Assembly: GCA_947600025.1 (NCBI GenBank) | Contig: CANQFY010000005.1 | Coordinates: forward strand, 1-47,741 | Length of the DNA: 47,741 nucleotides | Direction of reading: 5' to 3' | Source of the DNA: an uncultured Oscillospiraceae bacterium | GTDB taxonomy: Bacteria; Bacillota; Clostridia; Oscillospirales; Oscillospiraceae | In this document: one piece after another, positions 1-47,741 of the stretch | Layout: each line of letters begins with the position of its first letter | Position numbering within the stretch: the first letter of the stretch is position 1 | The notes under the pieces: model-generated | What the model was told of the DNA's origin: nothing | Seen by the model: only the letters and a program-made list of their open reading frames with translations | Databases searched by the model: none | Position numbers and translations under genes: made by a program

Positions 1-753
1 CTCCGTTATAATATCCGTCAGCTCCGGGTCCGCCCCGGTGGGATCGAAAAGCAGCAGCGCCTCCCGGGAAATCGACGCTCCCAGCAGGCGAACCATGGTT
101 TTCCCGGTTTTTTCCGACAGCTTCCAGTGGATCTGCCGGACGGCGTCTCCGGGCACATACTCCCGGATGGCGTAGAACTCTCCCGGATCGTCCCCGGGCA
201 CCGTGCGGGAATCGGTCTGCCGCTCCGGGCCCCGCCGCTCCGCCGGAAGAAAAATCAGTTCCGGAGCAAAGAGGACCGGGGGCGCCGCCGTCTCTCCCGT
301 CCACGTCAGTTCCACCCGTCTTCTGACCAGACCAAATAGATCCTCCACCTCGCCGGAGAGGACTTGCAGCTCCATACTTCCGCAGTGGCGACCGCGCAGG
401 GTAAAGGGAAGGCTCCTCTCCCCTTTCGGCGGCAAGGTCACCGTTTCCACGCCGGAGCGGGTTTCCCCCGTGTGCAGGTTCCGGCACCGCCATTGGACCC
501 GCAATCTTAGAACGGGAACCATGCCGCCGTTTTTCACGATCAGGCGGCACTCAACGGCCTTTCCCTTTTCCAGCGTCTGGGGAAGCGGGCCCTGAACGGC
601 GAGCCTTCCCCCGCCCAGCAGGGCCAGCATCCCCACCAGTGGCAGCGCCAAGTAGCAAAGGAGCAGGGTCAGCGTCCCCGGGTTATTTTCAAACAGATAC
701 GCCGCTCCCGCCGCCGCCAGCAGGGCAGCCCAAGCCCACCGTCTGGCCCTCAT
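1..753 (-). CDS. DUF58 domain protein (3' end outside window)
   Basis: This ORF is missing from the supplied track because it runs off the left edge. Reading the minus strand from an ATG at 753 gives 251 open codons. Residues about 5-50 form two hydrophobic segments, consistent with two N-terminal membrane helices. Near residues 205-225 comes the DUF58 signature REYVPGDAVRQIHWK. DUF58 proteins are membrane-anchored and usually sit beside a MoxR AAA ATPase; their exact function is unknown, with proposed roles in envelope or stress biology. The ATG overlaps the moxR stop as ATGA, so the two are probably translationally coupled. The C-terminal half lies beyond position 1, so total length and any transglutaminase partner cannot be seen. 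Confidence 0.85.
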   Translation of the reverse strand, partial: MRARRWAWAALLAAAGAAYLFENNPGTLTLLLCYLALPLVGMLALLGGGRLAVQGPLPQTLEKGKAVECRLIVKNGGMVPVLRLRVQWRCRNLHTGETRSGVETVTLPPKGERSLPFTLRGRHCGSMELQVLSGEVEDLFGLVRRRVELTWTGETAAPPVLFAPELIFLPAERRGPERQTDSRTVPGDDPGEFYAIREYVPGDAVRQIHWKLSEKTGKTMVRLLGASISREALLLFDPTGADPELTDIITE

Positions 754-1688
754 TGGCCTTCGTAGGGGGCTTCCACCCGCGCCAATACCCCCTCCAGCGC
801 CGTCCGGGCGTCCATCCGGGCAGTGCGAGCTTTGGGACTCAGCAGAATCCGGTGTCCGCACACATCCGTGAAAATCTCCCGCACATCCTGGGGGATCACA
901 TAGCCCCGGCCCCGAAGGCAGGCGCAGGCCCTCGCCATCCGGCTCAAGGCCAGTGCGCCCCGGGGGCTGATCCCCAGTTCGATCCATGGATCCTCCCGGG
1001 ATGCCATGGCCAGACGGGTGATGTAGGCCAAAATCTCCTCGTGGATCGTGACCGCCGCCGCCCTGCGCTGCATATCCAGCACCGCTTCCCGGTCCGCCAC
1101 CGCCGCCACCGTGTCCATGGGTTCGGCGGTCTGGCGGTCTCGGAGGATGTCCATCTGGGCGTCAAAATCCGGGTAGCCCAGGGTCAGCCGGATCAAAAAC
1201 CGGTCCAACTGGGCCTGGGGCAGCAATTGGGTCCCTGCGGCCCCCACATGGTTCTCTGTGGCGAACACCATGAAGCACCTGGACAAGGGGTGAACATGGC
1301 CATCCACCGTCACCTGCCGTTCCTCCATGGCCTCCAGCAGGGCGGACTGGGTCTTGCTGGAGGTGCGGTTGATCTCGTCCGCCAGCAGCAGGTCCGCGTC
1401 GTTCACCGCCCCGGGCATATAGCGGAAGGAGCCGCTCTGCCGGTCGTAGACGGAAAAGCCCACGATATCCGAGGGCAGCACATCCGGGGTACACTGCACC
1501 CGCCGGTACCGCAGCCCCAGGGCCTTGCTCAGGGCCACCACCAGGCTGGTCTTCCCCACCCCCGGCACATCGTCCAGCAGCACATGGCCCCCGGAGAGCA
1601 CCGCCATCATCACCTTTTCCACCACCGGGGCTTTGCCCCGGATCACCTGCTCCACCTGGCGCAAAATTCTCTGAATCTGCTCGTCCAT
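750..1688 (-). CDS. MoxR-family AAA+ ATPase
   Basis: This is an AAA+ chaperone-like ATPase of the MoxR/RavA class, thought to remodel or mature partner proteins. The Walker A motif is DDVPGVGKTS and the Walker B is LLLADEINR, followed by the family-typical TSSKTQSALLEAMEE helix. An arginine-rich sensor region and a C-terminal lid (SPRGALALSRMARA) follow. I place the start at the ATG at 1688 (MDEQIQRIL) because GAGGAG lies 6-7 bases upstream. The track start at 1727 has no SD and overlaps the -10 box of the promoter. From 1688 the protein is 312 residues, normal for the family. It is followed by an overlapping DUF58 gene, the usual MoxR partner. Confidence 0.93.
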   Translation of the reverse strand: MDEQIQRILRQVEQVIRGKAPVVEKVMMAVLSGGHVLLDDVPGVGKTSLVVALSKALGLRYRRVQCTPDVLPSDIVGFSVYDRQSGSFRYMPGAVNDADLLLADEINRTSSKTQSALLEAMEERQVTVDGHVHPLSRCFMVFATENHVGAAGTQLLPQAQLDRFLIRLTLGYPDFDAQMDILRDRQTAEPMDTVAAVADREAVLDMQRRAAAVTIHEEILAYITRLAMASREDPWIELGISPRGALALSRMARACACLRGRGYVIPQDVREIFTDVCGHRILLSPKARTARMDARTALEGVLARVEAPYEGQ

Positions 1689-1718
1689 ACGCGACTCCTC
1701 AAAAAGTACTTTTTTCAA

Positions 1719-1747
1719 ATCATACACGATTTACATGGTTTTTTCAA
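1719..1747 (-). promoter_or_regulatory. Sigma-A type promoter for moxR-DUF58
   Basis: On the minus strand TTGAAA (1747-1742), a 17-base spacer and TATGAT (1724-1719) precede the moxR start by a short leader. The -35 hexamer is the left arm of the 1742-1766 palindrome. Confidence 0.7.
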
Positions 1748-1766
1748 CCCCCTAGGGGGGTTGAAA
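1742..1766. promoter_or_regulatory. 25-bp palindrome containing both divergent -35 boxes
   Basis: TTTCAACCCCC-TA-GGGGGGTTGAAA is an almost perfect inverted repeat between the divergent moxR and ECF genes. Its outer six bases on each side are the TTGAAA -35 boxes of the two promoters, facing away from each other. A protein dimer bound here could control both directions at once; that role is inferred. Confidence 0.6.
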
Positions 1767-1789
1767 GCCGCGGCCGGTTGCTATATAAT
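1761..1789 (+). promoter_or_regulatory. Sigma-A type promoter for the ECF S-component gene
   Basis: TTGAAA (1761-1766), a 17-base spacer and a perfect TATAAT (1784-1789) lie 30 bases before the ATG. The -35 is the right arm of the 1742-1766 palindrome. Confidence 0.8.
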
Positions 1790-1819
1790 AGAAAAACACG
1801 AATTTGAAGGAGCGCCGCC

Positions 1820-2386
1820 ATGAATCCCATGTCCTCTGTCAAGCGGGCCTGCATCTGTGCGCTGTGCATCGCGCTGTGCTATGTGCTGCCTACCGCTTTT
1901 CACGCCCTCGCCCTGGGCGCCGCCCTGTCCCCCATGCACATCCCCGTGCTGCTGTGCGGGATGCTCTGCGGCGGCTGGTACGGCCTGTTCTGCGGGCTGG
2001 CGGGGCCGGTGCTGTCCTGCGCCCTGTCTGGGATGCCCTCCCCGGCCCAGCTGATCTCCATGGTGCCGGAGCTGTGCGTCTATGGGCTGGTCAGCGGGCT
2101 GATCCTCCAATACCTCCGCACCGGCCGGGCCATGCTGGACCGGTACGCGGCGCTCCTTGCCGCCATGCTTTTAGGCCGGATCGCCGGAGGCGTCGCCAGC
2201 GCCCTGGTCTATCTGGGGGCCGGGCAGGGCTACTCGGTGGCCATCTGGGCGGGAAGCTACCTGGCGGGGACCCTCCCCGGCGCGGTGGTCCAGCTGATTT
2301 TGCTCCCGGCGCTGGCGCTGGTTTTGGAAAAGGCGGGGGCAGTGCCCCCCAGATATCCGAAGGAGACGAACACGCAGCATGGATAA
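1820..2386 (+). CDS. ECF transporter S component (substrate unknown)
   Basis: This 188-residue, strongly hydrophobic protein has about five or six membrane segments and the small-residue pattern of ECF-type substrate-binding (S) components, for example the ALSPMHIPVLLCGMLCG region followed by GGWYGLFCGL. S components capture a vitamin or metal in the membrane and dock onto a shared energy module (EcfA, EcfA', EcfT) normally encoded elsewhere; none is in this window. The ATG at 1820 is preceded by GAAGGAG at good spacing. The stop overlaps the next gene by 8 bases, so transport and the methyltransferase may be linked. The substrate cannot be read from sequence: there is no clear riboswitch in the short leader, and BioY, ThiT, PanT or a queuosine-type family all remain possible. 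Confidence 0.8.
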   Translation: MNPMSSVKRACICALCIALCYVLPTAFHALALGAALSPMHIPVLLCGMLCGGWYGLFCGLAGPVLSCALSGMPSPAQLISMVPELCVYGLVSGLILQYLRTGRAMLDRYAALLAAMLLGRIAGGVASALVYLGAGQGYSVAIWAGSYLAGTLPGAVVQLILLPALALVLEKAGAVPPRYPKETNTQHG

Positions 2387-2957
2387 GAAGGAGATCGCCG
2401 CGTTTTTTGACCGCTGCGCCCCCTGGTGGGACGCGGATATGGTGCGCCCCGAGCCGGTCATCACCCAAATTCTAAGCAACGCCGGGGTCCGACCGGGCAT
2501 CCAGGTGCTGGACGTGGCCTGCGGCACCGGGGTGCTGTTCCCGGACTATCGGAGCCGGCAGGTCGCCGCCGTCACCGGCATCGACCTGTCGGAAAAGATG
2601 GCCCAGATCGCGCAGCGCAAATTCCCCTGGGCGAAGGTGGTCTGCGGGGACGTGGAGACCGCCACATTCGATCATCCTTTTGACCTAGTGATGGTCTACA
2701 ACGCCTTCCCCCATTTCCCGGACCCGGCCCATCTGATCCAGGTGCTGGCCGGTCTGGTGCTTCCCGGCGGGCGGCTCAGTGTGGCCCACAGCATGAGTCG
2801 GTCCGCGCTGGCCCAGCACCATGCGGGCCGGGCCAGCGCGGTATCCATCGACCTGATCGACGAAAAGACTCTGGCGGAATTGATGGCGCCCTGGTTCGAT
2901 GTGGATGTTGTGATCTCCGACGAAAAAATGTACCAGGTCTGCGGCACCAAAAAATGA
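2379..2957 (+). CDS. Class I SAM-dependent methyltransferase
   Basis: This 192-residue cytosolic protein has a class I methyltransferase fold. Motif I is VLDVACGTGVL (about residues 45-55), an acidic ribose-binding residue ends strand two in VTGIDLSEKM, and motif IV is FDLVMVYNAFPHF. A short variable C-terminal part follows. It starts inside the preceding ECF gene (8-base overlap), so the pair forms one transcription unit ending at the hairpin at 2990. The sequence resembles small UbiE/Methyltransf_11 proteins, but the substrate is unknown. One speculation is that it modifies the molecule imported by the S component. Confidence 0.85.
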   Translation: MDKKEIAAFFDRCAPWWDADMVRPEPVITQILSNAGVRPGIQVLDVACGTGVLFPDYRSRQVAAVTGIDLSEKMAQIAQRKFPWAKVVCGDVETATFDHPFDLVMVYNAFPHFPDPAHLIQVLAGLVLPGGRLSVAHSMSRSALAQHHAGRASAVSIDLIDEKTLAELMAPWFDVDVVISDEKMYQVCGTKK

Positions 2958-2989
2958 GGCCCTCCGATTATTATATAAATTAGGAAAAT

Positions 2990-3031
2990 AAAGGTAGACA
3001 CACGGAGAAACCATGTGTCTACCTTTGTTTT
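2990..3031. terminator. Bidirectional intrinsic terminator
   Basis: AAAGGTAGACACA and TGTGTCTACCTTT form a perfect 13-bp stem (2990-3002 with 3014-3026). It has GTTTTATT on the plus side and TTTATTTTCC on the minus side. It lies between the convergent methyltransferase and mpg genes and can serve both. Confidence 0.85.
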
Positions 3032-3533
3032 ATTCCGCAACAAAGCGCCAGAGCCGGTCCTGGTCCTCCTGGGAGGCGTAGCCGATGCCGACACGCTTGG
3101 CGGTTTTGACGGAGCAGCGAAAGCCGTCATCCTCCACCCAGAGATCGTCGCCGTCCACAGCGCTGGCGCGGTTGAAATCCAGGCCAATGCCCAGGGCCTT
3201 GGTCAGCCTTCCCGGCCCCTCGGCCCCCTGGCAGGCCCGGATTAGCACCGCCTCCGGCGCCCCCTCCTCCCCGGTCACCAGGTTCAGCAGGTTGTGGATG
3301 CCGTAGCAGAGGTAGACGTACACCGTCCCTGCCGGGGCGTAGAGCACCTCATTCCGCTTGGTGCGGCCGTGATGGGCGTGGCAGGCGGTGTCCTTCTCTC
3401 CGCAGTAAGCCTCGGTCTGGGTGATCCGCAGCCGTTTCTCCCCCTCGGGCGTTCGATGGACCAGCACCTTGCCCACCAGGTCCCGGGCCACCTCCAGACA
3501 GGGGCGGTGAAAAAAGTCGTAACCTAGGCGCAT
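3030..3533 (-). CDS. mpg: DNA-3-methyladenine glycosylase (MPG/AAG family)
   Basis: This family excises alkylated purines such as 3-methyladenine and hypoxanthine, starting base-excision repair. The sequence shows the family landmarks in order: RDLVGKVLV, the ITQTEAY segment with the catalytic glutamate, HAHHGRTKRNEVLYAPAG, the YVYLCYGIHNLLNLVT core with its intercalating tyrosine region, PEAVLIRA and GPGRLTKALGI. At 167 residues it is shorter than the usual 190-205, because the loop between VLIRA and GPGRL is nearly absent and the C-terminus is trimmed. GGAGGAAAAGGC precedes the ATG. It diverges from the Sel1 gene, and another alkylation-repair type glycosylase lies on the far side of that gene. 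Confidence 0.92.
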   Translation of the reverse strand: MRLGYDFFHRPCLEVARDLVGKVLVHRTPEGEKRLRITQTEAYCGEKDTACHAHHGRTKRNEVLYAPAGTVYVYLCYGIHNLLNLVTGEEGAPEAVLIRACQGAEGPGRLTKALGIGLDFNRASAVDGDDLWVEDDGFRCSVKTAKRVGIGYASQEDQDRLWRFVAE

Positions 3534-3583
3534 GCCTTTTCCTCCTTTTGATTCAAATTCAACGGAAATTTTTCTCCGGGCTC

Positions 3584-3612
3584 TGGAAATCCGTCCCGGC
3601 CTGTGCTATACT
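3584..3612 (+). promoter_or_regulatory. Probable promoter for the Sel1-repeat gene
   Basis: TGGAAA (3584-3589), 17 bases, then TATACT (3607-3612), about 50 bases before the chosen ATG. The -35 is weak. A promoter here makes the longer ORF starting at 3548 unlikely. Confidence 0.55.
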
Positions 3613-3661
3613 AATTTATTATAGACGGTTCCCCGGAACCGGCGGAAAGGAAGGGAGTCCC

Positions 3662-5398
3662 ATGAACCAGGAAGAAAATTGGCAGCATGATTCCGGCGCT
3701 CAGGAGGATATGACGCTGGTATCCATCGATCCCCGTCTCCTTCGCCGGGCCGCGGCCATGAACCAGTCCCGGGGCGCTTCCCGGCCCGAGGACCCGGCCC
3801 AGCTGTGCCAAATGGGGCTCCGGCTCCTCTACGGCCTGGGAGGGTCCCAGCAGGACCCGGCAGCAGGGATCGCCTATCTCACCCGAGCGGCGGAGGGCGG
3901 GGACGCCTTTGCCCAGTATAGCCTGGGAATGTGCTATCTGGAGGGCAACGGGATTGCCAAGGATCCGGAACAAGCTCTCCGCCTGTTTACCCAGGCGGCG
4001 GAACAGGGCAGCCCCCACGCTCTGACCCAGCTGGGCCGGTGCTGGGAGTTTGGACAGGGCGTTCCCCAAGACCCCAGGCGCGCAGTGGAATTTTACCGCA
4101 AATCGGCGGAGCTGAACTTTGCCCCCGCTCTGTGCAGCCTTGGAAATTGTTACTTCTGCGGTGTGGGCGTGCCTCAGGATCTGGCGGTGGGCGCCCAGTT
4201 CTTCCGCCAGGCGGCACAAATGGGCAATCTCCGGGCCATCTATTTATTGGGTCGGTGCTATGAGCTGGGCAGCGGCGTGGAAAGGGACTCAGAAAAGGCC
4301 GCTTCCCTATTTCGCCGGGTCCACGACGTGGGCCTGCCCATCGGCACCTGCGCCCTGGGCGTGTGCTATGAGCTGGGCAACGGCGTGCCCATGGACAAGG
4401 CGGAGGCCCTGCGCCTCTACCGCCAGGCGGCGGAAAAGGACTATCCCCCCGCCCAGTGCAACCTGGGCTTCTGCTACCTCCAGGGCATCGGGACGCCCCG
4501 GAACCCCAAGGAGGCCATCCCCTGGTTTGAAAAAGCAGCGGAACAGGGCTTCCCCCGGGCCATGCACCTGCTGGGCAAGTGCTATGAATCGGGTCTTGGG
4601 GTGCCAGTGGACCGGGAGCGGGCCTTTGCCTACTATCAGCAGGCCCACCGGAAGGATTATCTGCCCGCCACCTGCTCGCTGGGACTTTGCTATGAGCTGG
4701 GCCGGGGCACCGCCATGGACAAGGTGCAGGCCGCCGAGCTGTACCGCCAGGCGGCGGAAAGAGGGGACCCCCAAGCCCAGAGCTTTTTGGGCTGCTTCTA
4801 CTACTGGGGGGTCGCGTTCCCCCGAGACTACGGCAAGGCGGCGGCGTGGTTCCAAAAATCAGCGGAGCAGGGCTTCCCCCGGGGCCAGTACTACTTAGGG
4901 GAGTGCTTCCAGCGGGGCGTAGGGGTCGCCAGGGACCCGGAAAGGGGCGCGGGCCTCTACCGTGCCGCCCTAGAGGGCGGCTATACCGAGGCCGCCGCCA
5001 GCCTGGGGGCCTGCTACGAGGCCGGCATCGGCGTGGAGCAGGACTGGGAAAAGGCCATCGGGCTCTACCGCCGGGGTGCCCAGGCCGGAAGCGCCCGGGC
5101 CCAGTGCAGCCTGGCCATGTGCTATTTTACCGGCCGGGGTGTGGAACGGGATCCGGCCTCCGCGTTTTTGTGGTTTGCCAAGGCGGCGGAGCAGGGACTG
5201 TCCCGGGCGGAATACTATCTGGGAAAGTGCTATGAGGGCGGCGTCGGCGTCACGGCGGACCGGAAAAAGGCCCTGGAATACTACCGCCGGGCGGCAAAGC
5301 AGGGCTACCCCGCGGAAAAGGAGATCCAGGCGCTCTCCCCCTCTGCCCCGGAACCAAAGAAAAAATTCCGCTGGCCCTGGGAAAAAGAAGAAAAATAG
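3662..5398 (+). CDS. Sel1-like repeat protein with 14 repeats
   Basis: The protein (578 residues from this start) is almost entirely tandem Sel1-type TPR-like repeats of about 36 residues. I count 14, each with the core AxxxLGxCYxxGxGVxxDxxxAxxxYxxAAExG. Such helical solenoids are scaffolds for protein-protein contacts. No signal peptide or membrane helix is visible, so it should be cytosolic. The LGxCY cysteine is kept in most repeats, and several (AQCNLGFCY, ATCSLGLCY) have a second cysteine three residues before the LG, an unusually cysteine-rich lattice. A basic/aromatic tail (KKKFRWPWEKEEK) ends the protein. The ATG at 3662 follows GGAAGGGAG; the track start at 3548 lies upstream of the promoter. 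The partner is unknown. Confidence 0.92.
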   Translation: MNQEENWQHDSGAQEDMTLVSIDPRLLRRAAAMNQSRGASRPEDPAQLCQMGLRLLYGLGGSQQDPAAGIAYLTRAAEGGDAFAQYSLGMCYLEGNGIAKDPEQALRLFTQAAEQGSPHALTQLGRCWEFGQGVPQDPRRAVEFYRKSAELNFAPALCSLGNCYFCGVGVPQDLAVGAQFFRQAAQMGNLRAIYLLGRCYELGSGVERDSEKAASLFRRVHDVGLPIGTCALGVCYELGNGVPMDKAEALRLYRQAAEKDYPPAQCNLGFCYLQGIGTPRNPKEAIPWFEKAAEQGFPRAMHLLGKCYESGLGVPVDRERAFAYYQQAHRKDYLPATCSLGLCYELGRGTAMDKVQAAELYRQAAERGDPQAQSFLGCFYYWGVAFPRDYGKAAAWFQKSAEQGFPRGQYYLGECFQRGVGVARDPERGAGLYRAALEGGYTEAAASLGACYEAGIGVEQDWEKAIGLYRRGAQAGSARAQCSLAMCYFTGRGVERDPASAFLWFAKAAEQGLSRAEYYLGKCYEGGVGVTADRKKALEYYRRAAKQGYPAEKEIQALSPSAPEPKKKFRWPWEKEEK

Positions 5399-5414
5399 CG
5401 CTTTAGAGTTATGT

Positions 5415-5443
5415 AAACCGGTCCCGGCAGGGGCCGGTTTTTA
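5415..5443 (+). terminator. Intrinsic terminator of the Sel1 gene
   Basis: An AACCGG-CCC / GGGGCCGGTT hairpin with a GGCA loop is followed by a run of T. It overlaps the stop codon of the convergent glycosylase gene. Confidence 0.8.
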
Positions 5444-6580
5444 TGCCTGGCGGAGAAATTCCTCCAGCCGCCGAAGGGCCCCGTCCAACGCCGCCGGGTC
5501 CTGGGGTACCCCCGGCTCCGGGTAGTAGCTTTTCACCGTCAGCACGCCGGAGGCCCGGTCGAACACCGGCTCAACCCTGCCCATAAACACATCCCCATGG
5601 AGTACCGGCAGGACATAGTAGCCGTACTTCCGCTTTTCCTGGGGGGTGTAGATCTCCCATCGGTAGGAAAAGCCGAACAGCGCTTCGATGAGCCGCCGGT
5701 CCCAGAGCAGGCTGTCCAGCGGTGCGATCAGCTCGCACCGGGGCCGGAATCGCGCCCCGGAACGAATGGAATCCAACAGCGCCCGGTCCTCCGCCAGGCA
5801 GTAGAGGCGAAGCCCCTCCACCTCCAGCGGCAACAGCGCCCCCTCCTCCGTCAATTCCCCGAAAATGGCGGACCGCTCCTTTGCCTGAAGCCCAGGGATC
5901 CCCAGCCAGGCATCGGAACCCCGGTCCCACAGCAGGCCCACGGCGCCGACCCGCCGCCGGACCCGCCACTTTCGATGGGCGTGATCCGCCGGGAGGGGAT
6001 CCGGCTGGGCGAGAAGGAACGCCGGGATGCAGTTTTCGGCCAGGTCGTAGTATTTAAGGTTCCCCTTTTTGTGGTGGATGGCCAGCTCCCCGGTAAAATA
6101 CAGGTGCTCCAGTGCCGCCCGGGCAATGGTGGTGCTGCTCCAATACCAGTCCACCTTCTCCGCGATCTCAAAGTCCCCGGCGCAGAGAGGTCCCCGCCGG
6201 GCGATCTCCGATAGAATTTGGGGCCGGACCGCCCGGAGCCGCTCCCGGCTCCGCTCAGAATCCAAATGTGCCGCCCGCTCCCGGGCAAAATAGGGCCAGT
6301 CCTCCACTGGGATGATCGAGAGATTCTTGTCGAAATAGTCAACCGCCTTCCGATCCCGGTACAGTAGCTCCCAGAGCTGCCGCCGGGTAAAGCCCTTCAC
6401 CCGGGCGTGGAAGGTCAGGTCCGGGCTTCGCCCGCAGATATCGATGGGGTCGAACTGGACGCACCTAGCCTGGCGAAGAAAGGCCAGCGCCCCCGCCTTT
6501 CCGGAGAATCGATAGGCCCCCAGCAGACCGTGCTTGCGCAGCAGAAACCGGCGGGCTTCCCTTTTTGTCAGAGTTTCCAT
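5441..6580 (-). CDS. YcaQ/AlkZ-family winged-helix DNA glycosylase
   Basis: This 379-residue protein belongs to the HTH_42 family (E. coli YcaQ/AlkX and Streptomyces AlkZ), which unhooks interstrand crosslinks or removes alkylated bases. The N-terminal region has REARRFLLRKHGL and then CVQFDPID. This is the Q-x-D form of the family's catalytic motif, pointing to the YcaQ branch rather than AlkZ (Q-x-Q). Further conserved blocks are the WELLYRDRKAVDYF segment, WYWSSTTIARAALEHLYFTGEL (winged helix) and LLWDRRLIEALFGFSYRWEIYTP near the C-terminus. An SD-like AAGGAGCGG precedes the ATG. With mpg 2 kb away, two glycosylases of alkylation repair flank the Sel1 gene. Which lesions it acts on is not visible from sequence. 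Confidence 0.88.
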   Translation of the reverse strand: METLTKREARRFLLRKHGLLGAYRFSGKAGALAFLRQARCVQFDPIDICGRSPDLTFHARVKGFTRRQLWELLYRDRKAVDYFDKNLSIIPVEDWPYFARERAAHLDSERSRERLRAVRPQILSEIARRGPLCAGDFEIAEKVDWYWSSTTIARAALEHLYFTGELAIHHKKGNLKYYDLAENCIPAFLLAQPDPLPADHAHRKWRVRRRVGAVGLLWDRGSDAWLGIPGLQAKERSAIFGELTEEGALLPLEVEGLRLYCLAEDRALLDSIRSGARFRPRCELIAPLDSLLWDRRLIEALFGFSYRWEIYTPQEKRKYGYYVLPVLHGDVFMGRVEPVFDRASGVLTVKSYYPEPGVPQDPAALDGALRRLEEFLRQA

Positions 6581-6610
6581 TGCGGCCGCTCCTTATCGAA
6601 CATTTTTTCT

Positions 6611-6639
6611 ATTATAGCCCATCCCGCCTCAAAAATCAA
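6611..6639 (-). promoter_or_regulatory. Promoter of the YcaQ-like gene
   Basis: TTGATT (6639-6634), 17 bases, then TATAAT (6616-6611) on the minus strand. The -35 box lies within the T-rich tail of the upstream pyrB terminator, a very compact junction. Confidence 0.75.
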
Positions 6640-6667
6640 CCCGCCGGAAGGTTTTTCTTCCGGCGGA
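6630..6667 (-). terminator. Terminator of the pyr operon
   Basis: CCGCCGGAAG and CTTCCGGCGG form a perfect 10-bp stem just after the pyrB stop, followed on the minus strand by GTTGATTTTT. Confidence 0.85.
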
Positions 6668-6675
6668 CATTGTTT

Positions 6676-7755
6676 TCATTCGGTTTCCGCCAGCGCCTCG
6701 CAGTACAGGCACCGGTATGCCCCTTCCCGGTCCCGGCGGAACCGCTGGGGAAGCTCCTGCTCCACCTGGCAGATACAACGGTGGTTCCGGCACCGCAGGT
6801 CCGATATCGCCTCTCCTTCCGGCACCTCCTGGGCAGGCTTCTCCCCCGGAATGCCCAGCAGCCGGAGGATCAGGGCCATCCGCATGAATTTGCCGTTGAG
6901 GGCCTGCTCAAAATAGCAGGCTCTCGGGTCGCTGTCCACCAGGACGCTGATCTCGTTGACCCGGGGCAGCGGATGGAGGATGCACAGATCCGGCTTGGCG
7001 TTTTCCAGCTTGTCCACCGTCAGGATGTAGCTGTCCTTCAAGCGCTCATACTCCTCCATACTGGCAAAGCGCTCCCGCTGGACTCTCGTCATATACAGGA
7101 CGTCCAGACCCGGCATGGCGTTTTCCAAATCCCGGTTTTCTTCATAGGGGATGCCCCCCTGCTCTAAATCCCGGCGGACGTACTCCGGCAGCCGCAGCTC
7201 CTCCGGGCTGATCAGGACGAATTTCACCCCTTCATATCGGGACATGGCCCCAATCAGGGAGTGGACCGTCCGGCCGTATTTCAAGTCCCCGCACAGGCCA
7301 ATGGTCAGGTGGTCGAACCGACCCTTCCGGCGGCGGATGGTCAGCAGATCCGCCAGGGTCTGGGTGGGGTGGTTGTGGCCCCCGTCCCCGGCGTTGATGA
7401 TGGGAATTTTGGCGTTGATGGCCGCCACCAGCGGCGCCCCCTCCAGGGGATGGCGCATGGCAATGATATCCGCGTAACATTCTACCACCCGGGCGGTGTC
7501 CGCCACGCTCTCCCCTTTAGCGGCGGAGGAGCTGTTGGCCTGGGAGAAGCCCAGCACCTGGCCCCCCAGCTCATACATGGCCGCTTCGAAGCTGAGCCTG
7601 GTCCGGGTGGAGGGCTCAAAAAACAGGGTCGCCAGCTTTTTCCCCTGGCAAAGATGGCTGTAAGCCTCCGGCCGGGCAACGATATCCAGGGCGGTATCCG
7701 TTAATTTTTGGAGATCCTCGGGGCTCAGATCCCGAATGTCGATGAGATCCTTCAT
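6676..7755 (-). CDS. pyrB: Aspartate carbamoyltransferase with PyrI-like zinc tail
   Basis: It joins carbamoyl phosphate and aspartate to make carbamoyl aspartate, the committed step of pyrimidine synthesis. The catalytic part shows [16 protein letters not shown] (carbamoyl-phosphate site), [18 protein letters not shown] and a C-terminal HPLPRVNEI (about residue 265). After about residue 300 comes an extra stretch of some 55 residues with CRNHRCIC...RCLYCE. Its spacing matches the four-cysteine zinc domain of the regulatory chain PyrI (C-x4-C...C-x2-C). The allosteric nucleotide-binding half of PyrI is absent and there is no separate pyrI here. This makes 359 residues against about 305 for simple PyrB. 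It is last in the operon, overlaps pyrE as ATGA, and has GGAGG upstream. Confidence 0.96.
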
Positions 7756-8399
7756 GCCTGGACCTCCATCCAGCTCTCGTCGGCGGGATCATCCCGGAAG
7801 GCCAGCAACCGGCGCACATCCTGGGGGGCGATGTAGCCCTCCTGGGCCGCCACCTGGGCGATGCAGTCGAAATCCGTCAGGCTGGTGTTCTCAATTTGGG
7901 CCTCCCGCAGCCGGGTCAGGCCCTTGGCCATGCCGTAGGTGAAGATGGACACGATGCCCAGCACCTCCGCGCCGGCCTCTCGCAGGACCTGGACCACCTC
8001 CAGCACGCTGCCGCCGGTGGAGATCAGGTCCTCCACCACCACCACCTTCTGGCCCGGCAGGAGCTTGCCCTCGATCTGATTTTTCCGGCCGTGATCCTTG
8101 GCTCCGGACCGGACATAGCCCATAGGCAGGCCCAGAAGATGGCCCGTGATGGCGGCGTGGGCAATGCCGGCGGTGGAGGTGCCCATCAGGACCTCCGCCT
8201 GGGGATATTTTTCCCGAATGATGGACGCCAGTCCCTCCTCCACCCGAGTGCGGACCTGGGGGGCGGTGAGGGTCAGGCGGTTGTCGCAGTAGACCGGGCT
8301 TTTAATGCCGCTGGCCCAGGTGAAGGGCTCGTCCGGCCGGAAAAAAACGGCCCCAATGCGCAGCAGGTCCCGGGCAATGGCTTGTTTCAGCGCTTCCAT
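7752..8399 (-). CDS. pyrE: Orotate phosphoribosyltransferase
   Basis: It transfers phosphoribose from PRPP to orotate, giving OMP. The PRPP-binding motif is [13 protein letters not shown], preceded by the conserved [17 protein letters not shown] loop that holds catalytic lysines. The N-terminal [16 protein letters not shown] block is also typical. I prefer the ATG at 8399 ([11 protein letters not shown]). The track ATG at 8414 is itself part of the AAGGAGGAG sequence that serves as SD for the inner ATG. From 8399 the protein is 215 residues, normal for the longer bacterial form. It lies between pyrF and pyrB, overlapping pyrB by four bases. Confidence 0.96.
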
Positions 8400-8414
8400 A
8401 TGCTCCTCCTTCAT

Positions 8415-9113
8415 TTAATCCACAAAATCCGCCACGCAGCGGCGGTACGCTTCCACCGGGTCCGGGGCGGCGGTGATGGGGCGGCCCACCACGATATAGT
8501 CGCTGCCCAGCTCCCTGGCCTTGGCGGGGGTGGTGACCCGGATCTGATCCCCCACGTCCCCGCCGGCGAACCGGACCCCGGGGGTGACGGTCAGAAATTC
8601 CTTCCCGCAGACTGTGTGGACCTTCCCCGCCTCCAGGGGCGAGCAGACCACCCCGTCCAGGCCGGCGGCCTTAGCGTTGGCGGCGTAGTGGAGGACCACC
8701 TGCTCCAGAGGCTCTCGGATCAACAGCTCCTCCTCCATTCGCTCCTGGCCTGTGGAGGTCAGCTGGGTCACGGCGATCAGCATGGGCCGGGTGCCGTCGG
8801 GCCGGGTCAGGCCCTCCAGAGCCGCCTCCATCATGGCCCGGGTACCGGCGGCGTGGAGGTTGCACAGATCCACGTCCAGGCTGGACAGCACCGCCATGGC
8901 CTTCTTCACGGTGTTGGGGATGTCGTGGAGCTTCAGGTCCAGGAACAGCTTGTGCCCCCGCTCCTTTAGCTCCCGTACAATGGCGGGGCCCTCGGCGTAG
9001 TAGAGCTCCATGCCGATCTTCAAAAAGGGCCGTTCCTGAGAAAACCGGTCCAGAAATTCCAGGGTCTGCTTTCGCCCGGCGAAGTCGCAGGCGATGATCA
9101 CGTCTTTACCCAT
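8415..9113 (-). CDS. pyrF: Orotidine 5'-phosphate decarboxylase
   Basis: This enzyme decarboxylates OMP to UMP, the last step of the pathway encoded here. The TIM-barrel signature with the catalytic Asp-Lys-x-x-Asp set is LFLDLKLHDIPNTV. The phosphate-binding end has VTPGVRF and YIVVGRPIT. It is 232 residues, the expected size for the short bacterial type. The ATG directly follows the pyrD TAA (TAAATGG) with GGAGG about ten bases upstream, inside the end of pyrD, so it depends on pyrD translation reaching its stop. pyrE follows within 15 bases. Confidence 0.97.
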   Translation of the reverse strand: MGKDVIIACDFAGRKQTLEFLDRFSQERPFLKIGMELYYAEGPAIVRELKERGHKLFLDLKLHDIPNTVKKAMAVLSSLDVDLCNLHAAGTRAMMEAALEGLTRPDGTRPMLIAVTQLTSTGQERMEEELLIREPLEQVVLHYAANAKAAGLDGVVCSPLEAGKVHTVCGKEFLTVTPGVRFAGGDVGDQIRVTTPAKARELGSDYIVVGRPITAAPDPVEAYRRCVADFVD

Positions 9114-10025
9114 TTAATGCGCGCCTCCGATCAGTTCCGACAAATTCTCTACCCCGTACTTTTCCATGGCCCGGGGCAGCTCCTCCACGATTTTTTTGCT
9201 GGCGAAGGGATCCGTCAGGTTGGCGGCGCCCACCTCCACGGCGGTGGCTCCCGCCAGCATCAGCTCCAGCACATCCTCCGCCGTACTGACGCCGCCCATG
9301 CCCACAATGGGAATGGACACCGCCTCATAGACCTGGTAGATCATCCGCACCGCCACCGGCTTCACCGCCGGGCCGGACAGGCCCCCGGTGCCGTTGGACA
9401 GCACCGGGCGGCGGCGCTTGAGATCGATCCGCATGGCAAGCAGGGTGTTGATCAGGCTGACACCGTCGGCCCCCGCCTCCTGGCAGGCCCGGGCAATGGC
9501 GGCGATATCCGTCACATTGGGGGACAGCTTCATGAGGATGGGCCGCTTGGTGGCCCGGCGCACCGCTTGGGTGACCTGGGCGGCCATAGCGGGGTCCGCG
9601 CCGAAGCTCATGCCGCCGCCGTGGACGTTGGGGCAGCTGATATTGACCTCCAGCCAGCCGATACCGGGCTGGTCCTCCAAACGGCTGGCCACCTCGGCGT
9701 ATTCCGCCACGGAAAAACCGCTGATATTGGCCATCACCTGTTTATGAAATACCTGCCGCAGCTTAGGAAGCTCCTGCTGGATCACCGCCTCCACCCCGGG
9801 GTTTTGCAGGCCCACGGAATTGAGCATCCCGGCGGCGGTCTCCGCGATCCGGGGGGTGGGATTGCCGAACCTTGGCTCCAAGGTGGTGCCTTTAAAGCTA
9901 AAGGAGCCCAGGCAGTTGATATCATACAAGGCGGCAAACTCCTGGCCATAGCCGAAGGTGCCGCTGGCGGGGATAATGGGGTTGTCCAGCTCCACGCCGC
10001 AGAGGGTCACTTTGGTATTTACCAT
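9114..10025 (-). CDS. pyrD: Dihydroorotate dehydrogenase 1B, catalytic subunit
   Basis: This FMN protein oxidises dihydroorotate to orotate and passes electrons through PyrK to NAD. Family blocks are NPIIPASGTFGYG, the NVSCPN-type motif (here VNISCPNVHGGG, with the class 1 active-site cysteine), PILMKLSPNVTDI and GLSGPAVKPVAV. The supplied ORF (428 residues from 10400) is too long: its first 125 residues are the pyrK region read in another frame. The true start is the ATG at 10025 with AAAGGGGCGAG upstream, giving 303 residues. It overlaps the end of pyrK by seven bases, matching the obligate PyrD-PyrK heterotetramer. Confidence 0.97.
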   Translation of the reverse strand: MVNTKVTLCGVELDNPIIPASGTFGYGQEFAALYDINCLGSFSFKGTTLEPRFGNPTPRIAETAAGMLNSVGLQNPGVEAVIQQELPKLRQVFHKQVMANISGFSVAEYAEVASRLEDQPGIGWLEVNISCPNVHGGGMSFGADPAMAAQVTQAVRRATKRPILMKLSPNVTDIAAIARACQEAGADGVSLINTLLAMRIDLKRRRPVLSNGTGGLSGPAVKPVAVRMIYQVYEAVSIPIVGMGGVSTAEDVLELMLAGATAVEVGAANLTDPFASKKIVEELPRAMEKYGVENLSELIGGAH

Positions 10026-10750
10026 AAGATCTCGCCCCTTTCCAGCACCGGCCCGTCCTTGCAGATCCGCTTGGAGCCGCTTTTCGTCTGGCAGGTGCAG
10101 CCCATACAGGCCCCGAAGCCACAGCCCATCCGCTCCTCCAGGCTGAACTGGCCCTCCCCCACCGCAACGGCGTTCACGGCCCGGAGCATGGGCATGGGGC
10201 CGCAAGCGTAGAGATAGGTATATTCCAACTCCGGCAGGGGCTGGGTGACCAGGCCCTTCTGCCCGGCGGTGCCGTCGTCGGTCATCAGGATCACCTTGGC
10301 TCCCAAGGCGCCAAATTCCTGGGTGTAAAACACATCCGCTTGATTTTGAAAGCCCAGCACCACAGTGCAGTCCTTCCCCGCCGCTATCAGCCGCTCGCAC
10401 AGGCCGTACAGGGGCGGCACGCCCACGCCGCCGCCGATCAACAGCGGGTGAGACCCGGATTTTTCCAGATCGTAGCCGTTTCCCAGGCCCGTCAGCAGAT
10501 CCAGCGTCTGACCCGGCGCCATGCGGCTCAGATCCCCGGTGCCCGCCCCCACGACTTTGTAAATCAGGGTCAGAGTTTTATCATCCCAGTCGCAGACGGA
10601 GATGGGACGGCGGAGAAACCGCCCGGGGAGCTGAATATTGACGAATTGCCCCGGATTTTGAATGGCCGCCGTGGGACCGGATAGGACCATCCGGTATACC
10701 TGCCGGGCCAGGGGCCGATTTTCCAGGATCGTGTAGATCGCCTGCTCCAT
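10019..10750 (-). CDS. pyrK: Dihydroorotate dehydrogenase electron-transfer subunit
   Basis: It carries FAD and a [2Fe-2S] cluster and moves electrons from PyrD to NAD. The FAD site is FLRRPISVCDWD. A glycine-rich NAD-binding stretch (PLLIGGGVGVPPLYGL) follows, and the C-terminal cluster ligands are in GCGFGACMGCTCQTK and ICKDGPV (four cysteines). It is 243 residues, normal for the family. GGAGGGACC precedes the ATG, nine bases after carB ends. Its presence shows that the PyrD here is the NAD-linked class 1B type rather than the fumarate- or quinone-linked types. Confidence 0.96.
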   Translation of the reverse strand: MEQAIYTILENRPLARQVYRMVLSGPTAAIQNPGQFVNIQLPGRFLRRPISVCDWDDKTLTLIYKVVGAGTGDLSRMAPGQTLDLLTGLGNGYDLEKSGSHPLLIGGGVGVPPLYGLCERLIAAGKDCTVVLGFQNQADVFYTQEFGALGAKVILMTDDGTAGQKGLVTQPLPELEYTYLYACGPMPMLRAVNAVAVGEGQFSLEERMGCGFGACMGCTCQTKSGSKRICKDGPVLERGEILW

Positions 10751-10759
10751 GGTCCCTCC

Positions 10760-13700
10760 TTACCCGTCGATGGTGGAGATGCCCAGGGTGGTCTCCTCCA
10801 GCACATCCAGCAGCACCCGGACTGTATCCAGAGAGGTGAAGACGTTGACATTGTTCTCCACGGCGCACTGGCGGATCTCGTGGCCGTCGGACAAAACGTC
10901 CGATTGGCGCACATCCCGGGTGTTGATGACGTAGGTCACATAGCCACCCCGGATGGCCTCCAAAATCTCGTCGCTGCCGTCCTTCAATTTAAGCAGCACA
11001 TGGGTGCGGATGCCGTTGGCCTTCAGCATTTTGCCGGTGCCCTCGGTGGCCATGATGTTAAAGCCCATATTGTAGAACCGGCGGATCAGAGGCAGGGCCT
11101 CCTGCTTGTCCTGGTCGGCGATGGTGGCGAAGACCGTGCCGTAGTTCATCATGCTCATGCCCGAGGCCTGGAGGGCCTTGAACAGGGCCCGGGTCAGGGT
11201 CTTGTCGTAGCCAATGGCCTCGCCGGTGGACTTCATTTCCGGGGACAGATAGGTGTCCAAACCGTTGAGCTTGGAGAAGGAGAAGGCCGGGACCTTGACG
11301 TACCAGCGCTTTTTCTCCTCCGGGTACAGGGCGAAGATGCCCTGTTCCTTCAGGGATTTGCCCAAAATCACCAGGGTGGCGATATCCGCCAGAGAGTAGC
11401 CCGTGGATTTGGACAGGAAGGGTACCGTCCGGGAGGACCGGGGGTTGACCTCGATGATATACACCCGGTTCTGCCGGTCCACGATAAACTGAATGTTGTA
11501 CAATCCCACGATGCCGATGCCCAGGCCCAGCTGCTTGGCGTAGCTGAGGATGGTGCCCTTGACCTCCTGGGACACGCTGAAGGTGGGATAGACGCTGATG
11601 GAGTCGCCGCTGTGGATGCCGGTCCGCTCCACCAGCTCCATGATGCCGGGCACGAACACGTCCACTCCGTCGCAGATGGCATCCACCTCCAGCTCCTTGC
11701 CGATGATATACTTGTCCACCAGCACGGGCTTGTCCTCGTCGATCTCCACGGCGGTTTTCAGGTAGTGGCGCAGCTGCTCCTCGTCGGCCACGATCTGCAT
11801 AGCCCGGCCGCCCAAAACGAAGGAGGGACGCACCAGCACGGGGTAGCCGATCTCCTGAGCGGCCTGGACCCCGTCCTCGATATTGGTGACGGCCCGGCCC
11901 ATGGGCTGGGGAATGCCCAGCTTCTTCAGGACCTTTTCAAAGGCGTCCCGGTTCTCCGCCCGTTCGATGGCGTCGCAGTCGGTGCCGATGATCTTCACGC
12001 CCCGCCGACGCAGGGGCTCCGCCAGATTGATGGCGGTCTGGCCGCCCAGGGAGGCGATGACCCCCTCCGGCTTTTCCAGCAGGAGGATGTTCATCACGTC
12101 CTCCACAAACAGCGGCTCAAAATAGAGCTTGTCGGAGCAGGTGTAGTCGGTGGAGACGGTCTCCGGGTTGTTGTTGATGATGATGGCCTCGTAACCCGCC
12201 GCCTTGATGGTCTTCACCGCATGGACGGTGGAGTAGTCGAACTCCACACCCTGGCCGATGCGGATGGGCCCGGAGCCCAGCACCACAATCTTCTTTTTTT
12301 CAGAGATGACGGACTCGTTTTCCGTCTCATAGGTGGAGTAAAAATAGGGAACATAGCTGTCAAATTCGGAGGCGCAGGTGTCGATCATCTTGTAAATCGG
12401 CAGCATATTCTCCTTCCGCCGAAGCTCGTAGACCTCCAGCTCCGTCCAGCCCCAGAGGTGGGCGATGGCGGCGTCGCAGAAGCCCATGCGCTTGGCGTCG
12501 TACAGAACCTCCAAATCTCCGGGGGCCTTCCGGACCTTGGCCTCCATGGCGACGATGTTGCGGATCTTCTCCAAAAACAGCATGTCGATTTTGGTGATGT
12601 CGCAGATCCGGCCAATGTCCTCTCCCCGGCGCATCAGGGCGGCGATGGCGAAAAGCCGGTCATCCCGCCCCTCGGCAATGTAGGAAAGGAGCCGATCCTC
12701 GTCCCAGGTGTCGAATTTCTTCATATACAGGTGATCCACGCCGATCTCCAGAGAGCGGATCGCCTTCAAAAGACTCTCCTCCAGGGTCCTGCCCACGCTC
12801 ATCACCTCGCCGGTGGCCTTCATCTGGGTGGAGAGGCGGTTGTCGGCGGTGGCGAATTTATCGAAGGGGAACCGGGGCATTTTGGTCACCACATAGTCCA
12901 GGGCCGGCTCAAAGGAGGCGGGGGTGTTGGCCAGGCGGATCTCGTCCAGCGTCATGCCCACGGCGATCTTGGCGGAGACCCGGGCGATGGGGTAGCCGCT
13001 GGCCTTGGAGGCCAGGGCCGAGGACCGGGACACCCGGGGGTTGACCTCGATGACGTAATATTGGAAGGACAGGGGGTCCAGGGCAAACTGAACGTTGCAG
13101 CCGCCCTCGATCTTCAGCGCTCGGATGATCCGCAGGGCGCTGTCCCGGAGCATGTGGTACTCCTTATTGGTCAGGGTCTGGGAGGGGCACACCACCACCG
13201 AATCGCCGGTGTGGATGCCCACCGGGTCCACATTTTCCATATTGCAGATGGTGATGGCGGTGTCGTTGGCGTCCCGCATCACCTCGTATTCAATTTCCTT
13301 GTAGCCCCGGATGCTCTTCTCCACCAGCACCTGGTGGACCGGGGAGAGCTTTAAGCCGTTTTTCAGCAGAGTCCGGCACTCCTCCTCGTTGTCCGCGAAG
13401 CCGCCGCCGGTGCCGCCCAGGGTAAAGGCCGGCCGCAGCACCACCGGATAGCCGATCCGGGCCGCCACCTGGACGCCCTCCTCAATCGTGGAGCAGATGT
13501 CGGAGGGCAGCACCGGCTCCCCCAGCTCCATGCACAGAGCTTTAAACTGCTCCCGGTCCTCCGCCTGCTCGATACTTCTGCTTCTGGTGCCCAGCAGCTC
13601 GGCGCGGCACTCCCGCAGAACGCCCTTCTTCTCCAGCTGCATCGCCAGATTCAGCCCGGTCTGGCCGCCGATGCCGGGCACGATGGCGTCGGGCCGCTCG

Positions 13701-13939
13701 TAGCGGATGATCTTGGCCACATATTCCAGGGTCAGGGGCTCCATGTACACCTTGTCCGCCACGGAGGTGTCCGTCATGATGGTGGCGGGGTTGGAGTTGC
13801 ACAGGACCACCTCATAGCCCTCCTCCTTCAGCGCCAGACAGGCCTGGGTCCCGGCGTAGTCAAACTCCGCCGCCTGGCCGATGACGATGGGGCCGGAGCC
13901 GATCACCAGGATCTTTTTTAAATCAGTTCTTTTCGGCAT
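10760..13939 (-). CDS. carB: Carbamoyl-phosphate synthase large subunit
   Basis: It makes carbamoyl phosphate from bicarbonate, two ATP and ammonia delivered by CarA. The 1059 residues show the expected internal duplication. Each half has a pre-ATP-grasp domain ([19 protein letters not shown] near residue 10; [19 protein letters not shown] near 550), an ATP-grasp domain with [16 protein letters not shown] or [15 protein letters not shown], and a C-terminal MGS-like allosteric domain ([13 protein letters not shown] to the end). Length is standard. It starts inside the carA 3' end (17-base overlap) with GAGGAGAAG as SD. A long antisense ORF over it (10880-13354 +) is a composition shadow. Confidence 0.98.
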
Positions 13940-15026
13940 GGCGCTTCTCCTCTTTCATCATGGCAATGAAGCGGTCAAAAAGGTAGCCGCTGTCCTGGGG
14001 TCCGGGGGCGCTCTCCGGGTGGTACTGGACGCTAAACACCCGGTCCCGGAGGCACTCCACCCCCTCCACGGTATCGTCCAGAATATTCAAATGGGTCAGC
14101 GTCAGGTCCGTCTTTTCCAGGCTCGCCGGATCCACGGCGTAGCTGTGGTTCTGGGAGGTAATCTCGATTTTTCCGGTGCGCAGATCCTTGACCGGGTGGT
14201 TGCCGCCCCGGTGTCCAAATTTCAGCTTATAGGTCTTCGCGCCGTAGGCCAGGGAAATGATCTGGTGGCCCAGGCAAATGCCGAAAGTGGGGTACTTCCC
14301 CCGAAGCTTCCGCACCAGCTCGATGACGCAGCCCACGTCCTCCGGATTTCCCGGGCCGTTGGACAGGAAAACCCCGTCAGGCCGCATCCGCTCCACCTCC
14401 TGGGCGGTGATGTTGTAGGGCACGATGGTCACGTTGCAGCCCCGGGCGTTGAGAGATCGGATAATATTTAATTTAATTCCACAGTCCACCGCCACCACAT
14501 TGTACTGGGCGTTGGCGGTACGGGAGTACCAACGCTTCGCGCAACTGACCTGGCTGACCACATCCCGGGGGATCTGGGTCTCCTCCAAGATTCGCAGCGC
14601 CTCCTCTTTAGGGGTGTCGATCCCGGTCAGCAGGGCCTTCCGGCTGCCGTAGTCCCGGATGCTCCGGGCCAGCTTTCGGGTATCGATGCCGGAGATGCCG
14701 GGGATTCGGTACTCATCCAGCACTTCCCCCAGTGTTTTGGTGTAGCGGAAGTTGGAGGGAAAGTCGTTGTACTCCCGCACCGCCAGGGCCCCAATGGTGG
14801 GGACTCTGGTTTCGTAGTCCTCGTCGGCCACCCCGTAGTTTCCAATGAGGGGGTAGGTCATCACCACCATCTGGCAGGTATAGGAGGGGTCGGAGACGAT
14901 CTCCTGATAGCCTACCATGGAAGTGTTGAACACGATCTCGCACACCCGGTCTCCCGGGGCGCCGAAGCCGACGCCGGGATATTCGCTCCCGTCCTCCAAG
15001 ACGATCTTCCGGTCTAACTTAGCCAT
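13923..15026 (-). CDS. carA: Carbamoyl-phosphate synthase small subunit
   Basis: This glutaminase subunit supplies ammonia to CarB. The N-terminal CPSase domain begins [13 protein letters not shown] and contains the [21 protein letters not shown] block. The class I amidotransferase domain has [12 protein letters not shown], the nucleophile in [13 protein letters not shown], and the histidine and glutamate in [12 protein letters not shown] chose the ATG at 15026 ([13 protein letters not shown]), which has GGAGG nine bases upstream; the track start at 15059 adds 11 residues with no SD. The protein is 367 residues. It begins within the last codons of pyrC (13-base overlap). Confidence 0.97.
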
Positions 15027-16228
15027 ACGATTTTTCCTCCTTGAATGGTGGCCAGGCACTTGCCGTATACCTTCCAGCCGGCGAATGGGGTGCTGCGCCC
15101 CAAGCTGGCGAACTGCTTGGGATCGATCTCATATGGGCTGTCCAAATCCCAGACGCAGTAGTCGCCCTGGGTGTCCAGGCCGAAGCGCCGCCTGGGCGCG
15201 GCGGTCAGGGCGTCCAGAACCCGTTCCAGGGGCACCAGCCCCGGCAGGACCAGCCAGGTAAACAGCACCGGGAAGGCAGTTTCCAGCCCCACGACGCCCA
15301 TCAGGCTCCCCTTTAATCCCCTGGACTTCTCCTCGGCGCTGTGGGGGGCGTGGTCCGTGGCGATGATGTCCACCGTGCCGTCCCCCAGACCCTCCACCAG
15401 CGCCTCCCGATCCGCCCGGTCCCGGAGAGGGGGATTCATTTTGAAGCGGCCGTTCTCCTCCAGATCGTCCTGGCACAGCGTCAGGTAGTGGGGCGCGGTC
15501 TCGCAGGTCACGTCCACTCCGCTTTTCTTGGCCTGGCGGATCAGCTCCAAGCTCTGCCGGGTGGAGACGTGGCAGACGTGGTAGGCGCAGCCGGTCTTAG
15601 CCGCCAGCTCCAGGTCCCGGGCGATGGGGCCCCACTCGCTCTCCGAGCAGATGCCGGGGTGATTGTGGGCGGCGGCGTAAGCGCCCTCATGGATGTAGCC
15701 GCCCCGGAGCAGGGCGTTGTCCTCGCAGTGGGCGACAATGATCTTGCCAAGGGCCTTGGCGCGCTCCATGGCCTGGCGCATTTGCTCCCGGCTCTGAACG
15801 CCCTTGCCATCGTCGGAAAAGCCCACCACATAGGGGGCCATGGCCTCCATGTCCGAGAGGGTCTCGCCTCTTTCCCCTTTTGTGATGGCCCCGTAGGGAT
15901 GGACCCCGATCACCGCGTCCCGCCGGATGGCGGACAGCTCCCGCTCCAGATTTTCCAGGCAGTCCGGCACAGGATCCAGATTGGGCATGGCGCACACATC
16001 GGTGTACCCGCCCCGGGCCGCCGCCCGGGTCCCGGTGGCAATGGTCTCCTTATAAGAAAAACCCGGCTCTCGCAAATGCACATGCACATCGCAAAAGCCG
16101 GGAAAAACAAAACTACGGGCGAGGTCCAACCGCGCCCCCAAAATACCAACACTGCCAGCGGGAAATTCCCTGCCAAACTGGCTGGAAAGACCACGGAATC
16201 GCTGAAAAACCATCGACAGATCCTGCAT
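15014..16228 (-). CDS. pyrC: Dihydroorotase
   Basis: This zinc enzyme cyclises carbamoyl aspartate to dihydroorotate. It shows DVHVHLREPGFSYKET (first metal ligands and substrate arginine), later VAHCEDN and HVCHVST histidines, CETAPHYLTL, and the catalytic ATDHAPHS near residue 280. The ATG at 16228 has GGGAGG just upstream; the track start at 16309 lies upstream of the transcription start predicted from the promoter. From 16228 it is 404 residues, about 20 shorter than usual, because the N-terminal strand (normally LIKNGRVIDP-like) is replaced by a divergent segment before VFPGF. It is first of eight pyr genes, and its stop overlaps carA. Confidence 0.96.
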   Translation of the reverse strand: MQDLSMVFQRFRGLSSQFGREFPAGSVGILGARLDLARSFVFPGFCDVHVHLREPGFSYKETIATGTRAAARGGYTDVCAMPNLDPVPDCLENLERELSAIRRDAVIGVHPYGAITKGERGETLSDMEAMAPYVVGFSDDGKGVQSREQMRQAMERAKALGKIIVAHCEDNALLRGGYIHEGAYAAAHNHPGICSESEWGPIARDLELAAKTGCAYHVCHVSTRQSLELIRQAKKSGVDVTCETAPHYLTLCQDDLEENGRFKMNPPLRDRADREALVEGLGDGTVDIIATDHAPHSAEEKSRGLKGSLMGVVGLETAFPVLFTWLVLPGLVPLERVLDALTAAPRRRFGLDTQGDYCVWDLDSPYEIDPKQFASLGRSTPFAGWKVYGKCLATIQGGKIVWLS

Positions 16229-16232
16229 AGCC

Positions 16233-16242
16233 CCTCCCTGGA
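16233..16242 (-). promoter_or_regulatory. PyrR-binding-loop-like sequence over the pyrC SD
   Basis: The leader RNA reads UCCAGGGAGG just before the pyrC ATG, an exact match to the UCCNGNGAGG core of the PyrR-binding loop. The outer stem positions match only partly, and the match includes the SD itself. If PyrR with UMP binds here it would block translation start rather than cause attenuation. A CCGCC/GGCGG hairpin (16248-16262) lies just upstream. Confidence 0.4.
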
Positions 16243-16280
16243 ACCCGCCGCCTTTTGGGCGGTTGTACTCATTGCGGCAC

Positions 16281-16309
16281 ATTATAACACTTTGCGGCGG
16301 GGCTGTCAA
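16281..16309 (-). promoter_or_regulatory. Consensus sigma-A promoter of the pyr operon
   Basis: TTGACA (16309-16304), 17 bases and TATAAT (16286-16281): a perfect consensus promoter on the minus strand. It predicts a leader of only about 46 bases before the pyrC ATG, too short for a classical terminator/antiterminator attenuator. Confidence 0.92.
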
Positions 16310-16403
16310 GATAAAAAAGTTATTTCCAAGTCCAAGAAAATGGCAGAGCCTCCAAAAATACCGGCGCTTTTCTCCCTTTTTCCGGCAAAATCCCCCTTTT
16401 TGC

Positions 16404-16438
16404 GGAAAACGCTCCGCAAAAAAAGCGGAGCGTTTTTT
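16404..16438. terminator. Terminator of the NUDIX-YgjP operon
   Basis: CGCTCCGC and GCGGAGCG (16410-16417 with 16425-16432) enclose a loop of seven A (plus strand). The stem is followed by TTTTCC on the minus strand and TTTTTTCC on the plus. It lies directly after the metallopeptidase stop. Confidence 0.85.
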
Positions 16439-16439
16439 C

Positions 16440-17021
16440 CTATTCGTCTGGCAGCCGGGCCAAAAGGACGGGGCCGTTCGTTTTCAGCCATTCCCGCCGG
16501 GCAGGATAGTCGGGAAGAGCCGCCGCCACCTCCCGCCAGAAGGCCGGGGAATGGTTCATCTGCTTTCGGTGGCACAGCTCATGGACTACCACATAGTCCA
16601 GCACCTCCGGCGGGGCCAGCGCCAGCAGGCAGTTGAAGCTGAGATTCCCCGCCGCGGAGCAGCTGCCCCACCTGGTTCGCTGGCAGCGCAGGGTGATTTT
16701 CCCATAGGAGACCCCCAGTTTCGCCGCGAAATGCGCCGTCCGCTGCCGCAGCACCGGCTCCAGCGCCCCGCGGAGATTGGAAAGCTCCTCCTTGGTCAGC
16801 TTGCCTGCCTGGGCAGCCAGCTGGTTCTGTCGCCGCGCCTGGGCCAGATGGGCCCGGATCCAGCCGGCCTTCTCCAGAACAAAGGCCTGGATCCGCGCCC
16901 GGCTCATTTTCAGCGGCGCCCGCACGATCACCTGTCCCGAAGGGGTAATCTCCAGGGCCAGGGTCCGGCGGCGGCTGCGCACCAGAGTGTATTCCGGCAA
17001 CGCCGTCACAGCTTGGGGCAA
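16440..17021 (-). CDS. YgjP-like (DUF45) zinc metallopeptidase domain protein
   Basis: The 193-residue protein carries the HExxH zinc site in VVHELCHRKQMNHSPAFW, typical of the DUF45/YgjP family related to SprT and WSS1 peptidases. Before it come the family blocks VSYGKITLRCQRTRWGSCS and LSFNCLLALAPPEVLDYV. An arginine/lysine-rich N-terminal part precedes these. No signal peptide is visible, so it is cytosolic. The start is a TTG at 17021 overlapping the end of the flavin reductase gene by 16 bases; a GTG at 17009 is an alternative without a better SD. It is last in a four-gene operon. In this family the substrate and physiological role are unsettled. Confidence 0.85.
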   Translation of the reverse strand: MPQAVTALPEYTLVRSRRRTLALEITPSGQVIVRAPLKMSRARIQAFVLEKAGWIRAHLAQARRQNQLAAQAGKLTKEELSNLRGALEPVLRQRTAHFAAKLGVSYGKITLRCQRTRWGSCSAAGNLSFNCLLALAPPEVLDYVVVHELCHRKQMNHSPAFWREVAAALPDYPARREWLKTNGPVLLARLPDE

Positions 17022-17488
17022 AGCTTTGCCACCACCTGGCCGATGTACATGGTGTGGGGCGCTTCCGTCTTGTAAAAGCTTTTCACCACCTGCTCCGGCA
17101 TGGCGGCTATTTCCAGATCCTGGCGGTAGATCTTCCGGCAGAGCAGAGTCGTCTCCGCCTCCCGGAAGGTCACCCCCTGCTCCAAAAATTCCGGGGTCAG
17201 CCCAGATTTCGCCACCTTGTCCCCGTCCCGGCCGGAGAGGGTCCCCAGCAGCGCCAGGGCCTGGCGGCAGCTCTCGGGGTAAAAGCTAAGGGTGAAGTAC
17301 TCGCTCTTTTCCATAAAATCGTGGGTATACCGGATGGGCTTGACGTACACCGTGGCCACATCCATCCCCCACAGGGTCCCCAGGCCGCCCCAGCTGACGG
17401 TCATGGTGTTGAATTTTTCCCGATCTCCGGCGGTGAGCAGGGCCCACTTCCGGTTAAAAACGCCAAAGGCGTCCACGTTCCACTCCAT
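17006..17488 (-). CDS. Flavin reductase-like domain protein
   Basis: The 160-residue protein matches the FMN-binding flavin reductase-like split-barrel family: an N-terminal WALLTAGDREKFNTMTVSWG block (flavin-binding strand and loop), then VKPIRYTHDFMEKSEYFTLSF, and GTLSGRDGDKVAKSG. Members use NAD(P)H to reduce flavin or bind FMN for a partner enzyme. Its start follows the aldo/keto reductase gene by three bases with AAAGGGG as SD, and its end overlaps the metallopeptidase. It is encoded with an iron-sulfur aldo/keto reductase, so a shared redox role is plausible, but the electron donor and acceptor cannot be read from the sequence. Confidence 0.87.
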   Translation of the reverse strand: MEWNVDAFGVFNRKWALLTAGDREKFNTMTVSWGGLGTLWGMDVATVYVKPIRYTHDFMEKSEYFTLSFYPESCRQALALLGTLSGRDGDKVAKSGLTPEFLEQGVTFREAETTLLCRKIYRQDLEIAAMPEQVVKSFYKTEAPHTMYIGQVVAKLCPKL

Positions 17489-17491
17489 GGC

Positions 17492-18586
17492 TTACCCCTT
17501 TCCGGCGTAGCGGGCCATGAGCTCCGCGATGGAGATGCCCTGGGGACAGACGACCTCGCAGCTGTGGCAGGCGAGACAATCCTGGGGTCCGGTTCCCTCG
17601 GGAGCGGGGGTATTTTCGTTACGGCTCTTGAAGATCTGGGGAATGGGCAGACCCTGGGGGCACCGGGCGGTGCAGTAGCCGCATCCGGTGCAGGGCACCT
17701 TGTTTACACGGATCATTTCCTGGGCAATGGCGTCCAGTGCTTCCCGCTCCCGGTCATTCAGGGGCTTTTCCGTCTGGAAGGTGGCGATGTTTTCCTTGAG
17801 CTGCTCCATGTTGGACATGCCGGAGAGGATCATGCCCACGCCGTCCACGCTCTGGAGGAACCGGAAGGCCCATTCGGGGGCGGTGGCCCCGGGGCGCAGG
17901 GCATTCAGCGCCGCCATGTCCTCCTCCGGCAGCTTGGCGAGCCTGCCGCCCCGCACCGGCTCCATGACCCAGACGGGAAGGCCGTACTCCCGGATCAGCT
18001 CCACCTTGGCCTTGGCGTTCTGCAGCGTCCAGTCTAAGTAGTTCAGCTGGATCTGGACAAACTCCAAATCCTTGCCATAGGCCTCCAGGAACCGGCGGAT
18101 GGTGGCCCGGCTGCCGTGGGTAGAGAAGCCCAGATGGCGAATCCGGCCGGCCCTTTTCTGCTCCATCAGATAGTCGAAAATGCCGTACTGGGGGTCCAGA
18201 TAGCCCTCCACATTCCGCTCGGTGACGTTGTGGAACAGGTAGAAGTCAAAATAGTCCACCTGGCATTTTTCCAGCTGCTTTTCAAAGATCTCCCTTACCC
18301 TTGCCATGTTCTCCGGGGCGAAGCCGGGAAATTTGGTGGCCAGATAAAAGCTGTCCCGGGGGTAGGCCGACAGCGCCTTGCCGATGGCCAGCTCGGAATT
18401 GCCGCCATGGTAGCCCCAGGCGGTGTCGAAATAGTTGATCCCCTGCGCCCGGGCGTAGGCCACCATTTCCTCGACCTGCTCCTGGTTGATTTGGTCTTCC
18501 TTGCCGTCCACAGTGGGCAGGCGCATACAGCCCAGGCCCAGCGCGGAGAGGCGAAGCCCCTGAAATTCCTTGTAAATCAATACCAT
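17492..18586 (-). CDS. Aldo/keto reductase with C-terminal 2[4Fe-4S] ferredoxin domain
   Basis: Residues 1 to about 270 form an aldo/keto reductase TIM barrel. GLGCMRLP begins it; the catalytic tetrad is suggested by FDTAWGYHGG (Asp and Tyr), a lysine in FYLATKFPG, and DFYLFHNV (His). The end carries two cysteine clusters, CTGCGYCTARCPQG and CLACHSCEVVCPQG, which fit two [4Fe-4S] clusters. This fused form is common in anaerobic Clostridia, where electrons may come from ferredoxin-type partners rather than NADPH alone. It is 364 residues. It overlaps the NUDIX gene by ten bases. The SD GGGAGG sits very close to the ATG, so initiation at the TTG two codons later is possible. Confidence 0.92.
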   Translation of the reverse strand: MVLIYKEFQGLRLSALGLGCMRLPTVDGKEDQINQEQVEEMVAYARAQGINYFDTAWGYHGGNSELAIGKALSAYPRDSFYLATKFPGFAPENMARVREIFEKQLEKCQVDYFDFYLFHNVTERNVEGYLDPQYGIFDYLMEQKRAGRIRHLGFSTHGSRATIRRFLEAYGKDLEFVQIQLNYLDWTLQNAKAKVELIREYGLPVWVMEPVRGGRLAKLPEEDMAALNALRPGATAPEWAFRFLQSVDGVGMILSGMSNMEQLKENIATFQTEKPLNDREREALDAIAQEMIRVNKVPCTGCGYCTARCPQGLPIPQIFKSRNENTPAPEGTGPQDCLACHSCEVVCPQGISIAELMARYAGKG

Positions 18587-18981
18587 AGCCTCCCAACTTT
18601 TTGTATTTTTTCCAAAATAGACGTATCCGCCGGGCAGAAGGTCAGCTGATCAATCTCCGCCGGGGTGAGAAACCGCAGATCGTTGTGTTCCAGGGCCGTC
18701 AGCTTTCCCTCCCGGATGACAGCCTCGTACACCGTCAGTTCCACGGTCAGATCCGGATAGCGGTGGAGAACCTGGGCATAAACCGGCCCCACCTCCACCG
18801 TGACGGCCAGCTCCTCTTGACATTCTCGGATCAGGGCCTGCTCGCCGGTCTCCCCAGGCTCCCGCTTGCCTCCGGGAAACTCCCACAGGAGTCCCCTAGC
18901 CTTGTGAGCAGGACGCTGGCACGCCAGAAAACGGTCCCCCTCCCAAATCAGGGCGGCGGAGACCCGGGTAACGCAATCCAT
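18577..18981 (-). CDS. NUDIX hydrolase, MutT-like
   Basis: The 134-residue protein has a complete NUDIX box, GGKREPGETGEQALIRECQEEL, and a MutT-like layout (ALIWEGDRFLACQRP before it, WEFPGGK leading into it). MutT-type enzymes hydrolyse oxidised nucleotides such as 8-oxo-dGTP, which fits with the redox genes that follow. I start at the ATG at 18981 (MDCVTRVSAAL), with GGAAGG upstream. The track start at 19017 overlaps the -10 region of the promoter at 19005-19033. It is first in an operon with the aldo/keto reductase, flavin reductase and metallopeptidase. Other NUDIX substrates are possible. Confidence 0.9.
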   Translation of the reverse strand: MDCVTRVSAALIWEGDRFLACQRPAHKARGLLWEFPGGKREPGETGEQALIRECQEELAVTVEVGPVYAQVLHRYPDLTVELTVYEAVIREGKLTALEHNDLRFLTPAEIDQLTFCPADTSILEKIQKVGRLWY

Positions 18982-19004
18982 ATGATCCTTCCTTTCTAAA
19001 TATA

Positions 19005-19033
19005 AGTATACCGGCATTGGGCGAAAATGTCAA
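19005..19033 (-). promoter_or_regulatory. Promoter of the NUDIX-led operon
   Basis: TTGACA (19033-19028), 17 bases and TATACT (19010-19005) on the minus strand, back to back with the plus-strand promoter at 19061. Confidence 0.85.
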
Positions 19034-19060
19034 GCCAGGGGCGGAGGCAGGAATTTTCAG

Positions 19061-19089
19061 TTGATTTGCGCCATGCGCTGTGGTAAAAT
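19061..19089 (+). promoter_or_regulatory. Promoter of the zinc ribbon-TPM-SPFH operon
   Basis: TTGATT (19061-19066), 17 bases and TAAAAT (19084-19089), about 20 bases before the first start codon. Confidence 0.7.
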
Positions 19090-19109
19090 AGGAACCGGGA
19101 GGGATGCTT

Positions 19110-20192
19110 ATGGCCGGAACGGACCAGGTATTGGAATACAAATGTCCATGCTGCGGCGCCGGACTGAAATTCAGCCAGGACGGGCAGAACATGGCCTGCG
19201 ATTACTGCGGCAATACCTTTGAGATCGAAGCGGTTAAGGCCTATAACGCCACCCTCGCCCCGGATGAATTTGTCTGGGACAACACTGACACCGCCTCTTG
19301 GAGCGAGGCCGAGGCCCAGACCATGCACACCTTCCAGTGTCCGGCCTGCGGCGGCGTACTGATGACCGACGAGCATACCGCCGCCACCTTCTGTCCCTAC
19401 TGCGAGAATCCGGCGATCATTCCGGGCCGCCTCTCCGGAGGTTGGAAGCCGGAGGGGGTCATTCCCTTCCAGACCTCCAAGGAGGACGCCCAGGCCGCCT
19501 TTTTAAAGCTGTGTAAGAGCAAGCCCCTGCTTCCCAAGTTTTTTACCCAGGAGCAGCGGATCGAGAAAATTACCGGCATCTATGTTCCCTACTGGCTCTA
19601 CAACTGCAACAGCAATTTCCGGGGCCGGTACAGCGCCACCCATACCCACGTCTGGTCGGACGCCAAGTACAACTACACCCGCACCGACCACTACTTACTG
19701 ACCCGGGGCGCCTCCGCCGTCTTCGAGGGAATCCCCATGGACGCTTCCAGCAAGCTGGACGATGGGCTGATGGAGTCCATCGAGCCCTTTGACTACACCG
19801 CCTCGGTGCCCTTTGAGACGGCCTACCTCTCCGGCTTTCTGGCGGACAAATACGATGTGGAGTCCCAGCTGGGCCAGGAGCGGGTCCGCCAGCGGGTAGG
19901 GGCCTCCATGGAGGATCTGCTGGCCCCCACCTTTCTGGGCTTTGCAACCGTGGTCCCCACGGGCAGGCAGCTCCGGGTGGACCACAGCCGGGCAAAGTAC
20001 GTCCTGCTGCCGGTGTGGATGCTCCACACGAAATACAAGGACAAGACCTACGTTTTCGCCATGAACGGCCAGACCGGAAAGATGACCGGCACCTTCCCCG
20101 TCTGTCCCAAGCGGACCGCCGCCTGGTTTGCCGCCGTCTGCGGCGGCGTGGCGGCACTGGCCGTCCTAGTACAATGGCTGCTGTGGCTGTAA
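19110..20192 (+). CDS. Zinc-ribbon membrane protein, YdjG-like
   Basis: The N-terminus has two zinc ribbons: YKCPCCGAGLKF...CDYCG (residues about 11-35) and FQCPACGGVL...FCPYCENPA (about 75-100). A soluble region with GIYVPYWLYNCN follows, and one hydrophobic helix ends the protein (AAWFAAVCGGVAALAVLVQWLLWL), so it is probably tail-anchored facing the cytosol. This arrangement, followed by TPM and SPFH genes, resembles Bacillus subtilis YdjG-YdjH-YdjI, a membrane platform linked to PspA; that match is from memory of the families. The ATG at 19110 has GGGAGG at good spacing; the ATG at 19104 is too close to it. TFIIB-type zinc ribbon is the generic alternative label. Confidence 0.78.
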   Translation: MAGTDQVLEYKCPCCGAGLKFSQDGQNMACDYCGNTFEIEAVKAYNATLAPDEFVWDNTDTASWSEAEAQTMHTFQCPACGGVLMTDEHTAATFCPYCENPAIIPGRLSGGWKPEGVIPFQTSKEDAQAAFLKLCKSKPLLPKFFTQEQRIEKITGIYVPYWLYNCNSNFRGRYSATHTHVWSDAKYNYTRTDHYLLTRGASAVFEGIPMDASSKLDDGLMESIEPFDYTASVPFETAYLSGFLADKYDVESQLGQERVRQRVGASMEDLLAPTFLGFATVVPTGRQLRVDHSRAKYVLLPVWMLHTKYKDKTYVFAMNGQTGKMTGTFPVCPKRTAAWFAAVCGGVAALAVLVQWLLWL

Positions 20193-20203
20193 AGGGGCGG
20201 ACC

Positions 20204-21064
20204 ATGAAAAGAGCTTGGATGATTCCTCTGCTGCTTCTGTTCCTGCTGGGCTTGGCGCCCTGCGCAAAGGCTCAGGCCCCCCGGATCGTGGACGAGGCAG
20301 GGCTGCTGAGTGGGGAAGAAGAGCAGGTTTTGGAGACCCGTGCGGGAGAGCTTTCGGAAAAATATGGCATGGACGTGGTCATTCTCACGGTTTACAGCCT
20401 GGACGGGCAGGACAGCGAATCCTATGCCGACGATTACTACGACAGCCACGGCTACGGCCTGGGAGGCGATAACAGCGGCGTGCTGCTGCTTCTTTCTATG
20501 GAGTACCGGGACTGGGCCATCAGCACCTGCGGCGAGGCAATTTTCGCCCTGACGGACTACGGGATCCAGGACGTTTTCTCCCAGATTGCCCCGTATCTAT
20601 CTGAGGATGAATACTACGACGCTTTTAGCGCCTATCTGGACGCCCTGGAACCCTATTTTGACGCCTACGCCCAGGGTTCGCCCATTGACGGCGACGCCCC
20701 GGATTACCACGGACCCGGCTCCTACGAATCCGGCACCCAGGAGGAAACGGTCTACGCCCCTAAAAAGGCCCCTGTTCTCCGGTTCCTGCTGGTGGGGCTT
20801 GCGGTTGGCACGGCCGCCGGAGGGATCACGGTAGCGGTGATGGCGAGCCAGATGAATACCGCCAGACATCAGCACGGCGCCGAAAGTTACGTCCAGCCGG
20901 GGAGCTATCAGCTCTACGAAAACCAGACCATTTTCCTCCACAGCCACGTCACCCGGACGGCCCGGGCAGAGTCCAACGGCGGCGGGGGAAGCGGCGGCGG
21001 CGGCAGCTCGACGCATCACAGCTCCGGCGGGCAGAGCCACGGCGGCGGACACGGTAAATTCTAA
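20204..21064 (+). CDS. TPM-domain membrane protein, YdjH/YgcG-like
   Basis: The ATG at 20204 opens a clear signal peptide (MKRAWMIPLLLLFLLGLAPC, cleavage likely after AKA). The TPM domain (about residues 25-150) begins IVDEAGLLS and includes VVILTVYSLDGQ, DDYYDSHGYG and NSGVLLLLSMEYRDWAIS. A membrane helix (VLRFLLVGLAVGTAAGGITVAV) follows. The last 45 residues are Gly, Ser and His rich, ending GGGHGKF. The TPM domain should lie outside the cell and the tail inside. The track ORF from 20015 starts within the previous gene and lacks support. Its position between the zinc-ribbon and SPFH genes supports a three-protein complex. Confidence 0.88.
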   Translation: MKRAWMIPLLLLFLLGLAPCAKAQAPRIVDEAGLLSGEEEQVLETRAGELSEKYGMDVVILTVYSLDGQDSESYADDYYDSHGYGLGGDNSGVLLLLSMEYRDWAISTCGEAIFALTDYGIQDVFSQIAPYLSEDEYYDAFSAYLDALEPYFDAYAQGSPIDGDAPDYHGPGSYESGTQEETVYAPKKAPVLRFLLVGLAVGTAAGGITVAVMASQMNTARHQHGAESYVQPGSYQLYENQTIFLHSHVTRTARAESNGGGGSGGGGSSTHHSSGGQSHGGGHGKF

Positions 21065-21090
21065 AAATTCATGATAAAGGAGAACGAATT

Positions 21091-22404
21091 ATGGGACTGA
21101 TCAAAGCGGCACTGGGCGGAGTGTCCTCCGTTCTGGCGGATCAATGGCGGGAGTATTTCTACTGCGACGCCCTAACGGAAAACGTGCTGGCGGCCAAGGG
21201 TCAAAAGCGGACCACCGGCCGCAGCAGCAATACCAAAGGCTCGGAGAACATCATCACCAACGGCTCCGTGATCGCGGTCAACGAGGGTCAGTGCATGATG
21301 ATCGTGGAGCAGGGCCAGATTGTGGAATTCACCGCCGAGCCCGGCGAATTCACCTGGAATTCTTCCACGGAGCCCACCATTTTCTACGGCGGCCTGGGCC
21401 AGGGGATCAAGGGCAGCTGGGAGACCCTGAAGCGCCGCTTCACCTTCGGCGCGGACACCGCCAAGGACCAGCGGGTGTACTATTTCAACCTGAAGGAGCT
21501 GGTGGGCAACAAGTACGGGACCCCCTCCCCCGTGCCCTTCCGGGTAGTAGACGCCAACATCGGCCTGGACATGGACATCGGCATCCGGTGCAACGGGGAG
21601 TATTCCTACAAGATCACGGACCCCATGTTGTTCTACAAAAACGTCTGCGGCAACATTCAGGAGGTCTACACCCGGGACCGGTTCGACAGCCAGCTGAAAT
21701 CCGAATTTCTGACGGCCCTCCAGCCTGCCTTCGCCAAGATCTCCGCGCAGGGCATCCGCTACTCCGCCCTGCCGGGCCACGCCATGGAGCTGGCGGAGGC
21801 CATGAACACGGTCCTGTCTGAAAAGTGGAGCGGTCTCAGGGGCATTTCCGTGGTGTCCGTGGGGGTCAACTCCGTCACCGCCTCTCCCGAGGACGAGGCC
21901 GCCATCAAGGAGCTCCAGCGCAATGCGGTCTTCCGCGATCCCAACATGGCCGCCGCCCACATGGTGGGGGCCCAGGCCGCCGCTATGCAGGAGGCCGCCA
22001 AAAACAAGAACGGGGCCTTTACCGGTTTCCTGGGCATGGGCATGGCCCAGCAGGCCGGCGGGCTCAACGCCAACGCCCTGTTCCAGATGGGCCAGCGGCA
22101 GCCGCAACAGACGCCCCCCGCTCCTCCCGCCCAGGAGACCTGGAAATGTTCCTGTGGCGCGGAGAATACCGGCAATTTCTGCACGGAGTGCGGCGCCAAG
22201 AAGCCCGCCGTGGGCTGGACCTGCGAAAAATGCGGCGCAATAAACAAGGGCAAGTTCTGCGCCCAGTGCGGGGCCAAAAAGCCCGCCGGCGCCCCCCTCT
22301 ACCGCTGCGACAAGTGCGGCTGGGAGCCGGAGGACCCCAAGCATCCACCGAAGTTCTGCCCGGAATGCGGCGACCCCTTTGACGATCAGGACATTCGCTC
22401 TTAA
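21091..22404 (+). CDS. SPFH-domain protein with C-terminal zinc ribbons, YdjI-like
   Basis: The first 320 residues match the SPFH/virion-core-like family (YdjI in Bacillus): ADQWREYFYCDAL, GSVIAVNEGQCMMIVEQGQIVEF, then YFNLKELVGNKYGTPSPVPF and DIGIRCNGEYSYKITDP. There is no obvious membrane helix; such proteins associate peripherally and oligomerise. The C-terminus adds three zinc-ribbon-like modules: CSCGAENTGNFCTECG, CEKCGAINKGKFCAQCG and CDKCGWEPEDP...CPECG. The first zinc-ribbon protein of the operon has related modules. An AAGGAGA SD precedes the ATG. In Bacillus the counterpart helps to recruit PspA to membranes; no PspA gene is in the window. Confidence 0.9.
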   Translation: MGLIKAALGGVSSVLADQWREYFYCDALTENVLAAKGQKRTTGRSSNTKGSENIITNGSVIAVNEGQCMMIVEQGQIVEFTAEPGEFTWNSSTEPTIFYGGLGQGIKGSWETLKRRFTFGADTAKDQRVYYFNLKELVGNKYGTPSPVPFRVVDANIGLDMDIGIRCNGEYSYKITDPMLFYKNVCGNIQEVYTRDRFDSQLKSEFLTALQPAFAKISAQGIRYSALPGHAMELAEAMNTVLSEKWSGLRGISVVSVGVNSVTASPEDEAAIKELQRNAVFRDPNMAAAHMVGAQAAAMQEAAKNKNGAFTGFLGMGMAQQAGGLNANALFQMGQRQPQQTPPAPPAQETWKCSCGAENTGNFCTECGAKKPAVGWTCEKCGAINKGKFCAQCGAKKPAGAPLYRCDKCGWEPEDPKHPPKFCPECGDPFDDQDIRS

Positions 22405-22446
22405 ATCGTGCCCCAAATTCCAGCAAGGGAAGCGACAAACGCCGTT

Positions 22447-22866
22447 ATGAACATTCAAATTGCCTCCCCCGCCGACCTCTCCCTCCTTGCCCAGCTGGAC
22501 CGGCACATTTCCCCAGCAGAGTTGGAGCGGGCCATTTCCCTGAGCCGGGTCTACTGCCTCCGGGATGGGGATCGTCTGGCGGGCTGGCTGCGCTACAATC
22601 TGTTTTGGGACAACACGCCCTTCCTGAACCTCCTTTTTCTGGCGGAGAACTGCCGGGGCCACGGCTACGGCAGGGAATTGCTCCGCTACTGGGAGGCGGA
22701 GATGGCCCGCATGGGCTTCCGATTGGTCCTGACTTCCACCCAGTCCGATGAGTACGCCCAGCATTTTTACCGCCACATGGGCTACCAGGCTGTCGGCGGC
22801 TTTACCCTACCGGGGGATGTCTACGAGTTGATTTTTGTAAAGGAAATCGGAACCGGCATGGCTTAG
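22447..22866 (+). CDS. GNAT-family N-acetyltransferase
   Basis: The 139-residue protein has the GNAT acetyl-CoA site in LFLAENCRGHGYGRELL (motif A, R/Q-x-x-G-x-G/A pattern) and a C-terminal HFYRHMGYQAVGGF (motif B). It acylates an unknown amine substrate. I prefer the ATG at 22447 (MNIQIASPADL) over the GTG at 22408, because the usual GNAT first strand begins there, although neither has a strong SD. It follows the SPFH gene closely and may be read from the same promoter. Its TAG stop sits in the loop of a perfect 12-bp hairpin at 22851-22878. Confidence 0.82.
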   Translation: MNIQIASPADLSLLAQLDRHISPAELERAISLSRVYCLRDGDRLAGWLRYNLFWDNTPFLNLLFLAENCRGHGYGRELLRYWEAEMARMGFRLVLTSTQSDEYAQHFYRHMGYQAVGGFTLPGDVYELIFVKEIGTGMA

Positions 22867-22878
22867 GCCATGCCGGTT
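22851..22878. terminator. Hairpin between convergent genes, enclosing the GNAT stop
   Basis: AACCGGCATGGC and GCCATGCCGGTT form a perfect 12-bp stem with loop TTAG; the TAG is the acetyltransferase stop. Neither side has a good T tract, so it may act as a weak terminator or mRNA 3'-end protector for both genes. Confidence 0.6.
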
Positions 22879-22920
22879 CATGATCTCTATGGTTTACATA
22901 ACGAAAATCCAGCGTTTTGC

Positions 22921-23790
22921 TCAATTTCTTCTGGTGGTCAGCTTTTGGGCCAAAGCCGTCATTTCCGCCCGGTCCGGGAAGGGCTCCAGGGCGGCCACCG
23001 CCTCCCGGGTCAGCTTTTCCACCATCTCCTGGCAGGCATCCTGGCCATAGAGCCGGAGGAAGGTGTTTTTCTCCCCGTCCACCCCGGTGGCCTTGCCCAG
23101 CTCCTGCTCCGAGCCGATAGCGTCCAGCAGATCGTCCCGAATTTGGAAGGCCAGGCCCAGCTTTTCGGCAAAGGTCCCGGCGGCGGAAAGCGCCTGCTCT
23201 CCCCCGCCTCCGGCCAGCACGCCCATCTGGCAGGCCGCACGGATCAGGGCACCGGTCTTCCGGCTCTGGATGGCCAGCACTTCCTCTTCCGTGCAAGCCC
23301 GCTCCTGGCTCTTCATGTCCAGCGCCTGGCCCCCCACCATGCCCCGGGGGCCGGCGCACCCGGCCAGGAGCGCCACCGCCTGCAACCGGACCTCGGCGGG
23401 CAGCGGCGCGGCGGCGATCTGGGAGAACGCCTCCGTCAGCAGTCCGTCCCCCGCCAGAACGGCCATGGCCTCCCCGAAGACCTTGTGATTGGTGGGGCGG
23501 CCCCGGCGGAGGTCGTCGTCGTCCATGCAGGGCAGATCGTCATGGATCAGACTGTAAGTATGGACCATTTCGATCGCCGCTGCCAAGGGCAGGGCCTTTT
23601 CCCAGTCCCCGCCGCACATCCGGCAAAATTCCAGCACAAAAATCGGCCGCAACCGCTTCCCCCCGGCGTTCAGGCTGTAAGCCATGGCCCGGTACAGCTC
23701 CCTTTGGGGAAGCTCCTCCCCCGCCCGGCAGGCCTCCGCCAGATAGCGCTCCACGGCCTGCCGGTAGGCGCTCTCAAGGCTGGTCTTCAT
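22921..23790 (-). CDS. ispA: Polyprenyl (farnesyl) diphosphate synthase
   Basis: It condenses isopentenyl diphosphate with allylic diphosphates to make farnesyl or geranylgeranyl diphosphate, for undecaprenyl and quinone precursors. The first aspartate-rich motif is DDLPCMDDDDLRRG and the second is FQIRDDLLD; GGKRLRP near residue 50 binds isopentenyl diphosphate. It is 289 residues from the ATG at 23790 with AGGAGG upstream; the track start uses a TTG one codon earlier. It overlaps xseB by 17 bases, the usual Firmicutes order xseA-xseB-ispA. dxs and tlyA, which follow ispA in Bacillus, are absent here. Confidence 0.95.
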   Translation of the reverse strand: MKTSLESAYRQAVERYLAEACRAGEELPQRELYRAMAYSLNAGGKRLRPIFVLEFCRMCGGDWEKALPLAAAIEMVHTYSLIHDDLPCMDDDDLRRGRPTNHKVFGEAMAVLAGDGLLTEAFSQIAAAPLPAEVRLQAVALLAGCAGPRGMVGGQALDMKSQERACTEEEVLAIQSRKTGALIRAACQMGVLAGGGGEQALSAAGTFAEKLGLAFQIRDDLLDAIGSEQELGKATGVDGEKNTFLRLYGQDACQEMVEKLTREAVAALEPFPDRAEMTALAQKLTTRRN

Positions 23791-24004
23791 CAAAGGGGAC
23801 CTCCTGGGGGGTGCCGTCCTCGGTGGTGAGGATCTTTTTCACCTGCATTTCCGCCTCATCCAGGAGTTTGCCGCAGCTTCTCACCAGGCCGGTGCCCTCC
23901 TGAAACAGCGCCAGGGACTCCTCCAGCGCTACGTCCCCCCGCTCCATAGCCCGGACGATCTGCTCCAGGCGCTGCATTTTCTCTTCAAAGGTCTTGCTTT
24001 CCAT
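23774..24004 (-). CDS. xseB: Exodeoxyribonuclease VII small subunit
   Basis: The 76-residue XseB binds several copies per XseA to form exonuclease VII, which degrades single-stranded DNA from either end. The conserved start TFEEKMQRLEQIVRAMERGDVALEESLALFQEG is clear and predicts a helical hairpin. It overlaps xseA by 20 bases and ispA by 17, so the three are translationally linked. Confidence 0.95.
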   Translation of the reverse strand: MESKTFEEKMQRLEQIVRAMERGDVALEESLALFQEGTGLVRSCGKLLDEAEMQVKKILTTEDGTPQEVPFDEDQP

Positions 24005-25208
24005 GTTCAGACTCCTTTCGCTCCGTCACCCGGGTAGTTAACTGCCCATCTCTGACGGTGATCGTCAACAGATCTCCCGGCGCGGCCTGTCCGACAGACC
24101 GAAGCACCGCTCCCGTGTCCGTGCGCACCATCGCGTAGCCCCGGGACAGCACCCGCAGAGGGCTCATGGCGTCCAATTTGGCGGTGAGCGCCACAAAACG
24201 CTGCCGTTTGGCGGCCAGGGCCCTGCTCTGGGCGGCGGTAAGGCGGCTCCGCAGCAGCGCCAGGGCCTGCCGCCGCTGGGCCAGGTAGGCGTCGGGACTT
24301 TGCAGGGCCGGACTGTCCGACAGCATCTTATAGTGCCGGCGTGCGGCCTTGATCTGCCGGGACAGGGCCGTGGCCATGGCGGCGGCCATGGAATCCAGGG
24401 TCTGCCGCAGGGCGTCCTGATCCGGCACCGCCAGCTCCGCCGCGTTGCTGGGGGTGGCGGCCCGAAGGTCGGCCACGAAGTCGGAAATGGTCACATCCGG
24501 CTCATGGCCCACGGCGGAGATCACCGGGATCCGGGAATCATAGATTGCCCGGGCCACTACCTCCTCATTAAATGCCCACAGATCCTCCATGGACCCGCCG
24601 CCCCGGCCCACGATCAGCAGATCCGCCAGCTGGAACCGGTTGGCATAGCGAATGGCAGCGGCAATCTCCCCGGGGGCCTCCGCCCCCTGGACCCGCACCG
24701 GCAGCAGCCGCACCCGGGTCAGGGGGTAGCGCTTCCGCAGGATCCGAAGCATATCGTGGACCGCCGCCCCGGCGGAACTGGTGACAATGCCGATGGTGCC
24801 GGGGTATTGGGGGATGGGCTTTTTATGGGCCGGGTCGAACAGGCCCTGGGCCGCCAGCTTGGCCTTGAGCTGCTCAAAAGCGGCGTACAGATCCCCTACG
24901 CCGTCGGGGGTCAGGGCGGTGCAGTAGAGCTGATAGGCCCCGTCCCGGGGATAGACGGCGATCCGGCCCATGGCAATGACCTTCATGCCGTTTTCCGGGC
25001 GGAACCGAAGCCGGAGGGCGTTTCCCTTGAACATGACGCATTTCAGTGCTCCGCCCTCGTCCTTCAATGTAAAATAGTGATGGCCGGAGGGGTAGCACTT
25101 GTAGTTGCTCAACTCTCCCCGCACCGCCAGGGCCGCCAGATTCTCATCGCTGTCCAGCTTGGCCCGGAGATATTCATTGACCTGTGTAACGGATAAGATC
25201 TTCGCCAT
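23985..25208 (-). CDS. xseA: Exodeoxyribonuclease VII large subunit
   Basis: This is the catalytic subunit of exonuclease VII. An N-terminal OB-fold (LAVRGELSNYKCYPSGHHYFTLKD) binds single-stranded DNA. The central domain has IGIVTSSAGAAVHDML, the RGGGSMEDLWAFNEE block, and PVISAVGHEPDVTISDFVADLRAATPSNAAE, which holds catalytic residues. A long coiled-coil region then precedes a C-terminal SPLRVLSRGYAMV. It is 407 residues, normal size. GGAGGGATGAT precedes the ATG, which starts one base after the TsaD-like stop. Confidence 0.96.
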   Translation of the reverse strand: MAKILSVTQVNEYLRAKLDSDENLAALAVRGELSNYKCYPSGHHYFTLKDEGGALKCVMFKGNALRLRFRPENGMKVIAMGRIAVYPRDGAYQLYCTALTPDGVGDLYAAFEQLKAKLAAQGLFDPAHKKPIPQYPGTIGIVTSSAGAAVHDMLRILRKRYPLTRVRLLPVRVQGAEAPGEIAAAIRYANRFQLADLLIVGRGGGSMEDLWAFNEEVVARAIYDSRIPVISAVGHEPDVTISDFVADLRAATPSNAAELAVPDQDALRQTLDSMAAAMATALSRQIKAARRHYKMLSDSPALQSPDAYLAQRRQALALLRSRLTAAQSRALAAKRQRFVALTAKLDAMSPLRVLSRGYAMVRTDTGAVLRSVGQAAPGDLLTITVRDGQLTTRVTERKESEHGKQDL

Positions 25209-25209
25209 A

Positions 25210-26130
25210 TCATCCCTCCAAAGCCCGATGGGCCAGCACCGCCACGCCCAGGGCGTTGTCCGTGGAGAACCGGGGCGGCGCGAACAGGCCCCCCAGAGGG
25301 GCCAGGGTCTCCCGCAGCAGGGAGTTGGAGGCCACGCCGCCGGAAAACAGCACCGGCAGGCCCGGCATTTCCTTTAGGGCCGCCTCTGTGGCCCGCAGCA
25401 CCACTCCGGCTACGGACCGCAGGGCGTAGCCGGCAATCTCCTCCGGGGCATGATCCCGGGAATAGTCCCGGACCTTGTTTTCCAATCCCGAGAAGGAAAA
25501 TTCCAGCCCTCGGATTTTAATCTGAAAGGCGTCCTTCCCCTCCCCGCCCCGGCTCAGCTCGTCTAAGGCCCTTCCCGCCGGGAATGGCAGGGAAAGCAGT
25601 TGCCCTGTCCGGTCGATCAGCTGCCCGGCGGAGATGTCCGTGGTGCCGCCGATCCGGCGGCAGGCCACGTTCCGGCCCTCCGGCCGGCAATACAGCAGCT
25701 CCGTGGTGCCGCCGGACAGGTGCCAGGCCAAAAAAGGCCCGTCCAGCAGTTCCATCCGCCCGGCGGCCCAGGCCGCCGCCGCCAGATGGCCCTGCTGATG
25801 GGAGACCTCAATCAGCGGCACCCCCAACGCCTTGGCAAGCACCGCGCCGTGGCTGTACCCCACCAGAAAGCAGGGCATATAGCTGCCCTCCACCGCCCGG
25901 GGGCGGGTACTGACGCCTACCGCCTGAACAGAGCCCGGCGGAACCTGGGAAAAAAGCCTGCCGGCAAGCTCCGGCAGGCTCCTGGTATGGTGAAACACCG
26001 CGTCGCTCTGCCGCAGGCCCAGCGCGCCCGCCGCCACCGGCAGTAATTGAGAGGCGTTCTCCCCCCGCTCCCCGTCGAACCAGGCCAGGGAGGTGGTATA
26101 GTTGCTGGTGTCGAAGCCCAGAACGGTCAT
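25210..26130 (-). CDS. TsaD/Kae1-like (peptidase M22 family) paralog
   Basis: This 306-residue protein has the ASKHA fold of the TsaD/Kae1 family, but it is shorter and divergent from true TsaD. The start is GFDTSNYTTSLAW instead of the usual GIETSCDET. The metal-binding pair is present in VSHQQGHLAAA, and HLSGGTTELL and the C-terminal STDNALGVAVLA match the nucleotide-binding motifs. True TsaD makes the t6A modification of tRNA with TsaB, TsaC and TsaE; none is adjacent here. It sits between nusB and xseA, where Bacillus has folD. It probably has a related ATP-dependent role, but which one is unknown. Confidence 0.82.
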   Translation of the reverse strand: MTVLGFDTSNYTTSLAWFDGERGENASQLLPVAAGALGLRQSDAVFHHTRSLPELAGRLFSQVPPGSVQAVGVSTRPRAVEGSYMPCFLVGYSHGAVLAKALGVPLIEVSHQQGHLAAAAWAAGRMELLDGPFLAWHLSGGTTELLYCRPEGRNVACRRIGGTTDISAGQLIDRTGQLLSLPFPAGRALDELSRGGEGKDAFQIKIRGLEFSFSGLENKVRDYSRDHAPEEIAGYALRSVAGVVLRATEAALKEMPGLPVLFSGGVASNSLLRETLAPLGGLFAPPRFSTDNALGVAVLAHRALEG

Positions 26131-26579
26131 TTCGGCTCCCCCCGGCTCCGGTCCCAGGTCCCCAGGATGCCGTTGACAAAGGCGCCGGTGTCCTTCCCGT
26201 CGTAGAGCTTGGCCAGCCGGACGGCCTCGGAAATGGCCGCGTTTTTGGGCACATCCTCCACATACGCCGCTTCATACATGGCCAGCATCAAAATGGCTCT
26301 GGTCACCCGGGAGATTCGGCTCACGTCCCAGCCAATGGACAGGGCTTGGATCTGCTGCCGCAGCTCCTCCCGGTAGGCATACACCCCCGCCACCACCCGC
26401 CGGATGTAGGCCATCTGGGTCGGATCTGGGCGCTCCTCATAAACCGGGCACTCCTGGGCCAGGGTCTCATAGTACCCCGGGGCAAACAGCGTTTCCAGGG
26501 CAGTCTCCGGCTCCGCGCCGGTGAAGCTCTGGCCGTAGATCATATGGACCGCCAGTTCCCTGGCGTTGGCTCTCGTCAT
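26127..26579 (-). CDS. nusB: Transcription antitermination factor NusB
   Basis: NusB binds boxA RNA with S10 to support antitermination of rRNA operons. The 150-residue all-helical protein has the start RANARELAVHMIYGQSF and the conserved C-terminal RAILMLAMYEAAYVEDVPKNAAISEAVRLAKLYDGKDTGAFVNGIL region. It follows the Asp23 gene by four bases and overlaps the TsaD-like gene as ATGA, matching the Firmicutes order asp23-nusB-xseA. Confidence 0.95.
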   Translation of the reverse strand: MTRANARELAVHMIYGQSFTGAEPETALETLFAPGYYETLAQECPVYEERPDPTQMAYIRRVVAGVYAYREELRQQIQALSIGWDVSRISRVTRAILMLAMYEAAYVEDVPKNAAISEAVRLAKLYDGKDTGAFVNGILGTWDRSRGEPK

Positions 26580-26583
26580 GGGC

Positions 26584-26946
26584 TTACTTCCGGAGGATGC
26601 CGCCCACGTTGACGTTCACGGCGGCAACGGTGACGCCCGCCATGGATTCCAGGGCGCTGGTAACGGCCTCCTGCACAGCCTTGGCAACGTCGATGACGCT
26701 CTGGCCGTAGACCACGGAAATGGTGCAGTCGATGTAGACCTCGTCCTCGGGCCCGATGGTGATCTTCAGATTCTTGCCCACGGTTTTCTTATTGATCTCC
26801 CCGGGCTTGACATTGAAGCCGGCGGCACCGTCCACCTCGGCGGCGGCCTGGGCCACAATGGCGGCGATCACATCCTCGGAGATCATCACGCTCCCATTTT
26901 CCTGGTACTGCTGGATGTAGGACTTGGACTGCTTGTTCTCTGCCAT
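26584..26946 (-). CDS. Asp23/Gls24 family envelope stress protein
   Basis: This 120-residue cytosolic protein has the family pattern GSVMISEDVIAAIVAQAAAEVDGAAGF followed by ITIGPEDEVYIDCTISVVYGQSVIDVA. Asp23/Gls24 proteins associate with the membrane through partners and appear in alkaline or envelope stress; the Bacillus homologue in this place is YqhY, linked to acetyl-CoA carboxylase genes. Here the accB and accC genes that precede yqhY in Bacillus are missing. It is first of six genes, with GGAGG before the ATG and its own promoter. Confidence 0.93.
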   Translation of the reverse strand: MAENKQSKSYIQQYQENGSVMISEDVIAAIVAQAAAEVDGAAGFNVKPGEINKKTVGKNLKITIGPEDEVYIDCTISVVYGQSVIDVAKAVQEAVTSALESMAGVTVAAVNVNVGGILRK

Positions 26947-26992
26947 AAGGGTACCTCCAAAACAATATCACGCCAAGCATGAATTTTCTTTT

Positions 26993-27020
26993 ATTGTAAC
27001 ACAAATCCAAAAAATTACAA
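26993..27020 (-). promoter_or_regulatory. Promoter of the asp23-nusB-xseAB-ispA operon
   Basis: TTGTAA (27020-27015), 16 bases, TACAAT (26998-26993) on the minus strand, with an AT-rich spacer. Confidence 0.7.
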
Positions 27021-27040
27021 CCGGAGATTTGCTTTTTTCC

Positions 27041-27071
27041 GGAAAATCGGCCCCGGAAATTCCGGGGCCGA
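27041..27071 (-). terminator. Terminator of the transglutaminase-like gene
   Basis: TCGGCCCCGGAA and TTCCGGGGCCGA form a perfect 12-bp stem with a one-base centre in the DNA repeat, followed on the minus strand by TTTTCC, right after the stop. Confidence 0.85.
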
Positions 27072-27077
27072 GAGACT

Positions 27078-28730
27078 TTATACGCAGGGGGGCCAGAGGG
27101 AATGGTCCCAATCCCGTCCGGACAGGGCGTCCAGCCGCTCCTGGTCGGTCATCAGCCGGGTCCAGCCGTGAGCCGGGCCGGGGGTGGCGTCGATATGCCG
27201 CCAGTAGCCGCCCATATCCACGATCAGCCAGTAGTGGCTGTGATTCGTGACCCAGATCATCTGGGTGGTGTACCCCTTCTTGGTCATGACCTCCTGGAGG
27301 GTCCTGGCGTGGACGTAGCAGTTGCCGATATAGTGGGTCAGGCCGTACCAAACCGGATCCCCCGCGCCGGAATTGGAATTGTAGTCCACATGATTCTGGA
27401 CGTAGAGCTTAATGGAGATGGGATCGTCGGCGCAGGCGGCGGCCATTTGGTCCACCAGCGCCTGGGTATCCGCCATGGTGTGGTTGACCTCCACCCGGCG
27501 GTTGTAGGTGGTGACGTTGCCGGAGGAATCCTCCGCCCGGTAGACCACATAGTAGGTGCCCATCTGGGTAAGGTCCACGCCGCTGTCGTCATAGGTATAG
27601 CTCACCGCCCCGTCCCGGGAGTCGGAGGCCGTAACAAACAGCGTGTAGTCCGGCGGGGTATTCAGCGCCACCTCCATGGTCGAAACCCCGGAGAAGGTGG
27701 GCCCTTCCATGTCCTCCACCACCCGCAAGGTGGTTTCGGCAAGGGTCTCGTTGCCGAAGGAATCCACAGCGCGGACTGTAACGGTCTGTCTGCCCAGGGT
27801 GTTCACATCCAGCTCCGTCATCAGCTCCACGGAAACGACTCCGGAAGGATCCTCCGCGCTCACCAGAAAATCGGACAGCTCCGCGCTGCCGCCGGGATAG
27901 ATGGCCTTCTCCTGGAGGGTCACCTCCGGGCCCAGCGTGTCCTGGATGGTCACCACGCAGCTCTGGGGCAGCCCTTCGCTGACGCCGGTGACGGTGTACT
28001 GCCCCACCGGGGAGGAATTGAGCATATCGATGACGTCCTGGGAGATCCGCTGGGCGTCGCGCTGGGGGTCCAGCACCAGATCGTCGGCGCTGACCGTCTG
28101 ACCGTATTCCAGGAAGAATTGGTCCTTCATCCAGATATAGGACACCGTGCAGTTCCCGGTGATCCGGTTTCCGTAGGGATCCGCCACCGTCACCGTTATC
28201 GTGCTGTCTTCATTGGAGTCGGGGATCTGGAACGCGGGCATGGAGACTTCCACGCCGGACAGATCGAAGCAGTCCGTCACAAAATCCTCAGGATCGACCT
28301 TTTCATCCACGGAAATCACCAAATTCTGAAACTCCGCGGTAGGCGCCGTGGTGTCCCGAATGGTAAGGGTGACCGTCTCCTGCTTCAGGCCCTGCCGCAA
28401 AACGACGCTCTGCCGGCCCACCTGGGACAGATCAATCTGACTGAGATTCGTTACAAACTCAGCCTGACCCGCCCCGCCGTATTTGGTGAGAAAAGCGCCG
28501 GCCGGCAGCTCCGTCTGCCCCAGCTCAATGGTCACATCCTGAAATTTGGCCTGGGTGTAGTCATAGCAGGCATACCAGACCCATCCGGCCGCCAGGAGTA
28601 CCGCCAGGGCGGCGCAAAGGATCCGTTTCCATCCCAGGCCGATGAAAAACGCCTTCAGCCGCGCCAGCTTCTCCGCCATAGCGAGAGTCATGATTTGTTT
28701 TTCTTTTTTAACAGCTGTTTCCGTTTCCAA
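27078..28730 (-). CDS. Membrane-anchored Ig-like/transglutaminase-like protein
   Basis: A basic N-terminus and one helix (ILCAALAVLLAAGWVWYACY, about residues 39-58) anchor the protein with the rest outside. The middle (about 65-415) contains several Ig/cadherin-like beta modules; repeats such as IRDTTAPTAEF, IQDTLGPEV and VEDMEGPTFSG mark the joins. The last 130 residues form a transglutaminase/protease-like domain with Cys in IGNCYVHARTLQEVM, His in VTNHSHYWLIVD and Asp in WRHIDATPG, a full Cys-His-Asp triad. It may crosslink, hydrolyse or bind cell-wall material; substrate unknown. The start is a TTG with AAGGGGGG upstream; the ATG at 28691 lacks an SD. It lies between spoIIIAH and asp23, where Bacillus has accB-accC. 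Confidence 0.82.
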   Translation of the reverse strand: METETAVKKEKQIMTLAMAEKLARLKAFFIGLGWKRILCAALAVLLAAGWVWYACYDYTQAKFQDVTIELGQTELPAGAFLTKYGGAGQAEFVTNLSQIDLSQVGRQSVVLRQGLKQETVTLTIRDTTAPTAEFQNLVISVDEKVDPEDFVTDCFDLSGVEVSMPAFQIPDSNEDSTITVTVADPYGNRITGNCTVSYIWMKDQFFLEYGQTVSADDLVLDPQRDAQRISQDVIDMLNSSPVGQYTVTGVSEGLPQSCVVTIQDTLGPEVTLQEKAIYPGGSAELSDFLVSAEDPSGVVSVELMTELDVNTLGRQTVTVRAVDSFGNETLAETTLRVVEDMEGPTFSGVSTMEVALNTPPDYTLFVTASDSRDGAVSYTYDDSGVDLTQMGTYYVVYRAEDSSGNVTTYNRRVEVNHTMADTQALVDQMAAACADDPISIKLYVQNHVDYNSNSGAGDPVWYGLTHYIGNCYVHARTLQEVMTKKGYTTQMIWVTNHSHYWLIVDMGGYWRHIDATPGPAHGWTRLMTDQERLDALSGRDWDHSLWPPCV

Positions 28731-28771
28731 GACGGCAGCCCCCCTTTTTTCAGGGTTTCCATACGGATGTT

Positions 28772-28800
28772 ATTTTATCATGGTTCTTGTCGAAATGCAA
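28772..28800 (-). promoter_or_regulatory. Promoter of the transglutaminase-like gene
   Basis: TTGCAT (28800-28795), 17 bases, TAAAAT (28777-28772) on the minus strand, just downstream of the spoIIIA terminator. Confidence 0.65.
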
Positions 28801-28823
28801 CGAAATTTTTCCAAATAAAGGCA

Positions 28824-28853
28824 TTTCCCCCGTCCAGGTCTGGCCGGGGGAAA
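28824..28853 (-). terminator. Terminator of the spoIIIA operon
   Basis: TTTCCCCC and GGGGGAAA enclose an inner GGCCAG/TGGAC stem, a few bases after the spoIIIAH stop. The trailing T content is modest (TGCCTTTATTT). Confidence 0.75.
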
Positions 28854-28856
28854 AAC

Positions 28857-29396
28857 TCAGGGAACTTCCACCACATGGATGTCGCTGATTGTGAAATCGG
28901 ACTGGTTGAGCACAATGTCGGTAATCACCGCCACGTCTGTCTGCTGCAAGCCTCCCTCCGGAGCGGCCACCGCCACGGAAATGCCGCCTTCGCTGATGTA
29001 GGCCACGCAGTCGGCATAGCCCTTGGCAATGACCAGGCTTTCGATCTGGGCCTCATCCAAGGCTGTCTGGACGATGTCCTCCAGCTGGGTGCCCACCTGG
29101 GAATCCTTGCCGCCCTCGCTGTATGCCATGGCTTCCTGCAAAAGGCTTACAGCGCTGTCCCTGGCCTGCTGCCGGGACAACCGCACAGCGGCAAAATATT
29201 CGGCCTGGGTCGTGGTCTGATTCTCCGTCTCACCGCTCATCACCAAGGTGTCCGAGGATAGGAGCTTCGCCGCGTCCAGGGTGTCCTCCAGGTTCACGGC
29301 TGCTTCCTCGCTGCTGTAACGCCAGTTGAGGTAGATCCCGGCGCACACCGTCACCAGCACCGCCGCCGCGATGAAATTCTTCTTCCAAGTTTTCAT
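28857..29396 (-). CDS. spoIIIAH: Stage III sporulation protein AH
   Basis: SpoIIIAH is a mother-cell protein with one N-terminal membrane helix (NFIAAAVLVTVCAGIYLNW) and an extracellular ring-forming YscJ/FliF-like domain that binds forespore SpoIIQ across the septum. The C-terminal domain shows AAVRLSRQQARDSAVSLLQEAM and AYISEGGISVAVA. I start at the ATG at 29396, seven bases after GGAGG; the track start at 29414 adds six residues. The protein is 179 residues. spoIIQ is not in the window. It is last of the eight-gene operon. Confidence 0.95.
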   Translation of the reverse strand: MKTWKKNFIAAAVLVTVCAGIYLNWRYSSEEAAVNLEDTLDAAKLLSSDTLVMSGETENQTTTQAEYFAAVRLSRQQARDSAVSLLQEAMAYSEGGKDSQVGTQLEDIVQTALDEAQIESLVIAKGYADCVAYISEGGISVAVAAPEGGLQQTDVAVITDIVLNQSDFTISDIHVVEVP

Positions 29397-29410
29397 ACAA
29401 ATGCCTCCAA

Positions 29411-29887
29411 TCATTTCATTTTCAGTACGGAGATCCGATCCGTCCCCAGGCCTGTGGCCATAGACACCGCCTCCACGATGGCGAGCCGGATCCTGGGGTC
29501 GTCGGCTCCCTGGCAGACCACCACAGCCCCCCGGTAGGTAGCGGGCAGCACCTGCCGCACCAGACCGGTCTGGCCCCGCTGGCCGTCCGTCACCGTGACC
29601 GTGTCCCGGTTTTGGGCGGAGTCGGAGAGGTTTTCGTCATACTGGTACAGCGTCTCCTCCCCCGCCTCCAAGGTCAGCAGCACCTCCACCTTTCCCGCGC
29701 CCTGGATCTGGCTTAGGATCCGGGAAAGCTCCTGGGCAACGTCCCATTCCGGTTCCGGTTGGGTCTCCTGGACCGTGGCTGCGGACTCCGTCCTGCCAGG
29801 TATCGCCATGAGCAACAGGCCCAGCGCCAGGATCAGGATCGCGAATTTGTACTTTCCCAGAAAAGCAAGGATCTTTTTCAGTTCCAC
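29411..29887 (-). CDS. spoIIIAG: Stage III sporulation protein AG
   Basis: SpoIIIAG forms a large ring in the intermembrane space of the sporulating cell. The sequence has an N-terminal helix (FAILILALGLLLMAIPG), a variable linker, and a ring-building domain with LSRILSQIQGAGKVEVLLTLEAGEE and YRGAVVVCQGADDPRIRLAIVEAVSMATGLGTDRISVLKM. It is 158 residues, somewhat short of Bacillus AG (about 229), mainly in the linker and insertion. It overlaps spoIIIAF by ten bases. Confidence 0.94.
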   Translation of the reverse strand: MELKKILAFLGKYKFAILILALGLLLMAIPGRTESAATVQETQPEPEWDVAQELSRILSQIQGAGKVEVLLTLEAGEETLYQYDENLSDSAQNRDTVTVTDGQRGQTGLVRQVLPATYRGAVVVCQGADDPRIRLAIVEAVSMATGLGTDRISVLKMK

Positions 29888-30351
29888 TGCTGCGCCTCCT
29901 TTGGAATCCCCAGCTCCCTGGTGAGAATGTCGGCAAGCTGCGCTTTTGCATAGGGGGAGATCCTTCCGGCCAAGCGCACCTGGGCAATCGCCGGCGGAGC
30001 ATCCTTTGTCAGCGTCACCTCCACAGTCAGCTCCGCCCCCAGGGAAGCGGCTTTGTCCAAGATATATGCTTCCACCCGCTGCTTTATTCCGGCCCGGAGA
30101 GCCTGGGCAGCGTCGGATTCACCCTGGGCCGCCGCTTGGGAGGCCTCCCAGGCAATATCCTGGGAGAAAACCTGAAGGCTTCCCATTCGCAAGGCCGTCA
30201 GGGGATGAAGCACCGTCACCGCCAGAAACACGCCGCACAGCAGCTTTCCCACGGCGGCGGGGGTGCCCTCCTTTCCCAGCAGGCTCTTGAGAATGGCGCA
30301 GAGGATCGCAGCGGCGGTGACCCGCAGCAGATAGGGTCCCAGTGCGTCCAC
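29878..30351 (-). CDS. spoIIIAF: Stage III sporulation protein AF
   Basis: The true gene lies inside the longer track ORF. It starts at a GTG (30351) overlapping the spoIIIAE stop by one base (TAGTG), with AAAGGAG eight or so bases upstream. It encodes 157 residues. Two membrane helices, LLRVTAAAILCAILKSLL and AVGKLLCGVFLAVTVLHPL, precede a small soluble domain (YILDKAASLGAELTVEVTL). AF is part of the mother-cell SpoIIIA channel. The upstream 170 residues of the track ORF are spoIIIAE read in another frame. Confidence 0.92.
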   Translation of the reverse strand: MDALGPYLLRVTAAAILCAILKSLLGKEGTPAAVGKLLCGVFLAVTVLHPLTALRMGSLQVFSQDIAWEASQAAAQGESDAAQALRAGIKQRVEAYILDKAASLGAELTVEVTLTKDAPPAIAQVRLAGRISPYAKAQLADILTRELGIPKEAQQWN

Positions 30352-31391
30352 TATTCCACTCCTTTCAAAAAGCAGACCGTGCTGATGAGCAGCAGCAGGC
30401 ACATGGTCCCGGTCATGGCCAGGAGCATCCCCATGCCCGCGGAAAAATCCTGGATCAGCCCGGCGGTCTCCTTGGTGCCGAAAACGGCGCAGGCCGCCGC
30501 CGTCAGCTTCAGCATCAAATACTGCACGCCGATCCGAAGGAAGGGGCCCAGGCAGATGGCCAGGATCGCCAGCAGCCCGTAGACCCCGGCGGCGCTGCGC
30601 ATTACTCCCGCGCTGACCAGGATGGTCTCCGAGGCGTCCGAAAGCAGGCCTCCCACCACCGGCACCATGCCGGAGATGGTGAGCTTCGCCGCCTTCACCG
30701 CGGCGGCGTCGGCGGTGCCGCTGACCACCTTGGTAATGCCCATGTATCCGGTAAACACATAAAGTACCAGCTTCAGACTCCAGGTCATCAGCCATTTCAG
30801 GAAATCCCGGAGCTTTTTCAGCATATCCTCCCCCACCGCGCTGTTGGCCACCCCCAGGCAAAGGAACAGATACAGCATGGGCACCGTCACCTTGGAGATC
30901 AGGGTGCCCAGCACGGCGTCAAACACCGCCGTGCCGGTGTACAGCGCCGCCGAGGCGGTCCCGCCCCCTTGAGCCGCCAGGGCGGCGGTCATCACCGGAA
31001 GCAGCAGCTTTCCGTATTCGCTCATCTCCGTTACCGTCTGGCTTCCCAGCCGGATCAGGGCTCCGGAGGGCCGCAGCAGCAGCGTTCCCACCGCCAGGGC
31101 CCCAGCCAGCCCCACCGTCTGCTTGGGACACCCCGGGATGGCGCCTGCCAGGGAGGTGATCAGCGCCGCCGCCATCAGGGCCAGGCAAATCCCCGCCGCC
31201 TCCGCCACCGCCGGCTGGATCTCCGGCAGTACCGCCTTTAGAACCTCCAAAAGCCCTTCCCCGAAACGCTCCTGGGCCTGGGGCATCAGCGCCTGGGCAT
31301 CCGGCGGCGGCGTGGGGGCGGTGTAGTCCAGGGCTCTGACCGGGGCCACCATCAGCGGCAGGATCAAAAGCAGGATCAGCAGCTTTCTCAT
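30351..31391 (-). CDS. spoIIIAE: Stage III sporulation protein AE
   Basis: SpoIIIAE is the large polytopic membrane protein of the SpoIIIA complex, proposed as a channel component. The ATG at 31391 opens a cleavable-looking signal (MRKLLILLLILPLMVAPVRA); then come about seven or more helices, including ICLALMAAALITSLAGAIPG, VTVPMLYLFLCLGVANS and MVPVVGGLLSDASETILVSAG, the most conserved family block. The protein is 346 residues. The track ORF from 31772 is too long; the ATG overlaps the spoIIIAD stop as ATGA and has GGGGAAG upstream. Confidence 0.94.
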   Translation of the reverse strand: MRKLLILLLILPLMVAPVRALDYTAPTPPPDAQALMPQAQERFGEGLLEVLKAVLPEIQPAVAEAAGICLALMAAALITSLAGAIPGCPKQTVGLAGALAVGTLLLRPSGALIRLGSQTVTEMSEYGKLLLPVMTAALAAQGGGTASAALYTGTAVFDAVLGTLISKVTVPMLYLFLCLGVANSAVGEDMLKKLRDFLKWLMTWSLKLVLYVFTGYMGITKVVSGTADAAAVKAAKLTISGMVPVVGGLLSDASETILVSAGVMRSAAGVYGLLAILAICLGPFLRIGVQYLMLKLTAAACAVFGTKETAGLIQDFSAGMGMLLAMTGTMCLLLLISTVCFLKGVE

Positions 31392-31786
31392 ACTTCCCCC
31401 AAAATCTTTTCGATCAGTCCCAGCAGCTCCTCCAAAAGCGGCAGGGAGATCCACAGCACCGCCGCCGCCGCCAGAATTTGCAGGGCCTTCCCCAGGGCGG
31501 CGTTGCCGGCGTCGCCGCAGATCAGTCCCGCGATCTGGGCCACCAAACTGATGCCCACAGCCTTGAGCAGCACCCCCAGCAGGGCTTCGTCCAGCTGTGC
31601 CGCCTGCTGTAACCGCCGAAAAAAAACCATCACCGGGGCCAGATACGTCATGGCGGCGGTCAGCACCATGCACCCCGCCAGGACGGACAGCAGCAGCGCT
31701 ACGTCCTTTCCCTGCTTCGCCAGGGCCAGACCCAGCACCGCCGCGATCAGAGTCCCCGCCGCCCCCTTCCAAAACAGCTCCGTCAA
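31388..31786 (-). CDS. spoIIIAD: Stage III sporulation protein AD
   Basis: This 132-residue small membrane protein of the SpoIIIA complex has hydrophobic helices at GTLIAAVLGLALA, VALLLSVLAGCMVLTAAMTYL and ALQILAAAAVLWISLPLLEEL. The start is a TTG whose last two bases are in the spoIIIAC TGA stop (TTGA overlap), with AAAGGAG about eleven bases upstream. Translation probably depends on reinitiation after spoIIIAC. AD is required for mother-cell support of the forespore, but its biochemical role is not settled. Confidence 0.92.
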   Translation of the reverse strand: MTELFWKGAAGTLIAAVLGLALAKQGKDVALLLSVLAGCMVLTAAMTYLAPVMVFFRRLQQAAQLDEALLGVLLKAVGISLVAQIAGLICGDAGNAALGKALQILAAAAVLWISLPLLEELLGLIEKILGEV

Positions 31787-31977
31787 AATTGGAACAGCTC
31801 CTTTACCAGTTCAAACAGCTCGGCGATTTTCTGGGTCAGCATCATCAGCACCACCACCAGCCCCGCCAGGGTGGTCATGGTGGCCTGTTCCTCCCGCCCG
31901 GAACGGGAGAGTACCTGATTGAGGACGGACACAATGATTCCGATGGCGGCGATTTTGAAAATCAGATCGATTTCCAT
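31783..31977 (-). CDS. spoIIIAC: Stage III sporulation protein AC
   Basis: A 64-residue protein with two hydrophobic helices, LIFKIAAIGIIVSVLNQVL and TMTTLAGLVVVLMMLTQKI, matching the very small and well-conserved SpoIIIAC. It is a membrane component of the feeding-tube complex. It starts three bases after spoIIIAB ends and overlaps spoIIIAD. Confidence 0.94.
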   Translation of the reverse strand: MEIDLIFKIAAIGIIVSVLNQVLSRSGREEQATMTTLAGLVVVLMMLTQKIAELFELVKELFQF

Positions 31978-31980
31978 AGG

Positions 31981-32496
31981 CTAAAGAAGCAAAATGGCCA
32001 GGGCCGCCCCAGCGCACAGCCCCAGAGTCTGATAGCTGCGCAGACGGCTCTCCCGATTGTGGGACAGGGCTTCCAGGCATCCCCGGCAGCTCTGCCGGGC
32101 CCCGTCCAGCCCCTGAAGCTGCCCGGGCAAATCGAAGCGGCCCAGCGTCTGGCCCAGCTCCCCCAAAATTCGTTTTGCCTGGTTCGGCAGCTCCGGCAGG
32201 GCCGCCACGGCCTCCTCCATGCACTTCCCCGCCTCCGGCTGAGACTGGCTCTGAAGCTGCTCTGCCAGGGTGGCGAAGACTTGTCCCACCGGGCCGGTCA
32301 ACTCTTCGGATGTCTGACGGCACAGCTCCGGCAGGGGCGTCAGCCGGTACTGCAGTTCGCAGGCCATGTAATCCAGCCCCCGGATCAGCTGGGCCAAAGC
32401 GCTTTCCTCCCTTCGGTGGGCGGCGGCCAGGGAAAAGCCAAACCCGCCGCAGGCCAGGACGATCAGCATCGCTCCCAACAGCTTTCCGTTCATCAT
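31981..32496 (-). CDS. spoIIIAB: Stage III sporulation protein AB
   Basis: This 171-residue protein has an N-terminal membrane helix (LLGAMLIVLACGGFGFSLA), an alpha-helical soluble middle starting with RGLDYMACELQYRLTPLPELC, and a C-terminal helix (LGLCAGAALAILLL). The fold is related to type II secretion GspF-like proteins, and AB is thought to work with the ATPase SpoIIIAA. The ATG overlaps the spoIIIAA stop (ATGA). Confidence 0.94.
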   Translation of the reverse strand: MMNGKLLGAMLIVLACGGFGFSLAAAHRREESALAQLIRGLDYMACELQYRLTPLPELCRQTSEELTGPVGQVFATLAEQLQSQSQPEAGKCMEEAVAALPELPNQAKRILGELGQTLGRFDLPGQLQGLDGARQSCRGCLEALSHNRESRLRSYQTLGLCAGAALAILLL

Positions 32497-33335
32497 TCCA
32501 TCCTTTCCATCCGCCAGGACTTGTCCGGCTGTAAAATCAAAACCTTCTCAAAGATCCGGCTCTCCGCCAGGGGCCGGTAGACGGTCCTTCGCAGCAAATC
32601 CTCCCGGCTTTTGGCATGGGCAGTGGCCAGCAGATCCACGCCGCACCATCCAGCCCGGAGCAGTGCCTGGCAATCCCCCTCTCCTGTGATCTCGTCTAAG
32701 GCTACACAGCTTGGTCCCATGGTGCGGATCGCCATTTCCAGGCCGTGGGCCTTTCCACAGCCGGTAAGCACATCGGTACGGGGGCCGGGCGGGAAGCAGT
32801 CGCTCCCATCCGCTCGAGGAAACAGCTCTCCCCGCTGGTCTACCACCGTCACGCTTCCCCCCTGCTGGGAGCGCTGGCGAATGAGGTCCCGCAAAAGGGT
32901 CGTCTTCCCGCTTCCGGGCCTTCCCAGGATCAGCACGGAGCCGCTTGTCCCCGCCCCCTGGGCAATGCCGGGAAAGTCCCTGGCCACCCGCAGGCACAGA
33001 CTGCTGACCTCTCGCACCCCCGTCACGCTTCCGTCCGCCTGGACAGTCATTTCCCCACAGAGTCCCACCCGGTGGCCGCCGGGGGCGGTGAGATAGCCCT
33101 GGGCGGCGGAGGCGGAGGACCAGGGAGAAAACCTGCTGGCAGCGTTGACCACATAGCGCAGATCCTCCTGCCGGACCGTCTCCGGCAAAAACCGGGAATC
33201 CCGCCGCAAAATCAGCTCTGGCGGACGCCCCAGCCGCAGACGCAGCTCCTGAAGCTCCTCCCGTCCCAGATCGTCCACCTTCTGCCGCAGACTGGGCGGC
33301 AGTAAATTTAAGTAGGCTTGCCAAGCGCACCGCAT
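32493..33335 (-). CDS. spoIIIAA: Stage III sporulation protein AA, secretion-type ATPase
   Basis: SpoIIIAA is the cytoplasmic ATPase proposed to power the SpoIIIA-SpoIIQ channel. It has an N-terminal domain with ELRLRLGRPPEL, Walker A LGRPGSGKTTLLRD, and Walker B CVALDEITGEGD. I place the start at the ATG at 33335, eight bases after GGGAG. The track start (GTG at 33344) and the ATG at 33341 overlap or touch the SD. From 33335 it is 280 residues, slightly shorter than Bacillus AA. It is first in the operon, right behind a sigma-E-like promoter. I list the start as likely rather than certain. Confidence 0.93.
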   Translation of the reverse strand: MRCAWQAYLNLLPPSLRQKVDDLGREELQELRLRLGRPPELILRRDSRFLPETVRQEDLRYVVNAASRFSPWSSASAAQGYLTAPGGHRVGLCGEMTVQADGSVTGVREVSSLCLRVARDFPGIAQGAGTSGSVLILGRPGSGKTTLLRDLIRQRSQQGGSVTVVDQRGELFPRADGSDCFPPGPRTDVLTGCGKAHGLEMAIRTMGPSCVALDEITGEGDCQALLRAGWCGVDLLATAHAKSREDLLRRTVYRPLAESRIFEKVLILQPDKSWRMERME

Positions 33336-33354
33336 TTGCATCACTCCCGGAAAA

Positions 33355-33383
33355 AACGTATGCGGGCATGTCCCCAGGTATGA
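33355..33383 (-). promoter_or_regulatory. Sigma-E-like promoter of spoIIIAA-AH
   Basis: On the minus strand TCATACC (33383-33377), 14 bases, CATACGTT (33362-33355). Mother-cell sigma-E promoters have a -35 like KMATATT and a -10 like CATACAMT at this spacing, so the fit is good. Transcription would start just before the SD, giving a very short leader. This agrees with known sigma-E control of spoIIIA in Bacillus. Confidence 0.65.
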
Positions 33384-33413
33384 ATCCGGCCGCCGGCTTC
33401 TGGCGCCGCGCCC

Positions 33414-33445
33414 ATAAAAATACCGCCCTCCATTCCGAAGGGCGG
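33414..33445 (-). terminator. Terminator downstream of the 6S-like RNA
   Basis: CCGCCCT and AGGGCGG (stem 33439-33445 with 33423-33429) are followed on the minus strand by TATTTTTA. It ends a minus-strand transcript upstream of spoIIIAA, and there is no coding gene between it and the RNA candidate. Confidence 0.85.
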
Positions 33446-33473
33446 AAGATTATTGATGGGTGCGAGAACTCAA

Positions 33474-33652
33474 CTGCCAACCTTCTTATTTTGGTGCGCT
33501 CTGCACCGCAGAAACGATACCGAGCGAGCCCAACAGATATATCGATTACCACCAGGCCGGCGCACGTCTTGCCCGCGGCGGCCCGCCGCCCCCCGCAGGG
33601 GTCAGGGGAGCACTTTCAGCGGTGTGCTGCACTAAAATACAGATGTAGGCAG
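33474..33652 (-). ncRNA. ssrS: Structured RNA, probably 6S RNA
   Basis: The minus strand can fold into a long rod. Outer arms CTGCC...TATTTT-GTGC pair with GCAC-AAAAT...GGCAG, and inner CACCGC pairs with GCGGTG. A central open region on the 5' side reads GCTCCCCTGACC, close to the E. coli 6S pRNA template GTCCCCTGAGCC; the 3' side reads GGGCTCGCTCGGT, like the 6S bubble strand, and ends TCTGCGGTG. The length, about 180 bases, matches 6S RNA, which binds sigma-A RNA polymerase. A terminator follows 30 bases on. Ends are approximate, and no convincing promoter was found. SRP RNA, tmRNA and RNase P RNA signatures are absent. Confidence 0.6.
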
Positions 33653-33674
33653 GAGCATTTCTGCCCCAGAAGGG

Positions 33675-33968
33675 TCACCCCAAGTCGTTTAGATCCTTAG
33701 GATTCTTCTTTTGGGAGCGGGTTTTGTACCACATGGGGATCCGGCGGAGGAGATAGACGGCCAGATAGAGGGCGGTGGGGATGTTGGCCTGGGCCCACTC
33801 CTGAAAAAGGACACGCAGCGGCGTAAAATACACGATCTGGCAGGAGAGGAAAAAGGTGATTCCCGGCAGGATCAGGCCCTTCCACCACTCCTCCTTCCCC
33901 GACCAAATAAACTGGGGAATGATCAGCGCCAGCGGCGCCAATTCAATGAAGCGTAAAATCTTTAGCAT
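33675..33968 (-). CDS. Small membrane protein of the DUF2089 operon
   Basis: This 97-residue protein has two or three hydrophobic segments (FIELAPLALIIPQFIW, GLILPGITFFLSCQIVYF, IPTALYLAVYLLRRI) and a lysine-rich cytosolic tail (TRSQKKNPKDL). I recognise no family. AAGGAGGGCC precedes the ATG, 13 bases after the previous gene. It is last in a three-gene unit led by a DUF2089 DNA-binding protein, so it may be an effector or sensor membrane partner controlled by that regulator. Confidence 0.75.
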   Translation of the reverse strand: MLKILRFIELAPLALIIPQFIWSGKEEWWKGLILPGITFFLSCQIVYFTPLRVLFQEWAQANIPTALYLAVYLLRRIPMWYKTRSQKKNPKDLNDLG

Positions 33969-33981
33969 TTCGCGGCCCTCC

Positions 33982-34344
33982 TTACAGGTCCTGAATGTTC
34001 ATTTTTTCGACGGTGTTTTTCTTCCGGATCAGCCAGCGGCAGGCAAAGTAGAGTACCACCAGGGGGACCGTCGGGACATTGTACAGCAGCAGATTTTGCA
34101 GCAGCTGTCCAAAAAAGCCGGCGCTGCCCGGGATGAGCGCGGAGGGCCAGCCATTGAGGAAGGACAGCGCCACGCTCAGCGCCGGAAGGATCCAACCCAA
34201 GCAGCGGTTTTTCCGGGTGGACAGCAGGAACTGTACCAGCATGGTCAGGCCATAGACGCCCAAAATCAGGGGCTGCCTTGCGGCGTTCTCAGCCAGAAGC
34301 GCGGCATACATGGGATCGACATTAGCGGTAGTGAAAAACAGCAT
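33982..34344 (-). CDS. Small polytopic membrane protein of the DUF2089 operon
   Basis: This 120-residue protein has about three membrane helices (ILGVYGLTMLVQFLL, GWILPALSVALSFLNGW, VPTVPLVVLYFACRWLI) and a charged C-terminus. No family is recognised. I start at the ATG at 34344, which begins at the last base of the DUF2089 stop (TGATG) and has AAGGAGGG six bases upstream. The track uses a TTG one codon earlier. It is the middle gene between a regulator and a second small membrane protein. Confidence 0.75.
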   Translation of the reverse strand: MLFFTTANVDPMYAALLAENAARQPLILGVYGLTMLVQFLLSTRKNRCLGWILPALSVALSFLNGWPSALIPGSAGFFGQLLQNLLLYNVPTVPLVVLYFACRWLIRKKNTVEKMNIQDL

Positions 34345-34646
34345 CAAGAGCCCTCCTTCTTGGAATTTTTGTAGGCGACGATTAAGAGCTTTGCCGTGTC
34401 AAAATCCAGCCGCTCCTCCAGGGCCAGCCGCTTGATCAGGCTGACAAAGTGGTCCCGGTTATTCTCCTCCCCCATTTGGATTTTCTGGATCAGCCGGTCT
34501 AAGCGCAGCCGCACCGTGGGATAGCTGACGCCATACTGGGACGCCATCTCCTTCAGCGACCCGGAGGACAGTAGGAACCACTTGATAAACGACAGGTCCT
34601 CCTCCTCCAGCTCGGACATCCAATCGGGGATCACTGAGATCGCCAT
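34344..34646 (-). CDS. DUF2089-family HTH regulator
   Basis: This 100-residue cytosolic protein matches the DUF2089 family: PDWMSELEEEDLSFIKWFLLSSGSLKEMASQYGVSYPTVR, where the second half is a helix-turn-helix resembling sigma region 4 (LKEMASQYGVSYPTVRLRLDRLI). The ATG at 34646 is preceded by GGAGG at ideal distance; the track start at 34706 is upstream of the promoter. It leads a unit with two small membrane proteins. A 14-bp inverted repeat covers the -10 box of its own promoter, which suggests autoregulation. Confidence 0.88.
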   Translation of the reverse strand: MAISVIPDWMSELEEEDLSFIKWFLLSSGSLKEMASQYGVSYPTVRLRLDRLIQKIQMGEENNRDHFVSLIKRLALEERLDFDTAKLLIVAYKNSKKEGS

Positions 34647-34658
34647 TTGATCGCCTCC

Positions 34659-34695
34659 TTTAATTAAATTAAGTATATCATTTAATTTTATTAAA
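34659..34695. promoter_or_regulatory. Palindromic operator over the DUF2089 promoter
   Basis: TTTAATTAAATTAA and TTAATTTTATTAAA are inverted copies matching at 13 of 14 positions, separated by nine bases. The right half of the -10 box is in the centre. AT-rich arms of this length at a promoter are typical of a dimeric regulator binding site; the adjacent HTH protein is the natural candidate. Confidence 0.6.
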
Positions 34696-34700
34696 GTCAA
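34672..34700 (-). promoter_or_regulatory. Promoter of the DUF2089 operon
   Basis: TTGACT (34700-34695), 17 bases, TATACT (34677-34672) on the minus strand, overlapping the palindrome. Confidence 0.85.
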
Positions 34701-34717
34701 TACCAAATTAAAAATAA

Positions 34718-34753
34718 ATAAAATTTAACCGCGGCAGGATCTCTCCTGCCGCG
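34718..34753 (-). terminator. Terminator of ftsK
   Basis: CGCGGCAGGA and TCCTGCCGCG form a 10-bp stem with a GAGA loop, followed on the minus strand by GTTAAATTTTATTTATTTTT, a few bases past the stop. Confidence 0.88.
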
Positions 34754-34757
34754 ACCT

Positions 34758-37466
34758 TTATTCTTCTTCGGGAAAATCCTCCTCGGGCGGCAGGGCGTCC
34801 GCTCTTCCGCCCCGCATGGCTGCCCACTGTTCCTTGGTGACCAGGATAGTCCGGGGTTTGCTGCCCTGGAAGGGACCCACGATTCCCTTCTCCTCCATCT
34901 CGTCCACGATCCGGGCGGCCCGGGCGTAGCCCAGCTTCAGCCGCCGCTGGAGCATGGAGACCGAGGCCTGGCCTGTCTCCAAGATCACATCCACCGCCGC
35001 CGGCAGCATCTCGTCTCCGGAAAGCTCCTCTTCCGTGGGCTCGGGCTCCTGGGCGGCGTTCTTGCCGCCGGTCTGGGCGGCCTTCTTCTCAATCTCGTCC
35101 ATGACATCCTGGTTGTAGTCCGTGACGTAATTGGTCTTGACGAACTCCGCCACCGTCTCCACCTCCTGGTCACTGACGAAGCAGCCCTGGACCCGGCGGG
35201 GCTTGCCGTTGCCGATAGGGGCGAAGAGCATATCGCCCTTGCCCACCAGCTTCTCCGCCCCCTGGGTGTCCAGGATGATCCGGGACTCCATAGCGGAGGC
35301 CACGGCGAAAGCGATCCGGGAGGGAATGTTGGCCTTCATCAGACCGGTGATCACGTCGGCGGAGGGTCGCTGGGTGGCGATGATCAGATGGATCCCCGCC
35401 GCCCGGCCCATCTGGGCGATGCGGCAGATGGATTCCTCCACTTCCTTGGCGGCCACCAGCATCAGATCCGCCAGCTCGTCGATGATCACCACCACCTTGG
35501 GCAGCTTTTCCCCCTCCATCTCCTGGCTCTCGATGATGCTGTTGTAGGAGTCCAGATCCCGAACGCCGGCGTCGGACATGGCCCGGTAGCGGCGCATCAT
35601 CTCCGTCACCGCCCACTGGAGCGACCCGGCGGCCTTCTTGGGATCGGTGACCACGGGGATCAGCAGATGGGGGATCCCGTTGTAGATCCCCAACTCCACC
35701 ATTTTCGGGTCCACCATGATCAGCCGCACGTCCTCGGGGCTGGCCTTATAGAGCAGGGAGATGATGATGGAATTCATGCACACGGACTTGCCGGAGCCGG
35801 TGGTACCGGCGATGAGCATATGGGGAAGCCGGGCGATATTGCCCACGATGCAGCTGCCGCCGATGTCCTTGCCCACGGCAAAGGTGGCCTTGGACTTGGC
35901 CCGGGCAAATTCCTGGGAGGCAATGACTTCCCGGAGGGTCACGGTGGTCACCGTCTGATTGGGCACCTCGATGCCGACGACGGAGATCTTCCCCGGCACA
36001 GCGGCAATCCGCACGCCGGAGGCCCCCAGATTCAGTGCAATGTCGTCAGCGGCGGAGGTCAGCTTGTTCAGGCGGACGCCCTTTTCCAGCTCCACCTCAT
36101 AGCGGGTGACGCTGGGGCCTCGGGTGACGTTGATGATGTGGGCCTCGATCTTGAAGCTGGCCAGGGTCTCGTTCAGACGGCGAGAGTTTTCCCGCATCTC
36201 CGCGGTACCGTCCGCCGCCCCCTCGGCGGGGGCTTTCAGTAGCTCGATGGGCGGAAACTTGTATTCCGGTTTCTGCTCCTCCGCCTGCTGGGCAATCTCC
36301 TGGGAAACCTGCGCGGCGGCGGCCTTGGTGTCCTTCACGGTCACCTTGACCTGCTTGGGCGCGGCGGGAGCGGGCGTTTCCTTGACCGGGGACTTTTCCA
36401 ACACCGGAGCGGGAGGAATAGGCGCGTCGATATCAAAGGGCGGCATTTCCTCCGGATAATCCGGCTCGGACTCCTCCTTTGTCTCCAGCCGCTCTAAAAC
36501 CGGTTCCGGGACGGGCTTCTCCTCCGTCACCGGCGGGGAAAGCAGCTCGTTTTCATCCTCCTGGGAAGCGGTCACCCGAACGGCGGCTGCCGCCACCGGG
36601 GATTCCACATCGGCGTCGATCTGACGAAGCATTTCGCTGGCCTTGGCATCCAGGGGACGGCGCTCCGCCGGTTTGGCTTTGGGCGGCTCCTTCTTGGGTG
36701 GTGCCGGCGGGGCAGGCTGCTGTGCCTGTTGGGCCTGCTGAGCCCGGCGCTGCTGGGCATACTCGATCCGCTTGGCGGCAATGTGATTGACCACCACAGC
36801 CGCCGGTTCGATCAGCTCCTCCTCATCCTCCTCCTGGTCCTCCCATTCCGCCCGGGGGCGGTTCCGAATGGCGCGGACAATACTGGGGATGGTGATCTGC
36901 ATGGCACCAAGCAGGGTCAGCACCGCCAGCAGGATCAGGATCATGTAGGCAAGCACCGTCCCGCAGAGCCATTGCAGTCCCAGGGCCAGCCCGCCGCAGA
37001 GGACGCCGCCGGTATTGCCCATAGCCCCGCCCTGGTACAGCGCCCCAATTGCGCCAATGCCGGTGCCCAAGCTCTTGGGGTCCGGATTCATGGCCAACTG
37101 ACCCACTGCCCCACAGAGAAAAGCAAAGGCGATGACGCAGAACACTCGCATCTTCACCGGCCGTTTCCCGCTGAACGCCAGGATAAAGAACAGATACAGC
37201 GCGGCAGGAACAGCCACCAGAAATCCAACTCTGCCCACCAGCCCCTGGAGTACATTGGAGATCAGGGAAGTCAGCGCCCCCTGGGGCTGCAAAAACAGCA
37301 CCAGCAGCAGAATAAACACCGCCACGCTGACCGCCGCGCCGATAAAGCGGGGAGAAAACAGGGATTCGGCCTTTTTCCCTTTTTTTCCGGACTTAGATCC
37401 GGTTTTTTTGCCCTTGGCAGCGGAAGCCGCCTTGGACGCTTGATTTTTCCGTTTTTGTTCTGCCAT
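34758..37466 (-). CDS. ftsK: FtsK/SpoIIIE-family DNA translocase
   Basis: The 902-residue protein has a basic N-terminus, about four membrane helices (residues 40-195), and a Pro/Ala/Glu-rich linker to about residue 395. The motor domain follows: RYEVELEKGVRLNKL, Walker A IAGTTGSGKSVCMNS, Walker B VVVIIDELADLM and the IATQRPSADVITG segment. A C-terminal winged-helix gamma domain (LKLGYARAARIVDEMEEKGI) would read chromosomal polarity sequences. It pumps DNA through the closing septum in division and, if it is the only copy, in sporulation; SpoIIIE and FtsK cannot be told apart by sequence alone. tepA nearby matches the Bacillus spoIIIE neighbourhood. GGAGG precedes the ATG. Confidence 0.96.
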   Translation of the reverse strand: MAEQKRKNQASKAASAAKGKKTGSKSGKKGKKAESLFSPRFIGAAVSVAVFILLLVLFLQPQGALTSLISNVLQGLVGRVGFLVAVPAALYLFFILAFSGKRPVKMRVFCVIAFAFLCGAVGQLAMNPDPKSLGTGIGAIGALYQGGAMGNTGGVLCGGLALGLQWLCGTVLAYMILILLAVLTLLGAMQITIPSIVRAIRNRPRAEWEDQEEDEEELIEPAAVVVNHIAAKRIEYAQQRRAQQAQQAQQPAPPAPPKKEPPKAKPAERRPLDAKASEMLRQIDADVESPVAAAAVRVTASQEDENELLSPPVTEEKPVPEPVLERLETKEESEPDYPEEMPPFDIDAPIPPAPVLEKSPVKETPAPAAPKQVKVTVKDTKAAAAQVSQEIAQQAEEQKPEYKFPPIELLKAPAEGAADGTAEMRENSRRLNETLASFKIEAHIINVTRGPSVTRYEVELEKGVRLNKLTSAADDIALNLGASGVRIAAVPGKISVVGIEVPNQTVTTVTLREVIASQEFARAKSKATFAVGKDIGGSCIVGNIARLPHMLIAGTTGSGKSVCMNSIIISLLYKASPEDVRLIMVDPKMVELGIYNGIPHLLIPVVTDPKKAAGSLQWAVTEMMRRYRAMSDAGVRDLDSYNSIIESQEMEGEKLPKVVVIIDELADLMLVAAKEVEESICRIAQMGRAAGIHLIIATQRPSADVITGLMKANIPSRIAFAVASAMESRIILDTQGAEKLVGKGDMLFAPIGNGKPRRVQGCFVSDQEVETVAEFVKTNYVTDYNQDVMDEIEKKAAQTGGKNAAQEPEPTEEELSGDEMLPAAVDVILETGQASVSMLQRRLKLGYARAARIVDEMEEKGIVGPFQGSKPRTILVTKEQWAAMRGGRADALPPEEDFPEEE

Positions 37467-37475
37467 GGTTCCTCC

Positions 37476-38327
37476 TTAGGTGGTCAGGTACAGAATGAAT
37501 GTAAACAGGGCAGCGCCCCAGGAATAGTAGGCAAAGCCGGAAAACCCCAGATTGAACGACAGGAACCGCAGGAGCAGGATCGCCCCATAGGCCCCGGCCC
37601 AGGCCGCCGCCATCGCCAGGACACAGCGCAGTAAAAAAAGCGGCTCGATCCCCAGCCCCCCGCCCGCGGCGGCGGTGACAATACCGTACCCGTCCAGCAG
37701 CATCCAAGCCAGCAGGGCGGGAAGGGTCATGAGCAGGGCCCAGTTCAGGGATTTTTGCCGGTCGGCCCCCCGGATCTGGGCCACCGAGGCCGCGGCGCCC
37801 AGGGTAGAAAATCCGGGAAGTCCGCCCAGGCCCGCCGCCAGGCCCATGAGCAATGCGTCCAGCCGGGTCATCCAGTGGGCGTTTTTGTTCCCGGTGGGGA
37901 GCCGGGAGGGTAGATACAGTAGAATCCCATTGAGGATCAGAATGACAGAGATAACCGGGAAACTCTCAAACCAGCCACGCACCAGGCCGAACAGCAGGAT
38001 CAGCGCCAGCATGGGCAGGCAGGCGGAACGGAGCAGCCGCAGCTCCAGCACGCTTTGACGGTCGGGCTCACGCCTCCGGCGGCGCTTGGGCAGGGCCGCC
38101 AACCGCCGCTGGCGGTTCAGATAGCGTATCTGGCCCCGCAGATTCTGATACAATGCCAGCAGCGCACCGGCGTGGAGAAACAGGATCATCACGCTTCCGG
38201 CGCTGTCCTGTCCCAGCATCCGCAGCAGGAGGGCCCGGTGGGCGGGAGCGGAAACAGGCAGCAGCTCCGTCAGCCCGGAAACCAGTCCCAGCAGCAAGCT
38301 CTGCCAATAGCCCAGCGTCACGCCCAT
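37476..38327 (-). CDS. UppP/BacA-like protein with degenerate active site
   Basis: This 283-residue polytopic membrane protein has the UppP/BacA architecture. The first motif is kept as GLTELLPVSAPAHRALLL, with the catalytic glutamate and histidine region of undecaprenyl-diphosphatase. The second motif, normally PGxSRSxxT, reads LPGFSTLGAAAS, so the essential arginine and second serine are missing. It may therefore be a non-catalytic relative or act on a different substrate. A charged insertion (LPKRRRRREPDRQ) follows the second helix. AAAAGGGGGG abuts the ATG at 38327, so the GTG at 38321 may be the true start. It lies eight bases upstream of ftsK and shares its promoter. Confidence 0.72.
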   Translation of the reverse strand: MGVTLGYWQSLLLGLVSGLTELLPVSAPAHRALLLRMLGQDSAGSVMILFLHAGALLALYQNLRGQIRYLNRQRRLAALPKRRRRREPDRQSVLELRLLRSACLPMLALILLFGLVRGWFESFPVISVILILNGILLYLPSRLPTGNKNAHWMTRLDALLMGLAAGLGGLPGFSTLGAAASVAQIRGADRQKSLNWALLMTLPALLAWMLLDGYGIVTAAAGGGLGIEPLFLLRCVLAMAAAWAGAYGAILLLRFLSFNLGFSGFAYYSWGAALFTFILYLTT

Positions 38328-38350
38328 CCCCCCTTTTCAGTCGTCTTTCT

Positions 38351-38379
38351 ATCATAACACAAATCAGAGAAAAAAGCAA
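38351..38379 (-). promoter_or_regulatory. Promoter of the UppP-like gene and ftsK
   Basis: TTGCTT (38379-38374), 17 bases, TATGAT (38356-38351) on the minus strand, with a T-rich spacer. Confidence 0.7.
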
Positions 38380-38435
38380 GCAAAGAAGCAGCCTAACCCC
38401 CTAAAGCGATCGATCAAACTGGGAAACTCCCTTTT

Positions 38436-38470
38436 TCAAAAGCAGCGGGCGCGGCATGAGCCGCGCCCGC
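38436..38470 (-). terminator. Terminator of tepA
   Basis: GCGGGCGCGGC and GCCGCGCCCGC form an 11-bp stem with loop TCAT, followed on the minus strand by TGCTTTTG. Confidence 0.8.
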
Positions 38471-38477
38471 GTTTGAT

Positions 38478-39209
38478 TCAGCCTGCGTCCTTCTTGGTTT
38501 TTCTGGGCCTTTTCGCCTGCCCGGATCCGTCCTGCTGTCTGCTGATCATTTTGTGCAGAGCGGTCAGGGCGTCGTTGAGGCCGCCCAGGTGGTCGATGAG
38601 GCCGGACTGGACCGCTTCCCGACCATAGAGAATGGTCCCCACATCCGTGGCCATTTCTCCCGTCGCCATCATATAGCCCTCGAAGTCTTCCTTTGAGATC
38701 TTGGAGTTCGCTGTCACAAATTCCGCGATCTGCTCCTGGATCCGCTGAAAGTAGCGAAAAGTCTGGGGCGCCCCCACCACCAATCCCGTCATCCGTACCG
38801 GGTGGATGGTCATGCTGGCGGTGGGGGTAATGAAGGATTTCTTGGCGCACACCGCCAGGGGGATGCCGATGGAGTGGCCGCCTCCCAGCACTAATGACAC
38901 CGAGGGCTTCTTCATTCCCGCGATCATCTCCGCGATGGCCAGGCCCGCTTCGATGTCGCCCCCCACGGTGTTGAGCAGGAGCAGCAGCCCGTCGATCTCG
39001 TCGCTCTCCTCGATCCCCGCAAGCAACGGCAGAACATGCTCATATTTTGTGGTTTTCGCGTTGTCCGGGGCAATCTGATGCCCCTCCACCTGGCCGATGA
39101 TGGTCAGGGTGTAAATATTGCCATTTCGGCTCCGGGTCAGGTCAGAGCCCAGTTCAATAACCTGCTCCCGCTCCTCTTTTTTCTGATCCGGCTCTTTTGA
39201 CTCCTGCAT
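38478..39209 (-). CDS. tepA: ClpP-like serine protease TepA (translocation-enhancing protein)
   Basis: This 243-residue protein has a ClpP/crotonase-like protease fold without Clp ATPase-binding features. The oxyanion strip is LNTVGGDIEAGLAIA, the nucleophile serine lies in LVLGGGHSIGIPLAV, and the histidine in MTIHPVRMTG. The charged N-terminus (KEPDQKKEEREQ) and C-terminus (KRPRKTKKDAG) are variable. Bacillus TepA (YmfB) lies beside spoIIIE, as here, and helps protein export or clears stalled signal-peptide products; that role is from the family. AGGAGG precedes the ATG. It probably has its own weak promoter. Confidence 0.88.
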   Translation of the reverse strand: MQESKEPDQKKEEREQVIELGSDLTRSRNGNIYTLTIIGQVEGHQIAPDNAKTTKYEHVLPLLAGIEESDEIDGLLLLLNTVGGDIEAGLAIAEMIAGMKKPSVSLVLGGGHSIGIPLAVCAKKSFITPTASMTIHPVRMTGLVVGAPQTFRYFQRIQEQIAEFVTANSKISKEDFEGYMMATGEMATDVGTILYGREAVQSGLIDHLGGLNDALTALHKMISRQQDGSGQAKRPRKTKKDAG

Positions 39210-39266
39210 AGCAAGTACCTCCTGGTTTTTTATTAGGATAACCCGTTTTTTTCAAGAAATTCGCGG

Positions 39267-39295
39267 TTGCAAGCGGGAGACTTTTGAAGTATAAT
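39267..39295 (+). promoter_or_regulatory. Promoter of the ybaK-CAP-TSCPD operon
   Basis: TTGCAA (39267-39272), 17 bases, perfect TATAAT (39290-39295). The start codon follows only 11 bases later, so the leader is nearly absent. Confidence 0.8.
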
Positions 39296-39306
39296 AGGAG
39301 CCGGTG

Positions 39307-39789
39307 ATGGAAATGTCTGGAAAAACCAACGCCCTGCGTCTGGTAGAGGCGGCGAAGATCCCCTGCCGGGAACTGACCTATGACTACGACGATAAGGATC
39401 TGAGCGGCGTCCATGCCGCCCAGGCTATGGGGCTTCCCGCCGATCAGGTCTTCAAGACGCTGGTAGCCCGGGGAGAACGAACCGGAATCAACGTCTTTTG
39501 CGTCCCCGTGTGTCGGGAGCTGGATCTTAAAATGGCCGCCAAGGCCGCCGGGGATAAAAATATGGAGCTGGTTCCCGTAAAGGAGCTGCTCTCCCTCACC
39601 GGATATATCCGGGGCGGGTGCAGCCCGGTGGGGATGAAAAAGCGCTATCCCACCTTCCTGGACGCGCGTTGTCTCGACTTTTCGGAGATCGCCGTTTCCG
39701 CCGGAGCCCGAGGAAAGCAAATGCTGCTCTCTCCTAGATCGCTGGGGGAGCTGGTAGGAGCCGTTTTTGTTCCGCTCACCGGCGATTGA
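39307..39789 (+). CDS. ybaK: Cys-tRNA(Pro)/mischarged-tRNA deacylase, YbaK/EbsC family
   Basis: YbaK-type proteins hydrolyse Cys-tRNA(Pro), correcting a proline-tRNA synthetase error. The 160-residue sequence has the family blocks HAAQAMGLPADQVFKTLV (with the conserved lysine), CRELDLKMAAKAAGDKNMEL and TGYIRGGCSPVGMKKRYPTF. I start at the ATG at 39307, six bases after AGGAG; the track GTG at 39304 and the ATG at 39313 are alternatives. It is the first of a three-gene unit. Confidence 0.93.
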   Translation: MEMSGKTNALRLVEAAKIPCRELTYDYDDKDLSGVHAAQAMGLPADQVFKTLVARGERTGINVFCVPVCRELDLKMAAKAAGDKNMELVPVKELLSLTGYIRGGCSPVGMKKRYPTFLDARCLDFSEIAVSAGARGKQMLLSPRSLGELVGAVFVPLTGD

Positions 39790-39799
39790 GGTATACAGG

Positions 39800-40786
39800 A
39801 TGAAAAAATTACTGATCGGCACGCTGATCGCCGCCCTTCTGCTTTCCGGCTGTCAGGGGCTTTTTCCGTCGGTCCCCGCCTCCGGAGAAACGTCCCAACC
39901 CGCCGGGTCTGCCCCGCCGGAGGTCACCCGGCAGGCCACCGTTTCCCCCACCGCGGTTCCGCCGACTGTTCCTCCCTCCACCACACTTCCCGCGGCCACG
40001 CCGCCGGATCCTGCGGTGCGCAGTGCCGTCAAGCTAAAGGATTTGATCGACCGGTTCAACGCCCTGGACAGATCCCAGTGGCGCGGCTATTGGGAGGAGA
40101 AATGCCAATATTCCAAGGACAGCGCCGACGAAACCAACGCTGCCATGCTGGAAATGACCCTTGAAGACTATCAGATCCTCAAGGCCTATGTCCTGCCCCG
40201 CATCGCGGAATACGAGGCCAGCCAGACATCACCGCCTCCCACGGAAACGGATCCCCCCGCTCCGTCCACAGAGACTACCGCGCCGCTCACCGAACCCCCG
40301 GCAACGGAGCCTCCTACGACCGCCGCCACAGAACCTCCTACGGCCGCAACGGAGCCTCCTACGGCCGCCACGGACCCGCCTACTGAGCCCCCCACAGATC
40401 CCGCGCCAAATCCCGGCGGCGGCAGTTTTCTGGACGGCTATGGAATGCTCGGCAGCATCAATTCCGCCCGCCAGGCCGCGGGGCTTTCCGCCTATGCCTG
40501 GGACAGCTCCCTGGCGTCCATTGCCCAGACCCGGGCGATGGAGCTGGCGCAGCTTTTCAGCCATGACCGTCCCGGCGGCGGCCGGGTGACGAACCAATAC
40601 TACGAGTGTATCTATTACGGCACCGGCTATCTGGGCGCTCTGGATTCCGCTTTTTCCAGTTGGTGGAACTCTCCCACGCATCACGACATCATTATGCAGG
40701 CGGAGGGAGAAAGCTGCTATATTGCCGGCTACCAGATCGGCGATTACACATACTGGGTGCTGCTGGTTCGGCCCTATTGGAATTAA
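39800..40786 (+). CDS. CAP-domain lipoprotein with Thr/Pro-rich linker
   Basis: A signal peptide with lipobox (LLIGTLIAALLLSGC) predicts attachment to the outer face of the membrane. Residues 25-75 are Pro/Ser/Thr rich. A small helical region (LIDRFNALDRSQWRGYWEE) follows, then a second low-complexity stretch of TEPPTTAATEPP-type repeats, and a C-terminal CAP (SCP/PR1) domain: MLGSINSARQAAGLSAYAWDSSLASIAQTRAMELAQLFSHDRP. Clostridial CAP proteins are often spore- or wall-associated, but their biochemical role is mostly unknown. The ATG at 39800 has GAGG eight bases upstream. It is co-transcribed with ybaK and the TSCPD gene. It is 328 residues; the CAP histidines (SHDRP, HHDII) are present. 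Confidence 0.88.
   Translation: MKKLLIGTLIAALLLSGCQGLFPSVPASGETSQPAGSAPPEVTRQATVSPTAVPPTVPPSTTLPAATPPDPAVRSAVKLKDLIDRFNALDRSQWRGYWEEKCQYSKDSADETNAAMLEMTLEDYQILKAYVLPRIAEYEASQTSPPPTETDPPAPSTETTAPLTEPPATEPPTTAATEPPTAATEPPTAATDPPTEPPTDPAPNPGGGSFLDGYGMLGSINSARQAAGLSAYAWDSSLASIAQTRAMELAQLFSHDRPGGGRVTNQYYECIYYGTGYLGALDSAFSSWWNSPTHHDIIMQAEGESCYIAGYQIGDYTYWVLLVRPYWN
40298..40390 (+). repeat. Imperfect 21-24 bp tandem repeat in the lipoprotein linker
   Basis: Units like GCAACGGAGCCTCCTACG recur four times, coding for ATEPPT-type repeats. Such repeats can expand or contract by slippage, which would change the linker length. Confidence 0.75.
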
Positions 40787-40806
40787 CCTTATAGGAGGAT
40801 ATAGAA

Positions 40807-41058
40807 ATGCAATACGAGTACAAAACCGCAGGCACCTGCTCCCAGCGGATCGCGTTCCGGGTGGAGGACGGGAAAGTGCATGACGTCCAGTTTTTGGGCG
40901 GCTGTAACGGCAATCTCCAGGGCATCGGCAAGCTGGTAGAGGGGATGGAAGTCGAGGAGGTCATTTCCCGCCTGGAGGGCATCCACTGCGGGATGAAGGC
41001 CACCTCCTGCCCGGATCAGCTGGCCCGGGCGCTGAAGGAGGCCAAGGCGGCGGTGTAA
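40807..41058 (+). CDS. TSCPD-domain protein (TIGR03905-like)
   Basis: The 83-residue protein is a free-standing TSCPD domain, related to the C-terminal zinc-associated tail of B12-dependent ribonucleotide reductase (NrdJ). It has YEYKTAGTCSQRIAFRVEDGKVHDVQFLGGCNGNLQGIGKL and GMKATSCPDQLARALKEA, with four conserved cysteines (TC, GC, HC, SC). The sequence fits a redox or metal-binding role, but its function is unknown. ATAGGAGGATATAG precedes the ATG. Three hairpins follow it. Confidence 0.9.
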   Translation: MQYEYKTAGTCSQRIAFRVEDGKVHDVQFLGGCNGNLQGIGKLVEGMEVEEVISRLEGIHCGMKATSCPDQLARALKEAKAAV

Positions 41059-41108
41059 ACCTGGTAAAATGCCGCCACCGCAGCGTTTTTTCCCAAAAAA
41101 ATACTGAA

Positions 41109-41143
41109 ATGAAGGACGGAATGGCAAGGCCATCCCGTCCTTC
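41109..41143. terminator. Hairpin 1 of three downstream of the TSCPD gene
   Basis: GAAGGACGGAATGGC and GCCATCCCGTCCTTC pair at 14 of 15 positions. On the minus strand it is followed by ATTTCAGTATTTTTTT, so it probably ends ysxC-lon transcripts; on the plus strand the tail is weak. Confidence 0.6.
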
Positions 41144-41152
41144 TCTTGTCAA

Positions 41153-41185
41153 TATGGGCCCTCCGGCGGCGCCGGAGGGCCCATA
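41153..41185. repeat. 33-bp perfect palindrome
   Basis: TATGGGCCCTCCGGCG and CGCCGGAGGGCCCATA are perfect inverted copies around a single G. No T tract flanks it, so it is not a normal terminator. It lies between two terminator-like hairpins in the same convergent gap. Confidence 0.85.
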
Positions 41186-41196
41186 CCATAGCGGAA

Positions 41197-41230
41197 GCCG
41201 CCCCGGTTTTCCCGGGGCGGCCGTTTTTTA
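41197..41230 (+). terminator. Hairpin 3, terminator of the ybaK-CAP-TSCPD operon
   Basis: GCCGCCCCGG and CCGGGGCGGC form a stem followed by CGTTTTTTAC on the plus strand. The T tract overlaps the ysxC stop. Confidence 0.85.
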
Positions 41231-41809
41231 CTTTACCGTCCGCGAAATCGCCCGCGTCAGATCCTCCCGGCCATCCCCCTTCTCGGCGGAGAAGGGAATC
41301 AGCGGCGTTTCCTCCGGCAGCTCCAGATCTCGGCGGATGATCGTCAGATTTTCCGCCAGCTCCGATTTTTTCACCTTGTCCAGCTTGTTGGCCAGCACCA
41401 GGAAGGGGCATCCGGCGTCCAGAAACCACCGGGCCATGGTAATGTCGTTGTTGGTGGGCGGGTGCCGGGCGTCCACGATCAGCACCCCCAGGGTGATCCG
41501 TCCGGCGGCGAAGTAGCTTTCCATCAGCTTTCCCCAGCGGTCCTTTTCCGCCTGGGAGACCTTGGCGTAGCCGTACCCGGGAAGGTCCACCAAATAGCAC
41601 CGATCGTCCAGAAGAAAGAAGTTGACCTGGGCGGTCTTCCCGGGGGTCTGCCCCACCCGGGCGAAGTTCTTTCGGCCCAGAAGCCGGTTGATCACAGAGG
41701 ATTTGCCCACGTTGGACTTCCCGGCAAAGGCGATCTCCGGCAGACGCCGGGCGGGAAAGCCCTCCGGGGAGGCGGCGGAGCGGAGAAATACCACATTGCT
41801 CAGGTTCAT
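41228..41809 (-). CDS. ysxC: Ribosome-biogenesis GTPase YsxC/EngB
   Basis: YsxC is a TRAFAC-class GTPase needed to mature the 50S ribosomal subunit. G1 is AGKSNVGKSS, G2 lies in ARVGQTPGKTAQVN, G3 is VDLPGYG, and G4 is LANKLDKVKK. It is 193 residues, normal size. It follows lon by seven bases with GAGGCGG as SD. The order tig-clpP-clpX-lon-ysxC is the Firmicutes standard. Confidence 0.96.
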   Translation of the reverse strand: MNLSNVVFLRSAASPEGFPARRLPEIAFAGKSNVGKSSVINRLLGRKNFARVGQTPGKTAQVNFFLLDDRCYLVDLPGYGYAKVSQAEKDRWGKLMESYFAAGRITLGVLIVDARHPPTNNDITMARWFLDAGCPFLVLANKLDKVKKSELAENLTIIRRDLELPEETPLIPFSAEKGDGREDLTRAISRTVK

Positions 41810-41816
41810 GGCCGCC

Positions 41817-44213
41817 TCACTGCCGGATCTCCGGTTTCCGGGACTTGTTCTTCACCTCGGGGGGAATGTCCGTCAGCAGCGGGGTGAGCATCTCCCGTTT
41901 CCGGTTCAGGGCGGCGTCCAGCACCGTGTCCACGGTCTGGGCGGTAATGAAATTCAGGGACTTGCGGACGGTCTGGTCGATCTCCTCCAGATCCCGCTCG
42001 TTGTCCTTGGGGATAACCACCGTGCGGATGCCGTGGCGCAGGGCCGCCATGGTCTTCTCCTTCAGTCCGCCGATGGGCAGCACCCGGCCGCGGATGGAGA
42101 TCTCCCCGGTCATGGCCAGATCCCGGCGCACTGTGGAGCCCGTGAGGGCGGAGACAATGGCGGTGCAGACCGTCACGCCGGCGGAGGGCCCATCCTTGGG
42201 CACGGCGCCCTCGGGGAAGTGAACGTGGATGTCCTTGGTCTTGTAAAAGTCCGTCTCCACGCCCAGGGTCTTGGCGTTGGCGCGAATATAGCTCATGGCG
42301 GCGTGGACGGATTCCTTCATCACGTCCCCCAAATTGCCGGTAAGCTCCAACCGTCCGGAGCCCTCCATGACGTTGACCTCCACCTCCAAGACCTCGCCGC
42401 CCACGCTGGTCCAGGCCAGGCCCGTCACCAGGCCCACCTGGTCGGTGCCGGGGAGCCGGTCGGGCAGGAATTTCCGAATCCCCAGAAACTCCTCCACATT
42501 GGAGCCGGTGACGGTGATTTTCTTGGGTGTCTCCTGTTCCAGCAGCTTCTTGTCGGTTTTCCGGCAGATCTGTGCCAGCTCCCGTTCCAGGTTCCGCACG
42601 CCGGACTCCCGGGTGTAGCAGTGGATGATCTCCCGCAGCGCGTCCTCCGTCACCCGGAGCTGACTCTTTTTCAGGCCGTGCTTTGCCATCTGCTTGGGAA
42701 GCAGGTGGTCCTTGGCGATCATCACCTTCTCCTCGTCGGTGTAGGAGCTCAGCTCGATGACCTCCATCCGGTCCAGCAGGGGCCGGGGGATGGTATCGGT
42801 GGTATTGGCGGTGGTGATAAACAGGACCTCGCTCAAATCGAAGGGAATCTCCAAATAGTGATCCCGGTAGGTCTTGTTCTGCTCGGCGTCCAGGACCTCC
42901 AGCAGAGCGGCGCTGGGGTCGCCTCGGTAGTCCATGCCCATTTTGTCCACCTCGTCCAGCAGCAGCAGCGGATTTTTGCTGCCTGCCTGGATCATGGCGG
43001 TCAAGATCCGGCCGGGCATGGCACCGATATAGGTCTTCCGGTGTCCCCGGATGTCGGCCTCGTCATGGATGCCTCCCAGGGAGATCCGGGCCATTTTCCG
43101 GTTCAGGCTCTTGGCAATGGAATAGGCGATGGAGGTCTTGCCCACCCCCGGCGGGCCCACCAGGCACAAAATCTGGGGCGGCAGCTCCGGGGCCATTTTC
43201 CGCACCGCCAGGGTCTCCAAGATCCGCTCCTTCACCTTTTCCAGGCCGTAGTGATCCCGTTCCAGCACCTTCCGGGCGGCCTCCATATCGATCCGCTCCT
43301 TGGTGCGGTGATTCCAGGGCAGCTCCAGCACCGTGTCCAGATACCCCCGGAGGACCGCCGCCTCGGAGGAACCGAAGGGCTGCTTTTCCAGCCGCTCCAG
43401 ATCCTTGAGGAGCTTTTCCTTGGACTCCTCATCCATTTCCAACCGGCGAATGGTCTCGGCGTAGACAGCGAATTCCGCCGGCTCATCGTCCTCCCCCAGC
43501 TCCTCCCGGATGATCTTCAGCTGCTCCCGCAGATAATAGTCCTTCTGATCCCGGTCGATCTGGGCCCGGGTCTTCTCCTGGATGTCGCCCTCCAAACGGA
43601 GCATCTGTACCTCCTGGCGCAGCAGGACCACCGCGGTTTCCAGCCGCTTCACCGGGTTGAGCTGGCACAGCAGCTTCACCTTGTCAGTATATTCGATTCC
43701 GGAATTCTGGGCGATACAGTCGGCGATAAAGCCGCTGTCCTTGGAGGCCAGCATCCGCAGCTGGATGGTCTGGGCCTGGCGCTCCACCAGCTCCAGGTAG
43801 TTTCCGTAGAGGGAATTGGCCTCCCGCCGGAGGGCATGGGAGCGCAGGGTCTCCGGCACAGGGAGGTCCTCCAGCCGCTCCACCTGGGCGCTGAGGAAGG
43901 GCTCTCTGCGGATCAGCTCCGCGGCCCTGGCCCGGTAAAGGCCCGTGACCAGCACCCGGATATTTTCTCCCTGGGACTTGAGGATCTGCTTGATCTTTCC
44001 CACAGTGCCCACCGAATAGAGGCCGGCCAGGTCCGGGTCATCCTCGGACAAATCCTTCTGAGAAGCCAGGAACAGCAGCTGCTCGTGTTTCATGGCCTCC
44101 TCCAAGGCCAGAGCGGATTTGAGCCGTCCCACGTCGAAATGAACGGTCTGCTCCGGAAACACGACCATGCCCCGCAGGGCAAGTACCGGCAGGGCGGTAT
44201 AGGTTTCGCTCAT
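41817..44213 (-). CDS. lon: ATP-dependent protease La
   Basis: Lon degrades misfolded and regulatory proteins in the cytosol. The 798 residues comprise an N-terminal substrate domain (LPVLALRGMVVFPEQTVHF), a coiled-coil part, AAA+ with Walker A GPPGVGKTS and Walker B LLLLDEVDKM, and a C-terminal protease domain with catalytic Ser in PKDGPSAGVT and Lys in GGLKEKTMAA. Length matches LonA. The clpX-lon gap is 57 bases and holds a GC-rich hairpin, so partial separation of the transcripts is possible. A long antisense ORF over it is a shadow. Confidence 0.97.
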   Translation of the reverse strand: MSETYTALPVLALRGMVVFPEQTVHFDVGRLKSALALEEAMKHEQLLFLASQKDLSEDDPDLAGLYSVGTVGKIKQILKSQGENIRVLVTGLYRARAAELIRREPFLSAQVERLEDLPVPETLRSHALRREANSLYGNYLELVERQAQTIQLRMLASKDSGFIADCIAQNSGIEYTDKVKLLCQLNPVKRLETAVVLLRQEVQMLRLEGDIQEKTRAQIDRDQKDYYLREQLKIIREELGEDDEPAEFAVYAETIRRLEMDEESKEKLLKDLERLEKQPFGSSEAAVLRGYLDTVLELPWNHRTKERIDMEAARKVLERDHYGLEKVKERILETLAVRKMAPELPPQILCLVGPPGVGKTSIAYSIAKSLNRKMARISLGGIHDEADIRGHRKTYIGAMPGRILTAMIQAGSKNPLLLLDEVDKMGMDYRGDPSAALLEVLDAEQNKTYRDHYLEIPFDLSEVLFITTANTTDTIPRPLLDRMEVIELSSYTDEEKVMIAKDHLLPKQMAKHGLKKSQLRVTEDALREIIHCYTRESGVRNLERELAQICRKTDKKLLEQETPKKITVTGSNVEEFLGIRKFLPDRLPGTDQVGLVTGLAWTSVGGEVLEVEVNVMEGSGRLELTGNLGDVMKESVHAAMSYIRANAKTLGVETDFYKTKDIHVHFPEGAVPKDGPSAGVTVCTAIVSALTGSTVRRDLAMTGEISIRGRVLPIGGLKEKTMAALRHGIRTVVIPKDNERDLEEIDQTVRKSLNFITAQTVDTVLDAALNRKREMLTPLLTDIPPEVKNKSRKPEIRQ

Positions 44214-44270
44214 TGTTTTCTCCTTCCTGCCAAGGAAGGGGGCGGTACCCCACCCCCTCCTGTAAGGTTT

Positions 44271-45527
44271 CTATCGTGGTAAGGCGGGCCGCGGCTTGGC
44301 CGGGTCCCGCAGGATCAGGGGATCTCCCCCCTGGATGCACTCGGGGGTGATGATGACCTTGCGGATGGTCAGATCCGAAGGGATCAGATACATGATCCCC
44401 GTCATGATCTTTTCCATCACCGCCCGCAGGCCCCGTGCGCCGATCTGCCGGTCGATGGCCTTCTGGGCCACCGCTTCCAGCGCCTCCTGCTGGATCTCCA
44501 TCTCCACATTGTCCATTTGCAGCAGCCGCTGATACTGGCGCACCAAGGCGTTCTTGGGCTCCACCAAAATGCGGATCAGGTCTTCCTTTTTCAGATCCTG
44601 CAAGCAGGTGATTACCGGCATCCGGCCCACCAGTTCCGGGATGATGCCGAATTTCAGCAGATCGTGGGGCTCCACCTTGGACAAAATTTTCCCCACGTCC
44701 CGTTTTTTCCGGCTCTCCACCGGAGCGTCAAAGCCAATGGCGGAGCGGTCGGTGCGGGCCTCGATGATCTTGTCCAGCCCATCAAAGGCGCCACCGCAGA
44801 TAAACAGGATGTTGCTGGTGTCGATCTGAATGGTCTCCTGCTGAGGGTGCTTCCGCCCGCCCTGGGGCGGCACGCCGGCGATGGTCCCCTCCAGGATCTT
44901 TAGTAGCGCCTGCTGCACGCCCTCGCCGGACACATCCCGGGTGATAGAAGTATTTTCGCTCTTCCGAGCGATTTTATCCATCTCGTCGATGTAAATGATC
45001 CCCCGCTCCGCCAGATCCACATCGAAATCCGCCGCCTGGAGCAGCCGCAGTAAGATATTTTCCACATCGTCGCCCACATACCCGGCCTCGGTGAGGGTGG
45101 TGGCGTCCGCGATGGCAAAGGGCACGCTGAGTACCTTTGCCAGGGTCTGGGCAAAGAGGGTCTTGCCGCAGCCCGTGGGACCGATGAGCAGAATGTTGCT
45201 CTTTTGCAGCTCCACATCCGAAGGCCCGGCGAGGTAAATGCGTTTATAGTGGTTATAGACGGCCACGCTCAGGGCGATTTTGGCATCCTCCTGGCCGATG
45301 ATATAGCCGTCCATGTAGTTTTTGATCTCCATAGGGGTGGGCAAATGCTCCGGGGCCCGGAGCTTGCCCTGTTGATCCACTTGGATCTCCTCCCGCAGCA
45401 GCTCGCTGCAAGTCTGGACACAGTCGCTGCAGATATACACCCCCGGCCCGGCGATCAGCCGGGTCTGGGGTTCTCGCTTGCCGCAGAAGGAACAGCGAAC
45501 CGGCTGCTCGTTTTTTCTACTCGCCAT
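44271..45527 (-). CDS. clpX: ATP-dependent Clp protease ATPase subunit ClpX
   Basis: ClpX unfolds tagged substrates and feeds them to ClpP. The N-terminal zinc domain is [15 protein letters not shown]...[11 protein letters not shown] (four cysteines). Walker A is [13 protein letters not shown], Walker [14 protein letters not shown], and the ClpP-binding IGF-type loop reads RSAIGFDAP. It is 418 residues. It lies 27 bases after clpP with an AGGAAAGGCGG SD. Confidence 0.97.
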
Positions 45528-45554
45528 GCCAGCGCACCGCCTTTCCTGTTAAAA

Positions 45555-46136
45555 TCAATGGCGCTCGATGATCCGGTCGATGATCCCGAAATCCAGGGCC
45601 TCCTGGGCGGACATAAAGTTATCCCGCTCGCAGGCAGCGGTGACTTCCTCCACGCTCTTGCCGGTCTTCTCCGCCAGGATGGCGTTCATCCGCTTTTTGA
45701 TGGTCTCCAGCCGCTTCAGGTGGATGGCCATGTCCGTGATCTGCCCCTGGGTACCGGCGGAGGGCTGATGGATCATAATTTCGGAGTTGGGCAGCGCCAT
45801 CCGCTTGCCCTTGGCGCCGGCGGCCAGCAGGAAGGCCGCCATGGAGGCCCCCAGACCCACGCAGATCGTCGCCACATCGCACTTGATGTACTGCATGGTG
45901 TCGTAAATGGCCATACCGGCAGTGACGCTGCCGCCGGGGCTGTTGATATAGAACTGAATATCCTTGTCCGGGTCCTGGGCTTCCAGGTACAGAAGCTGGG
46001 CTACCACCAGGCTGGCGGTGGTGTCGTTGACCTCCTCGGACAAAAAGACGATCCGGTCGTTGAGCAGCCGGGAGAAAATATCGTAGCTCCGCTCGCCCCG
46101 GCTGGTCTGCTCCACAACATAGGGTACTAAACTCAT
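45555..46136 (-). CDS. clpP: ATP-dependent Clp protease proteolytic subunit
   Basis: ClpP forms the 14-subunit protease chamber. The catalytic triad is visible: Ser in [14 protein letters not shown], His in [12 protein letters not shown], and Asp in the [15 protein letters not shown] region. The oxyanion segment is [18 protein letters not shown]. It is 193 residues, standard. An AAAGGAG SD precedes the ATG. It is probably transcribed with tig upstream and clpX downstream. Confidence 0.97.
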
Positions 46137-46188
46137 GAATGAACGCTCCTTTCTAGGCTTGCAACATTCTAACCGTCCAGCGCCCGGG

Positions 46189-47505
46189 TTATTCCTCCTT
46201 GGCCTCGTTCTCCTCTGCCTTGGGGGCCTCGGGAGCGGTGGGAACGGCGGAATCGGCGATCAGGCGGATCACCTTCCGGGTCTCCAGGCTGGCGGTGATC
46301 TCGGAATCGGGCACCATTTCCTTCACCCGGTCCTCGGTCAACTCATACTGCTTGGCAAGGCTTTCATACTCGGCCTGCTTTTCCTCCTCGGTGACGGCGA
46401 TGCCCTCGGCCTTGGCGATCTGGGCCAAAACCACATTGACCTTGGCCTGCTTCTCGGCGGCGGGGCGGAAGGCGCCCCGCAGGGTACTCATATCGCCGCC
46501 CATCATCTTGGCGTACTGCTCCACGGTGTAGCCGTTCATTTGCAGCTGATAGGCAAACCGCTCCATCTGATTGTCCAGCTCGGACTCGATGAGGGCCTTG
46601 GGCATTTCCACGGTGGCGTTTTCCGCGGCCTTTTCCACACAGGCCTGGTCAAAGGCGCTGTCGGACTGCTTCTGGGCCTGCTCCAGAGCCTTGGTCCGAA
46701 TATCGTTCTTCAGCTCCTCCAAGGTGTCAAACTCGGACACATCCTTGGCAAACTCGTCGTCCTGCTCGGGGATGTTCTCCACCGTGACCTTCTGGGCCTT
46801 CACATGGAACTGGACGGTCTTCCCCGCCAGATCGGCATGGTAATCCTGGGGGAAGGTGATGTCGATGTCCTTCTCCTCTCCGGCGGACATCCCCACCACC
46901 TGCTCCTCAAATCCGGGGACGAAGGAGCCGGAGCCCAGCTTCAGCGCATGGTCATGGCCCTCGCCGCCCTCGAAGGGGACCCCGTTCTCGGTGCCCACAA
47001 AGTCGATGGTGACGGTGTCGCCCATTTCGGCGGGCCGCTCCACGGTCTCGGTGGAAGCCACGTTCACGGCCATCCGATCCAGCTCGGCCTGAACCTGGGC
47101 GTCGGTGACGGTGGGCTCGGTCTTGGGGACCTCCAGGCCCTTATACTGGCCCAGGGTGACCTCAGGATAGAGTTCGGTGGTAATGGTAACGGTGACCAGA
47201 TCCTCATCGGAGATCTGGATATCGGTGACGGTGGGCCGGCCCACGGCCTTCCACTCCTGGCCGGCAACGGCGGCCTCATAGACCTGGGGGAAGATCTCCT
47301 CCAGACCATCTTCATAGAAGACGTGTTTGCCGTACATGGTCTCGATCATCTTCCGGGGCGCTTTGCCCTTCCGGAAACCGGGCACCAGGATATTCTTCCG
47401 GGCCTTGAGATAGGCCTTCTGGACGCCGGACTCCATCAGCTCCCGGTCGATCTCCACCACAATTGTCGCCTGGTTGCCCTTTTTTTCTACACTTTTGACG
47501 TTCAT
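46189..47505 (-). CDS. tig: Trigger factor
   Basis: Trigger factor is the ribosome-bound chaperone that meets nascent chains. The N-terminal domain has [15 protein letters not shown], the ribosome-binding signature. The central FKBP-type prolyl isomerase domain runs from [10 protein letters not shown] to [10 protein letters not shown] and includes [18 protein letters not shown] helical C-terminal chaperone domain ends in an acidic tail. I start at the ATG at 47505 ([10 protein letters not shown]), nine bases after GGGAGG; the track start at 47556 is unsupported. It is 438 residues. A GC-rich hairpin precedes the SD in the leader. Confidence 0.96.
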
Positions 47506-47575
47506 GTAAATCATCCTCCCAAGCAAGGCCGCGGGGCGGCCCTGCAATCTATACATTTTAATTGACAGCCGTTGT

Positions 47576-47604
47576 ATTTTACCAAAGAAACCGCCGGTTG
47601 TCCA
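47576..47604 (-). promoter_or_regulatory. Promoter of tig-clpP-clpX-lon-ysxC
   Basis: TGGACA (47604-47599), 17 bases, TAAAAT (47581-47576) on the minus strand. A GGCCGC/GCGGCC hairpin lies between it and the tig SD. I saw no CIRCE or CtsR operator near it. Confidence 0.6.
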
Positions 47605-47645
47605 CCCTTTTTACGAAAAATTTACCGTTATTTTTCGGTTTTTAC

Positions 47646-47741
47646 TCAGGGCAGGATTGCCAAAGGCCGGAAGCCCAGATAGTCCGCCGAAACCAGCTCG
47701 TATTCCACCCCGTCCCACAGGCCCTGCCGGGCCAGCTTCAT
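47646..47741 (-). CDS. 3' end of an unidentified minus-strand gene
   Basis: The last 96 bases read as 31 codons and a TGA on the minus strand (ending YLGFRPLAILP), with coding-like composition. The ATG at the very edge may be internal. The fragment is too short to assign to a family. It ends about 40 bases before the tig promoter, so it is the gene upstream of tig. Confidence 0.5.
   Translation of the reverse strand: MKLARQGLWDGVEYELVSADYLGFRPLAILP

Follow-up and report, generated by a model that had tools for sequence, protein, structure and literature searches.

A putative PspA-independent SPFH membrane platform related to the Bacillus subtilis YdjG-YdjH-YdjI complex

Three adjacent genes, denoted here A, B and C, lie in the window (the entire stretch of 47,741 nt that was analysed) and form a tight operon that probably encodes an SPFH membrane platform independent of PspA, a sister of the YdjG-YdjH-YdjI complex of Bacillus subtilis. 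What is mainly known of the YdjGHI proteins is that they serve PspA as its membrane receptor. Roughly one in three of the class's sampled genomes encodes C, mostly without PspA, which suggests that the platform performs a separate function; mutants of B. subtilis ydjG and ydjH, whose shape defect does not depend on PspA, hint in the same direction. The original prediction described a YdjGHI platform that had lost PspA and gained zinc ribbons on its SPFH protein; this account is mostly wrong.

The operon and its membrane proteins

A, B and C are real genes, comprising three open reading frames in tight succession, with intergenic gaps of 11 bp (A/B) and 26 bp (B/C). The features of the locus are as follows.

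19061..19089, + strand: promoter candidate, sigma-A-like (TTGATT-17-TAAAAT, TG before the second hexamer)
19104..20192, + strand: A, YdjG-like protein of 362 aa, assigned by homology to YdjG
19143..19208, + strand: A, zinc ribbon 1 (C14, C17, C32, C35)
19338..19403, + strand: A, zinc ribbon 2 (C79, C82, C97, C100)
20106..20186, + strand: A, predicted C-terminal hydrophobic helix, residues 335-361, putative tail anchor (sequence and AlphaFold2 model, pLDDT above 90 there)
20204..21064, + strand: B, YdjH-like protein of 286 aa with signal sequence, TPM domain, transmembrane helix and Gly/Ser/His-rich tail
20285..20650, + strand: B, TPM domain (PF04536, E=2.1e-32), residues 28-149
20774..20845, + strand: B, predicted transmembrane helix, about residues 191-214 (from sequence; aligned with the helix of B. 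tequilensis YdjH)
20846..21061, + strand: B, putative cytosolic tail of a conserved type, ending in ...THHSSGGQSHGGGHGKF
21091..22404, + strand: C, SPFH (Band_7_1) protein of 437 aa (PF13421, E=4.4e-15; model matches solved SPFH proteins)
21097..21138, + strand: C, predicted N-terminal amphipathic helix, residues 3-16, instead of a membrane anchor; modelled with low confidence
21244..21912, + strand: C, SPFH domain, residues 52-274 (PF13421 match)
22147..22191, + strand: C, zinc ribbon 1 (C353, C355, C364, C367)
22222..22269, + strand: C, zinc ribbon 2 (C378, C381, C390, C393)
22306..22368, + strand: C, zinc ribbon 3 (C406, C409, C423, C426), the last, with near-constant CDKCGWEPEDP..PPKFCPECGD
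22447..22866, + strand: GNAT acetyltransferase (PF00583), directly downstream of C

Reading frames, domains and homology thus bear out the observation that a zinc-ribbon tail-anchored protein, a TPM protein and an SPFH protein are encoded here in the order of ydjG-ydjH-ydjI. The promoter candidate is weak, because two promoter-like sites were found against 1.0 expected in shuffled sequences. For A, an alternative ATG at 19110, which would yield a protein of 360 aa, is better placed behind GGGAGG. The GNAT gene is possibly co-transcribed with the set; it was rejected as a fourth conserved member, given that among the fetched neighbourhoods it recurs only in one (L165). Rfam detected no RNA elements in the window, and a link of A, B and C to phage defence was dismissed, as none of them matched the PADLOC-DB models at E<=0.01.

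As a reference for the comparisons, we used the locus of B. tequilensis, a member of the B. subtilis group, which was located via a published ydjI primer sequence. We regard A as a genuine YdjG homologue on the strength of its similarity to B. tequilensis YdjG (246 bits, 35% identity). Both of its ribbons are N-terminal and of the C4 type, with all eight cysteines (8/8) invariant across 45 homologues. The model of A has a mean pLDDT of 91; a fold search of the PDB with this model returned nothing significant (best E=0.13), and sequence searches for solved relatives of A and of C likewise found none. Because the fold has no significant match in the PDB, the role of A is extrapolated from YdjG alone.

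The ribbons of A resemble, at a low level, those of the transcription machinery, with matches to TFIIB-type ribbons (E=5.7e-4) and to the model of RNA polymerase subunit P (E=1.5e-5), and DNA binding has been suggested for YdjG (PMC9239133). These observations could be taken to mean that regulation is the main role of A and of the ribbon tail of C, which would bind nucleic acid or polymerase and relay the state of the membrane to transcription. We consider this reading highly improbable: every such match falls below the curated cut-off, ribbons of this type serve protein contacts equally often, no regulator gene is linked to the operon, and A is membrane-anchored.

B, in turn, can be assigned as a YdjH homologue by its TPM domain, transmembrane helix and conserved tail. 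The TPM domain, the only match to this family in the source genome, scores 112.2 bits against a curated cut-off of 22.1, and the Gly/Ser/His-rich tail aligns with that of B. tequilensis YdjH, of which the fetched locus held only a part.

Comparative analysis of the relatives indicates that A and B act together. The YdjG tree, in which B. tequilensis was flagged for a long branch, consists of two groups, and a YdjH-like neighbour or its remnant accompanies the YdjG gene in 54/54 loci of the subtype to which A belongs versus 0/7 of the other. In one locus (L094:5786-7096), the YdjG-like protein forms a single fusion with the transmembrane helix and the tail from a YdjH-like B and, similarly, in L101 and L115 B is reduced to the helix and the adjoining tail; in all three, the TPM domain is missing. 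This co-occurrence, the fusion and the remnants point to the helix and tail as the essential part of B.

A sister of YdjI with a C-terminal ribbon array

The third protein, C, belongs to PF13421 with 56.3 bits against a curated cut-off of 24. The monomer model (mean pLDDT 79.8) was matched by Foldseek to stomatin, HflK/C, prohibitin and flotillin with E-values from 4e-8 to 1e-5 and probability 1.00, and to erlin as well; the match to stomatin has E=3.8e-8. The predicted N-terminal helix has a hydrophobic moment (muH) of 0.40, and the N-terminal sequence, MGLIKA..GA.GG.LADQW, is conserved.

According to the original prediction, the SPFH protein had gained three C-terminal zinc ribbons. The three C4 ribbons are indeed present, but they do not count as a gain over a YdjI that lacks ribbons, since that of B. 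tequilensis (323 aa) already ends in one C4 ribbon. A single zinc ribbon is also described for YdjI of the B. subtilis group (PMC8581546, PMC11237479), and each of three PspA-linked YdjI orthologues in the order of the source organism has one.

Moreover, phylogenetic analysis identifies C as a member of a sister SPFH subfamily rather than an orthologue of YdjI. In a tree of 54 SPFH proteins, C falls in a group of 49, and the true YdjI group of 5 consists of B. tequilensis, PspA-linked relatives and the protein of L116; the branch separating the two groups is long and has an SH-aLRT support of 100. C and YdjI share only about 20% identity. One genome (G006) carries both types, with pspA-ydjG-ydjI at L104 and, in another place, a multi-ribbon SPFH gene at L103. 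In L104, the ydjH position is filled by a 125-aa protein (L104:7236-7613) that has hydrophobic stretches and, at its C-terminus, a zinc ribbon.

Within the clade of C, the final ribbon is nearly constant and the count of preceding ribbons varies, with two ribbons in 3 proteins, three in 44 and four in 20, and the ribbon tail is more conserved than the remainder of the protein in most comparisons. The constancy of the last ribbon and the clade-wide presence of two to four ribbons indicate that the multi-ribbon tail is a feature of the clade and not a recent gain. A literature search by the names PF13421 and COG4260 found no description of this multi-ribbon clade. The ribbons of C had also been said to resemble those of A. 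Judged by their sequences, this likeness is weak and generic, with a best local match of E=0.01; a common origin of the two sets of ribbons was rejected on the same grounds.

Distribution of PspA and the neighbours of the operon

The claim that no pspA is present holds for the operon and for the whole source genome, a 1.77 Mb draft of 97 contigs that is 95.8% complete. Searches of this genome with PF04012 found no PspA, and an order-specific PspA profile retrieved nothing even at E<=10, so that a hidden divergent PspA was rejected as well.

Broader counts put this absence in context; the genomes with a strong C match, defined as E<1e-50 in the order and E<=1e-60 in the class, were counted manually. 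In the order, 79/147 genomes have a strong C match, and PspA scores over the cut-off in 10/79 of these versus 10/68 of the others (p=0.81). Across the class, where 136/391 genomes have a strong match, PspA is found in 4/136 of those with C versus 39/255 of those without it (p=1.3e-4, with kinship among the genomes ignored). In the genus, 28/41 genomes encode C, none of them (0/28) encodes PspA, and the sole PspA-bearing genome is without C. Class-wide, PspA is encoded beside a Gly-rich TPM protein, beside a true YdjI, or alone; directly adjoining C, it was found in only one of the loci examined (L083).

The A-B-C set is therefore a widespread operon in its own right, in both order and class, that is not tied to PspA, and the missing PspA is the normal condition of this branch rather than the result of local loss or replacement. 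Sets in the order A-B-C or C-A-B recur across many families of the order, with C-A-B in most loci and A-B-C in the window, in the relatives nearest to it and in a small number of others; within the genus, the copies at the FPP synthase locus retain A-B-C. Some genomes of the genus possess two sets, one of each order (G184, L166 and L167; G177, L169 and L170), and G148 (L171 and L172) has two of the C-A-B type. In some loci (L066, L086, L090, L091 and L103), C is encoded without A or B nearby, such that it may also act alone or with components encoded elsewhere.

This distribution bears on the possibility that a YdjGHI platform lost pspA in this lineage, with the extra ribbons of the SPFH protein replacing PspA or recruiting a substitute effector. 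The homology of A and B to YdjG and YdjH, the A-B-C order matching ydjG-ydjH-ydjI, and the scarcity of PspA alongside multi-ribbon SPFH proteins are all compatible with such a scenario. We nevertheless find it improbable, since C lies outside the YdjI clade, YdjI already has a ribbon, A-B-C is the minority order, and L083, the sole locus with PspA beside C, retains the multi-ribbon tail.

Other genes occur around the fixed set as optional neighbours, namely, DUF6935 in nine loci, a Tim44-like protein in five and PspA in one. DUF6935 (PF22043) is encoded within 350 bp of the set, be it A-B-C or C, for example, at L087:8819-9385, L095:10372-10995 and L171:8827-9396; a full-text literature search for the name DUF6935 found no paper. 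The Tim44-like zinc-ribbon protein is encoded in or beside the set in L101, L115, L118, L119 and L122, adjacent to C and in L115 between A and C, and its carriers are deep-branching relatives. One could suppose that in these relatives either protein takes the place of PspA as a separate effector, and that an unlinked protein does so in the source genome. Apart from the proximity of the genes, this idea draws on the short, amphipathic N-termini of some DUF6935 proteins, which are similar to that of PspA (muH 0.38-0.48 versus 0.45). We regard it as unlikely, albeit less so than the loss of pspA, because most loci have neither neighbour, there are DUF6935 genes at a distance from the set as well (L175, L182), and a search of the source genome produced no DUF6935 match. 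The earlier suggestion that the ribbons replaced or recruited a different effector thus finds indirect support in the relatives and none in the window, where neither a DUF6935 nor a Tim44-like gene flanks the set.

Proposed function and relation to known systems

Under the interpretation we favour, a PspA-independent platform, B would span the membrane, with the TPM domain outside and the conserved tail in the cytosol. The C-terminal helix of A would hold this protein in the membrane so that its domain and ribbons lie in the cytosol, and A would pair with B. C, lacking a transmembrane anchor, would be recruited to the membrane by B (and A), via the helix and cytosolic tail of B, and would assemble on the inner face into a ring or cage of SPFH proteins; client or effector proteins would dock on the ribbon array at the free C-terminal end of C. 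The likely job of such a platform would be to scaffold or chaperone membrane and envelope proteins and to tune the state of the membrane under stress, with PspA as an optional client at most.

Experimental data on B. subtilis make a PspA-free function plausible. There, YdjH binds both YdjG and YdjI, the correct placement of YdjI requires the two membrane proteins, and YdjI foci form in the absence of PspA; alkali-stressed cells become misshapen when ydjG or ydjH is lost but not when pspA or ydjI is, and the membrane is stiffer if YdjI is missing (PMC8581546). Given the low identity between C and YdjI, the contact between B and C may not carry over from B. subtilis. A bolder generalization, which we offer tentatively and consider possible but doubtful, is that the class encodes a docking platform of general use, built on SPFH proteins and separate from the phage-shock system, in which the array of two to four ribbons accepts interchangeable effectors (DUF6935, Tim44-like and, occasionally, PspA) while B brings the cage to the membrane. 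The operon and its relatives offer concrete handles in the array of ribbons, B's cytosolic tail, the fusion of A with B and the neighbouring DUF6935 gene.

The closest known system is the pspA-ydjG-ydjH-ydjI operon of B. subtilis (PMC8581546, PMC9239133, PMC11237479). Both include a two-ribbon, tail-anchored YdjG, a YdjH-type TPM protein whose helix and cytosolic tail are of the same kind, and an SPFH protein without a transmembrane anchor and with C-terminal zinc ribbon(s), encoded in the order G-H-I. Unlike in B. subtilis, here pspA is absent from operon and genome, C comes from another clade than YdjI, with three ribbons versus one and a longer N-terminus, and most relatives of the set have the order C-A-B. 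The B. subtilis operon is sigma-W-driven; the promoter candidate identified here is sigma-A-like and comes from a scan whose range excludes sigma-W promoters.

In the class of the source organism, PspA-TPM pairs (L108, L110-L113, L136, L146, L147, L149, L151 and L152) resemble the window set in that a TPM-type membrane protein is encoded beside its partner. They differ in the Gly-rich N-terminus and the weak TPM match of this protein (E=7.3e-5 in L151), in having PspA as the partner, and in the lack of an adjoining YdjG-like or SPFH gene, and might represent a separate PspA-TPM system.

With the SPFH cage proteins stomatin, HflK/C, prohibitin and flotillin, C as modelled shares the SPFH fold and the helices that follow it, but it has no predicted transmembrane or hairpin anchor, has a C-terminal ribbon array, and has A and B as its proposed partners. 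Also close are the PF13421 (Band_7_1) and COG4260 proteins: C belongs to PF13421, and COG4260 is described as having a C-terminal Zn ribbon. In the literature searched, mostly non-subscription, an SPFH-TPM-zinc-ribbon platform was described only together with PspA. The component families are already known, and what appears to be new is the PspA-free, multi-ribbon variant and its spread.
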